This document shows positions 1 to 64,000 of a stretch of DNA of 64,000 nt, one piece after another (position 1 is the stretch's first letter; each line of letters starts with the position of its first letter). Where the stretch lies: positions 1 through 64,000 of the forward strand of contig JHUT02000015.1 of assembly GCA_000690595.2 (NCBI GenBank), in the 5' to 3' direction. Under the pieces are notes generated by a model. It was not told the origin of the DNA. It saw only the letters and a program-made list of their open reading frames with translations, and did no database searches. Both the position numbers and the translations under genes were made by a program. Origin of the DNA: Natrinema mahii (GTDB lineage: Archaea > Halobacteriota > Halobacteria > Halobacteriales > Natrialbaceae).

Positions 1-131
1 CGCGTGATCTCGAGGAGCACGTCGTGAAAACCGAGTAGAGGACAGCTATACGAAGTTATCGAGACAGAACAAGAGCACGCAGACTGTGGACTCCTGAGTG
101 TTTATGTGCCATGAGACCGTATTTTTGCTTA

Positions 132-614
132 ATGAGAACCAGTGAGAACGCTGCTATCGATGAATCCCTTCCTCTCGAGACTCTTCAGGAGGTATTGCAG
201 GAGCATCCGGTACAGCTGGCAATTCTCTTCGGTTCTCACGCAACTGGGGAATCGCACTCTCGAAGCGACATTGATCTCGCAGTCGAATTCGACACGGTCC
301 GTCCGAGTGATCCGGCCTACAACGAGGTCTTTCTTGGATTGAGTGCCGACCTCAGCGAAGCGCTCGAGACTGACGATGTTGATCTCGTCGATCTCCAGAC
401 AACGTCACCGGAACTGGCGGAAACGATCTTCGATCACGGCGTTCTTCTCATCGGTGACCGAGAGCATGTAGCTGATGTCCGACGCCAACTCACCGCAACT
501 GAGAAGCAGACTCAGTCACCGCGCGAACGGTTTGATGCGGCAGTCGCCAGAATTGATAGACATCTTGGTGGGTCTGCTGTGACAGCGACTGATGGCGAGA
601 CCCGTGACCGATGA
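132..614 (+). CDS. mntA: MntA-type nucleotidyltransferase antitoxin
   Basis: Minimal nucleotidyltransferase (MNT) fold protein of about 160 residues. The GSX10DXD signature is visible: Gly34-Ser35 followed ten residues later by Asp46-Ile-Asp48, inside a strand-loop ending in LAVEF. In the HepT/MntA family the MNT partner neutralises the HEPN toxin by transferring AMP to a Tyr beside its active site. The stop overlaps the start of the next gene, so the two are translationally coupled, as usual for this pair. I prefer the ATG at 132 because a TATA-like TTTATGT lies about 28 bases upstream, fitting a leaderless transcript. An ATG at 111 would add seven residues. Confidence 0.88.
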   Translation: MRTSENAAIDESLPLETLQEVLQEHPVQLAILFGSHATGESHSRSDIDLAVEFDTVRPSDPAYNEVFLGLSADLSEALETDDVDLVDLQTTSPELAETIFDHGVLLIGDREHVADVRRQLTATEKQTQSPRERFDAAVARIDRHLGGSAVTATDGETRDR

Positions 615-1078
615 CAGACGAGACATTTCCTGCTGATCGTCTCAATAGAATACTCAACGCTGTCGAAACGATTGAAACCAGTTTAGGTGTTCTTGCTCGG
701 AAACAGACGCTGAGTCGCGAAGCATATCATGCTGACTCAGATACACAGGATATCGTTGAACGCCGATTCGTGAAGATGACCGAGGCAGCGATCGATATTG
801 GAGAGGAACTCGTCAAACACGAGCGTGGAACGCCTCCAGCGAGTAATCCACAGTCAATGCGGGCTCTCGAAGAGCTTGGTATACTCTCTGCTTCGACAGC
901 TGAAGAAATGGCACAAGGTGCCCGGTTCCGGAATGTCCTTGCACACACCTACGGGAACATCATCGAACACGACGTGGTCTACAACGCTTTGCAGGACCTC
1001 GAGCGTTACCGCCAGTTCGTCATCGAGGTCCGCGACTACCTCGAGTCGATCGGAGCACTTGATGAGGACATCTCTTAG
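611..1078 (+). CDS. hepT: HepT-type HEPN toxin (DUF86)
   Basis: Helical HEPN-domain protein of 155 residues, the toxin partner of the MNT protein it overlaps by four bases. The RX4HXY ribonuclease motif is present as Arg107, His112 and Tyr114 in RNVLAHTY; this Tyr is the residue AMPylated by MntA in characterised pairs. HEPN toxins of this group are RNases that act on RNA when freed. All motif residues are intact, so both toxin and antitoxin look functional. The pair lies beside gene remnants and an ISH3 element, a usual setting for type VII toxin-antitoxin modules. Confidence 0.88.
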   Translation: MTDETFPADRLNRILNAVETIETSLGVLARKQTLSREAYHADSDTQDIVERRFVKMTEAAIDIGEELVKHERGTPPASNPQSMRALEELGILSASTAEEMAQGARFRNVLAHTYGNIIEHDVVYNALQDLERYRQFVIEVRDYLESIGALDEDIS

Positions 1079-1146
1079 CGTTCGAAACACGGCTTACCAC
1101 GGAGTACCTCAATGAGTACGTCAAAGAACTCGGTGTTGAGGCTCTT

Positions 1147-1431
1147 ATGCTGAACTCAAAGGAATTTGACGACGACCTACGCCGAAACACCGAGCAACAG
1201 CGTGCGATGATCAAGCGATGGGCAGAGTACGTTCGTACGAACGACGATAGTAACTGGTCACGCCAACAGAATCGGCTCATCAACTCCCAGCTCCAGTCGA
1301 CAAACGACATGGCTGCCGCTGGCGACACGGATCCTGTTCGGTTTGCAGCCGCTCGAGATCGTCTGCGAGACCAGCACTCCATACAGGTCCCCCCCTTAGA
1401 TTGGGGATGCTACTACAGCAATGACATCTGA
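1147..1431 (+). pseudogene. Hypothetical protein, probably 5'-truncated
   Basis: I do not recognise the family. The ORF gives 94 residues, hydrophilic and rich in Arg, Asp and Gln. The frame stays open upstream of the Met, through codons reading EYLNEYVKELGVEAL, which look like real protein. This suggests the natural start lies upstream or has been lost. It follows HepT closely. The last residues overlap the start of the next small ORF in another frame, so the 3' end may also be altered. Confidence 0.4.
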
Positions 1432-1588
1432 TTCATCTTCCGGATCAGTGGACGACGAGGTCCGCCAACTGTACGAGCGATATCTGGCGGCCGAGAGCGA
1501 CGCCGAATGTCGCGAGATCGCCCTCGAGATGGGAGATCTTGACGGACGCCGCCACGCGGAGATTTACGCAGCACTCGAAGACGAGTGA
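1421..1588 (+). CDS. Small acidic hypothetical protein (55 aa)
   Basis: Short ORF starting at ATG 1421 and ending at TGA 1586-1588. The product is acidic, with a helical, charged composition (segments DDEVRQLYERYLAAES and ALEMGDLDGRRHAEIY), typical of haloarchaeal small proteins. No family recognised. It overlaps the end of the preceding ORF by 11 bases in another frame. Coding is supported only by composition and by the many G/C-ending codons. Confidence 0.45.
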   Translation: MTSDSSSGSVDDEVRQLYERYLAAESDAECREIALEMGDLDGRRHAEIYAALEDE

Positions 1589-1675
1589 GCAGTTCTTCTT
1601 CCAGAGATCTGTGTGCGGAGTCGTTCAAGACCCGCGACTAGCTGAATCTCGATTTAGGGTTGTCGCCAGCTGGGT

Positions 1676-1936
1676 TCATTCAGCTTCGAGGTCGCGAGCA
1701 TCCAGTCCGCCAGCGAGGTACTGCTCTCCCTGACGAGTGATGTCGTAGACGCCGTTGCCCAAGTGGACAAGAAGGCCGTAGGTGACTAGCGTCTTGCAGC
1801 GGGAATTGATATGTTGTCGGGAGAAGCGAACCCGGCCGCTGTCAGCCATCTCTTTGGGCGTATCGGGTCCAGCGTCAGACAAATGCTCTAAAATTCGATC
1901 GTCGGCGCGAGACATCCAGTCAGCGTCAAAGCGCAT
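1676..1936 (-). CDS. PhiH1 repressor-like winged-helix protein
   Basis: Small DNA-binding protein of about 86 residues with one winged helix: ADDRILEHLSDAG, then TPKEMADSGRVRFSRQHINSRC as the recognition region, then a wing around GNGVYDITRQGEQYL. This layout matches the haloarchaeal family named after the phage PhiH1 repressor, which is scattered through chromosomes and mobile elements. A GTG at 1960 would give an alternative eight-residue extension; I chose the ATG because the family commonly begins near MRxDADWM. Target unknown. Confidence 0.75.
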   Translation of the reverse strand: MRFDADWMSRADDRILEHLSDAGPDTPKEMADSGRVRFSRQHINSRCKTLVTYGLLVHLGNGVYDITRQGEQYLAGGLDARDLEAE

Positions 1937-2057
1937 ACTCAACTCTGCTTGTGCCGACACTATCCTACACGCGCTAAGTCAAATATTGAGTCGATACGCA
2001 ACTGTAGTTGACTCCAAACATTTTATAACCCGTTAAACTGAAGACTCAAGCGTTCAA

Positions 2058-2318
2058 ATGGATCGATCACAGCGAACGGGGAATGGCTCATCAACGGATC
2101 TTGTCGTTGAAATCATCGAGACGCTGGAAGCGTGTGGCCTCGATTGCGACGACTACCAACTCTACGACACTGTTGATCCCGAAGCACTCGAGCAACTGCT
2201 CGCCTCATCAACGAATGATACCGAAGTTCGACTCACTGTTGAAGGCATTCGGATTGCTGTGACGCCAGACGGTGTGGACGTCCTAATCGATGATCCAACC
2301 AGTGTGTCAGATCAGTAG
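2058..2318 (+). CDS. HalOD1 output-domain protein
   Basis: Protein of 86 residues that is essentially one HalOD1 domain: VVEIIETLEACGLD, then DTVDPEALEQLL, then a closing beta hairpin around VRLTVEGIRIAVTPDGVDV. HalOD1 was defined as an output domain of haloarchaeal signalling proteins and often occurs alone, as here; its biochemical role is not known. A possible promoter is the AT-rich stretch with TTTTATAACC about 30 bases upstream of the start (2021-2030). Confidence 0.75.
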   Translation: MDRSQRTGNGSSTDLVVEIIETLEACGLDCDDYQLYDTVDPEALEQLLASSTNDTEVRLTVEGIRIAVTPDGVDVLIDDPTSVSDQ

Positions 2319-2532
2319 CGGAATCGCTTTTTTCGACCGCGAGGATCAGTGGGATACCGGACGTAACTGTTCACTGTGAGAATCCGCATTTCGAAGATAT
2401 CGCAAATTGCTGCCCGTAGCGATTCCTTGATTGTTGAGTTCAGAAATCACACCCAGTGTTTAACTCTTGACAGTACTGATACTTAACTAATCGATGGAGC
2501 GGGCGGTGGTGCAGAAGGCTTCACAAGGAAGT

Positions 2533-2574
2533 GGTAGGACGAAATTGATGTGTCCAGCAGCAAGTCGTCCTACC
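2533..2574. repeat. 10-bp perfect inverted repeat, 22-nt spacer
   Basis: GGTAGGACGA at 2533-2542 pairs perfectly with TCGTCCTACC at 2565-2574. It lies in the gene-free stretch between the HalOD1 gene and the left end of the ISH3 element, about 25 bases from that end. It could be the target region of the element, a transcription terminator or the end of an older mobile element. No other structure is evident between 2319 and 2598. Confidence 0.5.
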
Positions 2575-2598
2575 GAGTAACGATACGGTTGAACAGGT

Positions 2599-3991
2599 TC
2601 AGTACCTCACAAAGCATCGCCAGTTAGCCTGACCTGAGTCACCTGTTCTGTCGTGATGAGTCATCGATAGCGGTTGAACAACGCTAATTGAGGACGGAAC
2701 TGTCGCTGTCGGCGGCGGTCAGCCGCCGACGCGACAGCGTAGCCACTCACAAGGCGGCGTCCTCGGTCAGTGACTACCGGTGGAACCGGTCGTCAGGTGG
2801 TCGGTTTGCGGGGACGGCCCGACGCACCGCGAGGGCCGTCCACGCAGCCCGGCGAACCATGTTGACGAACTCCTTGTATGGCCACCACCAGAGGCGACGC
2901 CCGCCTCGGCGGGGCGTCGCCACGTATTCGTAGTGCAGATACCGCCAAACGTTCTGTAGCAGCAGACTCACTACGACGTACAGCAGTCTGACCGTCGCGT
3001 CTCGCGTTGTTGTCGTCGCTATCGCTTGCTCGGACAAGCGATAGCTCGACTCGATACCGAAGCGTTTGCTGTAGTGGTATCGAGCGTCGCGTGGTGTCTC
3101 GATAAACGGCGCGTCAGCGGCGTAGCCGTGACGCGCCACTCCATGTTCGTCGTATCGTCCATTCAGGTACGTACAGTCGATGTAGACGGGAAACTCGACG
3201 GTCCAGCTGTGACCGTCGAGTTTCCCTGTCAAGTCGTGTTGAATGATGCGACTCCACCCTTCCGAGAGTTCCTGTTGAATCGCCTCACCCCACCGGATGA
3301 TCGGGACAACGTAGGCGTAGTTGTGCGCCTGTAGCAGCGTGAGACACTTGCTGTCGTAGAATCCGCGATCAAGGTAGACGGCCTTGACCTCAGTGTCAAG
3401 ACCGTCGAGAACACCGAGGAACTCAGCGATGACGCTGCTGGCGGTGTCGCCGTCTTCAAGACGGCGCACCGCCAGCGTGAACCGCTTGTTCTTCACACGC
3501 GCATAGAGTGTGGCGTAGGCGTGGAACGAAGTGGTTCCACGCTTCGCTTCCGAGTGGTAGAGAGCGTCTGTGTTGTTTTTGTCACCGTAGTAGGGCCGCA
3601 GGTGGAGGTCTGCGCAGACCTCCACCTGCTCGGGGAGCAGTTCGACGACATCCTGCCGAAGGAGTGTGTTAGCGACTCGTTCGAGCCGTTCCGGCTCGAA
3701 CTTCGTCCGCAAGTGGTAGAGGATCGTGTTCGCCGATGGCGAGTCTTCACTGGAGTTGCATAGCGTCGAGATCGAGGTCCCGTCGGCGGTTGCGCCGACG
3801 AGGACCTCGTAGATGTCCTCTGGATCGATTTCAGCGTTGTTGGCGAGGTTCAGAGAAACTTCCTCGTCAAGTCGGTTGACGAGGAAGTTAAGGAGCTGGT
3901 CTTCGTGGATTTCACTGTCTGCTTGCTGCTGGTGCTTGGACACATCTTCAGCAAGCAGACGTTCTAACTAACCGGCTTTGTGAGGTACTGA
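2599..3991 (-). mobile_element. ISH3-family insertion sequence (1,393 bp)
   Basis: Complete insertion sequence bounded by 17-bp perfect terminal inverted repeats (TCAGTACCTCACAAAGC at 2599-2615 and its complement at 3975-3991). It holds one intact transposase gene on the minus strand. Length and ends fit the ISH3 family. The bases just outside and at the tips (AGGTT on the left, AGGCT on the right) could be a 5-bp target duplication with one change, but this is uncertain. Confidence 0.85.
2774..3943 (-). CDS. ISH3-family DDE transposase
   Basis: Transposase of 389 residues, full length for ISH3. Candidate catalytic acids are Asp112 (ADLHLRPYYGD), Asp192 (VYLDRGFYDS) and Glu298 (KRFGIESSYR), in the order and spacing of a DDE nuclease. 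The N-terminal 80 residues are a helical, DNA-binding-like region. The protein would cut and join the inverted ends of the surrounding element. The gene is uninterrupted, so the copy may still be active. The C-terminal tail is strongly basic. Confidence 0.9.
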   Translation of the reverse strand: MSKHQQQADSEIHEDQLLNFLVNRLDEEVSLNLANNAEIDPEDIYEVLVGATADGTSISTLCNSSEDSPSANTILYHLRTKFEPERLERVANTLLRQDVVELLPEQVEVCADLHLRPYYGDKNNTDALYHSEAKRGTTSFHAYATLYARVKNKRFTLAVRRLEDGDTASSVIAEFLGVLDGLDTEVKAVYLDRGFYDSKCLTLLQAHNYAYVVPIIRWGEAIQQELSEGWSRIIQHDLTGKLDGHSWTVEFPVYIDCTYLNGRYDEHGVARHGYAADAPFIETPRDARYHYSKRFGIESSYRLSEQAIATTTTRDATVRLLYVVVSLLLQNVWRYLHYEYVATPRRGGRRLWWWPYKEFVNMVRRAAWTALAVRRAVPANRPPDDRFHR

Positions 3992-4375
3992 GGCTACAAT
4001 CTCAGACATACATCATCAGATAGACCATTAGAAATAGTAGTAGAGAGGGTATTCAATTGATACAATCCACTTCCAGATTAGGAACCCCTGTTTCTGGTGT
4101 TTCAACTGGAGATTTGTGGGTGGAGGGAGGGGGGCGCGCTGTAATTTTTTGGCGCTGTCGCCTTGGCGACACCCGCCAAGGGGGCTTTCGCGCGAAGCGC
4201 GAAACGATCCCGCCGGCGTTGCGGCGCGATCGCGCCGCCGACCCCGGCCTCGAGAACGGACTACAACCTTCACAAGCCCATAGTCAGGCTAATTGAATTG
4301 CCGCCTCGCGGCGACCGGCAGGCATATTTGGCCGGTTCTTTCGCTGGTATTCGCTCGTGCCTTCGCTATTGGCGG
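3992..4375. other. Gene-free stretch with three consecutive palindromes
   Basis: No convincing gene. Within 83 bases lie three perfect palindromes: a 7-bp stem with TT loop (4156-4171, following a run of six T), an 8-bp stem with GAA loop (4186-4204), and an 18-bp uninterrupted palindrome GCGGCGCGATCGCGCCGC (4221-4238). The first part (3992-4130) is AT-rich. The stretch lies beyond the 3' end of the iron-transport operon, so the hairpins may act in termination or RNA stability; they may instead be debris of a mobile element. Confidence 0.5.
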
Positions 4376-5281
4376 CTATTCTGAACGACACTCATCGTGA
4401 AGTGGATCCAACGGGATTACCTGAGGGCCATAGTCCGTGTCCAATACCACTGCCTCAATTCCGAACACATCGGCCAAGAGCTGACTCGTGATGACCGATT
4501 CGGGCGCTCCGTGGGCGTACACCGATCCGTCCTTGAGAGCGATCACGTGGTCGGCATACCGCGCTGCTTGCCCAATGTCGTGGAGTACAAGGACGACAGT
4601 AGTGTCACTCTCGTCACGAAGCGTTTCCACGACTTGCATCACTTCCAGTTGGTGATGGGGGTCCAGAAAGGTGGTCGGTTCGTCGAGGAGTAATACCTCG
4701 GTGTCCTGGGCGAGCGCCATCGCAATCCAAACCAACTGTTTCTGGCCGCCACTGAGACTGCCGACGTCGCGTTCGCGGAGATGCGCAACCCCAGCCAGCT
4801 GAATAGCGTCGTCGACAACTGCCCGGTCTTCCGCCGTCAACGACTCGAAGAAGCCGCAGTGTGGATAGCGACCCCGCTCAACGAGATCTGCGACCGAAAT
4901 ACCATCCGGCGCGACGTTCTCCTGGGAGAGCAATCCGAGTTTTCGGGCGAGTTCCTTCGTCCCCAGTGAGTCGACGGCTTGTCCATCGAGTAATACCGTC
5001 CCATCGTCGGGTGCGATCTTGTTTGCGAGGCCTTTGAGCAGTGTACTTTTTCCACTCCCGTTTGGTCCGATAAGTGCCGTCACTTCGTCTGGTGGCACGG
5101 TAATCGATTCCCCGTTGATCACTGGTCCATCCGTCCCTGGGTAGCCGATGACAAGATCAGTCCCGCTAAATTCCGTGATCGTGCTCCGCAACTCAGCTGT
5201 CGTTTCCCTCTCAGTCTCTTGCGTGTCGGACTGGTCACTACCCAGCGCTTGATCCGACCGTGTTGATTGCCGATTCGTCAT
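4376..5281 (-). CDS. fecE: Fe-siderophore/cobalamin-type ABC transporter ATPase
   Basis: ATP-binding subunit of a FecBCD/BtuCD-type importer, 301 residues. Walker A is GPNGSGKST (residues 72-80), the signature is SLSGGQKQL, Walker B is VLLLDEP, followed by a D-loop and the switch His in VLVLHD. A Ser/Thr/Glu-rich tail of about 35 residues precedes the ABC fold, a common haloarchaeal extension. Its start codon overlaps the stop of the permease by one base, so it is the last gene of a three-gene operon (binding protein, permease, ATPase). It powers import of a ferric chelate across the membrane. Confidence 0.9.
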   Translation of the reverse strand: MTNRQSTRSDQALGSDQSDTQETERETTAELRSTITEFSGTDLVIGYPGTDGPVINGESITVPPDEVTALIGPNGSGKSTLLKGLANKIAPDDGTVLLDGQAVDSLGTKELARKLGLLSQENVAPDGISVADLVERGRYPHCGFFESLTAEDRAVVDDAIQLAGVAHLRERDVGSLSGGQKQLVWIAMALAQDTEVLLLDEPTTFLDPHHQLEVMQVVETLRDESDTTVVLVLHDIGQAARYADHVIALKDGSVYAHGAPESVITSQLLADVFGIEAVVLDTDYGPQVIPLDPLHDECRSE

Positions 5282-6393
5282 TACACTTCACCGAGGTTTT
5301 CTTTTTTCCGCATTAAGTAGAGGAAGTACGGGCCCCCGACGAGTCCCGTAATGATGCCGACTGGTAGCTGAATCGGACTGAGCGCGAGCCGTGCACCGAC
5401 ATCCGCACCGACGAGGAGTGCAGGCCCGAGGAAGAGACAGCCGATGAGCAGTCGCCTCGAGTCGCTGCCGACGATGTTGCGGACGATATGTGGGACGATC
5501 AAACCGACGAATCCGACGAGACCTGCCACGGCAATAGCGGCGGCCGTCGAGAGGATTGCGATGCCGGCGACGGCGAATCGAACCTTCTCGACGGGCATGC
5601 CGAGTGAGTCCGCCGTATCTTCACCGAGGAGTAACACGTCGAGTTCCTGCGTTACGACGAATGCAAGAATCATCGCGAGGACGGTAAACGGCAGCGCAAT
5701 CCGGACCTGTGCCCAATCCGTTCCGAGAAGTGAGCCGGAAAGCCACGTCTGAGCGGACATAACGACACCGAGGTTATCGATGAAAAAGAACAGCGCTCGT
5801 TGGACGGAGCTAAAGACGGTCCCGACGACGACGCCTGCAAGCACGAGTCGGACGGGACTCGTCCCGTTTTTCCACGCAATGGCGTAGACGAGCAGGAACG
5901 CAACACCGCCACCGAGCGCCGCGAGTACGGGCATCACCGGGAGTAGGCCGGAAAACATCGTGAGCGTAAGCAGTACCACGAGACCGGCACCGTCGCTTAC
6001 GCCGAGGATGTACGGGCTCGCGAGTTCGTTTCTCGTGATTATCTGGAAGATGGCCCCCGAGACTGCGAGGTTCGCACCAACGAGTACACCGACCAGGATA
6101 CGCGGGAGGCGGATATTCCAGACGACGTGCTGACGGGGCGTGAACCACTTCGGAATCTCGTCTCCGAGGAGGAACGCGCGCCAGACATCGACGCTGAACA
6201 GCACGTCCGGGTCGAAAACGGTGTACCAGGCGTCGACGAGCGTCAGTGGGAATGCTCCGAAACTCACCTGTAGCAGCGTCGCGCTGAGCAAGATTGCGAG
6301 GCTTCCGAGTACGAGGACGGCAAGTTTCGAGTTCGCGTACCAGCCACTCCACGTATCGCGACGCTGGGCGAGCGTATTGAATAGCCGTGCCAT
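5281..6393 (-). CDS. fecD: FecCD-family iron ABC transporter permease
   Basis: Integral membrane permease of 370 residues, with about ten hydrophobic segments starting at LAVLVLGSLAILLSATLL. Family hallmarks are IRLPRILVGVLVGANLAVSG, the RNELASPYILGVS stretch, and the C-terminal VPHIVRNIVGSDSRRLL ATPase-coupling region. It forms the channel through which the ferric-siderophore (or related chelate) passes. It starts only a few bases after the binding-protein stop and overlaps the ATPase gene, so the three are co-transcribed. The initial part has an extra loop (residues 55-85) compared with bacterial FecD. Confidence 0.92.
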   Translation of the reverse strand: MARLFNTLAQRRDTWSGWYANSKLAVLVLGSLAILLSATLLQVSFGAFPLTLVDAWYTVFDPDVLFSVDVWRAFLLGDEIPKWFTPRQHVVWNIRLPRILVGVLVGANLAVSGAIFQIITRNELASPYILGVSDGAGLVVLLTLTMFSGLLPVMPVLAALGGGVAFLLVYAIAWKNGTSPVRLVLAGVVVGTVFSSVQRALFFFIDNLGVVMSAQTWLSGSLLGTDWAQVRIALPFTVLAMILAFVVTQELDVLLLGEDTADSLGMPVEKVRFAVAGIAILSTAAAIAVAGLVGFVGLIVPHIVRNIVGSDSRRLLIGCLFLGPALLVGADVGARLALSPIQLPVGIITGLVGGPYFLYLMRKKENLGEV

Positions 6394-6399
6394 CGGTCC

Positions 6400-7539
6400 T
6401 CAGAAGGTGCCGTTGATGATGGCTGCGAGCTCTTGGCGGTCGAAGAGTTGCTCGTCTTCGGAGAGGCTGCCGACGTGGCCAGGCCACTCACCGAGCGAGT
6501 CTGGGTAGACCATTTTCGCGACTGCTTCCGTTGCGAACAGATCGACGATGGGGCCCATGAACTGCCCTCCATTTCGCACGATGTTCCGGTTCTGGACAGC
6601 AGTCAGGCGTTGACCATTGGAGTTATTCTCGAACGGTTCGATGACTGTGTCTACAAACTCCTCGTGTGTTAGGGACGTAAGGCCGCCGACGGCACCGATG
6701 TAGTCGGGATCAACGCGAAGGAGTTCCTCGTATCCAATTGGCCCGTCGGGGACGTTGTCTTCGAAGGCGCCTTTCATACCGACTCGGCGGTAGGTCAGCG
6801 TGTTGTTCTGGAGGGGATCGAGCGGGGCGACGCGGAACTGTCCGGAGTCGGGGTTGACGCCACGCCAGATCGCAGCGATAGTCGGTCGCTCGTCCGCAGG
6901 TGGCAGGCCGTCCTCGATCGTCTCCATAAAGTCGTCGTGGAAGGACTGCCACGCGTCGAAGCGGTCTTGGCGCTGGAAGATTTTCGCTGCCTTTTCGAAC
7001 GCGCCGTAGAGATCGTAGTAGGGTTCACTCCCGGTTGCTGCCGACGAGGCGAATCTGATACTCGAGCCGAGGAAGGGGCCAGTCCCGGTCCTGATTTCCT
7101 CGATATCCGAATCGGTCCAGTTAGCGAAGAACTTCAGCATCCGCGGGTCGATGAGGTGAACGTCACAGTCGGCCGCGTAGAAGTTCTCCTTGTCATAGCC
7201 CGACTCGGAACTGTCCGCGAGTTTCGTGATCTCGTTCTCGTCGAAACTGACGTCCGGAAGTTGGTCGTAGTACTTGAGCGGCGCGCGTTCGAGACTTGCG
7301 GTTGCTGAAGGCTGCATTCCAAGCGCCATGCCGATGTCCATCCAGACGCTGGGGATCGCCGCGTATGTCTCGGGGACACTCTCAAACGTATACGGATCGT
7401 TCGGTTTGACCTGGACCGTGTATGTCCCAGTACCTGTGGACTGTTCTGTTTGATCATCGGCAGTTGTTCCGGAACAGCCGGCAAGGCTGACGGCGATCAG
7501 GCTAGCGCTGCTTGCAAGGAGTTGGCGTCTACGTGCCAT
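6400..7539 (-). CDS. Iron-siderophore ABC transporter substrate-binding lipoprotein
   Basis: Extracellular binding protein of 379 residues, anchored through a lipidated Cys22: the start MARRRQLLASS and the lipobox SLAGC form a Tat-style lipoprotein signal, followed by an acidic linker. The rest has the two-lobe periplasmic-binding fold expected for a FecB-like protein, with few sharp motifs. It is the first gene of the fec-like operon. A DtxR-type palindrome lies only three bases before the start codon, so iron (or Mn) repression is the likely control. Ligand is inferred from the neighbours and operator, not from binding residues. Confidence 0.82.
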   Translation of the reverse strand: MARRRQLLASSASLIAVSLAGCSGTTADDQTEQSTGTGTYTVQVKPNDPYTFESVPETYAAIPSVWMDIGMALGMQPSATASLERAPLKYYDQLPDVSFDENEITKLADSSESGYDKENFYAADCDVHLIDPRMLKFFANWTDSDIEEIRTGTGPFLGSSIRFASSAATGSEPYYDLYGAFEKAAKIFQRQDRFDAWQSFHDDFMETIEDGLPPADERPTIAAIWRGVNPDSGQFRVAPLDPLQNNTLTYRRVGMKGAFEDNVPDGPIGYEELLRVDPDYIGAVGGLTSLTHEEFVDTVIEPFENNSNGQRLTAVQNRNIVRNGGQFMGPIVDLFATEAVAKMVYPDSLGEWPGHVGSLSEDEQLFDRQELAAIINGTF

Positions 7540-7541
7540 GC

Positions 7542-7559
7542 TTTTAGGTTAGCCTAAAA
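7542..7559. promoter_or_regulatory. DtxR/IdeR-type operator before the iron operon
   Basis: TTTTAGGTTAGCCTAAAA, an 18-bp palindrome with only its centre unpaired. It matches the TTAGGTTAGSCTAA core known for DtxR-family Fe/Mn repressors. It ends three bases upstream of the binding-protein start codon, so on a leaderless transcript it would cover the transcription start and block the polymerase. Confidence 0.85.
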
Positions 7560-7644
7560 CGACTTAGTGATTCCCGCTATTCGACGTAACACGACATGAA
7601 CAGCCTTCACGGGGTGTCTGTCGTAACACACTGCGTTCACCCGA

Positions 7645-8508
7645 TTAGTCCATATCGCTCGCTCGCTGCCTGAGCGGGACTGCGCGGTCCCGGTGTTCGC
7701 TGATCACACGGTCTGCCCACGCCAGCACGTCGGGGTGGGTACACGAGATGATATCGAAGCCGGTTCCTTGCTCCCGATCGATCGTCAGAAACACGGTCTC
7801 GTCGATGAAGTCGACGGTGTAGGGAACTTGCTCGTCGAGACTGTAGTAGACTGTCGAGTCGGTGGTGGCCTCGATATCTTGCCACTTGGCTCGTAACGAT
7901 GGATCCTCGAGCATCGTCTCGGTGACGCCCGCGTCGAAGACGACCCGCACCTCGGAGCTCGTGTCCCCTTGGAGGTCTTGCTCGTATGCGTACATCGGGA
8001 GCGAGGTGAATGTCCCGACGAGCGCCTCACACGAGGAGCCGTTCTTGAGGGCGTTCGCGACGACGCGGGCGGCTGCAAGCGGGTCCGGGCTCTTTCCACG
8101 CACGTGCTCGCTGTCGACGAGACACCGGAGGTCGAACTCAAACCAGTCGGTCGGTAGCCGCGAGACCAGTTCGGGATAGGTCTGTCCGACCGAGACCGTC
8201 CTCAGCAGCCGGGTGAAATCCCGATGGACGAACTCGCCGAAAGTGGTCAGCTCGTATCTCCGATCGGGGTTCGTTCGCCGGACGAGCCTCCGATCTTCGA
8301 GATCCCCGAGGATGCGACCCAGCGTGACCCGCGTCGCGTCCATCCGCTCGAGCAGCCTCGCTCGGGACCGGGCGTTGTCGGCCAATAGATCGAGTACGCG
8401 GAGGCGATGCTCCGAACGGGCTAGAAACGCCACGGCCTCGACTGACTTCTCGGGCAACTGTTCGTCTCCCTCGCCCACCGTCTTTCCCCCTGCGTTCTCA
8501 GCCGTCAT
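7645..8508 (-). CDS. Winged-helix regulator with FilR1-like middle domain
   Basis: Transcription factor of 287 residues. The N-terminal winged helix (residues 25-95, SEHRLRVLDLLAD to TTFGEFVHRDF) is followed by a ligand-type domain of the FilR1/DUF1724 kind, common in haloarchaeal and methanogen regulators. A DtxR-type palindrome lies 16 bases before its start, so its own expression is probably set by iron. Its position between two metal/peptide importers suggests it controls one of them, perhaps as a second layer under the DtxR protein. Ligand unknown. Confidence 0.8.
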   Translation of the reverse strand: MTAENAGGKTVGEGDEQLPEKSVEAVAFLARSEHRLRVLDLLADNARSRARLLERMDATRVTLGRILGDLEDRRLVRRTNPDRRYELTTFGEFVHRDFTRLLRTVSVGQTYPELVSRLPTDWFEFDLRCLVDSEHVRGKSPDPLAAARVVANALKNGSSCEALVGTFTSLPMYAYEQDLQGDTSSEVRVVFDAGVTETMLEDPSLRAKWQDIEATTDSTVYYSLDEQVPYTVDFIDETVFLTIDREQGTGFDIISCTHPDVLAWADRVISEHRDRAVPLRQRASDMD

Positions 8509-8523
8509 GCGATGCCCGTGATT

Positions 8524-8541
8524 ATTTAGGCTGGCCTAAAT
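8524..8541. promoter_or_regulatory. DtxR/IdeR-type operator before the regulator gene
   Basis: ATTTAGGCTGGCCTAAAT, a second 18-bp palindrome of the same type as the one at 7542. It lies 16 bases upstream of the ATG of the FilR1-like regulator, and likely places that gene in the same iron regulon as the siderophore operon. Confidence 0.78.
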
Positions 8542-8673
8542 CACTTTCCAATCCGGGCTTCGGTCTGACGACGGTCGTCGGAACATCGGCTCGGACGGCC
8601 GCTTTGACGCGTGGCGAGCGGAAGCGTCCCGTTCACGAGTGGCTGGAACGGTAGCCTCCGGTTGCTCGGACCG

Positions 8674-10221
8674 TCAGGAATCCTCGAGCGTCATCGAATC
8701 GAGTCCGTACCGCAATTCCGTTGGATGGGGCTCGTAGCCGCTGACCCCGCTCGTTGTCGCGACGACGTTCGAGTAGTTCGTCAACACCGTGATCGGCGCG
8801 TCCTCGAGGACGAGCGACTGGACGTCGTGGTAGCGGTCCCGGCGTGCGTGGCGATCGTCGAGTGTACGCGCTTCCTCGAGCAGGGTATCGACACGCTCGT
8901 TCTCGTAGCCGTGATGGAGCGACGCGGTTTCCGAGTGAAACATGTCCGAAAGCCGGTCGGGATCGGGATACCACAGCGTCCCCCAAGACGTGAGATAGCT
9001 GTCGAAGGAGTCCTGACTGACCCGATCGATCATCGTGGAGTACTCCATGACCGTCACATCGAGGCTGATCCCGACCGTGGCGAGTTGGTCCTGCAACACC
9101 TCGGCGATCAATGGCAGGCTCCGGGCATCGAAGGTGAGCACGTCGACGACGAGGTCGTCGCCGTCACGGGTTCGGACGCCGTCGCCCCCACCGTCGACCG
9201 TCCAGTCGGCCTCGGCCAACAGCGACCGGGCGCGAGCCGGATCGTAGCGATCCGTCTCGAGGTCAGGGTTCGCCCAGTCCGTCAGTTCCGGCGAGAACGG
9301 CCCCACAGCGGGATCGTCGATACCATTGAGAATCCCCTCGGTGATTGCCGTCCGGTCGATCGCGTGATCGACTGCCCGCCGAACGCGGTCGTCGTCGAAC
9401 GGCTCCGACTGGGTATCGAACGCGAGGAATCTGATCCGCGGAATCTCGGGGGTGTAGACGTCGATTCCGTCGGTCGCTTCGAGGCCGCTGACCATCTCGT
9501 GTGGCAGGATGCGGGCCATCTCGAGTTCGCCGCTCTCGAGTTTCATCCGCCGCGTCTGGTCGTCGTCGACGACCTCGTAGCGGACGGTCTCGATCGCGGA
9601 CCGCTCCCCGTAGTAGTCGTCGTTGCGGACGGCTCGCAGCTCGGAGCCGGGCTGGAACCGATCGAAGACGAACGGACCAGTACTCACCGGTTCAGTGACC
9701 GAGCCGTCCCCGTCGACTGCTCCGGGGCTGAGCAGCACTGCCTCGTTGCGCGAGAGGTGGGCCGGCAGCGGCGTGAACGGTGTCTCGGTCTCGATGGCGA
9801 CGGTCGACTCGTCGACGGTCTCGATCGTATCGATCGGGACGTCCGCGAACGCGGTGGCGTCGGCGGTCCGACGGAGCGATTCGACGGCGGCCGCCGCGTC
9901 CAGGGGCTCGCCGTCGTGGAACGTCACGCCCGCACGGAGTGTGAACTCCCAGCGGTGTTTTCCGAGTCGGTCCCACTCCGTCGCGAGTTCCGGCGTCGGG
10001 GTCGCCTCGTAGTCGACACCGACGAGCGCCTCGGTGATGCCGAGACGGCGAAGCTGGCTCCCGCCGTCGAGGGGATCGCGGGTCGGTTTCCACGGGCCCC
10101 CGATGCGAACGTCGGCGTCGTCGGGATCGTTCGAGAGACAGCCCGCGACGGCGAGCGTCGCGGCCCCGAGCGTCGTTTGCAGTGCGGTACGTCGGTTCAT
10201 CGTGGGGTTCGGTTCGTTCAT
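8674..10221 (-). CDS. ABC transporter substrate-binding lipoprotein (peptide/nickel family 5)
   Basis: Extracytoplasmic solute-binding protein of 515 residues, family 5 (DppA/NikA/OppA). A Tat lipoprotein signal is visible (MNRRTALQ, hydrophobic stretch, then AVAGC). Family landmarks are the repeated two-lobe fold, FTLRAGVTFHDGEPLDAAA, and the segment RIRFLAFDTQSEPFDDDRVRRAVDHAIDR. Its ATG overlaps the stop of the fused ATPase gene (ATGA), so it is the last gene of the importer operon. Substrate could be peptides or a nickel chelate; the sequence alone does not settle it. A second Met at 10200 is an alternative start. Confidence 0.85.
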   Translation of the reverse strand: MNEPNPTMNRRTALQTTLGAATLAVAGCLSNDPDDADVRIGGPWKPTRDPLDGGSQLRRLGITEALVGVDYEATPTPELATEWDRLGKHRWEFTLRAGVTFHDGEPLDAAAAVESLRRTADATAFADVPIDTIETVDESTVAIETETPFTPLPAHLSRNEAVLLSPGAVDGDGSVTEPVSTGPFVFDRFQPGSELRAVRNDDYYGERSAIETVRYEVVDDDQTRRMKLESGELEMARILPHEMVSGLEATDGIDVYTPEIPRIRFLAFDTQSEPFDDDRVRRAVDHAIDRTAITEGILNGIDDPAVGPFSPELTDWANPDLETDRYDPARARSLLAEADWTVDGGGDGVRTRDGDDLVVDVLTFDARSLPLIAEVLQDQLATVGISLDVTVMEYSTMIDRVSQDSFDSYLTSWGTLWYPDPDRLSDMFHSETASLHHGYENERVDTLLEEARTLDDRHARRDRYHDVQSLVLEDAPITVLTNYSNVVATTSGVSGYEPHPTELRYGLDSMTLEDS

Positions 10222-12509
10222 TGGTCGGGTTCGTTCGAGTCAGTCACTGATTCACCGGTGTCGGACACGCCAGCAGACGCGCTCGAGTCGGTGTCGAGGT
10301 ACGCGTCGGACGCTCCGTTCGGGGTCGGACGTCGCTTATCAGGCCACTCGTCCGCGTACTGACAGCGCGACAGGACGCTGGCATCCCCGTCGACGGGCTC
10401 GAGAGCCGGCTCGACTCGTGAGCAGTCGTCCTCGGCGACCGGACAGCGGGGATGAAACGAACAGCCCGAGGGCGGGGCTGTGGGACTCGGCGGATCGCCC
10501 GCGAGCGCGTCCGTTCGATCCGCGAATGCCTCGCTCCGCTCGGCTCCCGGAATCGCATCCAGCAACGTCTGCGTGTACGGATGCGTCGGCCGCGAGAGCG
10601 TCGCGTGGGCCGGCCCCACTTCGACGAGTCGCCCGCAGTACATCACCGCGACGCGGTCGGCGACGTGGCGTACGACCTCGAGGTCGTGCGAGACGAACAG
10701 GTACGTCAGGCCGAGGTCGGCCTGCAGGTCGGCAAGCAGGTTCAGAACCGTCGCCTGAGTGGAGGCGTCGAGCGCGGCCGTCGGTTCGTCCAGTACGAGG
10801 ACGGACGGCTCGAGCGCGAGCGCGCGGGCGATCGCGATCCGCTGGCGCTGGCCGCCGGACAGTTGGCCGGGGTAGCGGTCGGTGATCTCGGGCGAGAGGC
10901 CGACCAGCGAGCACAGCGTCGCGATCCGCCGTTCCCGGCGCGAGCGCGACCAGCCAGCCTCGACCAGCGGTTCGGCGATCGACTCCCCGACCGTCCGCTT
11001 GGGATTGAGGCTCGTGCCCGGATGCTGGAACACGACGCCGATCTCGGATAGTTGGTCGTCCGTCCGGTCGCTGACGCCGCCGACCGATTGCCCGCGGAGG
11101 TGAACGGTCCCCGCGTCGGGCGTCTCGAGACCGGCAAGCAGTTTCGCAAGCGTCGACTTGCCACAGCCGCTCTCGCCGACCAGCCCGACGGTCTCGCCGG
11201 ATCGAAGCGTGAGGGAGACGTCCTTGACGGCCGGGATACGGTCGTCGGCATCGAAGATGCGGCCGAGCAGCCCGTCGGACGCCCGGAACGACTTCGCGAC
11301 GTCCTCGAGGGCGACGACTGGCGCCGTTCCCTCGCCGGTGTCGGAACTCGGCTGCTCGCCCGTCGAGTCCGCGAGTGTGGTCGCGCCGCCATCGACGGCC
11401 AGTGAGGGCGGCGCTGGCAGGGTCTCGCCCGCATCGCTCGCTGTGCCCGCTCTCGATTGCCGGTCTCGCATCGCATCGAGCGAAGCCTCGCGCGCGTCGG
11501 GTACGCCACAGCGCACGTCGTGGTCGGAGCCGACCGAAACGCTCGGTGGATCGACCGCACGACACTCCGCGGTCGCGAACGGACAACGGTCGACGAACGC
11601 ACACCCCTCGCGGATGGCGTTTCCGCTCGGCGGCGCTCCCTCGACCGTCGGGAGCCGCTCGTCGGGATCGGCGTGACGGGGGAGACAGTCCAACAGCGCC
11701 TTCGTGTAGGGATGTTTCGGGTTCGACCGGAGCTGCTCGGTCGCTCCTCGTTCGACGACGACGCCGTCGTACATGACGACGATCCGGTCACAGAGCTGTG
11801 AGACGACGCCGAAGTCGTGGCTGATCACCAGCATTCCCGTGCCGTGTTCGGCGTTGAGCGCAGCCAGTCGCTCGAGGATCGCCGCCTGCGTCGTCGTATC
11901 CAGCGCGGTCGTCGGTTCGTCGGCGATCAACAGCGATGGCTGTCGGGCGAGCCCGATCGCGAGCATGGCCCGCTGGCGCATCCCGCCGCTGAACTGGTGG
12001 GGATAGGCGTCGATCCGCTCGGCCGGCCGGGGGATGCCGACGGTGTCCATCAACTCGAGTACTTCCGACCGGACCGCCGAGGAGCGGAGACGGGAACTCG
12101 CGCCACGGGCGAGTTCTCGGAGGAGTGGCTGCTGGTCCGGCTCCCGGTGGATCCGCACCGCCTCGGCGATCTGCTCCCCGATCGGATACACCGGGTTCAG
12201 TGTCGTTGACGGGTCTTGGAAGACCATTGCCAGCTCCCGGCCGCGGAGTCGGCGGAGCGTTCGCTCGTCGGCCGTCGTCAGTTCTCGGTCGCCGTACCGG
12301 ATGCTGCCGTCGACGATCTCGCCGGGCGACTCGAGTCGGACGATCGAGCGTGCGGTGGCCGACTTGCCGCACCCGCTTTCGCCGACGAGGCCGACGATCT
12401 CGCCGGGTTCGATCGCGAACGATGCGCCGTCGACCGCGCGGACGGTCTCGGATCCGGTGTCGAACTGCACGTGGAGGTTCTCGATCTCGAGTGTCGCTGT
12501 TCGTGTCAT
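10218..12509 (-). CDS. Fused double ABC ATPase (DppD-DppF type)
   Basis: One chain of 763 residues holding the two ATPases that are normally separate in peptide/nickel importers. Each half has Walker A GESGCGKS, an LSGGQRQR or FSGGMRQR signature, Walker B (LLIADEP, LVLDEP) and the oligopeptide-transporter C-terminal Cys-rich tail (CAFVDRCPFATAEC; CSFHPRCPVAEDDC). The linker is Ser/Ala/Thr-rich. I place the start at 12509 (MTRTATLEIENLHV); the frame stays open to 13400 but that part is the shadow of the permease gene. Fusion fixes a 1:1 ratio of the two motor subunits. Confidence 0.9.
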   Translation of the reverse strand: MTRTATLEIENLHVQFDTGSETVRAVDGASFAIEPGEIVGLVGESGCGKSATARSIVRLESPGEIVDGSIRYGDRELTTADERTLRRLRGRELAMVFQDPSTTLNPVYPIGEQIAEAVRIHREPDQQPLLRELARGASSRLRSSAVRSEVLELMDTVGIPRPAERIDAYPHQFSGGMRQRAMLAIGLARQPSLLIADEPTTALDTTTQAAILERLAALNAEHGTGMLVISHDFGVVSQLCDRIVVMYDGVVVERGATEQLRSNPKHPYTKALLDCLPRHADPDERLPTVEGAPPSGNAIREGCAFVDRCPFATAECRAVDPPSVSVGSDHDVRCGVPDAREASLDAMRDRQSRAGTASDAGETLPAPPSLAVDGGATTLADSTGEQPSSDTGEGTAPVVALEDVAKSFRASDGLLGRIFDADDRIPAVKDVSLTLRSGETVGLVGESGCGKSTLAKLLAGLETPDAGTVHLRGQSVGGVSDRTDDQLSEIGVVFQHPGTSLNPKRTVGESIAEPLVEAGWSRSRRERRIATLCSLVGLSPEITDRYPGQLSGGQRQRIAIARALALEPSVLVLDEPTAALDASTQATVLNLLADLQADLGLTYLFVSHDLEVVRHVADRVAVMYCGRLVEVGPAHATLSRPTHPYTQTLLDAIPGAERSEAFADRTDALAGDPPSPTAPPSGCSFHPRCPVAEDDCSRVEPALEPVDGDASVLSRCQYADEWPDKRRPTPNGASDAYLDTDSSASAGVSDTGESVTDSNEPDQ

Positions 12510-12535
12510 TGCCGTGTTCGGAAGCGTCGTTGTGA

Positions 12536-13423
12536 TTAGGTTCGCCGTCGCTCGCGGTCGTCGAGGTGGTCGGGATCGAGCGCGTCTCGCAGGCCGTCGC
12601 CCAGCAGGTTGACGCCGATGACCGTCAGCATGATCGCGACCCCGGGCGCGGTGACGAGCCAGGGAGCGGCTCGCAGGTAGTTCCGACCGCCGGCGATCAT
12701 CGTGCCCCACTCGGCCGTCGGCGGCTGTGCGCCGAGGCCGAGATACGAGAGGCCGGCGGCCGCGAGGACGACGGTGCCAAGGTTTAGCGTCGCCAGTACG
12801 AGCACCGGGCTGACGACGTGGGGCAACAGGTGTCGCCGGACGAGCCGGCGGCGGGGCGTCCCGTAGAGCTTCGACGATTGGACGAACGACCGGTCCCTGA
12901 TCGCGAGGACGCTCCCGCGGACGACCCGTGCATACGATGCCCAGCCGACGACCGAAAGCGCGATCACGACGTTTCGCAGGCTCGGCCCGAGTACGCCAGC
13001 GATTACCAGCGCGAACACGAGCCCGGGAAACGCCAGCTGAACGTCGACGAGCCGCATCAGGAGGGCATCGACGAACCGGCCGCAGGTGGCTGCGAGCAGT
13101 CCAATCGTCGTTCCGATGACGACCCGGATCGTCGTCGCGGCCACTGCCAGCGCGAGCGAAACGCGTGCGCCGTACACGAGTCGGGTCGCCACGTCGCGGC
13201 CGAGCGCATCGGTCCCGAGGGGATGGGCGATCGACGGCCCCTGTAGGCGGCTCCCAAGCGCCTGTGCTGTCGGCTCGTACGGCGAGACGTGTGGGCCGAC
13301 GAGGGCGACGATCGCGAGCAACCCAACGGTCCCGCCGCCAACTCGGATCGCAGCGTTGGTCCGGATCTCGGGCCGCCACCGATCGAGACAGTCCCGCCAC
13401 TCGAGTCGGTTCCGATCACTCAC
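12536..13423 (-). CDS. ABC transporter permease (DppC/NikC type)
   Basis: Membrane permease of 295 residues. It has the N-terminal first helix (TVGLLAIVALVG), the HPLGTDALGRDVATRLVYGARVSL signature of DppC-like proteins, and a BPD-transport domain whose cytoplasmic EAA-type loop (RDRSFVQSSKLYGTPRRR) docks with the ATPase. The first four bases overlap the end of the DppB-like gene (ATGA), and the ATPase gene follows 26 bases later, so the four genes form one operon. Confidence 0.92.
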   Translation of the reverse strand: MSDRNRLEWRDCLDRWRPEIRTNAAIRVGGGTVGLLAIVALVGPHVSPYEPTAQALGSRLQGPSIAHPLGTDALGRDVATRLVYGARVSLALAVAATTIRVVIGTTIGLLAATCGRFVDALLMRLVDVQLAFPGLVFALVIAGVLGPSLRNVVIALSVVGWASYARVVRGSVLAIRDRSFVQSSKLYGTPRRRLVRRHLLPHVVSPVLVLATLNLGTVVLAAAGLSYLGLGAQPPTAEWGTMIAGGRNYLRAAPWLVTAPGVAIMLTVIGVNLLGDGLRDALDPDHLDDRERRRT

Positions 13424-14361
13424 GAACGATCACCGCGTTCGACACGCGGGTCGAGCGCAACGTACGCGAGGTCGACCAGCTGATTCGTACCGATAACCCC
13501 GACGGCCGTCACCAGCACGACGCCCTGCACGACCGGATAGTCACGAGCGAAGACGGCATCGACGAGCAACGTCCCCAGTCCTGGCCGCTGGAAGACGGTC
13601 TCGACGATCACGGCGCCGTTGATGACGTATCCGAACTGGAGGCCGACGATCGTCACGACCGGAATAAGGGCGTTCCGGAGTGCATGCTTGTAGATCACGA
13701 GCCGTTCGCGGACGCCTTTGGAGCGTGCGGTGTCGACGTAGTCGGCCTCGAGGACCTCGAGCATCGACGTCCGGACGAGCCGGGTGATGATTGCGGCCAT
13801 TCCGGTGCCGAGCGTAACTGCAGGCAAGACGAGATGGCCGGGCGTCCCTGTGCCGCCGACGGGCGTCAGCCCGAGCCACAGCGAACAGACGAGAAGCAGC
13901 ACGTAGCCGAGCCAGAAGTTTGGTATCGAGACTCCTACCAGAGCGACGATCCGGCTCGTCCGATCGATCCATGTGTCTCGGTGGACGGCACTGAGTACGC
14001 CCAGCGGAACGGCAAGCACGAGCGAGACGGCCGTCGCCGCCAGTGCGAGCTCGAGCGTGTTCGGCAGGGACGCGAGTAGCAGCGACGTGACGGACTCGGA
14101 CTGGTAGTACGACATGCCGAGATCGCCCTGAAGGGCGTCAGTGAGCCACGAGACGTACTGGACGAGAAACGGGTCATCCAGCCCGTGCTCGGCGCGAAAG
14201 CTCGCCACCTCGGCGTCCGATGGCGGGCTCTGGCGTTGCGCTCTGAGAATCGTGTACGCCGGGTCCCCCGGCGTCAGAAACACGAAGCCGTACGTGAGCA
14301 GCGAGATGCCGACGAGGACCGATGACAGTGATCCGAGCCGGACGAAGAGGGCACGCAGCAT
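13420..14361 (-). CDS. ABC transporter permease (DppB/NikB type)
   Basis: Membrane permease of 313 residues and first gene of the peptide/nickel importer operon. Typical are the N-terminal segment with FLTPGDPAYTILR, a long extracytoplasmic loop, six hydrophobic segments, and the EAA-type coupling loop DYVDTARSKGVRERLVIYKHALRNAL. It forms a heterodimer with the DppC-like permease. No DtxR-type operator is seen upstream, unlike in the neighbouring iron operon. Confidence 0.92.
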   Translation of the reverse strand: MLRALFVRLGSLSSVLVGISLLTYGFVFLTPGDPAYTILRAQRQSPPSDAEVASFRAEHGLDDPFLVQYVSWLTDALQGDLGMSYYQSESVTSLLLASLPNTLELALAATAVSLVLAVPLGVLSAVHRDTWIDRTSRIVALVGVSIPNFWLGYVLLLVCSLWLGLTPVGGTGTPGHLVLPAVTLGTGMAAIITRLVRTSMLEVLEADYVDTARSKGVRERLVIYKHALRNALIPVVTIVGLQFGYVINGAVIVETVFQRPGLGTLLVDAVFARDYPVVQGVVLVTAVGVIGTNQLVDLAYVALDPRVERGDRS

Positions 14362-14724
14362 CGAAGTTAGTCTCGGATGGAAACTGACGGTCGGGCTCGA
14401 GCCCTGTCACATGAGCGACGCGCGAGATCGAGACATCGTCGGTGGCTGTGTCCCGACCGCCCGGCGTTATCACTGCGGCTGTCTGCTCGAGCCCACCCGA
14501 CCTGAAGCGGTGTCCGGTGAACGTGTGTGGGGTTTGACCGCTCGTGACAGGTGTCGTCGTTCCGCAATCGATCGGAATCCGTTGTTCGAGTCACCAAACT
14601 AACTTGTGGTAGTGAAAACTTAGTTGTAAAACCTCTGATTTTCCGGCGGCGAAGAGCGGGTCAGAAGGGATTCTTTGATCGGACGATCCGGGAGCGGTAC
14701 CGAACGTCGAGGCTCGCTGTCGTA
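14362..14724. other. Gene-free stretch with a 6-bp inverted repeat
   Basis: No convincing gene. It should hold the promoter of the leftward importer operon and the 3' end of the leftward ArsR-like gene. AACTAA at 14597-14602 and TTAGTT at 14620-14625 form an inverted repeat with a 17-base spacer in a locally AT-rich patch; it could be an operator or part of a terminator. The remainder (14370-14590) shows nothing I can name. Confidence 0.4.
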
Positions 14725-15057
14725 TTACCAGTTCGTGAGCGGGACCTCGACTTCGTCGAGAACGAGTCCGAACGCCTTCCGGCGTTGTCCGCCGGGGGAG
14801 GGGACCATCGTCGTCTCGAGGGCTCCGATCGCCTCGAGTCGGTTGAGGCGGCGGTACACGGTCGGGCGGGAGGCACCTGTCTCGTCGGCGATCTCGCGGG
14901 CGGGTACGGGCTCGTTGCCCACGACTGCAAGGATCTCGGTCGTGTATTCTTCGGCCAACACTGCGAGGAGGGCGTCGATATCGATCGCACGCTCCGTCTC
15001 GCTCGAGGCGGTCCCGAGCGCGGGATCGGTTCGTAACTCGGATTCGGTATCGGACAT
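14725..15057 (-). CDS. ArsR-like winged-helix regulator
   Basis: Small DNA-binding protein of 110 residues. The winged helix spans about residues 27-85: LLAVLAEEYTTEILAVVGNEPV, recognition helix GASRPTVYRRLNRLEAIGAL, then a short wing. It resembles the next gene upstream over the whole helix-turn-helix (xASRxTVYRRLxxLExxG), so the two are paralogues. There are no Cys or His ligands, so it is not an obvious metal sensor. It is encoded upstream of the peptide/nickel importer, a possible target. Confidence 0.8.
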   Translation of the reverse strand: MSDTESELRTDPALGTASSETERAIDIDALLAVLAEEYTTEILAVVGNEPVPAREIADETGASRPTVYRRLNRLEAIGALETTMVPSPGGQRRKAFGLVLDEVEVPLTNW

Positions 15058-15135
15058 CGGGCACGTCGTCTGTACCAGTTGGACGGTCGTGTAGTCGCTC
15101 GCTACTATTTAGCACCCCCCGGTCGGGAGCACCCT

Positions 15136-15543
15136 CTAGCTATCCAGAGGCGAGTCACTATCGCGTTCGCGCTCGAGGCGGTCGCTCGCTTCGATCGTGA
15201 GCCCGTCGCTGCCGAACGCGAGTCGCACTCGGTCGACTACGACGCGGTATCGCTGTCGGTGATGCCCGTCCGCCCGGACGCTCATCGCACTCCGGACGAG
15301 TCCCGCGTCCTCGAGACTGTCCAGCCGCCGGTAGACGGTCGCACGGGAACTGTCCAGGCGCGCTGCCAACTCCGTTGCGGAGAGCGGTTCCCCGTCGAGT
15401 TCGTCCAGCAACCGCCGGGCGTGGTCGTCACTCAGGAGCTCGAGCGTTGCAGCCGCGTCTATCGTCGCCTCGTCGTTCTCGGACGGAGTCGTCCGTCGAC
15501 CGTTCGGTCGTCCCTCGCGCTGGGTGAGATTTGCCTGCGACAT
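15136..15543 (-). CDS. ArsR-like winged-helix regulator, paralogue
   Basis: Regulator of 135 residues with the same helix-turn-helix as the following gene (LLDELDGEPLSATELAARLDSSRATVYRRLDSLEDAGLV). The C-terminal 40 residues extend past the wing and are charged. The two genes are on the same strand, 78 bases apart, and probably arose by tandem duplication. They could bind the same or overlapping sites. No ligand residues recognised. Confidence 0.78.
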   Translation of the reverse strand: MSQANLTQREGRPNGRRTTPSENDEATIDAAATLELLSDDHARRLLDELDGEPLSATELAARLDSSRATVYRRLDSLEDAGLVRSAMSVRADGHHRQRYRVVVDRVRLAFGSDGLTIEASDRLERERDSDSPLDS

Positions 15544-15755
15544 CGATAGTCGTTGATTCGACGGGCTGGTCCCTGTACGATGGTGCTACCAGTCGCAACG
15601 GGTTCATCACGCGACTCTAGCTATCAGCAGAGACGCGTCCGACCTGTTCCGGTCTGCGGTATCAAATTCACATGGGGGTCGCCGTTCGTCCCACGCCCGC
15701 TTGGCGGGTCGCTCGTGCCGGGATATTAGTACGGTGACGGTTTACGACCTGTAGG

Positions 15756-16340
15756 ATGGGAAACGAGATGCGCGTGGCAGCGCCCCGGGTCCTGATGGTC
15801 GACGACGAAAAGAAGGTGGCCGACGCGTACGCCCTCCGTCTCGAGGACGTCGCCGACGTGACCGTCGTATACGGCGGCGAAGAGGCGCTCGCCGCCGTCG
15901 ACGATCATCCGGTGCCCGATGTCGTCCTGCTCGATCGACATATGCCCGGCCTCTCGGGGGACGACGTACTCGATCGCCTTCGGGATCGGGAGCTCAGAAC
16001 GCGGGTCGTCATGGTGACGGCGATCGATCCCGGACTGGATATCGTCGACATGCCGTTCGACGACTACCTCTCGAAGCCCGTCGAGCGCGACGACCTCCGG
16101 GCGGTCATCGATCAGCAGTGTCAGGTCCTCGCGTACGAACTCCTCGGCGAGTACTTCCGGCTGGAGTCGACGCGGGCGGTCATCGACGCCGAACTCCCCG
16201 CCGACGAGATCGAACGCGACGATCGACTCGACGACATCGAGGCGCGTCGGGCCGCGATCGAGGAGCGGGTTCTCGGACTCCTCCCCGACGCCGAGGCGTT
16301 GCTGGCCGAGTTCTCGGGTATCGACCGCGGCCGGTACTGA
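15756..16340 (+). CDS. HalX-domain response regulator
   Basis: Receiver domain (residues 5-125) joined to a C-terminal HalX domain (130-190), 194 residues in all. The acidic pair DD, the phosphoacceptor Asp in VVLLDRHMP, the Thr in VMVTA and the Lys in DYLSKP are all present, so phosphorylation is expected. HalX is a short helical haloarchaeal output domain of unknown action. It is transcribed towards the HTH_10/kinase pair, and that kinase has no receiver of its own, so it is a candidate phosphodonor. An ATG four codons downstream is an alternative start. Confidence 0.88.
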   Translation: MGNEMRVAAPRVLMVDDEKKVADAYALRLEDVADVTVVYGGEEALAAVDDHPVPDVVLLDRHMPGLSGDDVLDRLRDRELRTRVVMVTAIDPGLDIVDMPFDDYLSKPVERDDLRAVIDQQCQVLAYELLGEYFRLESTRAVIDAELPADEIERDDRLDDIEARRAAIEERVLGLLPDAEALLAEFSGIDRGRY

Positions 16341-16346
16341 CTCGAG

Positions 16347-17996
16347 CTACGTTCCGTCGGTCGTACTCGGTCCTCCCTCGTCGATACCCGTCTCCGCAGT
16401 CCCTGTGTTCGCCGCCGAGTCGGCGTCGAAAAAGGCCTCAACGAGTTTTTGCTCCGCCCGTCGGAGGTGATACAGCATCGTCGAGCCGGCGATGTCGAGC
16501 GTCTCCGCCACCTCTGCCGAACTGCTCCCGCGTGGCGACGTGAAGTAGTCCGACAGGTGAGCAGTCCGAAGCACCGTCCGTTGCCTGTCGGTCAGGCGCT
16601 CGTCGAGGGTCTCCTGAAACCCCTCGGTCGACCCGGGCGTCCGAGTCGTCTCCCGTTTGGCGACGAGTCGCGTCTCCGAAACGACGGCGTCGACGGCCTC
16701 GAGCAGCCGTCGAACGTCGCCGTCGGACGGGACTTCGGCGACGAGTCGAGCCGACTCGACATCGTACTCGCCGCCTTCGATCGTCGCACCCCACGCCGCG
16801 AGCGCGGTTACCGGTGTGTCGCCGGTGACGGTCGCCTGGAGGAGCGGCTCCGTGTCGGCCCGTATCTGTCGCACGTCGGCGACGGCTGCGCGGTCCGTCA
16901 GTACGTCGCCGACGCCCTCGATCGGGCCGTCGGCAGTGAGATAGCAGACGACGGTGCCGTCGCCGCGAGGGATCGCCCCCTCTACGGACAGGACGCGGTC
17001 GGCCTCGCGGGCGGCATCGACGAACGGAACCGTCTCGTCGCGGACTTCGACGGTCACCTCGGTACCCGTATCGGCGACCAGCAGGTCCTCCTGCTGTCCG
17101 GCCTTGATCGCGAACCCCGCGAGGCTTCCAAGCGTCTCGAGGGCGACTCGCTCCTGGTCGCTGAATCCGTCTTCTCGGCCGGAGTATACCGTTACGACGC
17201 CGTAGACGGTCCCCTGGTATGCAAGCGGGATTGCCAGACACGACTGGAGTCCGTGACCGAACGCCGCGCGACGGATCCCGCGGGGAACGGTATCGTCTTC
17301 GGCGATCCGCTCGTGCAGTTGCGTCTCGCCGGACGCGACGGCGGCTTGACCGGGGACGGTGCGCTCGTCCTCGAGGCTCTCGCCGATCCGCTCGCGCAGG
17401 TCGGCTGCGTCGCCCGCCGCGGCGAGTACCCGGAGACGCTCCTCGGAGAACGACCGGTCGCCGACCCACGCGAACCTGTAGAGGTCGGTCCCGCCCAACT
17501 GCTCGCAGACCGTCCGGGCGATGTCCGACCGGTCCGACGTGCCGATCACCTGCTGCAACACGGTCGCGACCAACGAGTTGATCCGCTGGATCCGGTCGAG
17601 TCGCTGGTCGACCCGATCGACGGTCTGCTCGAGTTCCTTGCGCGGCGTGCGGTCCCGGACGTAGACGAGCGCACCCCCGTCGACCTGGACGTCGACCGCG
17701 AGCCACCGGTCGATCAGCGGGTAGTACTCCTCGAAGGACGCGGGCGCCGGCGACGGGCCGTCGAAGGCCTCCCGTAGCGTCCCGACGGCCGACTTCGGGA
17801 AGCTCTCACCGATCGCCGTCCCACGTAGCGCGGACGGGTCGGTTTCCAGTACCGTCGCAGCGGCGTCGTTGACGTCGACGATGTGTCCGTCCGCCGTCGT
17901 TTCGATGATCCCGATGGGTGCCCGTCGTAGTCGATCGTCCATCGGGTCCGAATCGCTACCACCCGCCGCCGTCTCGTCATCAGATCGGTCAGTCAT
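16347..17996 (-). CDS. PAS-GAF-HTH_10 bacterio-opsin-activator-like regulator
   Basis: Regulator of about 549 residues. Order: PAS domain (RAPIGIIETTADGHIVDVN), a short coiled segment, a GAF domain (about 120-290, with IPLAYQGTVYGVVTVYSGR), a Bat middle domain, and the C-terminal HTH_10 helix-turn-helix (LTDRQRTVLRTAHLSDYF to STMLYHLRRAEQKLVEAFF). This is the layout of Bat-type proteins that sense redox or light and drive transcription. Its ATG overlaps the stop of the upstream kinase gene (ATGACTGA), so the pair is co-translated. A Met at 18032 exists but lies inside the kinase gene. Confidence 0.88.
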   Translation of the reverse strand: MTDRSDDETAAGGSDSDPMDDRLRRAPIGIIETTADGHIVDVNDAAATVLETDPSALRGTAIGESFPKSAVGTLREAFDGPSPAPASFEEYYPLIDRWLAVDVQVDGGALVYVRDRTPRKELEQTVDRVDQRLDRIQRINSLVATVLQQVIGTSDRSDIARTVCEQLGGTDLYRFAWVGDRSFSEERLRVLAAAGDAADLRERIGESLEDERTVPGQAAVASGETQLHERIAEDDTVPRGIRRAAFGHGLQSCLAIPLAYQGTVYGVVTVYSGREDGFSDQERVALETLGSLAGFAIKAGQQEDLLVADTGTEVTVEVRDETVPFVDAAREADRVLSVEGAIPRGDGTVVCYLTADGPIEGVGDVLTDRAAVADVRQIRADTEPLLQATVTGDTPVTALAAWGATIEGGEYDVESARLVAEVPSDGDVRRLLEAVDAVVSETRLVAKRETTRTPGSTEGFQETLDERLTDRQRTVLRTAHLSDYFTSPRGSSSAEVAETLDIAGSTMLYHLRRAEQKLVEAFFDADSAANTGTAETGIDEGGPSTTDGT

Positions 17997-19107
17997 CGTC
18001 TGTGATCGGGCGAAACTCGAACGCCGCACCACCGCGTGCTCCTTCGGCGACCGAGACGGTCCAGTCGTGCGCGTGGGCGATCCGCTCGACGATCGTCAAC
18101 CCGAGACCGGTTCCGCCTGCGTTGGTCGACGAGTAGCCGGGTTCGAACACTCGCTCGCGCTCATCGGCCGGAATTCCGGGCCCGTCGTCGGCGACGAGAA
18201 ACCCACGATCGGCGCTTTCGACCCGAACGCGAACCGGTTCGTCACAGGCCAACTCGGGGCTCGTCGAGCCATGCTCGACTGCGTCCTGCTGAGCGTGCGA
18301 AGCAGGGTTCGTCGAACCGTGTTCGACGGCGTTCCGGAACAGGTTCTCGAACAGCCGCTGGAGCCGGTCGGGATCGGCATCGAGCCGCGGGAGGTCCTCA
18401 GCGACCTCGAGCGACGCGGATTCCGTCTCGACAGTCGTCCAGGCGTCCGATGCAACGGCATCGATCGCGACGTTCTCGGAAACATCGATCGCGCGGTCTC
18501 CGCGGGCCAGCGTGAGCGCGTCTCGAATGATCCGCTCCATCCGGTCGTGGGCACCTTCGACCTGATCGAAGTGGTCCGTCTCGCCGGTCTCTCGCGCCGC
18601 CCGGAGGTGTGCCTTCGCGACGTCGAGCGGGTTCCGTAGGTCGTGCGTGATGACGCTCGCGACGCGGTCGAACTCGACGGGATCGGCGCTCGTCGGTTTC
18701 AGTTCGGTTATCAGGACGTACCCGTCAACCGCGTCTCCGCCGTCTGCTCCGTCGCTGGTATCGTCGTCACTCGAGCGACCGGCGCTGCGAAGCCGGACCG
18801 GGCGACGTTCAGCGTCGCCCGTTCGGATGCCGATCTCCATATCGATCGCGTTCCCGGCGGCGAGCTGATCGCAGGCGGTCGCGATCGCCGATTCGTCGAC
18901 TGCACGGTTCCGACGTAGCCAGTCGCCGACGCTCGTTCCGGTCGACGCCGCGTCGAAGGTCGCATCGAACGCGTCGTTCGTCGCTGCGATCTCCGGCGTT
19001 CCGGCCGAGGCGTTGTACCCCATGACCGGCACCGGAACGGCGTCGATCGTGATGGTCTCGGACTCGTCCGTCCGACCGGCATCGCGGCGGTCCGTCATGG
19101 AGATCAC
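17989..19107 (-). CDS. PAS histidine kinase with duplicated N-box segment
   Basis: Soluble histidine kinase of 372 residues. A PAS-like domain (residues 25-145) precedes the H-box ITHDLRNPLDVAKAHLR, then an HATPase domain: N-box LFRNAVEHGST, G1 VADDGPGIP, G2 GTGLGLTIV. Directly after the N-box a 17-residue unit is repeated (NAVEHGSTNPASHAQQ then DAVEHGST), an in-frame internal duplication seen in some haloarchaeal kinases. There are no membrane segments, so the signal is probably cytoplasmic. Overlaps the HTH_10 gene downstream. Confidence 0.88.
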   Translation of the reverse strand: MISMTDRRDAGRTDESETITIDAVPVPVMGYNASAGTPEIAATNDAFDATFDAASTGTSVGDWLRRNRAVDESAIATACDQLAAGNAIDMEIGIRTGDAERRPVRLRSAGRSSDDDTSDGADGGDAVDGYVLITELKPTSADPVEFDRVASVITHDLRNPLDVAKAHLRAARETGETDHFDQVEGAHDRMERIIRDALTLARGDRAIDVSENVAIDAVASDAWTTVETESASLEVAEDLPRLDADPDRLQRLFENLFRNAVEHGSTNPASHAQQDAVEHGSTSPELACDEPVRVRVESADRGFLVADDGPGIPADERERVFEPGYSSTNAGGTGLGLTIVERIAHAHDWTVSVAEGARGGAAFEFRPITDDD

Positions 19108-19380
19108 CGCCGCCCGGCCGCCGGGATGACGAACTCGAGGGGATCTGTTCGACGCGTCGCACCGCCCGATCGAACCGTCACTCGGCGTACCGCTGTGGCA
19201 GTCATACGCTCATCGTTGCGGTCCTGCTCCATAGGCGAACACGCTAGTAATAGCGAAAACCGATCTGAAACGTGTTTCGACTGGCCGACATGATGCGAAC
19301 GGCTGAGTCCCAGCAAACGGTGTTTCTCGGCGTGACACACGGCGGCGACCGTTTTCTCTCCCGTCTTCGAAGCCGCGGCT

Positions 19381-20295
19381 ATGACGGCGATCACCGCCGA
19401 CGGAGTATCGAAGCGGTACGGAACGGTCACGGCATTGGATCACGTTTCCCTCTCGGTCGAGGAGGGGGAAATATTCGGGTTCCTCGGCCCGAACGGCGCC
19501 GGCAAGTCGACGTTTATCAACGTCCTGCTGGACTTCGCGCGGCCGACCGACGGCTCGGCCGAACTGTTCGGTCACGACTGCCAGACCGAGGGCGTCGCGG
19601 CGCGCGAGCGTGTCGGCGTCCTCCCGGACGGCTACTCGGTGTTCGACCGACTCACCGGTCGCCAACACCTCGAGTACGCCGTCCGGTCGAAGGCCGCCGA
19701 CGACGATCCCGCCGAGATCCTCGACCGCGTCGGGATTTCGGAGGCGGCCGACCGCCCGGCCAGCGACTACTCCAAGGGGATGAAACAGCGCCTCATACTG
19801 GGCATGTCACTGGTCGGCGACCCCGACCTCCTCCTCCTCGACGAGCCGACGACGGGGCTGGATCCGAACGGAGCCGCCGAGATCCGGTCGATCCTGCGCG
19901 AGGAGCGCGACCGCGGCGCTGCGATCTTCTTCTCGAGTCACATCCTCGAGCAGGTCGAGGCGATCTGTGACCGCGTCGGCATCCTGCAGAACGGCGAACT
20001 GGTCGCCGTCGACACGATCGACGGGCTCCGCCAGTCGATCGGCGGCGGGACCAAGCTCCTGATCGATGTCGACGAACTGGACGACGCGACGACCGAGGCG
20101 GTCCGCAGCGTCGACGGCGTCGAGACGGCGACGGCCAGCGACGGGACGACGCTCGAGGTCACGTGTACGAACGACGCGAAGATGGACGTCGTGGTCGAAC
20201 TCCAGCGCCGCGGTGCGGACGTGATGAACTTCCGAACGGAGGAAGCCTCCCTGGAGGAAATGTTCGCCGCATACACGCGGGGCGGCCGAGCATGA
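19381..20295 (+). CDS. ABC-2 type transporter ATPase (NosF/CcmA-like)
   Basis: ATPase of 304 residues for an ABC-2 exporter. Walker A GPNGAGKST, signature YSKGMKQRL, Walker B LLLLDEPTTGLDP, then a C-terminal accessory domain of about 85 residues typical of drug/NosF-type ATPases. The stop overlaps the start of the first permease (ATGA). It is followed by two permease genes, and drives an exporter of unknown substrate or a membrane-protein maturation step like NosFY. Confidence 0.9.
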   Translation: MTAITADGVSKRYGTVTALDHVSLSVEEGEIFGFLGPNGAGKSTFINVLLDFARPTDGSAELFGHDCQTEGVAARERVGVLPDGYSVFDRLTGRQHLEYAVRSKAADDDPAEILDRVGISEAADRPASDYSKGMKQRLILGMSLVGDPDLLLLDEPTTGLDPNGAAEIRSILREERDRGAAIFFSSHILEQVEAICDRVGILQNGELVAVDTIDGLRQSIGGGTKLLIDVDELDDATTEAVRSVDGVETATASDGTTLEVTCTNDAKMDVVVELQRRGADVMNFRTEEASLEEMFAAYTRGGRA

Positions 20296-21101
20296 ACTGG
20301 CGGGTCATCGCCCGGACGGACGCCGCGCTCGCTTCGGCGCCGCGTTCGACTCGTCTGGTACTGGGGCTGCCGGCCGTCACGATCCTCGTGGCCGCGTACC
20401 TCTATCCGGTGTTCGGATCCGAGCCGATCACGACCGCCCGCTTCGCCGGGTTCGTGGACGGCTGGCTCGCGACCGTCGTTCCCCTGACCGGCGTCTTGCT
20501 GGGCCACGACGCGGTCGTCAGCGAGCGCGAGTCCGGCTCGCTGTTGCTCTCGCTGTCGCTGCCACACGGACGCGACGACTTCGTTCTCGGGAAAGTCCTG
20601 AGCCGCGTCGGGCTGGTGAGCGGCGTCATCCTCGCCGCGATGATCGTCGGTGCCGGACTCGTCGTCTACCCGTTCGGCCGACTCGAGGCCGTGCGGTTCT
20701 GTGGCTTCGTCGCGACGACCGTCGCGTTCGGCGCGATCTGGACCAACCTCGGGATCGCCGCATCGCTCTCGACCGCGACCAAGCAGCGCGCGTTCGTGGT
20801 CGCGTTCGGACTGTTCTTCCTGCTCGTACTGGTCTGGGACGGCATCGCCGACGGACTCCGGTACGGGCTCGACAGAGCCGGACTCGTCGACGGGAGCCTT
20901 CCCGACCCCGTCCGGTTCGTCGTCGACCTCGAGCCCGGTGCCGTCTTCCAGCGGATCACCGCGGGCTTTTTCGATCCGAGTGCGAGCGTCGACGGTCCGT
21001 GGTATCTCGGCGAGTGGGTCGCACTGGCCGTCTTCGGTCTCTGGCTGATCGGCCCCATAATGGTGACGTACAGCCGCTTTGCCGGCAGTGATCTCTCATG
21101 A
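20292..21101 (+). CDS. ABC-2 family permease (NosY-like), first of two
   Basis: Membrane protein of 269 residues with six hydrophobic segments. Family pattern: N-terminal amphipathic start MNWRVIARTDAALA, the GVLLGHDAVVSERESGSLLLSLSLPHGR loop shared with NosY-like permeases, then repeated helices. I chose the ATG at 20292, which overlaps the ATPase stop; the open frame upstream is the ATPase shadow. It is a sister of the next gene, with the same loop, and the two likely form a heterodimer. Confidence 0.88.
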   Translation: MNWRVIARTDAALASAPRSTRLVLGLPAVTILVAAYLYPVFGSEPITTARFAGFVDGWLATVVPLTGVLLGHDAVVSERESGSLLLSLSLPHGRDDFVLGKVLSRVGLVSGVILAAMIVGAGLVVYPFGRLEAVRFCGFVATTVAFGAIWTNLGIAASLSTATKQRAFVVAFGLFFLLVLVWDGIADGLRYGLDRAGLVDGSLPDPVRFVVDLEPGAVFQRITAGFFDPSASVDGPWYLGEWVALAVFGLWLIGPIMVTYSRFAGSDLS

Positions 21102-21910
21102 GTTGGCGGGATATCGCACGCAAAGACGTTCACGATGCCAGCCGCTCTCGAACACTTTGGCTGCTGCTCGGGTTGCTATCGGTCCTGTTCGGCGGCTACG
21201 CCGTCGCGTCCGCCTCGGCGGGCGACGGGACGTTCGCGGGGTTCGTCACGGGTTCGGTCGGACTCGTCGACGGCTTCCTGCCGATACTCGGCATCTTGCT
21301 GGGCTATCGGTCGATCTCCGACGACCGAACCGATGGGAGCCTCTTGCTCTCGCTGTCGCTGCCGCAGTCCCGCAGGGAGGTGCTCGTGGGAACGGCGGTC
21401 GGTCGGACGGTCACGTTGCTGGTACCGACGCTGTTCGGGCTGTCGGTCGCCGGACTGTACGCGGCGCTGCGGTACGGGACAACGGGCGCGATCGCGTATC
21501 CGTGGTTCCTGTTTGCGACCGCCCTCTACGGCGCGTCGTTCGTCGCGGTCGCCGTCGCGCTCTCGGCGTCGGTCACGGCGGATCGCCGGATCACCTACGG
21601 CGCGGTCGGGGGCTACCTGCTGTTGGTCGGTCTCTGGCGTCCCCTTAGCTCGTTCGCGGTGGCGTTTCTCCACCGCTTCGACACCAGTCTCGGGACGCCC
21701 GACTGGGCCCTGTTCCTCCAGTTCGCTGAACCCGGTGAAGCGTACGCTCGCCTCCTCCACGCCGGGTTCGATATCGAGCGGGCGAATCGGTACGTCGGGG
21801 ACGGCGTGCCGGCGTTCGTCGACTGGTGGGCCGCGCTGGTGATCCTCGTCGGCTGGATTACGATACCGCTGCTGATCGGCTCTCGTCAGCTCGAGCGCGG
21901 CGATCTGTGA
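21098..21910 (+). CDS. ABC-2 family permease (NosY-like), second of two
   Basis: Membrane protein of 270 residues, paralogous to the gene before it: it shares the start MSWRDIARKDVHDA and the loop GILLGYRSISDDRTDGSLLLSLSLPQSR, which in NosY-like proteins faces the cytoplasm. Overlaps the previous gene by four bases. Together with the ATPase it completes a three-gene transporter. The substrate is not evident; no copper, nitrous-oxide or halocyanin gene is adjacent. Confidence 0.88.
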   Translation: MSWRDIARKDVHDASRSRTLWLLLGLLSVLFGGYAVASASAGDGTFAGFVTGSVGLVDGFLPILGILLGYRSISDDRTDGSLLLSLSLPQSRREVLVGTAVGRTVTLLVPTLFGLSVAGLYAALRYGTTGAIAYPWFLFATALYGASFVAVAVALSASVTADRRITYGAVGGYLLLVGLWRPLSSFAVAFLHRFDTSLGTPDWALFLQFAEPGEAYARLLHAGFDIERANRYVGDGVPAFVDWWAALVILVGWITIPLLIGSRQLERGDL

Positions 21911-22025
21911 TCGTTCGGTTCTTCCCCGCTGCTCTCTGGGGCCGCCGACGGACTGTCGCTCCGTCGTTGGATCGAGACCACTGCGTTCATTACATCCTGC
22001 TGTCAATACTGTGAGAGAGCAACCG

Positions 22026-23744
22026 ATGTCGCTCGTCGGGACGTCCGCGGCCATCGCCCTCGACGTCACAGCGGTCGCGCTGCTTGGCTGGACGACGTGG
22101 CTCGCCGTCCAGTCACGCGACCGACCCAGCGCGGCCCCGTTCATCGCCATACTGGCGACCCTCACGATTCTCGGGTTCCTGTCCGTCCTGGCGGAGCTGC
22201 CGGGAACGTCGGCGGTGCCGTTGCTGCCGGCGGTCATCGACCTCGGCCAGTTCGGCGTCGCGATCATCGTTCCGGGCGTCTGGGTCGTGTACGCGCTCAG
22301 CTACACCGGTCGGGGGACCGGTCTCACGCGGTGGCGTCTCGCCATGTTCCTCGTGATGGCGGTCCCGATCGCCCTGAGCGCTCTCGTCGTCGCCGTTCGG
22401 CCCCCGACCACCGTCGGCGAGCAACTACTTGCATCGTTTATCGGGACGGAGATCATGCTGTTGCTGGGGCTGTTCACGTACGGCACCTATCTCCTGATCG
22501 GACACGGGTGGAACCACGCCCGTATCTCGAGGGGGCAGATCGCGGTCGTGATCACGGCGGTCGCAGCACCGTATCTCGCCGGCGGGATGGGGAATAGCGA
22601 CCCCGTCGCCGACGGCGTCACCGTCGGTCTCCTCGTCTCCGGCGGGCTGTTCGCAGTCGCAGTACGGCAGTATCCGGTGATGACCGGCTTTCCCAAGGCC
22701 GATTACGTCGCCCGAACACGCGTCGTCGAGGCGCTCCAGGAGGCTGTTATCGTACTCGACTGGGAAAATCACGTCCTCGACGCGAACGCGACGACCGCGG
22801 AGTTGTTCGGTCGGTCCCCGCAATCGATGATCGGTGCTCCGATCAGTTCGATCGTCTCCGGCCTCGAGGGGAGCGACCTCTCGGCAGGCGCTACAGGAAC
22901 GATCTCGCTCCGAACGACGAAGGGACACCGGCGGTTCCAGTTCAGCGTCTCGGCGGTCGACGACGCCGAAACCGATCCCGGTGACGAGGCCGCCCCAGTC
23001 GCTAGAATCGTGCTGTTACGTGACGTGACCGACCGCCAGACGCGCGAACAGCGACTCTCGGTACTCAACCGCGTTCTCCGGCACAACGTCCGGAACGAAC
23101 TGGACGTCGTCCTCGCATACGCCGACCGTATCGACGACGAGGACGTGCGGGACGGGATCCGCGACAGCGCGACCGACCTCGTCGAACTCAGCAGCAAGGC
23201 ACGGGAGGCCGAAGACGTGATGACCGCCAGTGCGGGTTCGCCTGAGCCGGTCGACCTCGCAGCCGTCGCGCGGGACGTCGTCGAGCAGTACCGAACCGCC
23301 GAACGCCCGTGTGAGGTCTCGCTGTCCAGTCCCGACGAGTTACTCGTCTCGTCGCACCCGTCCGTCGTCCGACGCGTGCTATCGGAACTCGTCGATAACG
23401 CGATCACGCACGCGGACCACTCGCCCCGCATCGAGATCACGGTCCGAACGAGTCCCGACGGTGCCGCCGAACTCGTCGTCGCGGACGACGGCCCAGGGAT
23501 CCCGGCTCGAGAGCGAAACATACTGGATACCGGAACGGAGACGCAACTCGAACACGGGAGCGGTATCGGGCTCTGGTTCGTCAACTGGGCCGTCACGCAA
23601 CTGGGCGGGGACCTCTCCTTCCGTGAGAACGAGCCGACGGGGAGCGTCGTGACCGTTCGTCTCCACGACACCGAATATACGTCGGGATCGGACCGAAAAG
23701 ATGAGTGTCGGCGGACGGATGGCGTGTCAACTGGCGGTGACTAG
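22026..23744 (+). CDS. 7TM-sensor histidine kinase with PAS domain
   Basis: Membrane histidine kinase of about 572 residues. Seven hydrophobic segments (residues 5-225) form an N-terminal 7TM sensor, followed by a PAS domain (VVEALQEAVIVLDWENHVLDAN), the H-box LNRVLRHNVRNELDVVLAYADRI and an HATPase domain (N-box LVDNAITHA, G1 VADDGPGIP, G2 GSGIGLWFV). No receiver domain is attached. I chose the ATG at 22026 over the GTG at 22011. It lies 115 bases after the ABC permease on the same strand and might regulate that transporter, though a separate promoter is likely. Confidence 0.88.
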   Translation: MSLVGTSAAIALDVTAVALLGWTTWLAVQSRDRPSAAPFIAILATLTILGFLSVLAELPGTSAVPLLPAVIDLGQFGVAIIVPGVWVVYALSYTGRGTGLTRWRLAMFLVMAVPIALSALVVAVRPPTTVGEQLLASFIGTEIMLLLGLFTYGTYLLIGHGWNHARISRGQIAVVITAVAAPYLAGGMGNSDPVADGVTVGLLVSGGLFAVAVRQYPVMTGFPKADYVARTRVVEALQEAVIVLDWENHVLDANATTAELFGRSPQSMIGAPISSIVSGLEGSDLSAGATGTISLRTTKGHRRFQFSVSAVDDAETDPGDEAAPVARIVLLRDVTDRQTREQRLSVLNRVLRHNVRNELDVVLAYADRIDDEDVRDGIRDSATDLVELSSKAREAEDVMTASAGSPEPVDLAAVARDVVEQYRTAERPCEVSLSSPDELLVSSHPSVVRRVLSELVDNAITHADHSPRIEITVRTSPDGAAELVVADDGPGIPARERNILDTGTETQLEHGSGIGLWFVNWAVTQLGGDLSFRENEPTGSVVTVRLHDTEYTSGSDRKDECRRTDGVSTGGD

Positions 23745-23792
23745 CTTCGGCACTGCGGAGCGACAGGGAACGGGCGAGCGGGGTCGCCTTTC

Positions 23793-24053
23793 TCACCGGG
23801 CCGTCGTCTGGTCACCTCGTTCGGCTTCGGCGTCACTGATGATCTTGTACACGTGCAGCGGAACGATGACGATACCCAGCAACAGGTAATTCAGCGTGAG
23901 GAAGTTGATCACCGCTAGCTTCGTTCGGCCGACGTAATAGTACGCGGCCGGCGAGAGGACGAACGCTAACAGGATTGCCACGGGCGTGGACTTGTCTGCG
24001 AGCGGCTGTGCCTGTCGGCTGTCGTCGTCAGCAGGGGACCTATTCGTCGCCAT
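23793..24053 (-). CDS. Small two-helix membrane protein
   Basis: Protein of 86 residues starting at MATNRSPADDD. After a hydrophilic stretch there are two hydrophobic segments (PVAILLAFVLSPAAYYYVG and INFLTLNYLLLGIVIVPLHV), then a charged tail. It recalls small haloarchaeal membrane proteins seen near TM2-type families, with a G-rich turn between helices, but I cannot name it. It overlaps the end of the upstream 37-codon ORF by 14 bases, which suggests translational coupling. A longer reading from 24119 runs through that ORF and is less likely. Confidence 0.65.
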   Translation of the reverse strand: MATNRSPADDDSRQAQPLADKSTPVAILLAFVLSPAAYYYVGRTKLAVINFLTLNYLLLGIVIVPLHVYKIISDAEAERGDQTTAR

Positions 24054-24153
24054 GGCTGTCAGAGGAATCGCTCGAGCGGCGCCGATAGAGCGCGTATCCG
24101 AGTGCGGTCGTGACCGCAACGATGCTCGCTATCCTCGTCTTGCTCACCTCCAT
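24040..24153 (-). CDS. 37-aa single-helix microprotein
   Basis: Short ORF from ATG 24153 to TAG 24040-24042. The product begins MEVSKTRIASIVAVTTALGYALYRRR and ends in a Ser/Asp-rich tail: one hydrophobic segment closed by three Arg, then an acidic tail. This is the layout of a small membrane-anchored protein. The start of the downstream two-helix protein lies inside its last codons. Coding is inferred from layout and coupling only. Confidence 0.5.
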   Translation of the reverse strand: MEVSKTRIASIVAVTTALGYALYRRRSSDSSDSHGDE

Positions 24154-24316
24154 GTCCGAACGATGGGACGGGAAGCAAATAGGCCCCGAGCCAGTGTCTC
24201 AACGCCGGAAACACCGGTAGGTTTTCGAAGTGTTAGATCGCTATAATACAACACATGAGACGGTAAAAATAGCTCACGTCCGTAGTATCGGCTGAACGGA
24301 GGAAGTACTGACGCAA

Positions 24317-24520
24317 CTACGATTCATTCTGTGGTGACTCTTCTTGCCTTCCAAGGAGCCAGTAAAGCGCCAATCCCAATACAGCTTCGAGTGGCCCAAT
24401 GAAAACTGCGCCAAGAAGAAACAGAAAATACGCCGCGAGACCATGGTTAGAACGGCTGGTATCCATCCCGTTCTCGTATTCCGTTGATTCCACAAAAAGT
24501 TCTTCACTCAGTTCGCACAC
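24317..24520 (-). CDS. Small hydrophobic protein (67 aa)
   Basis: Protein of 67 residues: an acidic N-terminus (MCELSEELFVEST), then two closely spaced hydrophobic stretches (AAYFLFLLGAVFIGPLEAVLGLALYWLL) and a charged end. Probably a small membrane protein, no family recognised. The region has lower GC than the blocks on either side. The gene-free stretch 24521-24745 shows nothing clear, apart from GCTACTATAG at 24699-24708, which resembles one tip of the 82-bp elements described below but lacks the rest. Confidence 0.5.
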   Translation of the reverse strand: MCELSEELFVESTEYENGMDTSRSNHGLAAYFLFLLGAVFIGPLEAVLGLALYWLLGRQEESPQNES

Positions 24521-24745
24521 GCAGTTACCGCGAGCGTTGTGTCTGAGAACTCCACTAGGGTCAGACAGGAGACCGTGAATCAGCGGTAAGTACAGAAAAA
24601 CTACTTACCAACTGTCCAAACAGAGAGAATTGAAACAAACCACTTGTGGGTCTTTCTAGGACACGCTCAAGGTTCCTACAGTGGCGCCCATCGTCAGGGA
24701 AGCTACTATAGATCACATCAATAAAATATAACATCGAGAGACAAG

Positions 24746-25171
24746 TTAGCTCTCGTAGCCGTTGAGTTGGAACTCCGCCTGTGCGACGTAGCCGGTGACG
24801 CCCGCCGGGTGGGGAACCTCGTCCATCGAGGCCTCCATGATGAGCCAGAAGACGACTCGCTGATCCTGAATGCTCTCGCCGTCGACGTACTGGGCGGGGT
24901 GGTAGAACTCGCTTTCCACCTCCCTGTCATCTGTCCGGGTCACCTGGTCCTGCGCAGGGCCGATTTCGTTGGAGTTGGGCCGGACGACGACGGCCTCAAG
25001 GTCGCGGTTCAGCGGCACATCGATCTGCTCACTCCCGTCGGGATTGGAGAACCGGACCTTTTGGCTCGGTTCGCCGACGAGGTAGAACTCGCTCTCGGGG
25101 GTGATCCACTCCTTCCCGTTGAAGACCTGCGTCCGGACGCCGCCGTCGGTCGTCCCGGGTGTCGGCTCCAA
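24746..25171 (-). CDS. Hypothetical protein in plasmid-like block
   Basis: Protein of 141 residues with mixed beta-type sequence (VRTQVFNGKEWITPESEFYLVG; QRVVFWLIMEASMDEVPHPAGVTGYVAQAEF). I do not recognise the family. The start is a TTG (25171); the same frame continues upstream only to a stop that ends the preceding gene. It lies beside an origin and broken genes, a setting that suggests a plasmid or provirus-derived gene. Confidence 0.5.
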   Translation of the reverse strand: MEPTPGTTDGGVRTQVFNGKEWITPESEFYLVGEPSQKVRFSNPDGSEQIDVPLNRDLEAVVVRPNSNEIGPAQDQVTRTDDREVESEFYHPAQYVDGESIQDQRVVFWLIMEASMDEVPHPAGVTGYVAQAEFQLNGYES

Positions 25172-25186
25172 GGCCGTGAAGTGGAG

Positions 25187-25470
25187 TTACTGCTGGACGA
25201 CGGTCTCCTCGCCTTCCCAGTCCTCGGGGACGCCGTAGTTACGCAGTGCTTCCACCACGTAGCCGGGTCCGTGCCAGCGCCAGATGGGGACCCGTTACCG
25301 TCGACGTTGAAGAACTCTCGGACCCGCTTCGGGAAGTCCGAGTCATCCCACGCCGTCAGGATCGTTTCCTTCGAGACTCGCGTCTCGAGTTCGACGATCT
25401 CGGTTTCCTCCTCTTTCACGTCCTTCTCGTCACCGAGGTACGTGTGACCCTCGTGACGGCCGAGTTTCAT
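25187..25470 (-). pseudogene. Frameshifted small protein gene
   Basis: The N-terminal part (MKLGRHEGHTYLGDEKDVKEEE to VREFFNVDGNGS) and the C-terminal part (IWRWHGPGYVVEALRNYGV to EETVVQQ, stop TAA at 25187-25189) are in different frames. Both look like good protein. The switch falls at a run of four G (25286-25289 on the plus strand); restoring one base would give about 94 residues. It may be a true inactivation or a sequencing slip in a homopolymer. Family unknown. The ATG overlaps the stop of an 18-codon upstream ORF. Confidence 0.6.
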
Positions 25471-25523
25471 CGACGGGGCCCGTCCTCGCGGTCGAAAAGC
25501 GTGATCGCGTCGACGGTGGTCAT
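25467..25523 (-). CDS. Possible 18-codon leader ORF
   Basis: ATG at 25521-25523 begins an 18-codon ORF (MTTVDAITLFDREDGPRR). Its TGA overlaps the ATG of the next gene (ATGA), the same coupling used throughout this genome. It is too short to judge by composition. Confidence 0.3.
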   Translation of the reverse strand: MTTVDAITLFDREDGPRR

Positions 25524-25746
25524 GCTGCCACCTCGACTCTACGGACGATCAACGCCGCTCGGGAATTGTGACTCTGTTCGACACTGCTCTCAAAGGGGTG
25601 TGTGCAGTTTCGCATCGTTCAGCGACGGTTGGGAACGTCTATCAAGACAGTCATACGATTTGACTATAAAGCTACGGGTCGCCAAGGTGCCAAGAGAGAG
25701 CTACTACCGGCCGAATATAACGGATCCGCCGGTATTCCGATACTCA

Positions 25747-25850
25747 GGTGGACACCCCTCGTTTTCAGTGAAAGCGGATTGGTGGACACCCCTGATTTTC
25801 AGTGAAAGAGCGACCAGTGCGAGAGGGACACCCCTCGTTTTCAGTGAACC
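25747..25850 (+). repeat. Three direct ORB repeats downstream of orc1/cdc6
   Basis: Three copies of a 28-bp origin recognition box at 25747-25774, 25781-25808 and 25823-25850, all with the core CACCCCTSRTTTTCAGTGAA in the same orientation. ORBs bind the Orc1/Cdc6 initiator; copies at both sides of the initiator gene are known in haloarchaeal origins. Confidence 0.88.
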
Positions 25851-25859
25851 GCGAGAGAA

Positions 25860-27143
25860 CTACACCGACGATTCCGAAAGTGCATCCAGCACATCCCGTT
25901 GAGTCTCCGACGATTCGAGGCAAGCAGACATGACTACGTCAGGATCGTGCAGTAGGCGATGCGTCCGGTAGCTTCCCTCTCCTTTGCCACCGCCCGTGTG
26001 CTTGCTTTCCGTTATTTCTGGGAGCGTCCATTTTTTCATCAAATCCAGTACCCGCTGGTGGGTGAGCGATTCGCCAGCCGCTACCTCAGCGACGATGCAG
26101 TAGGCATCATACAACTCTCCCGTCGAGAAGGAATCCTTGAGCTTCGATTTCGTCAGATACGCGAGTGCATACAGCGCGTACCGGGAGTGAGGCGTCCCAT
26201 TCTTGATGACCTGGATCGATCGGTTGAGATCGCTATACTCGTCGGCCTGTCGGACGTACTCTTCGGTCACCCGGTCGCTGTCGTCTTTCTCCGCGAGTTT
26301 GCCCGCGGAGCGAAGGATATCGAGCGCGCGGCGGGCGTCGCCGTGATCACGGGCAGCGAGCGCTGAAGCGAGTTGGATCACGCCCTCTTCGAGTACGCCA
26401 TCCTTGAACGCGTCACTCCGGCGCTCGAGGATCGCCTGCAACTGGTTTGCGTCGTAGGGCGGGAAGATGATCGGATCGTCCTGAAAGCTCGAGGCGACGC
26501 GCTCATCGGGAGCGTCGGAGTAATCCGTCTTGTTGCTAATCGCGACGACTGAGATGTAACAGCCCGTTTTCCCCGCTTCTTCCGATCGCGAGAGTTTCGA
26601 GAGGATTTCGGCGGTATCGTCGCCGAGTTTGTCGATCTCGTCAAGGATGACGATCAGTGAATCGCTCTCGTGGAGAAGACCGTCGGAATCCCAGAGGGCG
26701 TCATAATACCGACTCGCGCCGACACCCTCTTTCGGGATGTAGCGGTCCGGATCGATCGCATCACGAACCTCGAAGGCCATCGTTCGGGCCGCCCGCGTCT
26801 CCGTGTTGTACTGATCACAGTCGACGTAGGCCGCCGTCAGATCGGTGCCTTGCATCTGCGCGATACCTCGAGCCCGACCAGTGACGTGTTTTGCGACGAG
26901 TGATTTCCCGGTGCCCGTCTTCCCGAAGAGAAAGCCACTCTCCGGTGGATCGCCGAAAGCCGCTGGTTTCAGGAGTGCCTCGACGGTCTCGATCTCGCGA
27001 TCCCGCCCGACGATCCGATCTTTCTGTGGGACATGCTGGGGGCGAAGGAGTTCCCGCCGACGGAAAATAGACGTCGCTTCATTCGCCATCGGGTCATCCT
27101 GAAGATCCTCGACCGAAGGGGTCGGGATTGGATCGTTACCCAT
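25860..27143 (-). CDS. orc1: Orc1/Cdc6 replication initiator
   Basis: AAA+ initiator of 427 residues. An N-terminal helical stretch leads to Walker A (FGKTGTGKS), Walker B (VILDEID), sensor 1 (VAISNKTD), sensor 2 region (DHGDARRALDILR) and a C-terminal winged helix (about 310-415). It binds ORBs, opens the origin and loads the MCM helicase. The gene sits between ORB clusters: three just past its 3' end and three upstream, the latter around an AT-rich stretch. The family has many paralogues in haloarchaea; this one is intact and probably serves its own adjacent origin. Confidence 0.93.
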   Translation of the reverse strand: MGNDPIPTPSVEDLQDDPMANEATSIFRRRELLRPQHVPQKDRIVGRDREIETVEALLKPAAFGDPPESGFLFGKTGTGKSLVAKHVTGRARGIAQMQGTDLTAAYVDCDQYNTETRAARTMAFEVRDAIDPDRYIPKEGVGASRYYDALWDSDGLLHESDSLIVILDEIDKLGDDTAEILSKLSRSEEAGKTGCYISVVAISNKTDYSDAPDERVASSFQDDPIIFPPYDANQLQAILERRSDAFKDGVLEEGVIQLASALAARDHGDARRALDILRSAGKLAEKDDSDRVTEEYVRQADEYSDLNRSIQVIKNGTPHSRYALYALAYLTKSKLKDSFSTGELYDAYCIVAEVAAGESLTHQRVLDLMKKWTLPEITESKHTGGGKGEGSYRTHRLLHDPDVVMSACLESSETQRDVLDALSESSV

Positions 27144-27176
27144 TAGCTATTTCATTACAGACAACCATAATAAACC

Positions 27177-27201
27177 CACTGCACCCCGTTTTCAGTGAAA
27201 G
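27177..27201 (+). repeat. ORB, partial core
   Basis: CACTGCACCCCGTTTTCAGT then GAAAG: keeps the CACCCC and GTTTTCAGTGAAAG parts but lacks two bases between them compared with the other ORBs. May be a weaker site. Confidence 0.75.
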
Positions 27202-27257
27202 ATTGGAAATAGAGGGCTTGAGGGAGTATGGCGGGCCAGCCGAGAGAGAAGGCCCAG

Positions 27258-27285
27258 ACACACCACCCCTGATTTTCAGTGAAAG
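27258..27285 (+). repeat. ORB, full
   Basis: Same orientation and core as the downstream trio (CACCCCTGATTTTCAGTGAA), preceded by ACACAC. Confidence 0.85.
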
Positions 27286-27489
27286 GCCCGAAAGAGTGTA
27301 CCTGCTGTTCGACTTGAGCCCGACTCTCTTGATCGCGTTATTATATTATTTATGGTATAGGTAAAGTAGTAGTGTAGAAGTAAGTAGAAACGCTCTTAGA
27401 AGACAGATTAGATAACCACGGTTTCCGGACAGCTATCTCTTTATATGCGGCCCTCTTTGCGTTCGAGATTGCTTTCGGGTGTGTCCTGC

Positions 27490-27517
27490 CTTTCACTGAA
27501 AACGAGGGGTGTGTCTG
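27490..27517 (-). repeat. ORB, inverted
   Basis: Full ORB core on the minus strand, closing the AT-rich stretch from the other side and facing the two plus-strand boxes. Confidence 0.85.
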
Positions 27518-27532
27518 TGTCGCTCCAGTGGG

Positions 27533-27904
27533 TCACTGCTCCAAATCCAGGTAATCGTGGAGTGTCACGTCCGGTGTGGTCTCTCGAGTCGTTTTGCTGT
27601 TCTCGTCGGCTGTCTTGTCCTCATGGCAGTCCGCACACAGCGTCTGGAGGTTCGACTCATCGAGTGGGTGGCCGCCGTCGGCGATCCGTTCGATGTGATC
27701 GACCTCCATAACCTCCAGTTCAGGCTCGCCGTATTGTTCCCAAAGATCGAGCCATTCGTCGGGATCGTCAGTCTGGGCATCGACTATCTCTCGGATCTGC
27801 CAATAGGCTCGCTTTTGCATCTCTTGGGTGAGCCCGCACTCTTGGCACGTGTAGCCGTCTCGCTTGAGGACCTGTTCTCGGACGACTGCGTGCTGGCCGC
27901 CGAT
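27533..27904 (-). pseudogene. HNH endonuclease gene with disrupted 5' part
   Basis: C-terminal part is a clear HNH nuclease: VDHIERIADGGHPLDESNLQTLCADCHEDKT, with the His of the active site and the Cys pair of the zinc site. The other Cys pair (YTCQECG) lies upstream of the first Met, in codons open only to a stop at 27905. Further upstream an acidic stretch (DADEDQADDQLDESDD) is protein-like but in another frame. A frameshift near 27890 best explains this. An ATG at 27820 would give 95 residues lacking half the zinc ligands, so activity is doubtful. Confidence 0.65.
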
Positions 27905-28052
27905 TCAGACACAGGATCTGGGTCGGGTATCGAGTCCTGTGGTTCTGAGTCGATCGTGTCGTCGCTCTCGTCGAGTTGGTCGTCGGCCTGGTCCTCGTCA
28001 GCGTCGGGGCCGGTTCGCCAGTGCCGAAGTCAACCATTACTGACTCTCCCAC

Positions 28053-28351
28053 GTTTCGATGATGTCCGCGACCGTTTCAAAGGCCTCGAGTTAGTCCCTC
28101 GGTTCTCCCCCTCGGACACGACTGCCACAACCGGGCGATCGGCATCAAGTAGGACCGATTGCGTTGTATGAGCCTGTCATAGAAAGCGTCACATACGAAG
28201 CAGCAGGGTGCGGAAAGTGTGTCCAGCACAACCGCAACCCTGCAAGACGTAGCTTCGGTAGACGACTTTTTGAATGCGGCGAAGCTGTCATAGAACGGTT
28301 CACATACCCCTATTATATCATAAACAGATTCGGCAAGTACAGCTACTGTAT
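28053..28351. other. Gene-free stretch with a diverged direct repeat
   Basis: No convincing gene; a 123-codon minus-strand frame exists (28077-28448) but overlaps the next gene and has poor composition. A motif CTGTCATAGAA, about 6 bases, TCACATAC occurs at 28170-28196 and again at 28281-28308, 111 bases apart. AT content rises towards 28330. Confidence 0.35.
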
Positions 28352-28669
28352 TCAGCACCCCGGGCCGCACAGCATAAAGAACTGAATTGTGAACGTTGAG
28401 ACGATAGCACTCGCAACGAACACGACTCCGCCTGTGATGAGAGACCATTTCTGTGTGTATAAATATTGGGCAGCAACAGTGGGGATGAGGGCAAGAGTGA
28501 ATGCTGGGAGGATGTGCATAAAGAGCAAGTCCGGCGCGTACACGTCAAGTCCCGAGGAATCGAAGATGACCATCCACACAAACTGTGCAATGAGGGTGAG
28601 CGCAACCGAAACAAGACTGAGGAGGCCGAACCCAAGGTCTCGAACTCCAATACTACTATTGGCGGCCAT
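28352..28669 (-). CDS. Small membrane protein, three helices
   Basis: Protein of 105 residues with hydrophobic segments at about 14-35 (LLSLVSVALTLIAQFVWMVIF), 48-68 and 76-97. The rest is short loops; it starts MAANSSIGVRDLG. No family recognised. Low-GC surroundings and position next to the origin suggest it belongs to the acquired block. Confidence 0.6.
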   Translation of the reverse strand: MAANSSIGVRDLGFGLLSLVSVALTLIAQFVWMVIFDSSGLDVYAPDLLFMHILPAFTLALIPTVAAQYLYTQKWSLITGGVVFVASAIVSTFTIQFFMLCGPGC

Positions 28670-29103
28670 ACGAGGATTTTATCAGCGATTCACATGAATA
28701 TTTTGACTGTATTGTGCCTTCAATAGATGATACACATTGCGTGCTGACTACGCACCTATCATTGCTGTTCAGTATAACCAGAGCAGTGTGTACTCACCGC
28801 GAGCGAACGAAGTGAGCGAGCGGGCCGACGACCGACCCGGAGGGGAGAGAGGAGTGCTTTTAATCAACATTTTGCCGAGCGACCGAGCAAAGCGAGGGAG
28901 CGCAGAGCAAAATGTTGTCAGTCCTATGTAACGGCCTTTTCACCGAGGACAGTGTCTAACAAATGGGTTTCAGCAGAGCCGAAGGCTTTGCGACAGCGCA
29001 CGAGGGACGACAGCGGATACAGTCGCTGGGACAGAAACGGACCTGTTTCGGAGCGAGAGACACCGCACCCGGGTTCTTGCTTCCGTGGCCACAGGGACTG
29101 TCC
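28670..29103. other. Gene-free stretch with hairpin and IS6-like end
   Basis: Contains an 11-bp perfect stem (CAACATTTTGC at 28865-28875 with GCAAAATGTTG at 28907-28917, 31-base loop), a nearby GCGAGCGAACGAAGTGAGCG run typical of haloarchaeal intergenic DNA, and GGGTTTCAGCAGAGCCGAA at 28965-28983, similar to other solo copies at 56485 and 57955. The promoter of the next gene should lie in its last 100 bases. Confidence 0.45.
28865..28917. repeat. 11-bp perfect stem with 31-nt loop
   Basis: CAACATTTTGC pairs fully with GCAAAATGTTG. The loop is purine-rich (GAGCGACCGAGCAAAGCGAG). It may be a terminator for an upstream transcript, a structured RNA or the footprint of a lost insertion. Confidence 0.5.
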
Positions 29104-29688
29104 ATGGAGGCGTCGAACTACGATATCGAGGGGCTTGACCTCTCGGCCGACCAATACACCGTCGAACAGAACCTGATACGGAACGAGTACAGGGCCCTCG
29201 ACGACCGCGGTAATACGGTCCTCGAGGGGAAGCAAAAGACGTTCAAACTCAAAGAGGAGTTCCCGTTCGTCGACGCGGACGGCGACGACGTGTTCACGGT
29301 GACGGCACAGCAGATCCGAGACTACGAGGGCCAGTACGTTCTCACGGACGCTCGGAGCGGCGATGACGTCGTCGTTCTCGACCACGAGTACTCGCTCCTC
29401 GAGCAGATTACGGGCGCGACCTGGACGATCCGCGACCCCGAGACTGACGCCGAACTGGCGGCGATCACATCCCGCAAGTTCGTCGGACTGTTCCGAACGG
29501 GGCTCTTGGGGAACATGATTCCGCACCGCTACGAAATCACCGACGCCGACGGCGGACACGTGGGTTCGATCGCGGGTCACCTCTCGATGAAAGACCGGTA
29601 CGACATCGAGATCGACGACGCCAGTTCCGTTCCGCGGGCTCCGGTCGTGGCCGCCGCGATGGTCATCGATGCGATCGAGGGACACTGA
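29104..29688 (+). CDS. LURP-one-related (Tubby-like) protein
   Basis: Protein of 194 residues of the LURP-one-related family, a 12-stranded barrel around a hydrophobic helix, related to Tubby C-terminal domains and scramblases. Visible are strands around RNEYRALDDRGNTVLEGKQK and WTIRDPETDAELAAITSRK, and the last helix VVAAAMVIDAIEGH. Function in archaea is unknown; eukaryotic relatives bind membrane lipids. I start at ATG 29104 (MEASNYDIEG); the open frame from 28963 contains the IS6-like end and non-protein-like sequence. Confidence 0.82.
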   Translation: MEASNYDIEGLDLSADQYTVEQNLIRNEYRALDDRGNTVLEGKQKTFKLKEEFPFVDADGDDVFTVTAQQIRDYEGQYVLTDARSGDDVVVLDHEYSLLEQITGATWTIRDPETDAELAAITSRKFVGLFRTGLLGNMIPHRYEITDADGGHVGSIAGHLSMKDRYDIEIDDASSVPRAPVVAAAMVIDAIEGH

Positions 29689-29697
29689 TTCCGACCC

Positions 29698-30246
29698 ATG
29701 GACGAACACGATCCCTCGAGTGGCACCACTCGCTGCCGAGATGGTGATCAGAAACGGGCGTCTCGAGACGGCACCTACACCAGACGAGCGGTTCTCGCTT
29801 CGAGCGCAACGACACTGCTGGCGGCAACGGCCGGCTGTACGACCGTGATGGACTTCGTCGGGGACCGGTTGCTCGAACAGGTCAACGTGTTCAACGAAAC
29901 CGATCGGCGAGTCGCCGGTTCCATTGCGGTCGTCGATCCCGCCGGTGAGACTGCCCTCGACGAGACGTTCGATCTCGCACCGTCGGATTCGGGAGACGAC
30001 GAAGGGGCGGCCTCCGGAGACGACGAACAGTCCGTCGCAGTGTATGACGACGTGTGGGGCGAGGCCGGAGCGTACGAAGCGACCGTCGAACTGACCGGGA
30101 CGGACATAGACGGGCAATCGCAGGCGAGCGAAACGGTGACGATCGACGATCCCGACGAGCAGTTGCTTGGCGTCGCACTCGGCTCCGAGACGGTGGACGA
30201 ACCGATCGGCTTCCGCGTCGGCGAGAGCCTCTCGGAGTTGGCCTGA
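29698..30246 (+). CDS. Secreted lipoprotein, hypothetical
   Basis: Protein of 182 residues with a Tat lipoprotein signal late in the N-terminus (TRRAVLASS, hydrophobic stretch, ATAGC), exported folded and anchored by lipid. The mature part has a beta-type domain (VNVFNETDRRVAGSIAVVDPAG) interrupted by an acidic insert (DSGDDEGAASGDDEQ). This pattern recurs in haloarchaeal lipoproteins of unknown role. It follows the LURP-one gene by nine bases and is probably co-transcribed. Confidence 0.7.
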   Translation: MDEHDPSSGTTRCRDGDQKRASRDGTYTRRAVLASSATTLLAATAGCTTVMDFVGDRLLEQVNVFNETDRRVAGSIAVVDPAGETALDETFDLAPSDSGDDEGAASGDDEQSVAVYDDVWGEAGAYEATVELTGTDIDGQSQASETVTIDDPDEQLLGVALGSETVDEPIGFRVGESLSELA

Positions 30247-30736
30247 CGGGAGACGGTCTCTCACACTGCCGCCACCGTTCCGGGACGGTCGCTCTCGGCT
30301 GTTTCTGACCCGGAAACAGTGACTTCGGATTGACTATGCTACGGCCGCAATCCGAACGCAGAAGCGGACGACCCGTCCGAAGTCGGTGCGTACGTCCACC
30401 CGATTCACGGGCGGCAGCCGTCGAACGCGACGCCCCCGCCGACGCGCTCGAGGGCGAGCAGACGACGGTGGTCGGCGTCTCGGTGACGGGTGAGAGCGGC
30501 GAGACGACCGAGTTCAAGCCGAGTCCACGGACAAGCCCCCTCAAAGCGCCGAAGGCGCTTCGGGTGGGGTAGTTGACTGTCGGCATCGAACCGGAGGCGA
30601 CGAGGTCGTCGTGTCGTGGTGGATGTTAGCGAGCGTGAGGCGATCCACCGCGAGCGCTATCATCCATAGTCGAGAACCATCCACGACCGCGCATCGTTGC
30701 TCCAAACACGATCCACAGATTGGCCTTCAGATTTAT
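30247..30736. other. Gene-free stretch with a GC hairpin
   Basis: No convincing gene. A 7-bp stem with GAA loop (AAGCGCC/GGCGCTT, 30544-30560) is followed by GTGGGGTAGTTGAC (30565-30578), which recalls the right ends of haloarchaeal IS200/IS605-type elements; I could not confirm a TnpB reading frame next to it. An 80-codon frame at 30330-30572 is of doubtful composition. Confidence 0.35.
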
Positions 30737-30738
30737 AT
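30732..30738 (+). promoter_or_regulatory. TATA-like box of the hybrid kinase gene
   Basis: TTTATAT centred about 29 bases before the ATG at 30764, fitting a haloarchaeal leaderless promoter. This is why I prefer 30764 over the Met at 30737 or further upstream. Confidence 0.55.
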
Positions 30739-30763
30739 GTCCACATCTGAGAATTGTTTGAGC

Positions 30764-33409
30764 ATGGGTACCACTCGCCGTGAGAATACTACTTTCCGAC
30801 GAAATATTGGAAATAAAGATATACTTTCAATTCTTTACGTTGACGATCAAGTTAACGACGCCGAGCTGGCTGCCAAACTCCTCGAGAAGGAGCACGAGCA
30901 GTTCGCTGTTACGACGGAACCCAGTGCCAGCGAGGGACTCGAGCGACTTTCCCAAGCGGAGTTCGACTGCGTCGTCAGTGAGTACCAGATGCCAGATATG
31001 GACGGGTTGGCATTTCTGCAAGCTGTACGCGACGAGTATCCGGATCTGCCGTTCATTCTGTTTACCGGACGTGAGGAAATCGCGGGTGCGGCTATCTCGG
31101 CCGGTGTCACCGATTACCTTCAAAAGAGGGCCGACTCTGACCAGTTTTCCGTCCTGGCCAATCGCATCGAAAATGCGGTCGACCGGACCAGAACGGACCA
31201 CCGCCTCGAGGAAAGTCAGCGACGCTTCCGAACGCTGCTCGACACCGTTCCGGGGATGGCCTATCGATGTCGAAACGAACGTGGCTGGCCGATGCTCTTC
31301 GTCAGCGATGACTGTGCCGATGTCACGGGATATGAGCCGGCAGACCTTCTCGACGGCGACCGTAGTTACGGTCGAGACGTAATGCATTCAGACGACCGCG
31401 ACCGAGTCTGGGACACTGTCCAAGACGCTTTGGAGGCCCAAGAGCCGTTCCGCACCGAATATCGCATCCGGACTGCTGACAACGTAGAGAAGCGGGTCTG
31501 GGAGCAGGGGCAGGGCGTGTTCGAAGACGGCGAGGTCGTCGCTATTGAGGGGTTTGTCACGGATATACCGGAGCGATCGGAGTCCCAGGATCAACTCGAG
31601 TATCAGTCTTCTCTGTTGGAAGCCCAGATGGAGACCACGATCGATGGACTACTCGTTGTCAACGAGGACCGTACTGTTGCCGCCTACAACGACAAGTTCG
31701 TCGATATGTGGGAGATACCCGAAGAGTTGGTCGAGACGGAATCGGACGAGGCGCTGTTGGACTGGATCGTCGAACACAAGCTTGCGGAGCCGGAAGCGTT
31801 CATGGCGTTAGTCGACAATCTCTACGAACGCCCCGAGGAAACGAGTCGCGACGAGGTCCGACTTAGGGACGGCCGAGTCTTCGACCGCTATTCAGCTCCG
31901 GTTATTGGTGACGAGGGAACCCACTACGGCCGGTTGTGGGTGTTCCGTGATATCACCGAGCGCAAAGAGCGCGAGCGGGAACTCGAACAACAGGAATTGC
32001 TCTTCAGTCGGGTCCAAGCAATCGCCGACATCGGCATCTGGGAGTACGATACACGAACGGACGAACTCACGTGGTCCGACGGCGTCCGCCGCATTCACGG
32101 GGTGGCTGATGACTACGAGCCGGCCTTAGCTGACGGAATCGACTTTTATCACCCTGATGACCGCGATGAGATTGCCGCTGCAGTTACCCGCGCGATCGAG
32201 GAGGGAGAGCCGTACGATCTCGAATTGCGTATCGTCCGCCCCGACGGCACAGTCCGGGACGTCCGTACACAAGGCGAAGTTAGCACGGACGAGAACGGGG
32301 AGACGGAACTCGTTCGTGGCGTCTTTCAGGACATCACTGACCGAAAGCGACGTGAAGCGGAACTCGAAGAGGAACGGGAAAAATACGCGACGCTGGTCGA
32401 ACAGAGCCACGACGGCATCGCGATATTCCAGAACCGGAAGTGCGTCTTCGTCAACTCCCGGCTGTCGGATATCACCGGCTACGAAACGGACGAACTCCGG
32501 GGGATGCCGATCACTGGGATAATCGCGCCGGAGGACCGCCAACTCGTTCGGGAGCGGTACGAACGACGACTCGATCCCACTGTCGACCCGCCGCCGTCGC
32601 GATATACCCTGACCTTTGAGACCAAGGATGGACGCAAGCGAGTCGCTGAAGCAAGTTTCGCCGATATCCAGTACGAGAATGCGCCGGCCGATCTCGTGTC
32701 AATTCGAGACGTAACCGAACGACAGCAGTACGAAGACGAGCTGGAACGTCTCAATGAGGAACTCGAGGTACTGAATCGGGTCGTTCGCCACGACATCCGC
32801 AACGACATGGCGGTCATGCTCGGGTGGGGCGACCTGCTCGAAGATCACGTCGACGACGCGGGCGAAGAACACCTCGAGAACATTCTCACGAGCGGCGAGC
32901 ATATCGTCGAGCTCACGGAAATCGCCCGTGACTACGTCGAGACGCTGACGAACGACGGGGAGGTAGACGTCAAGCCGACGCGATTACAGCAAGTACTAAC
33001 GAACGAAATCGCCCTTCGTCGAGAGGCACACCCGGACGCGGAGATCAGCATCGACGGACAGATTCCGGATGTCACCGTTCGCGCGAACGAGATGCTTTCC
33101 TCGGTGTTTCGGAACCTCTTGAACAACGCCGTCCAGCACAACGACAAGGACACGCCGATAGTCGAGATTGCCGTCGACGAACGGGAAGACGACGTGTACG
33201 TGGCGGTCGCCGATAACGGACCGGGGGTTCCTGAGGCCCAGCGCGAGCGGATATTCGGGAAAGGCGAGATGCGTCTCGAAAGCAGTGGCACGGGTATCGG
33301 ACTCTATCTGGTGCAGACGCTTGTCGACCAGTACGGCGGTGCTATCCAGGTCGAGGACAACGAACCGGAGGGTGCAGTTTTCGGCGTCACGCTTCCGAAA
33401 GCGGACTGA
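30764..33409 (+). CDS. Hybrid REC-PAS4 histidine kinase
   Basis: Soluble sensor kinase of 881 residues. Order: receiver-like domain (about 20-130), four PAS/PAC units (from MAYRCRNERGWPMLF, LVVNEDRTVAAYN, IGIWEYDTRTDELTW and IAIFQNRKCVFVN onward), the H-box LNRVVRHDIRNDMAVMLGWGDLL and an HATPase domain (N-box LLNNAVQHN, G1 VADNGPGVP, G2 GTGIGLYLV). In the receiver the phosphoacceptor is Glu, not Asp (CVVSEYQMP), while the acidic pair and the Lys (YLQKR) remain. Asp-to-Glu can mimic a phosphorylated receiver. It has no response-regulator neighbour. Confidence 0.9.
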   Translation: MGTTRRENTTFRRNIGNKDILSILYVDDQVNDAELAAKLLEKEHEQFAVTTEPSASEGLERLSQAEFDCVVSEYQMPDMDGLAFLQAVRDEYPDLPFILFTGREEIAGAAISAGVTDYLQKRADSDQFSVLANRIENAVDRTRTDHRLEESQRRFRTLLDTVPGMAYRCRNERGWPMLFVSDDCADVTGYEPADLLDGDRSYGRDVMHSDDRDRVWDTVQDALEAQEPFRTEYRIRTADNVEKRVWEQGQGVFEDGEVVAIEGFVTDIPERSESQDQLEYQSSLLEAQMETTIDGLLVVNEDRTVAAYNDKFVDMWEIPEELVETESDEALLDWIVEHKLAEPEAFMALVDNLYERPEETSRDEVRLRDGRVFDRYSAPVIGDEGTHYGRLWVFRDITERKERERELEQQELLFSRVQAIADIGIWEYDTRTDELTWSDGVRRIHGVADDYEPALADGIDFYHPDDRDEIAAAVTRAIEEGEPYDLELRIVRPDGTVRDVRTQGEVSTDENGETELVRGVFQDITDRKRREAELEEEREKYATLVEQSHDGIAIFQNRKCVFVNSRLSDITGYETDELRGMPITGIIAPEDRQLVRERYERRLDPTVDPPPSRYTLTFETKDGRKRVAEASFADIQYENAPADLVSIRDVTERQQYEDELERLNEELEVLNRVVRHDIRNDMAVMLGWGDLLEDHVDDAGEEHLENILTSGEHIVELTEIARDYVETLTNDGEVDVKPTRLQQVLTNEIALRREAHPDAEISIDGQIPDVTVRANEMLSSVFRNLLNNAVQHNDKDTPIVEIAVDEREDDVYVAVADNGPGVPEAQRERIFGKGEMRLESSGTGIGLYLVQTLVDQYGGAIQVEDNEPEGAVFGVTLPKAD

Positions 33410-33646
33410 GGCCGGCGGTATTCCCCATCGACATTGGATTCAGCCCAGCCGAGAGACTGGTGGGAACGCCTTCGGAGGGACTGGCTCGCTGATCGAGCGA
33501 ATATCCCAGCGGAACGCTGCCACGTCTGCGACCGACCTCGCTTTGCAGTCTGTCCCTCGCCGAGAACGATCGATCCGTAGTCGGTGGTTCGGACGGTGGC
33601 AGTTTTCCGTGATCGAACAACTTTGAGAAACAGGATATCGTCTTTT
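33410..33646. other. Gene-free stretch
   Basis: No gene, repeat or regulatory site that I can support between the kinase stop and the IS6 remnant. Confidence 0.5.
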
Positions 33647-34090
33647 TTATACAAAATATGGTAGGTTTGGTAGCAGTCCGATGCCACGGTTTTCGTATCG
33701 ACGCCCAACCCACCGAATCGATGGCGCGCAGTCTGGAGATAGATTGCACACTGACGAGAAACACGGCGCATCGAACTCGTGATTCGCAGTATGATCGTGG
33801 ATCTGTCGTTCCGGCAGCGCGGTCGTCGTCGAATACAGCCGAATATCTCGGATGTCGTTCGGCTCCGGAGCGATAGTAGCGCCCAGCCGATAGCAATCGC
33901 CATCGAGTTGCAGCATCGCCCCCTCGAGCGTGACGTGTCCGGGTTCCCTCCGCTGTCGGCCGTCGATCACACGTGTGAGTCCAGCCGTGGACTGCCTCGA
34001 GACTGCATTCGACACCAAACAATCAAAGTCTCGAGTAGTATCTGAAAGAGAAAGGTAGACAAACTGGTGCCGAACCTCGAGTGCCAACAA
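33647..34090 (-). pseudogene. Decayed IS6-type transposase fragment
   Basis: A minus-strand frame still reads like the N-terminal two thirds of haloarchaeal IS6 transposases: HQFVYLSL, LVSNAVSRQSTAGLTRVID, then GHVTLEGAMLQLDGDCY and RLYSTTTALPERQI. The catalytic Asp normally found in the GHVALDEAV position is gone (TLEGA), and the C-terminal part with the other catalytic residues is missing. An old, inactive copy; compare the better-kept fragment at 46156. Confidence 0.6.
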
Positions 34091-34711
34091 CTGCTGCGGT
34101 GTCCGTCGCGTGAGACACCCTTCAGTTCGGTCCAGTCGTTCACTCCATTGGAACGGTCGGGTTTGCCATGGCTACAACCGGACCGTCTCACTGTGATCTG
34201 TGGGTTGTCCGTCGGCTGGCGGTGTGCGTGACCATCGCGTGGCGGGTGTCTGCGGTTCCAGTGGGACCGCGCTGTGGCTAGCCCACCGTCAGCCGCCGCC
34301 CAGTATTTACGATCATATGAATGTAAATCATAGATGGAACGACCGCTCGCGCATCGTCGCGTGGTCGGGTCGGAGCGGTCACGCGACCGGCGTGTGCGGA
34401 TCTCGTTTCGGGAGAGCGGAATGAAGCGATTTCGGCAACGAGATTCACTCAGCTAGCGGTATCTGGAACGAGATCGCCGATATTCGTCCCACGGCATTTC
34501 GTCACACTCGAAACCGAATGCAGCGCTCGGATGGCGCGTACGTGGCGATGGTGTCACCAGTTACTGCCGGGACAGCATCCGGCAGCAACCGATGGCTCGC
34601 GTCCACGTTGGCTCTGCCAGCCGCGGCCGGTTCGCGATCCCGGTCACGATCGAACGGCGGAAGTCGAAATACTATTCAACAGAGCCGAAATCTTTCTATG
34701 GGTTCGGTGGA
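34091..34711. other. Gene-free stretch upstream of iclR
   Basis: No convincing gene on either strand. TTCAACAGAGCCGAA at 34675-34689 matches a 15-base part of the IS6-like end at 57955. The AAATACTATTC segment at 34666-34676 could be the TATA region of the iclR gene. Confidence 0.4.
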
Positions 34712-35476
34712 ATGGTGAGGGTGATGACGGGCTCATCAAACCGGTCGGTCGAACGGGCGTTCAGGATCGTCGACGAACTCGCGGAAAACGGCGGCGGGCG
34801 CGTCTCGGAACTCGCGGATCGCCTCGAGATGCCGGTCAGCACCGTCCACAACTATTTACAGGCGCTCGTCGAGACGGGCTACGTTACGGTCGAGAACAAG
34901 GAGTATTCGACGACGACCCGGTTTCTCGAGGTCGGTCACCGACAGCGCCATCGCTTGGAGGTGTTTCAGGCCGTCAGCGACGAACTCCAAGACATCGCAG
35001 CCGAGACCGGCGAACACGTGACGCTGCTGGTCGAGGAAAACGACCAGTGTGTGATCGTCGCGGTCCAGGAAGGTCCCGACGCCGTGAATCTGTTCGCGTA
35101 TCCCGGTGCGCGCATGCCGTTGCACGCGGCGGCTCCCGGAAAAGCGATTCTGGCCCACATGCCCGAGGACCGCGTCCGGGGGATCATCGACCGGCAGGGC
35201 CTCGTGGAGATGACGAACCGGACCATCACCGACCCCGACGTCCTCTTCGACCAGCTCGCGGAGATCCGCGAGCAGGGGTACGCCGTCGACGAGGGCGAAC
35301 GCATCGCCGGCATGGTCTGTATCTCCGCGCCGGTGCTGGACAAAAGCGACGAGATCCGTGGAGCGATCTGTGTCTGTGGCCCACAGAGTCGGATCGACGA
35401 GAAACGCCGCGAGGAGATCGCCGACATCGTCAAGCGATCGGCGAACGTGACGCAGGTCAATCTAGATTACGTCTAA
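34712..35476 (+). CDS. IclR-family transcriptional regulator
   Basis: Regulator of 254 residues, full family length. The N-terminal winged helix (SVERAFRIVDELAENGGGRVSELADRLEMPVSTVHNYLQAL) is followed by the IclR effector domain (residues 85-250, with HVTLLVEENDQCVIV, LHAAAPGKAILAHMPE and ERIAGMVCISAPV). IclR proteins bind small organic acids or acyl derivatives. It heads the acyl-CoA catabolic island, so it probably senses an intermediate of that pathway. The start at 34712 or at 34724 is possible; the frame upstream is not protein-like. Confidence 0.9.
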   Translation: MVRVMTGSSNRSVERAFRIVDELAENGGGRVSELADRLEMPVSTVHNYLQALVETGYVTVENKEYSTTTRFLEVGHRQRHRLEVFQAVSDELQDIAAETGEHVTLLVEENDQCVIVAVQEGPDAVNLFAYPGARMPLHAAAPGKAILAHMPEDRVRGIIDRQGLVEMTNRTITDPDVLFDQLAEIREQGYAVDEGERIAGMVCISAPVLDKSDEIRGAICVCGPQSRIDEKRREEIADIVKRSANVTQVNLDYV

Positions 35477-35595
35477 CCCGGCTCCGATCGACCGCCATCA
35501 GCCGTCGCCGACCGGCTCCCGCGCCTGTCATCCCGTGTCCGCCGTCTCCGGATCACAGCCGTGGCAGCGACACCCCTGCCCACGATTCGATCCCG

Positions 35596-36384
35596 CTAGC
35601 GGCCGACGAACTCGGGCTCGCCGTCGTCGAAGAAGGCATCCAGACCGCGCTCGTAGTCCGCCGTTCGGGTCGCGTCTGCGATGCCGTCAGTCTCCGCCGC
35701 GAGCTGTTGCTCGAGCGAGCGCTCGTAGCTGTCGGTCAGCAGTCGGGTCGTCGTCCCGAACGCCGCGGTCGGCCCTGCCGCCAGTTCGGCGGCGAGTTCG
35801 GCCAGCCGGTCGTCGAATTCGTCGCTGGGGACGACCTCGTTTGCCAGTCCCAGCTCGTGGGCCTCCGCAGGGCTGATGGGGTCGTCTTTCAGGACGAGTT
35901 CCTTGGCGGCTCGCAGCCCGACGAGCCGCGGCAGGAAAAAGGTCGCGCCGCCGTCGCCGGTCAGGCCGATTCCGGGATACGCGAATGTGAGCGTCGCGTC
36001 CTCGCCGAGGACGAGCAGGTCCGGGAACAGCGTCAAGCTAAAGCCGATCCCGGCGGCGATGCCGTTGACGCCGCCGACGATCGGCGTCTTCGTCCGGTGG
36101 AACTGGACGATCGCTTCGTGAGCCCGTCCGGCCAACTCTCGGATGTGGGCCGCATCGGACTTGTCACCGGAGAGCGCGCCGAGGTCCGCGCCGGAGCCGA
36201 AGAAATCGCCCGCATGCGTGAGAACGATACACCGCGTGTCGGGGTCCTCACCGAGGGTCGTCGCCGCCGACACCAGTTCGTTGGCCATCTCGAGTGTGAG
36301 CGCGTTTCGCCCGGCAGTACTCTCGAGGGTCACCGTTGCGACGCCGTCGTCGTGATCGATCGAGAGGTTGTCGTATGCAACCAT
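35596..36384 (-). CDS. Enoyl-CoA hydratase/isomerase family protein
   Basis: Crotonase-fold protein of 262 residues, expected to hydrate crotonyl-CoA or a similar enoyl-CoA, or to shift its double bond. The oxyanion-hole segments are visible (GDFFGSGADL; GGVNGIAAGIGFSLTLFPDLLV), as is the segment AYPGIGLTGDGGATFFLPRLVG. The Asp in GLTGDGG resembles PaaG-like isomerases more than classic hydratases with a Glu there, so the exact activity is open. Convergent with iclR. Confidence 0.85.
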   Translation of the reverse strand: MVAYDNLSIDHDDGVATVTLESTAGRNALTLEMANELVSAATTLGEDPDTRCIVLTHAGDFFGSGADLGALSGDKSDAAHIRELAGRAHEAIVQFHRTKTPIVGGVNGIAAGIGFSLTLFPDLLVLGEDATLTFAYPGIGLTGDGGATFFLPRLVGLRAAKELVLKDDPISPAEAHELGLANEVVPSDEFDDRLAELAAELAAGPTAAFGTTTRLLTDSYERSLEQQLAAETDGIADATRTADYERGLDAFFDDGEPEFVGR

Positions 36385-36458
36385 CGGATCGGTATTTGAC
36401 GTAATCTCGCTTAACGGTTCCTGCTTTGTCGGTTCGAGAACGGGGCTCGGCCCCGTCT

Positions 36459-36540
36459 ATAGTAGCTCTTGAAAGTCACTACACACCCGATCGCAGGACA
36501 GCATTGTGATCGGTGTGTAAATCGTTTCAAGAGCTACTAT
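36459..36540 (+). mobile_element. 82-bp palindromic element, copy A
   Basis: Begins ATAGTAGCTCTTGAAA and ends TTTCAAGAGCTACTAT, a perfect 16-bp terminal stem. Inner half-sites are AGTCACTACACACC on the left and GTGTGTAAATCG on the right. Its last 14 bases lie inside the CoA-transferase gene and supply that gene's stop codon and its final three Ser codons. Confidence 0.88.
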
Positions 36541-38095
36541 CGATCGCGTCGGTCAGGTCGAGCGGCTCGTCGGCAAACAGTGCGGGGTTCATCTCCGCGA
36601 GATCGTCGGCCACGAGCGGCTCGAAGCCCAACTGATCGAGCACGTCGGCTTCGAGGTCGATCCCGGGCGCGACCTCCGTGAGTTCGAGGCCCTCGGGGGA
36701 GAGCTCGAAGACCGCGCGCTCGGTCACGTAGACGATCGGCTGGTCGATTTCGACGGCGTACTCGCCGCTGAACGTGATCTGCTCGACCGAGTCGACGAAC
36801 TTCGAACTCGCGCCGTCGTTCTCGATCGAGAGTTCACCGTCGCCGGCCTCGATTTCGAGGCCGTCGGTCGTCAGGGTGCCACAGAAGACGACCTTCTCGG
36901 CGTTTTGCGTGATGTTGATGAAGCCGCCACAGCCGGGGAGCTGCGAGCCGAACCGGCTGACGTTGATGTTGCCCATCGCGTCGACCTGTGCCATCCCCAG
37001 AAAGCCCATGTCGAGGCCACCGCCGTCGTAGAAGTCGAACTGCTGGGTCGAGGAGACCAGCGCCTCGTGGTTGACGGCGGTCCCGAAGCTGATGCCGCCG
37101 GAGGCAGCGCCGCCGACCGGTCCCGACTCGACGGTCTGGGTGATCTCGTCTGCGATGTCGCCTTCGGCCGCAACCACCGGGACGAGTTCCGGGACGCCCA
37201 CGCCGAGGTTGATGACCGAATCCGGCTCGAGTTCCATCGCCGCCCGGCGGGCGATGATCGTCCGCTCGTCGAGCGAAAGCGGCTCGCTGTCGTCGTCGGT
37301 CGGTTGCTTGATCTCGCCGCTGTAGGCGGGGTTGTAGTCTTCCGCGTACGTCTGCTGGTGGTGACTCGGCGGCGCTTCGACGACGGAATCGACCAGCACG
37401 CCGGGGACGGCCACGTCGCGGGCGGTGAGCGTGCCCGACTCCGTGACGCGCTCGACCTGGGCGATCACGGTGCCGCCGGAGTTGTGGGCGGCCTGGGCCA
37501 TCGCCAGCACGTTCGAGTCGAGGGCTTCCCGCTCCATGGTGATGTTACCGTTCTCGTCGGCCGTCGTCCCCCGGATGATCGCCACGTCGATCGGCACCGA
37601 GTGATAGAAGAGATACTCCTCACCGTCGACGGTCATGACCTCGACGATGTCCTCGTCGGTGACGTCGTTGGCCTTCGCGCCGTCCTGACGCGGATCGACG
37701 AACGTTCCCAGCCCGACGTGGCTGAGCGTGCCGGGTTTGCCCGCGGCGGTATCGCGAAGCAGGTGATCCATCACGCCGAAGGGGAGGTTGTAGGCCTCGA
37801 TCTCGTTGTTGACGACCTTCGCCATCAGGTCGGGCGTAAAGCCCCAGTGGCTCGCGATCGTGCGCTCGAGCATCCCCTCTTGGACCAGATGCGAGAGCCC
37901 ACGCCCCTGCCGGTCGCCTTCTGCGGCGGGATGATAGAGGGTGAGATCGCGGGGCTGGCCCGTTTCGGCGTATCGCTCGCCGAGTGCCTCGAGAACGTAT
38001 TCGGGAATCCCGACGGCGACGAAGCCGCCGACGCCGACCGTATCGCCGTCGTCGATACGTTCGACTGCCGCCTCTCTGGACTGTCGAATCGTCAT
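36527..38095 (-). CDS. Acyl-CoA:carboxylate CoA-transferase (fused alpha-beta)
   Basis: Family I CoA-transferase with both halves in one chain, 522 residues. Alpha-half landmark GVGGFVAVGIPEYVLEAL; beta-half NLGVGVPELV and the catalytic Glu323 in TVESGPVGG, which carries the CoA thioester. It moves CoA between short acyl groups, for example from acetyl-CoA to a free acid. The stop codon and last three Ser codons come from palindromic element A, so the original C-terminus has been replaced. The change is short and outside the catalytic region, so activity is probably kept. Confidence 0.87.
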   Translation of the reverse strand: MTIRQSREAAVERIDDGDTVGVGGFVAVGIPEYVLEALGERYAETGQPRDLTLYHPAAEGDRQGRGLSHLVQEGMLERTIASHWGFTPDLMAKVVNNEIEAYNLPFGVMDHLLRDTAAGKPGTLSHVGLGTFVDPRQDGAKANDVTDEDIVEVMTVDGEEYLFYHSVPIDVAIIRGTTADENGNITMEREALDSNVLAMAQAAHNSGGTVIAQVERVTESGTLTARDVAVPGVLVDSVVEAPPSHHQQTYAEDYNPAYSGEIKQPTDDDSEPLSLDERTIIARRAAMELEPDSVINLGVGVPELVPVVAAEGDIADEITQTVESGPVGGAASGGISFGTAVNHEALVSSTQQFDFYDGGGLDMGFLGMAQVDAMGNINVSRFGSQLPGCGGFINITQNAEKVVFCGTLTTDGLEIEAGDGELSIENDGASSKFVDSVEQITFSGEYAVEIDQPIVYVTERAVFELSPEGLELTEVAPGIDLEADVLDQLGFEPLVADDLAEMNPALFADEPLDLTDAIDSSS

Positions 38096-38233
38096 ACCTC
38101 ACTCTCGCGGGAGCCGCTACTTTTAGTTACCTATCTCAGCGCCACGCCGCCGTAACAAGCGCTCGCACCGGTATCGACGACGTTCCCACAGCTGAATCGT
38201 ACGCTTTACTATCCCACCCCCGAATCAGTGTGT

Positions 38234-39358
38234 ATGGAGCTAACAGACAATCAGCAGCTGATACGGAACACCGTCCGTGAGTTCGTCGAGACGGAAGTCG
38301 GCGAGACGGTCGACGAACACGACGCGGCCCAGACGTTTCCGGAAGACGTCTGGGACGGGCTCGCGGAACTCGACCTGACCGGGCTCACGGTCCCCGAGGA
38401 GTACGGCGGGTTCGACGCCGACGAAGTGACCTACAGCATCGTCAACGAAGAGATTGCGCGGGGGCATCTGGCAGTTGCGACGGCGCTGTCGGTCCACTGT
38501 CTGGCCACCTCGTGTATTCGCCAGTTCGGCACCGAGGAACACAAAGAGGAGTGGCTGCCGAAGATGGTCGACGGTCGCCCCGTCGGCGCGTTCGCGCTCT
38601 CGGAACCCGACGCCGGCTCGAACCCGGCCGAGATGAGTACCGAGGCCCGCCTCGAGGACGGCGAATACGTCATCAACGGGAAAAAACAGTGGATCACGAA
38701 CGGCAAACGTGCGGGCGTCGTCATCCTGTTTGCGAAGACCGACCGCGACGATCCCGACACCGTGACCCAGTTTCTGGTGCCCAAGGACACGCCCGGACTC
38801 GAGATCGGCAAGAAAGAGGACAAGCTCGGGCTGCGTGCCAGCGACACCACGACGCTGCTTTTCGACGATGTGCGGATCCCCGAAGAGAACCGCCTGACTG
38901 AGGTCGGCGACGGGCTCAAGGCCGCGTTCTCGATCCTGACCGGTGGCCGGATCGCGATCGCCAGTCAGGCCGTCGGCGTCGCCCAGGCGGCGCTCGACGC
39001 TGCCGTAAGCTACGCCAACGAACGCGAACAGTTCGGCGAGCCGATCAGCAACCATCAGGCGATCGCCCACAAGCTCGCGGACATGCAGACGAACGTGCAG
39101 GCAGCACGCCTGCTGACGCGTGACGCCGCCCGGAAAAACGACGGTGGCCTCGATCCGCAGGCAGCGAGCATGGCGAAGTACTTCGCCAGCGAGACGGCGG
39201 TCGACGTCGCAAACGAGGCGGTACAGGTCCATGGCGGCTACGGCTACACCAAGGACTTCGACGTCGAGCGCTACTACCGCGACGCCAAGATCACCACGAT
39301 CTACGAGGGGACCTCCGAAATACAGAAGGAGGTTATCTCGCGGCACTTAACCGAGTAA
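38234..39358 (+). CDS. Acyl-CoA dehydrogenase, short-chain type
   Basis: Flavoprotein dehydrogenase of 374 residues that forms the alpha-beta double bond of an acyl-CoA and passes electrons to ETF. N-terminal helical domain, the FALSEPDAGSNPAEMSTEA and GKKQWITNG beta-domain signatures, and the catalytic Glu in IYEGTSEIQ near residue 359, as in short-chain (butyryl-CoA) enzymes. ATG at 38234 is preceded by a TATA-like TTTACTA 28 bases upstream. Divergent from the CoA-transferase gene, both within the acyl-CoA island. Confidence 0.92.
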   Translation: MELTDNQQLIRNTVREFVETEVGETVDEHDAAQTFPEDVWDGLAELDLTGLTVPEEYGGFDADEVTYSIVNEEIARGHLAVATALSVHCLATSCIRQFGTEEHKEEWLPKMVDGRPVGAFALSEPDAGSNPAEMSTEARLEDGEYVINGKKQWITNGKRAGVVILFAKTDRDDPDTVTQFLVPKDTPGLEIGKKEDKLGLRASDTTTLLFDDVRIPEENRLTEVGDGLKAAFSILTGGRIAIASQAVGVAQAALDAAVSYANEREQFGEPISNHQAIAHKLADMQTNVQAARLLTRDAARKNDGGLDPQAASMAKYFASETAVDVANEAVQVHGGYGYTKDFDVERYYRDAKITTIYEGTSEIQKEVISRHLTE

Positions 39359-39367
39359 CGCGACGCG

Positions 39368-40231
39368 TTACTCGTACTCGTAGAAGCCGCGGCCAGTCTT
39401 TTTGCCGAGTTCTCCCGCTTCGACCTTGCGCTTGAGGAGATAGGCCGGCTTGTACCGATCACCTAACTCCTCGTGGAGCGTCTCGGAGGCGTGGAGACAG
39501 ACGTCGAGGCCGATGTGGTCGGCCAGCGTCAGCGGCCCCATCGGCACGTTCGTCCCCAGTTCCATGCCCGCGTCGATGTCCTCCTTCGAGGCGACGCCCT
39601 CGTCGTAGGCGCGGATCCCCTCGTTGATCCAGGGCATCAGGATGCGGTTGGTGACGAAACCGGGCTTGTCGTCGGACTCCCAGGTCGTCTTCCCGAGATC
39701 CTCGGCGAACTCGTGTGCCAGCGCGGTGACGTCGTCGGCGGTCTTCTCGCCGACGACGATCTCGACGCCCTCCATCACCGGGACGGGATTCATGAAGTGC
39801 AGCCCGACGACGGCCGCCGGTCGCTCGGTCGCGCTCGCGATCGAGGTAATCGAGAGCGTACTCGTGTTCGTCGCGAGGACGGCGTCGTCGCGACAGGTCT
39901 CGTCGAGATCGGCGAAGATGTCGCGTTTGATCTCGAGGTCCTCGACGGCAGCCTCGACGACGACGTCGCAGTCGGAGAGGTCCTCGAGGTCGGTCGTGCC
40001 GGTGATCCGGTCGCGGGCCGCGTCGGCTTCGTCCTCGGTCAGAGCGTCTCTGCTGACGAGTCGACCGAGACTGTCGTCGATCGTCTCGAAGCCACTGTCG
40101 ACGAACTCCTGTTCGACGTCGCGCATGACGACGTCGTAGCCTGCCGTTGCGGCGACCTGTGCGATACCACTGCCCATCGTGCCAGCGCCGACGACGCCGA
40201 CACGGTCGATCGTCTCTACGTCTGCAACCAT
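39368..40231 (-). CDS. 3-hydroxyacyl-CoA dehydrogenase
   Basis: NAD-dependent dehydrogenase of 287 residues, size of the stand-alone 3-hydroxybutyryl-CoA dehydrogenases. Rossmann motif VGAGTMGSGIAQVAA at the N-terminus, catalytic His in GLHFMNPVPVM, and the C-terminal helical domain with FVTNRILMPWINEGIRAYDEG. It oxidises 3-hydroxyacyl-CoA to 3-ketoacyl-CoA. Convergent with the dehydrogenase gene (nine bases apart). An extra Met codon just before (40234) is possible. Confidence 0.93.
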   Translation of the reverse strand: MVADVETIDRVGVVGAGTMGSGIAQVAATAGYDVVMRDVEQEFVDSGFETIDDSLGRLVSRDALTEDEADAARDRITGTTDLEDLSDCDVVVEAAVEDLEIKRDIFADLDETCRDDAVLATNTSTLSITSIASATERPAAVVGLHFMNPVPVMEGVEIVVGEKTADDVTALAHEFAEDLGKTTWESDDKPGFVTNRILMPWINEGIRAYDEGVASKEDIDAGMELGTNVPMGPLTLADHIGLDVCLHASETLHEELGDRYKPAYLLKRKVEAGELGKKTGRGFYEYE

Positions 40232-40361
40232 CATTCCGTGGTGGTCGGACTGTCGTAGTAAATGTCCCGACTCTCGTCAGTGACGGAACCGACGGTCACA
40301 ACCACCCGCCGTCGTCCGATACAGCTATACCGCACGAACTGAGACGTAGTGGTGATACCCA

Positions 40362-41528
40362 ATGTCACAGGTGCAACTCGCCGGCACAGGCATGACGACG
40401 TTCGGGTCACATCCCGATCGGACGGGCAGGGATATGTTCGCAGACGCCGGGCTCGCCGCTCTCGAGGACGCCGGCGTCCCGGCTGCGGACGTCGACGAAC
40501 TCTTTTACGGCAACTTCGTCGGCACCCTCTCGGAAGGACAGGGCCACCAGGGGCCGCTCATGGCGGAGGCGTTCGGGACGACCGCCCCCTCGCGCCGAAT
40601 CGAAAGCGCGTGTGCCTCGAGCGGGCTCGCGGTCCACGATGCCGTGCGTGCGATCCGCAGCGGCGAGTCCGATGTCGTCGTTGCCGGCGGTATGGAGCGG
40701 ATGACGAACATGGGGACGGCTGGGGCGACGAAGGGGCTGGCCAGCGCGGCCGACGACCTCTATGAAGTCCGGGCGGGTGTCACCTTCCCCGGCGCGTACG
40801 CGCTGATGGCACGGGCCTATTTCGACGAGTACGGCGGTACCCACGAGGATCTGGCCCATATCGCGGTCAAAAATCACGACAACGCACTCGCCAACGACCA
40901 CGCTCATCTCCGACAGGAGATCACGGTCGCGGACGCACTCGAGGCGCCCGAAATCGCGTCCCCGTTCACGCTGTACGACGCCTGTCCGATCAGCGACGGG
41001 GCGGCCGCGATCGTCTTGGCCTCTCCCGAATACGCCGCGGAACACGACCTCGAGGCCGACGTAGCGATTACGGGCGCCGGCCACGGCGGCGATACGATGG
41101 CGTTGCACGATCGCCAGTCGCTCTCGAAGACGCCTGCGACCCGCGACGCTGCAGTGGACGCCTACGACGACGCCGACGTCGACCCCAGCGATATCTCCGT
41201 CGCGGAGGTCCACGACTGCTTTACGATCGCCGAAGTCCTCGCCCTCGAGGCGCTCGGCCTCTACAGTCACGGCGAGGCGATCGGGGCAGCCCGCCGCGGC
41301 GAGACGTGCCGTGACGGCGAGTTGCCGGTGAACCTCTCCGGCGGCCTGAAAGCGAAGGGGCATCCGGTCGGCGCAACCGGCGCTGCCCAGGTGGCCGCCG
41401 TCGCGACGCTGCTCGACGGCACCCATCCGCGGGCCGACGCCGTCGACGACGCCACGGTCGGCGTCGCCCAGAACGCTGGTGGAACCGTCGCCAGTGCGAC
41501 CGTTCACGTTCTGGAGGTGATGGAGTGA
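40362..41528 (+). CDS. SCPx-type thiolase
   Basis: Thiolase of 388 residues. The nucleophile is Cys84 (ESACASSG), with His in EVHDCFTIAE and GGLKAKGHPVGATG. This HDCF form marks SCPx-type thiolases, which in archaea act together with a DUF35 partner; in the archaeal acetoacetyl-CoA system HMG-CoA synthase also joins. It cleaves 3-ketoacyl-CoA to acetyl-CoA or performs the reverse. Its stop overlaps the DUF35 start (TGATG), the usual coupling for this pair. Confidence 0.9.
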   Translation: MSQVQLAGTGMTTFGSHPDRTGRDMFADAGLAALEDAGVPAADVDELFYGNFVGTLSEGQGHQGPLMAEAFGTTAPSRRIESACASSGLAVHDAVRAIRSGESDVVVAGGMERMTNMGTAGATKGLASAADDLYEVRAGVTFPGAYALMARAYFDEYGGTHEDLAHIAVKNHDNALANDHAHLRQEITVADALEAPEIASPFTLYDACPISDGAAAIVLASPEYAAEHDLEADVAITGAGHGGDTMALHDRQSLSKTPATRDAAVDAYDDADVDPSDISVAEVHDCFTIAEVLALEALGLYSHGEAIGAARRGETCRDGELPVNLSGGLKAKGHPVGATGAAQVAAVATLLDGTHPRADAVDDATVGVAQNAGGTVASATVHVLEVME

Positions 41529-41914
41529 TGACGGACGTGACCAACGGCGAGTACGACGCGTTCCTCGAGGCGCTTGCAGCGGGCGAAGGCTACTACCGCA
41601 ACTGCGAGAACGGGCACGGCCTGCTGCCGCCACGGCGTGTCTGCCCGCACTGTGGCGATCGCAATCTCACGGAGCGGGACCTCCCGTCGGCCGGCGACAT
41701 CGTCACGCACACGACCGTGTCCGTTCCGACGCCGCAGTTCGAAGACGAGGCCCCCTACGTCACCGCCGTCGTCGACTTCGACGGCGTCCGACTCACGGGA
41801 ATCGTGCGGGGCATCGATCCGGAAGCCGTCGAAATCGGCGACCGCGTCACCGCGACCGTCGAATCCACCGAGACTGACGGCAAGCGGACGATCGTCTTCC
41901 GCCCGGCAGAATAA
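41528..41914 (+). CDS. DUF35 OB-fold protein, thiolase partner
   Basis: Protein of 128 residues: an N-terminal zinc-ribbon-like part (NCENGHG and CPHCGDRN, one Cys of the first pair replaced) and a C-terminal OB fold (VTHTTVSVPTPQFEDEAPYVTAVVDFDGVRLTG). In archaea DUF35 proteins bind CoA between thiolase and HMG-CoA synthase and channel the intermediate. No HMG-CoA synthase gene is nearby, so here it may serve catabolic thiolysis. Overlaps the thiolase stop. Confidence 0.85.
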   Translation: MTDVTNGEYDAFLEALAAGEGYYRNCENGHGLLPPRRVCPHCGDRNLTERDLPSAGDIVTHTTVSVPTPQFEDEAPYVTAVVDFDGVRLTGIVRGIDPEAVEIGDRVTATVESTETDGKRTIVFRPAE

Positions 41915-41962
41915 CGGAGCCACTTCGCGATACGACACCCACTCCAGCGGGCGTCGGCCCGG

Positions 41963-43600
41963 CTACAGGCCGTGTTTTTGCTGTTCTTCCTTGCGGAGTT
42001 CGACGCGGCGGATCTTCCCGCTCGAGGTCTTGGGGAGTTCGTCGGTGAACTCGATCCGGCGGGGGTACTTGTAGGGGGCCGTTTCGTCTTTCATGAACGA
42101 CTGTAAGTCGTCTTTCAGTTCGTCGGTGCCCTCGTAGCCTTCAGCGAGGATCACGTAGGCCTTGACGACGCTGCCGCGTTCTTCGTGTGGACTGTCGACG
42201 ACGGCGGCCTCGGCGACGGCGTCGTGGGTGACGAGGGCGTCCTCGACCTCGAAGGGACCGATGCGATAGCCCGACGAGATGATGATATCGTCGGCCCGGC
42301 CTTCGAAAAAGAAGTAGCCGTCCTCGTCGCGGGAGGCGAGATCGCCCGTGCGGTAGTAGTCGCCGGAGAGTTTCCGCTCGTCGAGGTCGGGTTTCTCGTA
42401 GTAGCCGTCGAAGATCGCCGGCGAGTCGATCGGCACGGCGATCTCACCGATCTCGCCGGGTTCGACCGCTTCCTCGTCGTCGACGTCGATGATCGTCGCG
42501 CCGACACCGGGCGTCGGCTTGCCCATGCTGCCGGGCTTGACGTCGATCCCGGGGTAGTTCGTCACCAAGGCGACGGTCTCGGTCTGGCCGTAGCCGTCAC
42601 GCGGGGTCACGCCCCAGGCGTCCTGAATGCGCTCGATCGGTTCACGGTTGAGTGGCTCGCCCGCCGACAGCGCGTCGTTGAGGGTGACATCGTAGTCCTC
42701 GAGGTCGGCGTTGGCGAACATCCGGTACTGGGTCGGGACGGCACAGAGTTTGGTGACGCCCTCGTCTTCCATGAGCTCGAGGAACGTGTCGGGCTCGAAC
42801 TCGCCGTCGTAGATGAGTTGGGTCGCTCCCGTCGTCAGGCCGACGCCGACCGGGCTCCAGAACCACTTCGCCCAGCCGGTCCCCGTGGTGGCCCAGAGCA
42901 GTTCGTCCTCGAGGTCGGTGTCCGCGTCGACACCCCACCAGTAGGGGGCGTTGATCCGGTTGAAACAGTACTGCCAGCGGTGTTTGTGCAACACCGGTTT
43001 GGGCTGGCCGGTCGTTCCGCTGGTGTAGTTGATCGTCATCGGGTCCTCGGCAGCCAACTCGGGGCCGTCGTAGTCGGTCGACTCCTCGGCCATGACGTCC
43101 GCGACCGTCGTCCAGCCTTCGCCCTGCAGGTCGTCTTCGGAACCGTCGAGGACGATGACCCGCTCGAGTGGGGTCTCCTCGAGTACCGGTTCGACCATGT
43201 CGGTCAGCGATTCGTGGACGACGATACTCGTCGCGGTACAGTCGTCGGCCCGGAACGCGATATCTTTCGAGCGCAGCATCGACGAACAGGGGACCAGCAG
43301 CGAGCCGGTCGCCAGCGCCCCCAGTTGGATCGCAAACGCGTCGGGATGGCGCGGGAACAGGTGCATGACCCGATCGCCCTCGGTGACGCCGAGGGACTCG
43401 AGGCCGTTGGCAAAGCGGTTCATGTCGTCCCGGATGTCGGCGTAGGTCCGTTCCTCGCGGGCCCCCTCGTCGTCCAAGAACCGGACGGCAACGCGATCGC
43501 CGACCGAGTCGGCGTGATCCGTGACGACCGACGGGATCGCATACGAGTCCGGAATGTCCCACTCGAAGCTGTCTGCTTCTGTAGTGTAATTAACACCCAT
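41963..43600 (-). CDS. Acyl-CoA synthetase (AMP-forming)
   Basis: Adenylate-forming ligase of 545 residues that activates a free short- or medium-chain acid to acyl-CoA. Motifs: phosphate loop INYTSGTTGQPK, DGYGQTE, the hinge region with SGDYYRTGDLASRDEDGYFFFEGRADDII, and C-terminal Lys in PKTSSGKIRR, the adenylation lysine. I start at ATG 43600 (MGVNYTTEADSF); the ORF extends further upstream but not protein-like. Substrate is not fixed by these motifs; isobutyrate or another short acid would fit the neighbours. Confidence 0.88.
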   Translation of the reverse strand: MGVNYTTEADSFEWDIPDSYAIPSVVTDHADSVGDRVAVRFLDDEGAREERTYADIRDDMNRFANGLESLGVTEGDRVMHLFPRHPDAFAIQLGALATGSLLVPCSSMLRSKDIAFRADDCTATSIVVHESLTDMVEPVLEETPLERVIVLDGSEDDLQGEGWTTVADVMAEESTDYDGPELAAEDPMTINYTSGTTGQPKPVLHKHRWQYCFNRINAPYWWGVDADTDLEDELLWATTGTGWAKWFWSPVGVGLTTGATQLIYDGEFEPDTFLELMEDEGVTKLCAVPTQYRMFANADLEDYDVTLNDALSAGEPLNREPIERIQDAWGVTPRDGYGQTETVALVTNYPGIDVKPGSMGKPTPGVGATIIDVDDEEAVEPGEIGEIAVPIDSPAIFDGYYEKPDLDERKLSGDYYRTGDLASRDEDGYFFFEGRADDIIISSGYRIGPFEVEDALVTHDAVAEAAVVDSPHEERGSVVKAYVILAEGYEGTDELKDDLQSFMKDETAPYKYPRRIEFTDELPKTSSGKIRRVELRKEEQQKHGL

Positions 43601-43787
43601 ACGCTGGCAATCAAAACGCGCAATCTTGAATCTTTTGTTACAATTGGTAATTTCTCTCACCCACGTGTTCAATAGCTGGCCCACTCCCGATGTCGGCCGC
43701 CGACTCCACCTGTCGGTTGTCACTCTCGCCGAAAAGTCGCCTCGAGCGGCACAACATTTTAGAAGAGTTGCATCTATATGCTAGACA

Positions 43788-45485
<1,698 letters not shown>

Positions 45486-45616
45486 GCCGGTCTCCCGTCG
45501 GCTGTCGCTTCCCACCGATTCCCGAGCCCGTCGTTCCCCGGTCGGAAGCGCCGTTTCGACGGTCAAAACTTGGTGACTCCGATAGAACCATACGGTTCCC
45601 CTTCGAACCGAGATCC

Positions 45617-46039
45617 ATGGGTATCGAGAACGATGAGCGGACGATTCGGTGTCTGGTTGCAAAGGTCGGTCTCGACGGCCACGACCGTGGCGCACACGTT
45701 ATTTCCCGAGCGTTCCGTGACGCCGGCTTCGAGGTCATCTACTCCGGACTGCACAAGGCACCCGACGACATCGTCCAGGCTGCGGTGCAAGAAGACATCG
45801 ACGTCCTCGGCATCTCGATTCTCTCCGGGGCACACGATACGCTCGTCCCGAAAATTATGGACGGCCTCGAGGAATACGGCGCGAAAGCGGAGACGCTCGT
45901 ACTCGTCGGTGGCGTGATTCCGGAGGAAGACCGCGACGAACTCAAAGCGGCAGGGGCTGGTGCGATCTTCGGTCCCGGAACGTCGATCGAAGAGACCATC
46001 GACTTCGTCCGGAAAAACGTCTCCGACGACCGTGTTTAA
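45617..46039 (+). CDS. icmB: B12-binding subunit of the acyl-CoA mutase
   Basis: Cobalamin-binding protein of 140 residues. DXHXXG is present as Asp20, His22 and Gly25 (KVGLDGHDRG); this His replaces the lower ligand of cobalt. SILSGAH and LVGGVIP complete the nucleotide-binding fold. It docks on the catalytic subunit encoded 131 bases upstream. I start at MGIENDERTI; the larger open frame upstream is shadow of the preceding gene. Together they interconvert butyryl-CoA and isobutyryl-CoA if the signature is right. Confidence 0.9.
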   Translation: MGIENDERTIRCLVAKVGLDGHDRGAHVISRAFRDAGFEVIYSGLHKAPDDIVQAAVQEDIDVLGISILSGAHDTLVPKIMDGLEEYGAKAETLVLVGGVIPEEDRDELKAAGAGAIFGPGTSIEETIDFVRKNVSDDRV

Positions 46040-46155
46040 TTACGAATGAAGTAAGCGGTAAGAGTAGCGCCGCGTCGGTTGATGGGGCTCGGTGTTCGCC
46101 TCCATTTTCCCGAAGTATCGCTTTCGAATACTGCTCGGGTATTGGAGGGGTTTGA

Positions 46156-46623
46156 TGTCGACCGATCGCCCACGGCTGTCGACGAGTGGGGTACAGAAAG
46201 CCGATCTACAGCCCGCGGCTGAGACGAATCCGAATCACGTCGCGCTCGACGAAGCCGTGATTCAAATCGGCGCTCACCAGTATTGGCTGGCCGCTGCAGT
46301 GGGTCCGGAAACAAACAAAGTCCTCCATACACGACTATCTTCGACGACTACGACCGCATTGACTGAACGGTTTCTGTGGGAACGACTCGAGAACCACGAT
46401 GTCGAAGTTACGGTGTTTCTCGTCGATGGTGCACAGCATCTCCAGGCAACACTCCACCGGCACGGGCCCAAATTTCGATACGAAAAACGGGAATCGGAAG
46501 AGTATCAAGCATATCTTTTGAGAGAGAAAACGACGTACCTCTTTATTCTCAAACTAATTTAGTTCTATTAAACAACCAATCGCGGAGTCATGGCTCTATG
46601 TCTTCGCCATCCGGCAGAATGCG
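46156..46623 (+). pseudogene. IS6-type transposase remnant
   Basis: Reads like the middle of a haloarchaeal IS6 transposase: NPNHVALDEAVIQIGAHQYWLAAAVGPETNK, then LSSTTTTALTERFL and VTVFLVDGAQHLQATLHRHG, with the first catalytic Asp and probably the second. It then loses frame. AESWLYVFAIRQNA at 46582-46623 matches the C-terminal end of the family. The N-terminal third is missing. Inactive. Confidence 0.7.
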
Positions 46624-46687
46624 ACAACCCAGACACGACCACCACTTGACCCCGAGGCGGTTCACGACTACATCGGGACGGAGAGCT

Positions 46688-46769
46688 ATAGTCGCCGCTG
46701 ACAGTCATTGCACATCTGCTCGCACGACGGCGTTGCGATCAGTGTGTGAATCGTTGCAGCGGCTACTAT
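46688..46769 (+). mobile_element. 82-bp palindromic element, copy B
   Basis: ATAGTCGCCGCTGACAGTCA at the left, GCAGCGGCTACTAT at the right. The GCCGCTG/CAGCGGC stem pairs; the seventh base of the left tip departs from the usual ATAGTAG. Half-sites AGTCATTGCACA and GTGTGTGAATCG are in forward order. Lies between the IS6 remnant and the PduS-like gene. Confidence 0.85.
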
Positions 46770-46839
46770 ACCACGAGACCGGACTGATCTTCCGTTTGGG
46801 TTCGCACCGTCGTCCGGAAACGACGACAGCCGGTGAGGA

Positions 46840-47985
46840 CTATCTGGGGCAGTTCGCTTCGCACGCGGCTTCGACAGTGATCTCGATGCTCGTCTCGGTG
46901 ACGGCAGTCACTTCACCGTCGACGGAAGCGTGGTGCGGAATGCCGATCCCCTTCGACGGCGACGTCGCAACGACCGTCCCGGCTTCGACGCGATCGCCGG
47001 GTTCGACGGTGGGTATCCCGGGACTGACTGTCCCTTCGAAGTCCGGATTCGTGAGAAGCGGGATGCGAACGATATCCGGTTCGATCGTCGCCGTCGGTTC
47101 GGTCTCCATCGGTCCGGCCGTCCAGTCACGCGATTCGAGAACGTCAATCCGGCCGTCGCCGAGCGTGTTGTCCGCGACAGTCGATTCGTCCAGCACCAAC
47201 AGCCCGTTCGTCGACTTATCGACCACGAACTCGTCCGGCGACGTCTCAACCTCGAAACACCAGCCGGGACCGCCCGAGACGAGTACTGCGTCCGACGGGA
47301 GCTCGTCCGGCGGGCGACCTGCGGCCGACAGGAGCGCGCTCGCGGGTGTCCCGATCGGGACCTCGAGGAACCGATGTTGCGGGACAGCCCCGTCGACGTG
47401 GACGTATGTGTGCGTAACCGGGGTCCCGTCAGTCAACGCCCGGTAGATGTTAGCCATCGTTTCGGTGTTCTGGACGAGCCAGCCGTGATCGGTCGGGAGG
47501 TCGCTGCCGATCACAGTGTCGCTAACGATGTTGAGGAGGACGCTTTCCATCCCGTACTGGTATTGAGCGTCCGTGTATGCGAACACGACACCGGATTCGT
47601 TCTCGATGTCAAGCGGCAGATCATCCGGCGGAACCACCGTCCCGTTGGTCTCGGCTTCCAGTTCGGTCATGTATTCGTCCCGATCCGTCCACTTGGCGCT
47701 GACCACCACGGCTTCGAACGTGTCCGCAAGCAAGGCGTCGAACAGCGCCGCGAACGCAGTCGCACGTGACTTCCCGAGCCACTTGTCAACGAAGAAGTTC
47801 GGTTCGCTCTCCTGGTGGTTCACCAGCAGATAGTCCGTCGAAGCCACCTGCTCCCACTTCGCATAGGACGGGAACCCGGCGCCGCCCGCGCCCGCGATAC
47901 CGGCGTTTCGAATCCGTTCGACACCGTCGCCTCGCATCGACGGCCAGTCCGATAACCGGTCGGGCTGAAGCACCTCTTGTGTCAT
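46840..47985 (-). CDS. PduS/RnfC-like flavoprotein, possible cobalamin reductase
   Basis: Protein of 381 residues. The N-terminal part has the RnfC/PduS/NuoF nucleotide-binding segment (IRNAGIAGAGGAGFPSYAKW, then LLVNHQESEPNFFVDKWL), followed by an SLBB-like stretch and a C-terminal barrel-sandwich domain (IPTVEPGDRVEAGTVVA, HHASVDGEVTAVTE). Placing the barrel at the C-terminus matches PduS, the cobalamin reductase of B12-dependent diol metabolism, more than RnfC. No CXXCXXC clusters are present, unlike in both. Encoded 0.8 kb from a B12-dependent mutase, a role in keeping its cobalamin reduced is attractive but unproven. Confidence 0.7.
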   Translation of the reverse strand: MTQEVLQPDRLSDWPSMRGDGVERIRNAGIAGAGGAGFPSYAKWEQVASTDYLLVNHQESEPNFFVDKWLGKSRATAFAALFDALLADTFEAVVVSAKWTDRDEYMTELEAETNGTVVPPDDLPLDIENESGVVFAYTDAQYQYGMESVLLNIVSDTVIGSDLPTDHGWLVQNTETMANIYRALTDGTPVTHTYVHVDGAVPQHRFLEVPIGTPASALLSAAGRPPDELPSDAVLVSGGPGWCFEVETSPDEFVVDKSTNGLLVLDESTVADNTLGDGRIDVLESRDWTAGPMETEPTATIEPDIVRIPLLTNPDFEGTVSPGIPTVEPGDRVEAGTVVATSPSKGIGIPHHASVDGEVTAVTETSIEITVEAACEANCPR

Positions 47986-48281
47986 AACGATCAGTACTAC
48001 ACGTCGATCGTGAGTACGAATTCTGCCGCATCAGAGAGGCTATTTTTATACCATCCATTGAGATACTGTGACAATATCGCAAACAAAGACAACGGACATT
48101 GTATTTCGCTCGAGCAGTCTCACCGTCTCCCGTCGGTCAACAGTCCACTGCAAGTGTCTTGCACTCCGACACCCGCCTCCGAGCGAATCAATGAGACGTT
48201 CCTCCAGACCCAGTCAGTCCGGAATACGACTGCAGGGGCATGTTCGTGTGATTCACAGCCGACGATGGTCTCGTTAGGGCT
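47986..48281. other. Gene-free stretch
   Basis: Should contain the promoter of the PduS-like gene (start 47985); the AT-rich segment TATTTTTATACC at 48041-48052 on the plus strand is a possible TATA region for it. Nothing else is evident before palindromic element C. Confidence 0.4.
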
Positions 48282-48363
48282 ATAGTAGTCGCTGAAACGA
48301 TTTACACACTGATCACAGCGCTGTCGTGCGATCAGGTGTGCAATGACTTTCAGTGGCTACTAT
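48282..48363 (-). mobile_element. 82-bp palindromic element, copy C
   Basis: Reverse orientation. Tips ATAGTAGTCGCTGAAA and TTTCAGTGGCTACTAT; the two unmatched stem positions would both be G-U pairs in RNA. Lies in a gene-free stretch downstream of the HTH_10 gene. Confidence 0.86.
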
Positions 48364-48483
48364 AGTGATCGCTCCCCGATCCATGGATTGGTTGTTGCAT
48401 GCGATATCTCACGGTCGTAGGCAAACCACACGGAGAGGGTGCATTCCATCCACTCGGGGAGAAACTGACAGATGAACCTTCGA

Positions 48484-48828
48484 TCAATCGAAGGGCCATT
48501 CATGACGCTGCGAAACGAGTGCTTCGACGAGTTTCACGTCAGCTTTCCGGAGATGTTCGCTGACGGTGTTAGGCACACACCCAAGTTTAGCGGCTAATTC
48601 CGCGTGTGTTGTCTCTCGAGGATGTCGATAGTACCCGTGTTTAAACGCGGTATGAACGGCTTCACGCTGCCGATCGCTCAACTCGGAAAACGGGTCCGTT
48701 CGTACCGAAGGGCGTGACCCGATTTCTTCGATAGTCACGTCGATCGTACTGGGCGCGGTGTCAATTGCAGTTTGAAGTGCCTCAGCGTCTCCCACCACCT
48801 CACCTCTCGTTTCGAAGTCGCTGTACAT
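48484..48828 (-). CDS. HTH_10 (bacterio-opsin-activator) regulator, N-terminus uncertain
   Basis: The C-terminal half is a clear HTH_10 domain: FSELSDRQREAVHTAFKHGYYRHPRETTHAELAAKLGCVPNTVSEHLRKADVKLVEAL. Just before it, EVVGDAEALQTAIDTAPSTIDVTIEEIG matches the linker of about 215-residue haloarchaeal regulators of this type. The usual N-terminal sensory half is not recognisable; the frame is open to 49053 but that part is unlike the family. Either the gene is truncated to 114 residues or its front half has diverged or decayed. Confidence 0.6.
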   Translation of the reverse strand: MYSDFETRGEVVGDAEALQTAIDTAPSTIDVTIEEIGSRPSVRTDPFSELSDRQREAVHTAFKHGYYRHPRETTHAELAAKLGCVPNTVSEHLRKADVKLVEALVSQRHEWPFD

Positions 48829-49140
48829 CACAGGGGATCTAACGGGTAAGTTGGATGTCGCCCGCGATTTGCCGAAACGTGGCCCCACCCAGTTACGTGG
48901 GCGACTCGCGTTCCAGTCGATCAGGGACGGCGTTTCGTTCTGAAACGGAAGAAACGAGGCGTGCTCGACAACAACCCACCCAGTTTCTGCCGATATGTCA
49001 GCCACTCGGCTGCGTGGTCGCTGTCGCCAGTTGCTCTCGAGTGCGTTCGGCACGATGATCGTCTCGCTCCGGGTCCGATCACGGCTCCATGCTTGCCGCC
49101 CGCTTGTGGAACGCTGCCCGCCGCTGCTTGTTCCGGTTGG

Positions 49141-50455
49141 TTAGTTCGTCGGAAGCCGTGCTACGCCACCGCGGTCGCGATAAGAAATGTACAGCGCGCC
49201 AGCAGCCGTCGTCACGCCGATCCGGGAGGACTCCGCATCGTACCGCCATCGGCGCTTCCCGGTGGCAGGGTCGTAGGCGGCGAGTTCCTCGTCGCTGGCC
49301 GCAAAGAGGATCTCACCGGCACGGCCGAATGCCTCGACCGTCCCGCCGATCGCGATGTCAGTCGTCGTCTGCCACCGCCGGGTTCCATCGAGGGCGACGG
49401 CGTCCAGCCGGATTAGAAGGCCACCGTCGGGATCGCCGACCGAACTCGCGACGAACACGCCTTGTGGGGTCGTCGTCACCGTCTCGAGTTCGTATCCAAC
49501 AGTCCGTCGCCACCGTACGGTCCCCCCATCGCGATCGATGGCGACCAACTCGTCCGAGCGATCATCGCGCCGGACACACACGTAGACGTGCTCGCCAAGC
49601 CAGACTGGCGGCCCGAAGTGGCTCGTCACGTCGCCGTCAACTGCGATCCGCCACAGGACGTGCCCATCGTGGGCCCGGCGCATCCGCACGGTAGAATTGC
49701 GGACCGTTACGATCCGGTCGCCGGCAGCCACGACGTAGGGGTAGCTATAGTAGCCACTGACAGTCATTGCACACCTGATCGCACGACAGCGTCGTTATCA
49801 GTGTGTGAATCGTTTCAGTGGCTACTATAGTACGAGGTGGCGATTCCCATAGCACCTCGCCGGTCGTCGGTGCGAGCGTAACCAACTTCGTATCGTCAGC
49901 CGAGTTCGTGACGGGGAAGAGACAGGCCGAATCACTGAGCGTGGGGAACGGATACGCTCGGCCGGATCGCTGGAAGCGACGGGTGCCGTCGCGCGCATCG
50001 TAGCCGGTGACCACACCGCTGCCCGGATCGAGGTCGACCAACAGCGAGCCGTGTCGACCGAGCCACCCGTTTCGGGCCTGTCCCTCCACGTGCCACAGGC
50101 GCTCCCCTGAGAGCCCGACCGTGTAGCGGTCGCCATCGGTGCTGTGGACGTGGACCGGACCGCCCGATGACGGGACAGCCGGTCGCGCCTCGATTGGACC
50201 ACCGGTTTCGACGGTGAGAACCCGCTCCCCGTCGGCCGTGAACCCATGGAGGCGTTTGTCCTGTCCACCGACGACGACGTGTTCGTCGGTCGCGGACGGC
50301 GGACTCGTCGCCATTGCGTCCGGGCGGTCACGCTCCCAGCGGGGTTGAACGCCGGACAGCGCCGACCGCAGGCTGCACCCTGCCAGCGTAAGTGTGCCCA
50401 CCGACGCGAGCCAGCCAAGAGCTGCCCGGCTGCGGTCATGGCGACGGACGACGGC
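49141..50455 (-). pseudogene. PQQ-type beta-propeller lipoprotein gene split by element D
   Basis: Outer-surface lipoprotein of about 400 residues with repeated PQQ-like blades (DATYDPATGKRRW-like units: ELAAYDPATGKRRWRYD, AIDRDGGTVRWRR, GEVLWESPP). The first half (50455 to 49829) reads RAALGWLASVGTLTLAGCSL at its N-terminus, a lipobox, but has no in-frame start codon. Palindromic element D (49747-49828) then breaks the frame after GEVLWESPPRTI; the second half resumes as YPYVVAAGDRIVTV. The element also offers an ATG (MTVSGYY) from which the second half alone could be translated. Confidence 0.75.
49747..49828 (+). mobile_element. 82-bp palindromic element, copy D
   Basis: Tips ATAGTAGCCACTGACA and TTTCAGTGGCTACTAT, forward half-sites. 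Inserted inside the PQQ-propeller gene. The sequence on both sides reads through as one propeller protein when the element is left out, which shows insertion rather than coincidence. Confidence 0.9.
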
Positions 50456-50577
50456 TCACGGAACTCCGTCTTCCACGACCGTTGGATGGGAAACGACTCC
50501 CCATCGAGGAGACCAGCGCACCCTGCGACGCCGCCAACGAAACCGGTGACTGCGCCGAGGGCCACACGGCGCGTCAT
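50450..50577 (-). pseudogene. Tat-lipoprotein N-terminal fragment
   Basis: MTRRVALGAVTGFVGGVAGC is a full Tat lipoprotein signal (Cys20), followed by about 25 residues (LLDGESFPIQRSWKTEFREPSS). The frame then stays open but stops looking like protein, just where the propeller gene begins in another frame. It may be the front of a second lipoprotein gene whose body was deleted, or the displaced start of the propeller gene. Confidence 0.5.
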
Positions 50578-50691
50578 GGAGGGCATGTGTCCACCGTTCC
50601 GACGGCGGTGATATCAGTCTTGATCTTCGAGCGACAACTACTGCCAGTCGAGGGGTACAGAACTGGCAGTGTCAGGAGAGATACCCACATA

Positions 50692-50698
50692 TTTATAC
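50692..50698 (+). promoter_or_regulatory. TATA-like box of the MBL-fold gene
   Basis: TTTATAC centred about 32 bases before the ATG at 50727; a second AT-rich segment (GTATATAAA, 50714-50722) lies closer. Confidence 0.5.
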
Positions 50699-50726
50699 GA
50701 CGCAAAGAGAAATGTATATAAAACGC

Positions 50727-52370
50727 ATGCGTGTCACATATCAACATGCTAATATAGCGACTGGGAATGAGTCGACACTGTTGCGGTGTACCGCTGCGGA
50801 CGGCACGCATGCCTGCATTCTCATCGATTCCGGGAAGGGCGTCGATCTCGACAGTTTGCTCGCGGATGACGAGTACCTGAACGCGATTCTGCTGACCCAC
50901 CCACATATCGACCACTATCGAACGCTCGCGAAAAACGTCCGACACAACGCACCGATCTACACTGCCGACACAACCGCAACCGTCCTCGAACAGACGCTCC
51001 CGGAAGCCACGAAGGACAACGACCTCGGGGACATCTCCGACGCAGTAGCCGCACTCGAGCCGATCGACGACTGGACAGCGATACTCAACGGGCTCGAGGT
51101 CCGACCGATTGCTGCCGGTCACACACCCGGCGGGGCTGGGTTCCTCATCAGATTTCGCGACGAAACCGCGACTGGTCCCTTACACGGCCGGCAACATATC
51201 CTCGTTTCGGGAGATTTCACGACGCGGCCGTGTGCCGGGTTTCCGGGCCTCGCCACGTCGTATCCGTTCGACATCGACTGTCTGCTGCTGAACGTTGCGA
51301 CCAACAATTCCTACGTAACCGCCCTCAACGAGTCGCTCGAGACGACCCTCGAACATGCGTACGCCGGCTCCCGCGTCGTCGTCGCGGCGAGTTCGCTGAC
51401 TGGCGTCCACTACGCGGCGCTGCTTGGCCACTGTACGACGACACTCGAGCGCGAGGTGCCGATCACGCTCGTCGGTCAGGCGGCGAAGCTCTACGACGCG
51501 CTCGAGTATGCTGTTCCAGGCGTCGAATCGACGACGGTCTTCGACCGAACAGACGAGGTGCTAACAGATGGCGGGATCACGATTGCGGGACCGGACGCGC
51601 CGACGACCGGTAGTACACGGCGACTGTTGCGTGCGATCGCCGATAACCCTGCGGCTGCGTTCGTCCAGTTGGCGACGGACGACGACGGCAGCCTGTCGGA
51701 CACCCGCTGTACCACGCGGTCATTTCCGCTGTCGAATCATCCCCACAGCGAGACACTCACCGACGTTGTTCGCGAGATTGCCCCGAAAGAGGTCGTCGTC
51801 AAACACACGACGGGGAGCGGACTCAAGCAGTTTCAGCGGCGCTTCGATCGCTGTTTCACCTGGGGAACGAACGATACCGAGATCCACTGTCTCTACGAGG
51901 ACGGCGAGTGGCTGGTCCCCGACTGGATTCCCGAGTCGACTGCGAGTCGGATCCGAAGTCGACAGTGGGAAGCCACCCAAGACCGCTCGCTCGAGTTCGA
52001 CGCCTCGCTGACTCACTGCCGACGTGTGCCGATCGATCTCGACGGGGAAGGTGTCGATCTCGAGGGCCTCGACGAGACGTTTTCACGCGAGATGGAAGAT
52101 CCGTACGCTTCGACTCCGGAACCCGACGATTCTGGCAGGACAGAGACTGAGAATACTGCTGCCTCTCAGGCAGAGCAATCGTTCGAGGCGACGGTTCTCG
52201 ATCGTCTCGCAGCACTCGAGACGACACTCGAGCAGTCCGAGGAGACGGTCCCCGCTCGCGTCCTAAGTGACGGTGCGAACGACCAGTTCTTGCACCTGCT
52301 CGAGTCCGTTGCTGTCGATGCCGGCGACGTAGTCGAAGTGACAATCAAAGTAGAGACAGACGACGACTAG
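50727..52370 (+). CDS. MBL-fold metallohydrolase, uncharacterised
   Basis: Metallo-beta-lactamase fold protein of 547 residues. The metal motif HXHXDH is present (THPHIDHYRTL), with later ligands likely at AAGHTPGGAGF and SGDF. The middle part (250-400) resembles the beta-CASP-like region only weakly; the end has an acidic linker and a coiled-coil-like tail (LDRLAALETTLEQSEE). MBL proteins of this build cut RNA or hydrolyse esters; I cannot tell which. Start at MRVTYQHANI, supported by an upstream TATA-like box. Confidence 0.75.
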   Translation: MRVTYQHANIATGNESTLLRCTAADGTHACILIDSGKGVDLDSLLADDEYLNAILLTHPHIDHYRTLAKNVRHNAPIYTADTTATVLEQTLPEATKDNDLGDISDAVAALEPIDDWTAILNGLEVRPIAAGHTPGGAGFLIRFRDETATGPLHGRQHILVSGDFTTRPCAGFPGLATSYPFDIDCLLLNVATNNSYVTALNESLETTLEHAYAGSRVVVAASSLTGVHYAALLGHCTTTLEREVPITLVGQAAKLYDALEYAVPGVESTTVFDRTDEVLTDGGITIAGPDAPTTGSTRRLLRAIADNPAAAFVQLATDDDGSLSDTRCTTRSFPLSNHPHSETLTDVVREIAPKEVVVKHTTGSGLKQFQRRFDRCFTWGTNDTEIHCLYEDGEWLVPDWIPESTASRIRSRQWEATQDRSLEFDASLTHCRRVPIDLDGEGVDLEGLDETFSREMEDPYASTPEPDDSGRTETENTAASQAEQSFEATVLDRLAALETTLEQSEETVPARVLSDGANDQFLHLLESVAVDAGDVVEVTIKVETDDD

Positions 52371-52462
52371 TCCGGCACGGAGAGGAGTACATATTGGAGC
52401 GGCCCGAAACGCCGCTCTCCCCGGTGGGAAATCACACGCGAAACAGCGCTCGAGCGGCTCCG

Positions 52463-53278
52463 TTACAAGCGTCCCGTCTGGGTTTCTCGGAGTTCGGCCG
52501 CTGCTCGCTCGAAGTGTTCTGCGAGGAATGGCGTTCCCGACGTCGCCCGCTCATCGAGAAATTCGACGGCGTCTGTGGCTGTGTCGGCGTCGCATTCCGT
52601 GGCCCCGACACAGTCGATGTATCCGTCGAGTGCCCGTCTGAACGCACTCGAGAAGTGGTCGGCTGCGCCGTCGACGCGCTCCATATTGTCGTCAAGCGAC
52701 TCGATAAGTGCCCGGTAGACGATCGTCGCCGATCTGTACTGCTCCTGCTTGCGATACTCGTTCGCGAGATTGAACCACTGCGTGAAGTCGATCGGCTCGA
52801 AGACGACGTCGTACTCAGGGTTCGTCTCCGCAAACCGCCGATCGATCGAGGAACGAAGTTCGTCAATCGACCGCCTCGTTGACTCGCCGGCCTGGGCGAG
52901 AAACCGATCGCGGAGGGCCGTATCGGTCACGAGTTCCTCACGCAGGAACGCGCGGAGTTCGTCGGCGTCGGCACCGTCGAGTGCAGCGTCGAGTCGATCG
53001 CCTTTGTCTGGGGGACGGTCGTCAACGCACCGAAGCAACACGGCGACGGCGTGCTTGCACGTTCCCGGCCCGTCGTACGGACAGTCGCACCACGGGGCAA
53101 ACCCGTCGGCGGCGAGGTCAACACGAACGTCGTACTGACGGCTGCCGCTCACGACGGCGGTTACGGTGGTGTCGACGCGGTGAATCTCGCAGAGACGACC
53201 ATCAACGAGGTATCGTTCGCCGCGTTCGAAGACCGCGTCCGTGCAGACATCCCGAACCATGTCCTCGGTTACGTCCAT
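52463..53278 (-). CDS. SWIM zinc-finger protein
   Basis: Protein of 271 residues with a SWIM finger near the N-terminus: PWCDCPYDGPGTCKHAVAVLL, giving CXCX(n)CXH. The N-terminal part (RDVCTDAVFERGERYLVDGRL) is the usual strand-helix before the finger. The remainder is helical, with TPR-like segments (WFNLANEYRKQEQYRSATIVYRALIESLDD). SWIM domains bind DNA or protein and occur in proteins tied to DNA repair or transposition; the role here is unknown. Confidence 0.85.
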   Translation of the reverse strand: MDVTEDMVRDVCTDAVFERGERYLVDGRLCEIHRVDTTVTAVVSGSRQYDVRVDLAADGFAPWCDCPYDGPGTCKHAVAVLLRCVDDRPPDKGDRLDAALDGADADELRAFLREELVTDTALRDRFLAQAGESTRRSIDELRSSIDRRFAETNPEYDVVFEPIDFTQWFNLANEYRKQEQYRSATIVYRALIESLDDNMERVDGAADHFSSAFRRALDGYIDCVGATECDADTATDAVEFLDERATSGTPFLAEHFERAAAELRETQTGRL

Positions 53279-53496
53279 GTGCGTGAACGGTGTTCCAGCG
53301 CGAGCGGGAAAAATCGATACGTCGATTCGCTTTCGCTCCGAACCGGAACGTTCCCGCTTTGAGAGCAGCCACGATACTGCTGCAGTACCGCATCAACAAC
53401 AGACTGAAATGACTACATCCTCCTGCTCAGCCACGTCGACGAGAACAGTGATCGATAGTGAGAACCAATTCGGTCAGACGAGTCCGCCAATCACTC

Positions 53497-53508
53497 AAAT
53501 ATTTTATA
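53497..53508 (+). promoter_or_regulatory. TATA-like box of the initiator tRNA gene
   Basis: AAATATTTTATA about 55 bases before the tRNA, which would give a 30-base leader removed by RNase P. Confidence 0.5.
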
Positions 53509-53559
53509 GACAGTACGCAGATAGCAACCCTTAATCGTGGTCGGCAGAGACAGAGAGAT

Positions 53560-53634
53560 AGCGGGATGGGATAGCCAGGAGATTCCGGCGGGCTCATAAC
53601 CCGCAGATCAGTAGTTCAAATCTACTTCCCGCTA
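53560..53634 (+). tRNA. Initiator tRNA-Met (CAU)
   Basis: 75-nt tRNA. Acceptor AGCGGGA/TCCCGCT with discriminator A; anticodon loop CTCATAA with CAT at 53595-53597; anticodon stem GCGGG/CCCGC with the three G:C pairs next to the loop that mark initiators; T loop GTTCAAATC. The A1:U72 end pair also fits archaeal initiators. No CCA is encoded. Its presence argues that this DNA is chromosomal. Confidence 0.93.
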
Positions 53635-53886
53635 TTCCCAATTTAACCGAACGGCTACCTGAATTTGGTCGGTGAGTTCCCATGAATCACTGAGAAACGT
53701 CAGGTGCTACTCGTCCGGGTTGACCGGTCCTCTATCTTTAAACAGCGAGAGAATTCCGCCGTTCATGGCGGGTGTGAATCGCGACACTCAACTCAACAAT
53801 CTACCGCTCGATGGAAGACTGGATATGCCACGCTAATACACACTATTACGTCAATTTATATACATAGTCAAGTATGGCGGTTGAGG

Positions 53887-54444
53887 TCACGCGCACCTAC
53901 GTTGGTACCATCCAAAGTGAGCCGCATCACCGGCATCGATGGCGTTCTCAGCCTGATCGATGAGGTCGTCGAGCTCATGTATTCGTTCGGCGGTTTCGAC
54001 CTCGTCGATCCTTTCCAGTGTCTCTCGATAGCGGTTTTCAACGGGTGAGGGGTCGTCTGCGAACAGTGTTGCGCGCTGCAGGTGATAGAGCGCGGCCTCT
54101 ATAGTAGCTCTTGAAAGTCACTGCACACCCGACCGCAGGACAGCGTTGTGATCGGTGTGTAAATCGTTTCAAGAGCTACTATAGTCGTTCGATCGCTCCG
54201 GCACATTCACCGAGGGTCTTCTCCTCTTGCGCCGCGTCCTGTAATCGCCGTCCTTCCTCAAGATGAGCGCCCAACAGAACTTGTCAGCATTTTCGTGACC
54301 GAACGCCTCCCACGCATGGTCCTCGTCGTCGCTCTCCGTGACGTGATCCGCGACCTCCGAAATTGATCCTTCGAACGAACACGTATCCGCCGGACAACCG
54401 ACGAGATCGATCATGCGGTCCTCCCCGCTGGTCACCTCATCCAT
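53887..54444 (-). pseudogene. Zinc-finger-like protein gene broken by frameshift and element E
   Basis: Front part reads DLVGCPADTCSFEGSISEVADHVTE (a possible C2H2-like finger with Cys, Cys and His) to HENADKFCW. A frameshift at about 54280 moves the frame to HLEEGRRLQDAAQEEKTLGECAGAIERL, which runs into palindromic element E (54101-54182). Beyond the element the same protein continues as EAALYHLQRATLFADD to AGDAAHFG and stops at 53887. The intact gene would code about 160-175 residues. Family not recognised. Confidence 0.72.
54101..54182 (+). mobile_element. 82-bp palindromic element, copy E
   Basis: Tips ATAGTAGCTCTTGAAA and TTTCAAGAGCTACTAT, like copy A. Forward half-sites AGTCACTGCACACC and GTGTGTAAATCG. 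Splits the zinc-finger-like gene. Confidence 0.9.
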
Positions 54445-54587
54445 CAGTATCCCATTCTAACCGATAATGCTTGAAACGATGTCTTACAGGGACCACGGCG
54501 GGTTCTCGTCCAGGGTCATACTGAGATGATGAAGCCTGACTGCTCCACCATAGATACAAGTCAGTTAGCCATCGAGTCGAGGTACGG

Positions 54588-55388
54588 ATGTCGACACAAT
54601 ACGTTGGGGTTGACTGGTCGTCCGGCGAGTGGGTTTCGATAGCGTATACAGACGGGTCGGAGACCCCATCAGTTGCGGTGTTCGAGGAGATCACGGGTGT
54701 TTGGGATCACTACGGCGACTCCGCACGCCGCATCGTGGTCGATGTTCCGATCGGACTCTGTGACTCGCTTGAATCAGAGGCGTGTTCGTGCGTCGAGGAA
54801 GACGGAGCGCTGTCTCGGCGATGTGACGACCTCGCCAGGACGGTCATTGGATCGCAATACAGGTCGGTGTTTACCGCGCCGGCACGAGAGGCTGCGACGG
54901 TAGCTGCAGCTGGTGCAGATCATAGCGATATCAGCGACAAGAACGAAGAACTGACTGGCAAACGGCTGACGCAGCAGGCGGCCGGTATTGCAGAGGGAAT
55001 CGTCGAGGTAGACAACCTCCTCCAGGGCGATGGCGACCCGGAGGTTCTGGTCGAAGGACATCCGGAAGTGTGCTTTCGTACACTGAACGGAACACCCCTC
55101 GAGCACAGCAAACACACCGCGGCTGGAGTTGCGGAACGGTTGGCCGTACTCAGGACCGTCGATGAATACACACGTGGTGACTGGCACACGGTTGCTCGAG
55201 AGCTTGGAAGCGAGGGGTACAGAGTTGGTCTCGATGACGTGCTAGATGCGTTTATACTTGCACTGACAGCCTGTGCGCCGAAAGGCCAGTTCCATCGACT
55301 CCCATCGGACCCCCCTCATGATGCGGAAGGGCTACCGATGCAGATGGTCTACCGAAGTGGGAACGAACTCAATCCGGAGTTGCTGTAG
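54588..55388 (+). CDS. DUF429 family protein (predicted RNase H-like)
   Basis: Protein of 266 residues of the DUF429 family, predicted to have an RNase H-like fold. The first strand carries an Asp (YVGVDWSSGEW), a second acidic site lies in IVVDVPIGLCD, then RSVFTAPAREA, VLVEGHPEVCFRTLNG and a last acidic helix VGLDDVLDAFILALTA. Catalytic activity is predicted but not shown. It ends 27 bases before palindromic element F. Confidence 0.85.
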   Translation: MSTQYVGVDWSSGEWVSIAYTDGSETPSVAVFEEITGVWDHYGDSARRIVVDVPIGLCDSLESEACSCVEEDGALSRRCDDLARTVIGSQYRSVFTAPAREAATVAAAGADHSDISDKNEELTGKRLTQQAAGIAEGIVEVDNLLQGDGDPEVLVEGHPEVCFRTLNGTPLEHSKHTAAGVAERLAVLRTVDEYTRGDWHTVARELGSEGYRVGLDDVLDAFILALTACAPKGQFHRLPSDPPHDAEGLPMQMVYRSGNELNPELL

Positions 55389-55415
55389 CGTGGACGCGGT
55401 GAGTCAGTTGTCTCT

Positions 55416-55497
55416 ATAGTAGCCGCTGAACCGATTCACACACTGATCGCAACGCCGTCGTGCGAGCAGGTGTGCAATGACTGTCAGCGGCTACTAT
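55416..55497 (-). mobile_element. 82-bp palindromic element, copy F
   Basis: Tips ATAGTAGCCGCTGAAC and TGTCAGCGGCTACTAT; GCCGCTGA/TCAGCGGC stem perfect. Reverse half-site order. Lies between the convergent DUF429 and heliorhodopsin genes. Confidence 0.88.
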
Positions 55498-55547
55498 AGT
55501 ACGATCAGTCGCCGACGCTCGTCTCAACACCCCAGTAAGAGCGATTG

Positions 55548-56321
55548 CTACACTGGTGAGTTCAGCGCGCCGAAATAGACTTGCCAAGCCAGCAGGGACT
55601 TCGCTACGAGGCTCAACACGATGTACGCCCGCTCACCGTACAGGTAGTCCTGCCACTTCCAGACCCCGAGATACTGCAACAGCATGTTGATCGCAAAGAG
55701 ATTAAAGAGGACAAACAGCGAGACGTAGATGATAATCACGAAGTCCGGAGGGCTGCCGCCAGCGTTGAACGTGCCGATAATCGAGACGGCGATGACAATC
55801 CACGGGACAACACCGGCAATCGAACCAACGATGAACGAACTCCAGTCGATTTTCTCAGTCAGACGATTGTGACGCTCCATCACCAGTCCACAGAGATTCA
55901 TCACTGCGACAAGGCCGAACAGGGCGATCAGCGTGCCCAGATCCCAGACGCCCGCAAGCATGGCGATCAAGACAATCATCACCGACGCGCTAACTGCATA
56001 CTCATACCACCGGTACGGGTTCATTCCCTGCCCGAGATAGGCGACGTAGCGATCGTAGAGAACCGTTGCGATCAGTACATGAGCGATCGCAGAGACGAAC
56101 AGGAACGCAACCGCCAGATAAGCCAACTCGATCGCCCCAATCGACTCCATGACAGGGACGAGTTGCTGGCTTTCAGTGTCGAAGTCAAGACGCGTCGCGG
56201 TGATCGTCCACTCCCTCGAGGAACTCAGATAGAGCATTACCGCGCCCTGGAGGAAGTGTAGAATTCCCATGATCGCGTTGAATCGCCGGAGATTCCAGTC
56301 ACTCGGGGTGGTCTGTCCCAT
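55548..56321 (-). CDS. Heliorhodopsin
   Basis: Seven-helix retinal protein of 257 residues. Lys241 in SLVAKSLLAWQVYFG forms the retinal Schiff base and Glu107 in YRWYEYAVSAS is its counterion, both at the same numbers as in the founding heliorhodopsin HeR-48C12. It inserts with the N-terminus inside, opposite to type 1 rhodopsins, and is thought to sense light rather than pump. I start at MGQTTPSDWNLRRFN; Met codons at 56348/56351 would add 9-10 residues. No partner gene of known type is adjacent. Confidence 0.95.
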   Translation of the reverse strand: MGQTTPSDWNLRRFNAIMGILHFLQGAVMLYLSSSREWTITATRLDFDTESQQLVPVMESIGAIELAYLAVAFLFVSAIAHVLIATVLYDRYVAYLGQGMNPYRWYEYAVSASVMIVLIAMLAGVWDLGTLIALFGLVAVMNLCGLVMERHNRLTEKIDWSSFIVGSIAGVVPWIVIAVSIIGTFNAGGSPPDFVIIIYVSLFVLFNLFAINMLLQYLGVWKWQDYLYGERAYIVLSLVAKSLLAWQVYFGALNSPV

Positions 56322-56484
56322 AGCACGTTCTTCACAATCTGTTGCCATCATCTTTTGGCAATATTTAGCACTACTAGACCGGCAGGTAACTCGCACACAG
56401 TGGCGATAGGACTCAATAAATGAACAAACACCCAATACGCAGTCTGTACTGGCCGCAGACGGTCACATGCCGATCATGTTCTAA

Positions 56485-56503
56485 GGGTTTCAGCAGAGCC
56501 AAA
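56485..56503 (+). repeat. Solo IS6-like end
   Basis: GGGTTTCAGCAGAGCCAAA; near-identical to 28965-28983 and similar to 57955-57973. On the opposite strand it reads GGCTCTGCTGAAACCC, the style of IS6-family ends. No transposase adjoins it. Confidence 0.45.
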
Positions 56504-56533
56504 TAAACAGCTGCCGAAGGAATGTGTAGATAG

Positions 56534-57244
56534 ATGGAAAAGAGTAGTCAGACGGAGGGTAGCAAAACAATACCCGGAATGCTCAGAGAGTCCCGCGATT
56601 TCGTTGTTGGGTGTATTCTGAACTCTGCACTTATTTTTGGCGTGATTGTATTTGAGTGGAGTCTCGTTGAAATTGCTGTCATCTATCTCATCGAGATAGC
56701 GGTCATCAACCTCCTGTTTTTCTCTGTCGCGTTGTTCACGCCACAGCCCGTGGACGATCTCGATGGGGATTCTTGGGATGAGGAACCCACTCCAATTCAA
56801 CCGATTGGTCTACTACCGCCGGTATACTGGCGGAATATCAACTACGTTTTACGAAAGGCGGTTATCGCAGCTTTCCTTCTTACAATAGTCATGAGACCTG
56901 TCCTTTCCGGTTATGGGTTGGATTCCGGACTTCCCCTCTCAGTTTGGCTCGCAATTGCCAGCACTGTTTTCTTTCAGTCATCGCGCGTCTGGCGCTATTT
57001 CATCGTCAACCGGTCATATCAAGATAAATCGCCGGCAGACGCGATGGCCTTCGCGTTTGCCCCCATCTTTGAGTTGTTTTTATTGTTGGTCTTTGTGGTC
57101 GCTCCCGTCAGCTTTGTGATTATCGGGACGGGTACCGATCTGGATTCACGGACCGTGTGGTTGTTCTATTTAATTCCCATGGGGGCGATTAGGGCGTGGA
57201 TTGGCAGTTTAGACCCTCAGACAGACGATTTTAGTGTCAAGTAA
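56534..57244 (+). CDS. Integral membrane protein, possibly DUF6498
   Basis: Protein of 236 residues with about six hydrophobic segments, the first two starting at VVGCILNSALIFGVIVFEW and IAVIYLIEIAVINLLFFSVALF. The WSLVEIAVIYLIEIAVINLL region resembles the YWxEL-type helix of DUF6498 proteins, widespread in haloarchaea; I am not certain. Function unknown. It and the RDD gene are bracketed by IS6-like ends at 56485, 57269 and 57955, so they may have moved as a unit. Confidence 0.55.
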   Translation: MEKSSQTEGSKTIPGMLRESRDFVVGCILNSALIFGVIVFEWSLVEIAVIYLIEIAVINLLFFSVALFTPQPVDDLDGDSWDEEPTPIQPIGLLPPVYWRNINYVLRKAVIAAFLLTIVMRPVLSGYGLDSGLPLSVWLAIASTVFFQSSRVWRYFIVNRSYQDKSPADAMAFAFAPIFELFLLLVFVVAPVSFVIIGTGTDLDSRTVWLFYLIPMGAIRAWIGSLDPQTDDFSVK

Positions 57245-57434
57245 GATGGGGGTGAGTGTACTCTCTGAGGGTTTCAACAACGGTCTAGATTAGTAAAGAC
57301 GACTCTTTTGAAATCTTATTTTCCAAACTCATTATCGCCTGAAACAGTCGGTCAGTGGGACTGCGAACTGTTCGACAACTCTACTGTGAGGAAATGGTCA
57401 AAGATTAATAACTCTTGAATAACAGACGTGAGTT

Positions 57435-57863
57435 ATGGAAAAGCATCCGAAACCACAACGAGGGACGAACGGAGATGTAATCTGGCACCGAGTGGGGGCA
57501 TACGTTATCGACTCAGTACTCATGGGGCTAATCTGGGTTGTCGTTATACTCGCTGGGACGCTCCTCGGCGACATCGGGTTCCTCGTGCTGGCGTTTGCGG
57601 GACTGGTCGCAACATTGGTTTACGGATTTCTACTCGAGGGACTGTACGGCTACACGCCGGGGAAATATCTGCTTGGACTCGTCGTTATCAAGTCCGACGG
57701 CTCAAATTGTACGATCGGGGCGTCCGTCCTGCGGAACCTGTTATGGATCGCTGACGCACTCCCGACGTTGAACCTCGTCGCAATGGTGTTGATACTGCGT
57801 ACGGATGATAACCAACGGGTCGGTGACCTGGTCGCAGATACAGTCGTCGTCAAGCAACAGTAA
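57435..57863 (+). CDS. RDD family membrane protein
   Basis: Membrane protein of 142 residues. The RDD hallmarks are seen: R..AYVIDSVLMG in the first helix, GYTPGKYLLGLVVIKSDG after the second, and RNLLWIADALP, then QRVGDLVADTVVV at the end. Some RDD proteins of halophiles act in Na+/H+ exchange and salt tolerance, others are accessory; no role can be fixed here. An AATAACTCTTGAATAAC patch before the start probably holds the promoter. Confidence 0.85.
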   Translation: MEKHPKPQRGTNGDVIWHRVGAYVIDSVLMGLIWVVVILAGTLLGDIGFLVLAFAGLVATLVYGFLLEGLYGYTPGKYLLGLVVIKSDGSNCTIGASVLRNLLWIADALPTLNLVAMVLILRTDDNQRVGDLVADTVVVKQQ

Positions 57864-57954
57864 TCAAACCGAATCGTAGCTGTTTGCCCTGTACCGATCG
57901 ATACCTCTCTACCCTGCACTAACCGCAGGGGAGACAGTACATATCACGTTCCAA

Positions 57955-57973
57955 GGATTTCAACAGAGCCGAA
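57955..57973 (+). repeat. Solo IS6-like end
   Basis: GGATTTCAACAGAGCCGAA, same orientation as the copy at 56485. A shorter relative, GGGTTTCAACAACGGTC, lies at 57269-57285. Confidence 0.45.
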
Positions 57974-58002
57974 CAGGAATGAACTCCGGTTCGACTTGAC
58001 GT

Positions 58003-58084
58003 ATAGTAGCCACTGAAACGAGTCACACACTGACCGCGACGCTATCGTGCGATCGGGTGTGCAATGACTGTCAGTGGCTACTAT
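58003..58084 (-). mobile_element. 82-bp palindromic element, copy G
   Basis: Tips ATAGTAGCCACTGAAA and TGTCAGTGGCTACTAT, reverse order of half-sites. Lies 30 bases after a solo IS6-like end and directly before a broken winged-helix gene. Confidence 0.88.
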
Positions 58085-58130
58085 CGTCTCCCGATGCTCT
58101 CGAGGAATGAGCCGAGTTGCCGGAGCGAAA

Positions 58131-58396
58131 CGACCGATAGTGTCTACTTCGAAGAAGCACTACAGACAGTGAGCAGCGCAAAAGGGCGGCTTGAGGACTT
58201 GCCACTGAGTGCAAAGTTGGTCCACAAGACGCTGGAATTCGAGGGAGAGTGTCCACAGAAAGAACTGGTCAAAGAAACTTGACTCTCATCTCGGACTGTT
58301 CGATATGCGCCCTCTCGGCGTGAGGAAACGGAGTTAGTTGAGCAACGAGTGTCCTTTCGAGACGCCCGTCAGAAGCTCTATCCGCTTGCGGAGTAG
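58131..58396 (+). pseudogene. Broken MarR-like winged-helix gene
   Basis: Reads as one small regulator of about 87 residues typical of haloarchaea: TDSVYFEEALQTVSSAKGRLEDLPLSAKLVHKTLEFEG, then CPQKELVKET, a TGA stop (58280-58282), then in the same frame LSSRTVRYA and, after a degraded stretch, EETELVEQRVSFRDARQKLYPLAE and a final TAG. The internal stop falls between helix 2 and the recognition helix. The start codon is also unclear. Inactive unless the stop is read through. Confidence 0.7.
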
Positions 58397-58704
58397 CCAA
58401 TAGTCCACATGGACTCTGGAAATACGTTGACGGCCTCATTTTGGTAGCCTGTGCTACGAAGTTTTGAGCACGGCCACATCGGGTTGTGTCACTACCACAC
58501 GGGATTCGTCAATCGAGAATCAAACCTCGAGATGAGTATCGGTCTGTGGACCCGTCAAGCGTGATGGTGAACATGTATCAAAATTTTCGGCATCCATCGC
58601 ATACGTGAATGAAAAAGACAGTACCCACATCAGAAGAATACTGGATTCTGGACAAATAGGCCACACGTGGAGAAGAAACGGATCTAAGAACACGTGACGA
58701 TAGG
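58397..58704. other. Gene-free stretch
   Basis: No gene, repeat or regulatory site that I can support. AT content is higher than in the neighbouring genes. Confidence 0.4.
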
Positions 58705-59571
58705 CTACCATTCGGCGTATGTGAGATACTCCGCTCTTTCATACTCGAGAAGCCACGTTCCGTAGAAGTCAGCCACGTTGATTCCCCTGTGGTTCCGGAT
58801 CCGGTCGACGACCGACCGGAACGCGTCGTCATCTTGGAAGTAGCCACCGTCAATCGCTTCCTCGACCACATCCCGTTCAGCGTCGGAAAGGCCCGTGAGT
58901 GTGAACTGGTACCGGTCTCTGACCTGGTCGGCGAACGGCTCAACACCGGATGCGACTTCACTCACCTCATATCGATACAGTGTCTCAGACGGAGTTCGTG
59001 AATCGACCGAGATCCGATACCGGTTCCCATTGTGGACCAGAATATCGTACTGCTGCTCCGGAACAAACACCGATCCAGTCCCCACTTTCTCACCCGTTCC
59101 GTACTCGACGCCGATATCAGATCCGTCCTCACCACGAGTACGATCCTTCGAAACGATCTGGTCAAGGTGCTGACGATCCGTCTCGGGGAGATCGTTATAT
59201 TCGATTTCCCCAAGCTCCGGTGTCGAATTGACCGGATCAACAGCGATAAATACCTCATACACCGTTCTCTCACCGCTCGCGAGTCGTGTCTCCGAAACGT
59301 CATAGAAGGAGTCCTCGAACCGAACCGTGTCAGCACGGTCGAATAGTTCGTCCCGTTCACTCCGTACGGCCGACCCGTTCTCGAGGGCTGATTCTACAAG
59401 GGTGTACTCCTCTGACCCGGGTTCAACGGTCACCGAAACCTCAGCGGCGATATCCTCTGCCGTTGCTTCGTCTAGATCGAGGACGACAGGTGGATGGGCG
59501 CATCCGGCGACAACAACGGAGAGGAGGGCTGTTCCGCTTGCGAGGAACTGACGGCGGCGCATACCCGACAT
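58705..59571 (-). CDS. Secreted lipoprotein, hypothetical
   Basis: Protein of 288 residues with a Tat lipoprotein signal (MRRRQFLASGT, hydrophobic stretch, VVAGC). The mature part is acidic and mixed alpha-beta, with a helical repeat-like end (LTGLSDAERDVVEEAIDGGYFQDDDAFRSVVDRIRNH). No family recognised. The following stretch to 59836 has no gene. It and the lipoprotein encoded at 59837 are on the same strand but 265 bases apart, so probably separate transcripts. Confidence 0.7.
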   Translation of the reverse strand: MSGMRRRQFLASGTALLSVVVAGCAHPPVVLDLDEATAEDIAAEVSVTVEPGSEEYTLVESALENGSAVRSERDELFDRADTVRFEDSFYDVSETRLASGERTVYEVFIAVDPVNSTPELGEIEYNDLPETDRQHLDQIVSKDRTRGEDGSDIGVEYGTGEKVGTGSVFVPEQQYDILVHNGNRYRISVDSRTPSETLYRYEVSEVASGVEPFADQVRDRYQFTLTGLSDAERDVVEEAIDGGYFQDDDAFRSVVDRIRNHRGINVADFYGTWLLEYERAEYLTYAEW

Positions 59572-59836
59572 GATAGACAGCTTGAGTGAAAGCGTTCCGG
59601 TTCACCTCATCGCCATACCCCACAGTCGGGTGGTCCGCTTCCAGTGGACTCGAGTCAGCGCCTCCAACTCAGACAGTTCTGTTGAAATCAGCAATCGGAG
59701 ACATGTTCTTGGAGACGTCCCGAATACAGAGCGGTTATCGGTCTACCGGCTACTGCTGGGGTGATTGGATAGCGCCTCCTCGCTTCCGAGTCAGAAAGCG
59801 CGTCTTCGGCGACGACTCAATTGCGATCGGTCGCTT

Positions 59837-60757
59837 TTAACTGTCCTTGTCAGGGAGATAGTGCTCCCTATGGACCACTTTTTCAGTCCCGTTTTGGACC
59901 GCAGTCACGACGATTTGATCGCCGTCAGGGTTCAGCTGCACGGCACCCCAGTTGCCAGCCCATGACGTAGACAGTTCCCCCTCACTATCGTTGTAGAACT
60001 CGAGTTCGGTGCCGGCAATCGTCGACTCGATGCGGACTGTCTCCGCGTCGATTCCTGGTGAGTCGGTGAGGACCACCCGCGCCCACTCCGCGTCGCTCAG
60101 CGTGCCGTCGCCGTCTTCCTGCTCATAATCCCAATCGATCTCTTTCACTACATCATTGTCCTCGTCTTCGATCGGTTCCTCGAACGCTTCTTTAGGATCG
60201 GCAGGTGTATCATCGACGACACCCCGGAAGAACAACCGCCACTCGTCGTCTTCCGTAACGAGAACCCATCTTTCAGGACCGTCCGTCTCCAACCCGTCTA
60301 CCTCCACATCGACCAAGGCAATGTCCTCAGAGCCGATCTCTTCCTCGAGATCCGTCTCCTGGAACCAGAATTGGGCTGCTTCCAGTTCACGGATATCGTC
60401 GACGGAACCGTCCGCCGTCACCATTTCGGTGTCGTAACCCTCGATATCCTCGTACCGGTCTCCTTGAAACTCCCAGCCGTCCCCCTCCCAGCTGTCCGGG
60501 TGGAGCGGACTCGAAGTGTGGACGATATCGGCTAACGCTGCAGTATCCTCAGCCGCCGCAGCCTCGAAGTAAGAGTCGATCACTTCGGAGACGGGAACGT
60601 CGTCATCGCTGTTCGACTCCGCGTTGGTATCGGATCCATTGTCGTCGCCGTTGGTTCCGTTGCCGTCGTCCGAGTTCCTGCTGTCGTCGCTGAGACAGCC
60701 TGCAAGACCTGTCGTTCCGAGTACTCCCAGTGCCGTGAGATACCGTCTTCGTTCCAT
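59837..60757 (-). CDS. Secreted lipoprotein, hypothetical
   Basis: Protein of 306 residues. Signal MERRRYLTALGVLGTTGLAGC with lipidated Cys21, then a low-complexity Asn/Asp/Ser/Gly linker of about 35 residues, a usual haloarchaeal spacer. The mature N-terminal part (DVPVSEVIDSYFEAAAAEDTAALADIVH) resembles an NTF2-like or DUF4878-type domain; the C-terminal part (VRIESTIAGTELEFYNDS) is beta-rich. Role unknown, probably at the cell surface. Confidence 0.7.
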   Translation of the reverse strand: MERRRYLTALGVLGTTGLAGCLSDDSRNSDDGNGTNGDDNGSDTNAESNSDDDVPVSEVIDSYFEAAAAEDTAALADIVHTSSPLHPDSWEGDGWEFQGDRYEDIEGYDTEMVTADGSVDDIRELEAAQFWFQETDLEEEIGSEDIALVDVEVDGLETDGPERWVLVTEDDEWRLFFRGVVDDTPADPKEAFEEPIEDEDNDVVKEIDWDYEQEDGDGTLSDAEWARVVLTDSPGIDAETVRIESTIAGTELEFYNDSEGELSTSWAGNWGAVQLNPDGDQIVVTAVQNGTEKVVHREHYLPDKDS

Positions 60758-60908
60758 ACCCACCTATTGTTGGGTAAGGGGTATTAACCCGGACTCAGAG
60801 TTTCTGGGTGAGAAACTGGTCGTGTGAATCGTGCCACTCAGTACGTTCTGCGTCGAATTGAACCCTGTTTGATGGGTAAAATCACACGGATTGTGCTGTA
60901 TGCCTTCT

Positions 60909-60990
60909 ATAGTAGCCGCTGAAAGTCATTGGACACCTGATCGCACGACAGCGTTGTGATCAGTGTGTAAATCGTTTCAACGGCTACTAT
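60909..60990 (+). mobile_element. 82-bp palindromic element, copy H
   Basis: Tips ATAGTAGCCGCTGAAA and TTTCAACGGCTACTAT, one mismatch in the stem. Forward half-sites, with AGTCATTGGACACC instead of TTGCAC. Directly abuts the fragment of an IS630-type transposase. Confidence 0.87.
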
Positions 60991-61129
60991 AAATCCTGCC
61001 GAGGAGTGCTGGAGACAACGCCAAGCCGCCCTCAGCAACCGTTTCTTTGAGTCACTCGACGAGCTTATAGCGGAGATCGACACAGTTCTCGATCGACACG
61101 CTCTCCCAGGAGTGTGCGATCATTTTTAA
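60991..61129 (+). pseudogene. IS630-type transposase C-terminal fragment
   Basis: Reads NPAEECWRQRQAALSNRF, then FESLDELIAEIDTVLDRH and a TAA at 61127-61129. NPxEECWRQ, with its catalytic Glu, is the end of the DDE domain in haloarchaeal IS630 transposases. Only the last 45 codons remain; the break point is the end of palindromic element H. Confidence 0.75.
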
Positions 61130-61239
61130 TATCCATTATGAATGGTGCCGAAAAATGTCATTCTCACCTGTTTAGCGTGCTTTCGGTAACTGGACCAGAA
61201 TGGACAATAGAAAGCGCCCTAAACAGATGACGTACCTGT

Positions 61240-62040
61240 ATGCTCGAGTCACTCCTCCGTGTGGACGTTGTCCTTTTCGTTGCAATCGGACTGCTTGGCG
61301 GAGCACACTGTATTGGAATGTGTGGGCCGCTAGTGACGATGTATGCCGAACAGATGTCTTCACGCCCGGAAAGGGGAACAGCAACAACAGGCTCCCAAAA
61401 TCGCCGTGGACATCTGACACCATATGAAGTTCGTCAACATGCTCTGTTCAACGTGGGACGGACACTCAGTTACGCACTTATCGGCGGGGCGTTTGGCGCG
61501 TTTGGTGGTTTCGTGTTTGTCACGACGGAGCAGTTAACAGTAATCGCGGATTTTGTTCGTGGGAGTGTTGGAATTCTAATCGGCGTATTTATAATTGTAG
61601 CCGGTGTGAAATACCTTTTAGGTGGGGTTTCTGGGATTAGAATTCCGGGTATTCAGTGGATAACGAATCGGATTGCTGTTCGCATCGATCGATACGTGAA
61701 TAGTCCCGGGATTATTGGTCTCGGTGCGCTTCACGGATTGCTGCCGTGCCCCATTCTATATCCAGCATATTTGTTCGCGTTCGCGACCGGCTCTGCTGTA
61801 TCCGGATTTCTCGCGTTAGGAATGCTTGGAATCGGAACAATTCCAGCCGTCTTCGCTTATGGAACGCTCATTGAGTCCGTTGACACTATCCATCGCCAAC
61901 GACTCCATCGTCTTCTCGGAATCGTCTTCATTATACTCGGGTATATCCTGTTGGCACATGGATTGATGGCGATCGGTATCCACCTTCCTCATCCGATGCT
62001 TCCGCATTATCAACCTCTTGGGGAAGCAATGAATCACTGA
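61240..62040 (+). CDS. TauE/SafE-like membrane protein (DsbD_2 type)
   Basis: Membrane protein of 266 residues. N-terminal signature GLLGGAHCIGMCGPLV, with a Cys pair and His in the first helix, then NVGRTLSYALIGGAFGAFGG and GALHGLLPCPILYPAYLFA. This type is labelled sulfite exporter TauE/SafE family and is often found with copper ATPases and cytochrome oxidase assembly genes, where the Cys and His may bind metal. No such partners are here. Six or seven hydrophobic segments; ends in a His-rich tail (IHLPHPMLPHYQP). Confidence 0.83.
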   Translation: MLESLLRVDVVLFVAIGLLGGAHCIGMCGPLVTMYAEQMSSRPERGTATTGSQNRRGHLTPYEVRQHALFNVGRTLSYALIGGAFGAFGGFVFVTTEQLTVIADFVRGSVGILIGVFIIVAGVKYLLGGVSGIRIPGIQWITNRIAVRIDRYVNSPGIIGLGALHGLLPCPILYPAYLFAFATGSAVSGFLALGMLGIGTIPAVFAYGTLIESVDTIHRQRLHRLLGIVFIILGYILLAHGLMAIGIHLPHPMLPHYQPLGEAMNH

Positions 62041-62070
62041 CCAGTAGTCACAGTTCACAGGGCACTGTCT

Positions 62071-62152
62071 ATAGTAGCTCTTGAAACGATTTACACACCG
62101 ATCACAATGCGGTCCTGCGATCGGGTGTGTATTGACTTTCAAGAGCTACTAT
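62071..62152 (-). mobile_element. 82-bp palindromic element, copy I
   Basis: Tips ATAGTAGCTCTTGAAA and TTTCAAGAGCTACTAT, like A and E but in reverse half-site order. Lies 30 bases after the TauE/SafE-like gene and before a transposase fragment. Confidence 0.9.
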
Positions 62153-62202
62153 AGTTGAGTCAGTTTGCGAAGTGAGCAGGTCGTTGAGTAACTTGCCGAG
62201 AG

Positions 62203-62354
62203 ATGCTCGTAGACCGACTCAGTGAGGGCTATGACGCGGATTTAGAAGAATCGTGGGAGAACGAGCGGACGGCGATACCCGTCAGGGCGTTCGCCGTCCG
62301 CCTCCACCAGACCGGTTGTTCGCTTCGAGAGCCAACAACGATTCTCGCTGAACT
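62203..62354 (+). pseudogene. N-terminal fragment of a DDE transposase
   Basis: Reads MLVDRLSEGYDADLEESWENE, then TAIPVRAFAVRLHQTGCSLREP and TTILAE before running into palindromic element J. The VRAFAVRLHxTGCSLRET segment is the N-terminal helix-turn-helix of a haloarchaeal IS6-like DDE transposase group. The catalytic part is absent. Confidence 0.65.
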
Positions 62355-62436
62355 ATAGTAGCCACTGACAGTCATTGCACAACTGATCGGATGACAGCGT
62401 TGCGATCAATGTGTGAATCGTTTCAGTGGCTACTAT
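62355..62436 (+). mobile_element. 82-bp palindromic element, copy J
   Basis: Tips ATAGTAGCCACTGACA and TTTCAGTGGCTACTAT, forward half-sites. Sits exactly between the front of one transposase and the tail of a TnpB gene. Confidence 0.88.
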
Positions 62437-62598
62437 AGACAGTGTCTTCTCGAACTTTCTCGCGGCCTTCAGGAGGTAGGTCTGGGACAGGCCGACGTCA
62501 CGCCCGTGGAGACTGCGACCGCTGTGGAAACCGACGGAGCAAAGTCTTCATCGGTTTCTGCAAGCCGCATCGTTGAGATGGGAAGCCTTGGAGCTTGA
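62437..62598 (+). pseudogene. TnpB C-terminal fragment (IS200/IS605)
   Basis: Reads RGLQEVGLGQADVTPVETATA, then SASRIVEMGSLGA and TGA. The VTPVET and SxxRxVExGSL tail is the disordered C-terminus of haloarchaeal IS1341-type TnpB. The catalytic RuvC part is missing. The start of the remnant coincides with the end of palindromic element J. The bases after the stop (CTTGACTCCGAGGCGGTTCAC, 62594-62614, counted from within the tail) recur once at 46645. Confidence 0.7.
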
Positions 62599-62626
62599 CT
62601 CCGAGGCGGTTCACAGGCGGGTCATC

Positions 62627-63520
62627 TCAGTCAGCGTTCGCATCGACGAGCGAAAAGACGTCCGCCGTGGGGTCGATGTCGACGAGGCCGATGCCACGAA
62701 AGCCGAGATTGAGCATGTGCGAAGCGCCCGTCCCGCCGTCGCCGGTGTCGTACCCGAAGTCGTGGGAGTGCCCGCTGTAGGTGGCGAAAACGTCGTGAGT
62801 TCGCGTGAGCAGTTTCAGGGCGATGGAGCCAGTGTGAAACGCCTCCCGGTCTTCCTCGCGCGTCCCCGTCGAGTGATGGCGGTCGAAGGAGGTATTGAAC
62901 GGCGAGAGGTGCGAGACCACCACGACGTTCGAGCGATCACCGACCAGCCCTGCAAGGTGTTCGTAGGTCTCGAGGACGGTGTCGACGCTCCGAGAGAACG
63001 CGGGCACGTTCTCGTCGGCGATATCGAGCGTGGCAGCAGCGTCGTGAGCGGTCGCATCGCCATAGACGACGTCGAGTAGGGCGTCCTCAACGGCGTCAGC
63101 GGTTCGGTCTGCTGCGTACCGGCGCTCGCCGCACGGCGCCGTCCGCGGGTCCAGCGCAGGGAACGCGACCTGATCGAGGGCGGGCTCGAGCGACCGGCGC
63201 TGGCACCCCCAACCGACGATGGTGACCGACTCGTACTCGCGGACCGCGTCGTGGCCGCTGGTCGCGCCTTCGACATCGTCGACGACGCGCTCGGGCATCG
63301 GCGCGTGGTCGTGATTTCCCGGAACGTACAGAACCGGAACGTCTGCGGGGAATCGTTCGACGAACCGGCGTGCGAGGGCCACGTCGTCCCGACCGTCGCG
63401 ATGCGTGAGGTCGCCCGCGATCCAGATCGCGTCGACGTCCTCGGGGACTGCCAGTGCATCGACATCGTAGCCGCTCCCGGCCGGTTTGAGATGGAGGTCG
63501 TTGTAGACGAGAGCGCGCAT
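62627..63520 (-). CDS. Calcineurin-like metallophosphoesterase
   Basis: Phosphoesterase of 297 residues with the dinuclear-metal motifs in order: DLHLKP (DXH), IAGDLTH (GDxxH), PGNHDH (GNHD), VVVSHLSPF and YSGHSHDFG (GHXH). Such proteins hydrolyse phosphodiesters or nucleotides; the closest haloarchaeal relatives are uncharacterised. The gene is intact and lies between the TnpB fragment and a further element copy. Confidence 0.87.
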   Translation of the reverse strand: MRALVYNDLHLKPAGSGYDVDALAVPEDVDAIWIAGDLTHRDGRDDVALARRFVERFPADVPVLYVPGNHDHAPMPERVVDDVEGATSGHDAVREYESVTIVGWGCQRRSLEPALDQVAFPALDPRTAPCGERRYAADRTADAVEDALLDVVYGDATAHDAAATLDIADENVPAFSRSVDTVLETYEHLAGLVGDRSNVVVVSHLSPFNTSFDRHHSTGTREEDREAFHTGSIALKLLTRTHDVFATYSGHSHDFGYDTGDGGTGASHMLNLGFRGIGLVDIDPTADVFSLVDANAD

Positions 63521-63751
63521 ATCGTCGACAGGCAGTCGGGGACGATATAGCTGGTGGCGGCGCGGTACACGTCACGTAGCCGTTCCTCCCGACCGTTGCG
63601 GGTACGAGACGGAGTTGAGACTGGAAAGCTCGAGCAACTCATCTCCAAGGCGGTGATCTGAGCCCCAGCGGCTCGAGGACTCGCCGTTGCTCGGCAACCT
63701 CGAGTAGCAGCCCGGTTCGAGGCGGTTCAGCCTGCCTGCTCAGGAGAGCAG

Positions 63752-63877
63752 TCAGGACAGGACCCGTGGGTCTCTCTCCTCGAGTTCGTCGAGCGATTCG
63801 GTCCGCCGTTGTACCTTCTCGTCGATCATTCGCATGAGGTCGTTGTCACGGACGGATCGACTATCAAGTGGATTTCT
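63752..63877 (-). pseudogene. C-terminal fragment of an unknown protein, cut by element K
   Basis: Reads SVRDNDLMRMIDEKVQRRTE then SLDELEERDPRVLS and stop; charged and helical. Upstream it runs into palindromic element K, so the front is lost or displaced. A Met at 63835 could still start a 27-residue peptide. Family unknown. The stretch 63521-63751 before it shows no gene. Confidence 0.4.
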
Positions 63878-64000
63878 ATAGTAGCCACTGAAACGATTCA
63901 CACACTGATCGCACTGTCCGCGGTTCTCGCTCACGTCGCTCACTCCGAACCGCGCTCCTGTCGTGCAATCAGGTGTGCAATGACTGTCAGTGGCTGCTAT
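63878..64000 (-). mobile_element. Enlarged palindromic element, copy K (123 bp)
   Basis: Tips ATAGTAGCCACTGAAA and GTCAGTGGCTGCTAT at the window end, with the same half-sites in reverse order. The centre carries about 41 extra bases that contain their own stem (GCGGTTC/GAACCGC). Confidence 0.85.

Follow-up and report, generated by a model that had tools for sequence, protein, structure and literature searches.

The window analysed here, 64,000 nucleotides of Natrinema mahii (contig JHUT02000015.1), carries a gene for a 381-residue flavoprotein on its reverse strand, at 46840–47985. The genes of a B12-dependent mutase and an IS-family remnant lie on one side of it and a truncated regulator on the other. 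The features of the locus are as follows.

43788..45485, (+): large subunit of a B12-dependent mutase (PF01642, 715 bits); not judged functionally linked to the flavoprotein
45617..46039, (+): B12-binding small subunit of the mutase (from sequence reading and tblastn conservation)
46092..46562, (+): remnant of an IS-family transposase, read by eye as an IS6-type fragment, between the mutase and the flavoprotein gene
46768..46771, no strand: rearrangement junction between the mutase block and the flavoprotein block (split matches in genome G004)
46840..47985, (-): FMN oxidoreductase-like gene with the PduS/RnfC core and without the ferredoxin module (381 aa; Pfam, AlphaFold (AF2) model, dN/dS)
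46873..47073, (-): C-terminal barrel-sandwich hybrid domain without any conserved lysine, residues 305–371 (Pfam RnfC_N at 321–370, E 1.2e-5)
47074..47181, (-): conserved linker, residues 269–304, where PduS has a two-cluster ferredoxin module
47182..47406, (-): SLBB-like beta-grasp domain, residues 194–268 (weak Pfam SLBB match, E 0.015)
47440..47913, (-): Nuo51-type FMN-binding domain, residues 25–182 (Pfam PF01512 Complex1_51K, E 8.5e-19)
47785..47820, (-): NHQESEPNFFVD motif, residues 56–67, predicted NADH/flavin site (N56, Q58, E59, S60, E61 and D67 invariant in 44/44 family sequences)
48396..48503, (+): HTH_10 regulator with only its truncated 5' end, 35 codons (a divergent regulator is conserved in the gene's clade)

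The open reading frame starts with ATG and has zero internal stops. It is a real gene kept by purifying selection, with a dN/dS of 0.17 against the 94% identical orthologue of the closest relative (G004) and 0.19 against that of G003. Residues 194–268 align with the SLBB region of RnfC and PduS, and G276, R279, W288, E294 and P303 of the linker are conserved in the family alignment. The AF2 model (pLDDT 90.2, pTM 0.89) returned RnfC as the top Foldseek match (E 1.8e-16), and VIA-align superposed model range 11–270 on RnfC 8ahx over 240 residues (Z 24.9, rmsd 2.6 Å), an alignment that hardly covered the barrel-sandwich, whose fold rests on the Pfam and profile matches. The modelled core is closest to RnfC, and the domain order recovered by profile is that of PduS.

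Cysteines occur only at residues 243, 375 and 379, a distribution that leaves no CxxCxxC motif in the protein. The CX3C tail formed by Cys375 and Cys379 was considered as a metal site and rejected, both residues being missing from the 94% identical orthologue. A lipoyl or biotinyl carrier role for the barrel-sandwich was likewise rejected because it has no conserved lysine: the alignment shows no K-rich column after residue 305.

PduS is the sole family among those compared with an identical order of domains, in which an FMN domain is followed by a beta-grasp SLBB domain and a C-terminal barrel-sandwich. The family profile matches Salmonella PduS colinearly (114.9 bits), HMM positions 13–268 pairing with PduS 10–243 and 309–369 with PduS 389–449, and the original assignment of the C-terminal barrel-sandwich to the PduS position is upheld by the second of these segments. 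The PduS cysteines C264, C267, C270, C274, C309, C312, C315 and C320 find no counterpart and fall in an alignment gap: PduS houses two [4Fe-4S] clusters (C264–274 and C309–320) in about 145 residues, whereas the family has about 40 residues there and no clusters. No [4Fe-4S] motif occurs in any of 44 relatives, and the earlier observation that ferredoxin-like CXXC clusters are lacking therefore extends from the window copy to the family. PduS contains FMN, reduces flavin in an NADH-dependent manner, and also binds and reduces cobalamin; each single mutant of its cluster cysteines lost cobalamin reductase activity together with FMN (PMC2982820). Because of the latter loss, the clusters' own contribution cannot be read from these mutants. 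The family also differs from the bacterial PduS in being haloarchaeal only, and the neighbourhoods of about 60 family loci showed no pdu or microcompartment operon.

RnfC/RsxC, an NADH-bound class (PMC11889175), shares the FMN/NADH site with the family and gives the best fold match. However, RnfC has an N-terminal barrel-sandwich, carries two [4Fe-4S] clusters C-terminally and docks on RnfD, and none of these three features is found in the family. The Rnf membrane partner (RnfD/E family, PF03116) was absent from 8/8 carriers examined, with positive controls. PrdC, the electron carrier of proline reductase, has the same core (profile match 95.6 bits), but its barrel-sandwich is N-terminal, as in RsxC, whereas that of the family is C-terminal. 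The FMN and NADH residues of NuoF/Nqo1 (E95, S96, E97 and D103) are kept, although the N3 cluster domain of NuoF is absent, with no cluster cysteine. Of the curated NCBIfam models the best for the flavoprotein is rnfC, at 101 bits against a cut-off of 245.95; neither the PrdC cut-off (490; score 90.7 bits) nor that of NuoF (558.65; score 31.1 bits) is reached. NqrA, a relative of RnfC that has lost both FMN and clusters (PMC9588780, PMC11889175), resembles the family in having no clusters, but the family retains the flavin site.

In all 44 sequences of the family alignment G29, G32, G34, G35, G37, F38, K43 and W44 are invariant, as are N56, Q58, E59, S60, E61, D67, Y142, G145, E147, N173 and E175. 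Aligned on motif and spacing, E59, S60, E61 and D67 take the places of E95, S96, E97 and D103 in NuoF. In the Aquifex enzyme, water bridges E95 and D103 to the nicotinamide and E97 to NADH, and the peptide joining E95 to S96 flips at the flavin (PMC6560083). The glycine loop is invariant, as are the acidic residues, and the family has therefore very probably kept its site for flavin and NADH intact; the lack of a flavin site, named beforehand as an outcome that would refute the cobalamin reductase reading, is not what the alignment indicates.

Whole-genome searches recovered full-length members in 41 of the order's 293 genomes and fragments in three more, and scans of the collection and of plasmids yielded about 50 named haloarchaeal loci. 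A homologue is present in Haloferax mediterranei (WP_004060600). A single-sequence scan of the collection returned zero relatives; an alignment scan did recover them. Outside Halobacteria, the matches were only RnfC-like or NuoF-like proteins with an N-terminal barrel-sandwich or longer frames. In the tree, all 60 haloarchaeal rows fall on one branch (100/99), and the family is monophyletic and restricted to Halobacteria; the outgroups PduS, PrdC and RsxC have very long branches, which make its placement relative to them unsafe. RefSeq annotates the members only as 'NADH dehydrogenase subunit', and the literature searched contained no description of them, making this an uncharacterised family of PduS/RnfC-class flavoproteins without clusters.

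The fragmented copies, in three other haloarchaea, are probably pseudogenes (G045:C1:2228876-2229085, G063:C9:73376-73966 and G116:C35:80432-81497). In the genome of the window a second family member, 58% identical to the window copy, lies at C10:94117-95154, and the two are its only PF01512 proteins. Just under half of the 44 relatives end in a CxxC...CxxC ribbon unrelated to cluster motifs. With the pattern YWTWCxECGxY...VCxxCR, this ribbon stands at the C terminus of many members, including the second copy, and is missing from the window copy. It matched no Pfam family; it may be a zinc ribbon or a rubredoxin-like electron exit. The subfamily that carries it (subfamily B; L026:9064-10308 and L034–L042) adjoins a shikimate-pathway gene, and several members scattered across the tree are without it.

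The mutase small-subunit gene ends at 46039, 801 bp from the flavoprotein gene and convergent with it, so that the description of the flavoprotein as lying beside the mutase was literally true. The transposase remnant at 46092–46562 lies between them, and for this reason the two do not form an operon. Positions 40258–46771 of the window match one locus of G004 (L134, C2 about 189–195 kb) and positions 46768–48134 another (L027, C2 about 134 kb); in this closest relative, the mutase cluster and the flavoprotein gene are 57 kb apart on one replicon (C2). The same mutase cluster is present in G006 and G026, with no member of the window's subfamily beside the mutase. Together, the split matches and the arrangement in these two genomes identify the junction at about 46770 as a rearrangement. 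The flavoprotein gene, which in the window has lost the regulator conserved in its clade, was recently brought next to the mutase by mobile DNA, an accidental proximity; the suggested coupling to a mutase is not supported, given the separation in G004 and the joining of the two blocks at an IS remnant. Functional inference from gene proximity can mislead beside such remnants, and the region around the flavoprotein gene is a mobile-element scar.

Stretches that resemble transposon ends or IS remnants (gctactata...gtcgtgcgatcaggtgtgcaa) occur at 46092–46562, 46700–46830, 48284–48366 and 49745–49830, where they flank the flavoprotein gene and break its neighbours. Members of the gene's clade have an HVO_0513_N/HTH_10 regulator, divergently oriented, 130–210 bp upstream (in G004, about 930 bp); the arrangement spans two families, occurring in Natrialbaceae (Natrinema altunense, for example) and in Halovenus, and is missing at L028 and L076. 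At 48396–49053 of the window, the first 35 codons of one HTH_10 gene (+) run up against the C-terminal half of a second (-), a layout suggestive of inversion or recombination. A PQQ-type beta-propeller gene at 49141–50586 appears to be split into overlapping frames and is probably a pseudogene. On the mutase side, 35596–46039 holds a complete acyl-CoA degradation cluster, whose conservation exceeds 95% in three further genomes from the genus, with a CoA transferase, an acyl-CoA dehydrogenase, a hydroxyacyl dehydrogenase, a thiolase with an OB protein, a ligase and the B12 mutase.

We propose, with a probability of about two in three, that the protein is a soluble NADH:acceptor FMN oxidoreductase, a NuoF/RnfC/PduS-class enzyme that has lost its ferredoxin module and delivers electrons to an external acceptor. 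NADH would dock between the glycine loop and the ESE...D residues, in the cleft that they form, and pass hydride to a bound FMN, and the reduced FMN would hand electrons straight to the external acceptor, bypassing internal [4Fe-4S] clusters. That acceptor could be a distinct small electron carrier (a ferredoxin, for instance), perhaps the protein's own C-terminal Cys4 ribbon in subfamily B, or a small molecule, with free flavin and quinone as examples; our best single guess is a ferredoxin in trans. Some points count against the proposal. The conserved linker (R279, W288, E294) could cover the flavin or hold a specific substrate, and the chemistry would then be a different one. NqrA, itself an RnfC homologue, demonstrates that the redox cofactors can all be lost. 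The patchy distribution, in 41 of 293 genomes, argues that the protein is not a core NADH dehydrogenase, and a ferredoxin gene is close in only 2 of about 31 contexts.

In RnfC, PduS and NuoF, FMN electrons pass to iron–sulfur clusters, and NqrA is without both. A family that keeps the NADH/FMN site without clusters would be an intermediate, showing how these modules come apart, and would offer a tractable soluble enzyme in haloarchaea, where complex I is without NuoEFG and how NADH is oxidised is acknowledged to be an open question (PMC8305020).

The gene contexts bear on the identity of the acceptor, and no single one dominates among the family loci. Tentatively, the protein could be an NADH:ferredoxin reductase, or one serving a P450- or Rieske-type ferredoxin, with a small ferredoxin standing in, in trans, for the deleted module. 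A Fer4_15 ferredoxin gene (L130:8452-8694; protein WP_179171476) lies about 120 bp upstream of the Halobaculum copy on the same strand, with a Rieske protein nearby, an assembly that might constitute an oxygenase electron chain, and a related Fer4_15 ferredoxin lies about 0.9 kb from the copy of Natronococcus AD-5. Haloarchaeal catabolism is ferredoxin-based (PMC8305020), which accords with such a role. Against it stands the plain count, ferredoxin genes lying within about 1 kb in 2 of about 31 contexts, with none near the window copy.

A broader and more speculative version of the proposed oxidoreductase would make it a stand-alone, cluster-free NADH:FMN electron-exit enzyme, a PduS type minus its ferredoxin module, that is wired to different acceptors from genome to genome (ferredoxin, acyl-CoA pathways) and possibly fills part of the NADH-reoxidation gap of a complex I without NuoEFG.

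Unlikely in our judgement is a role as redox partner of acyl-CoA and 2-oxoacid catabolism generally rather than of the mutase in particular. Genes of these pathways do adjoin several copies: an acyl-CoA dehydrogenase 4–9 bp downstream on the same strand in Salinirussus, 2-oxoacid dehydrogenase genes in Halorussus and Natronococcus, a CoA ligase at Halocatena-type copies, and a thiolase, ligase and mutase in Natribaculum. Such genes lie within 3 kb in 5 of 31 contexts, compared with 7.7% in 40 random regions (binomial p 0.09, the gene classes having been chosen after the loci were seen), and the signal is a lead rather than a result. The largest clade, formed by ribbon-bearing Natrialbaceae, instead lies downstream of a 3-dehydroquinate synthase II gene, assigned by eye, at 21 loci.

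The function first put forward was that of a minimal cobalamin reductase, in which NADH and FMN would serve to reduce cob(II)alamin and so reactivate the neighbouring mutase. It is now improbable, although it draws on the domain order found only in PduS, on PduS itself binding and reducing cobalamin (PMC2982820) and on a flavin/NADH site predicted to be intact. The PduS cluster-cysteine mutants tell against it without being decisive, FMN having been lost as well, and the window proximity is an IS junction. The genome survey of co-occurrence came out flat: the mutase is present in 267 of 293 haloarchaeal genomes (91%) and missing from 6 of 41 carriers and 20 of 252 non-carriers (Fisher p 0.23), with G221 and G287 among the six deduced from their absence in the positive list. 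Because the mutase is near universal, co-occurrence at this level is uninformative. At closer range, none of 62 contig loci scanned had a mutase within about 9 kb, and across all copies one lies within about 5 kb only in the window and in one separate lineage (three Natribaculum species and G094). In that lineage, on three Natribaculum plasmids and in G094, a distant family member is divergent from a thiolase and has, at a distance of about 4 kb, a mutase of 80% identity. This placement inside a mutase/thiolase cluster speaks for the cobalamin reductase and allows a loose acyl-CoA association, but the Natribaculum clade is separate from the window clade in the tree. A B12-reviving role for the flavoprotein is not supported.

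Least probable of all is an NqrA-like scaffold or binding protein, an RnfC homologue stripped of every cofactor as NqrA has been of FMN and clusters (PMC9588780, PMC11889175), given the invariant flavin-loop and NADH residues in 44/44 sequences and the absence of any Rnf/Nqr membrane subunit from 8 carriers.

In two genomes of sulfur-respirer type (those of L045, which is without the mutase, and L108), a family member adjoins a gene for a related membrane protein with weak similarity to a histidine-kinase ATPase (L045:8254-9141 and L108:2056-2967).
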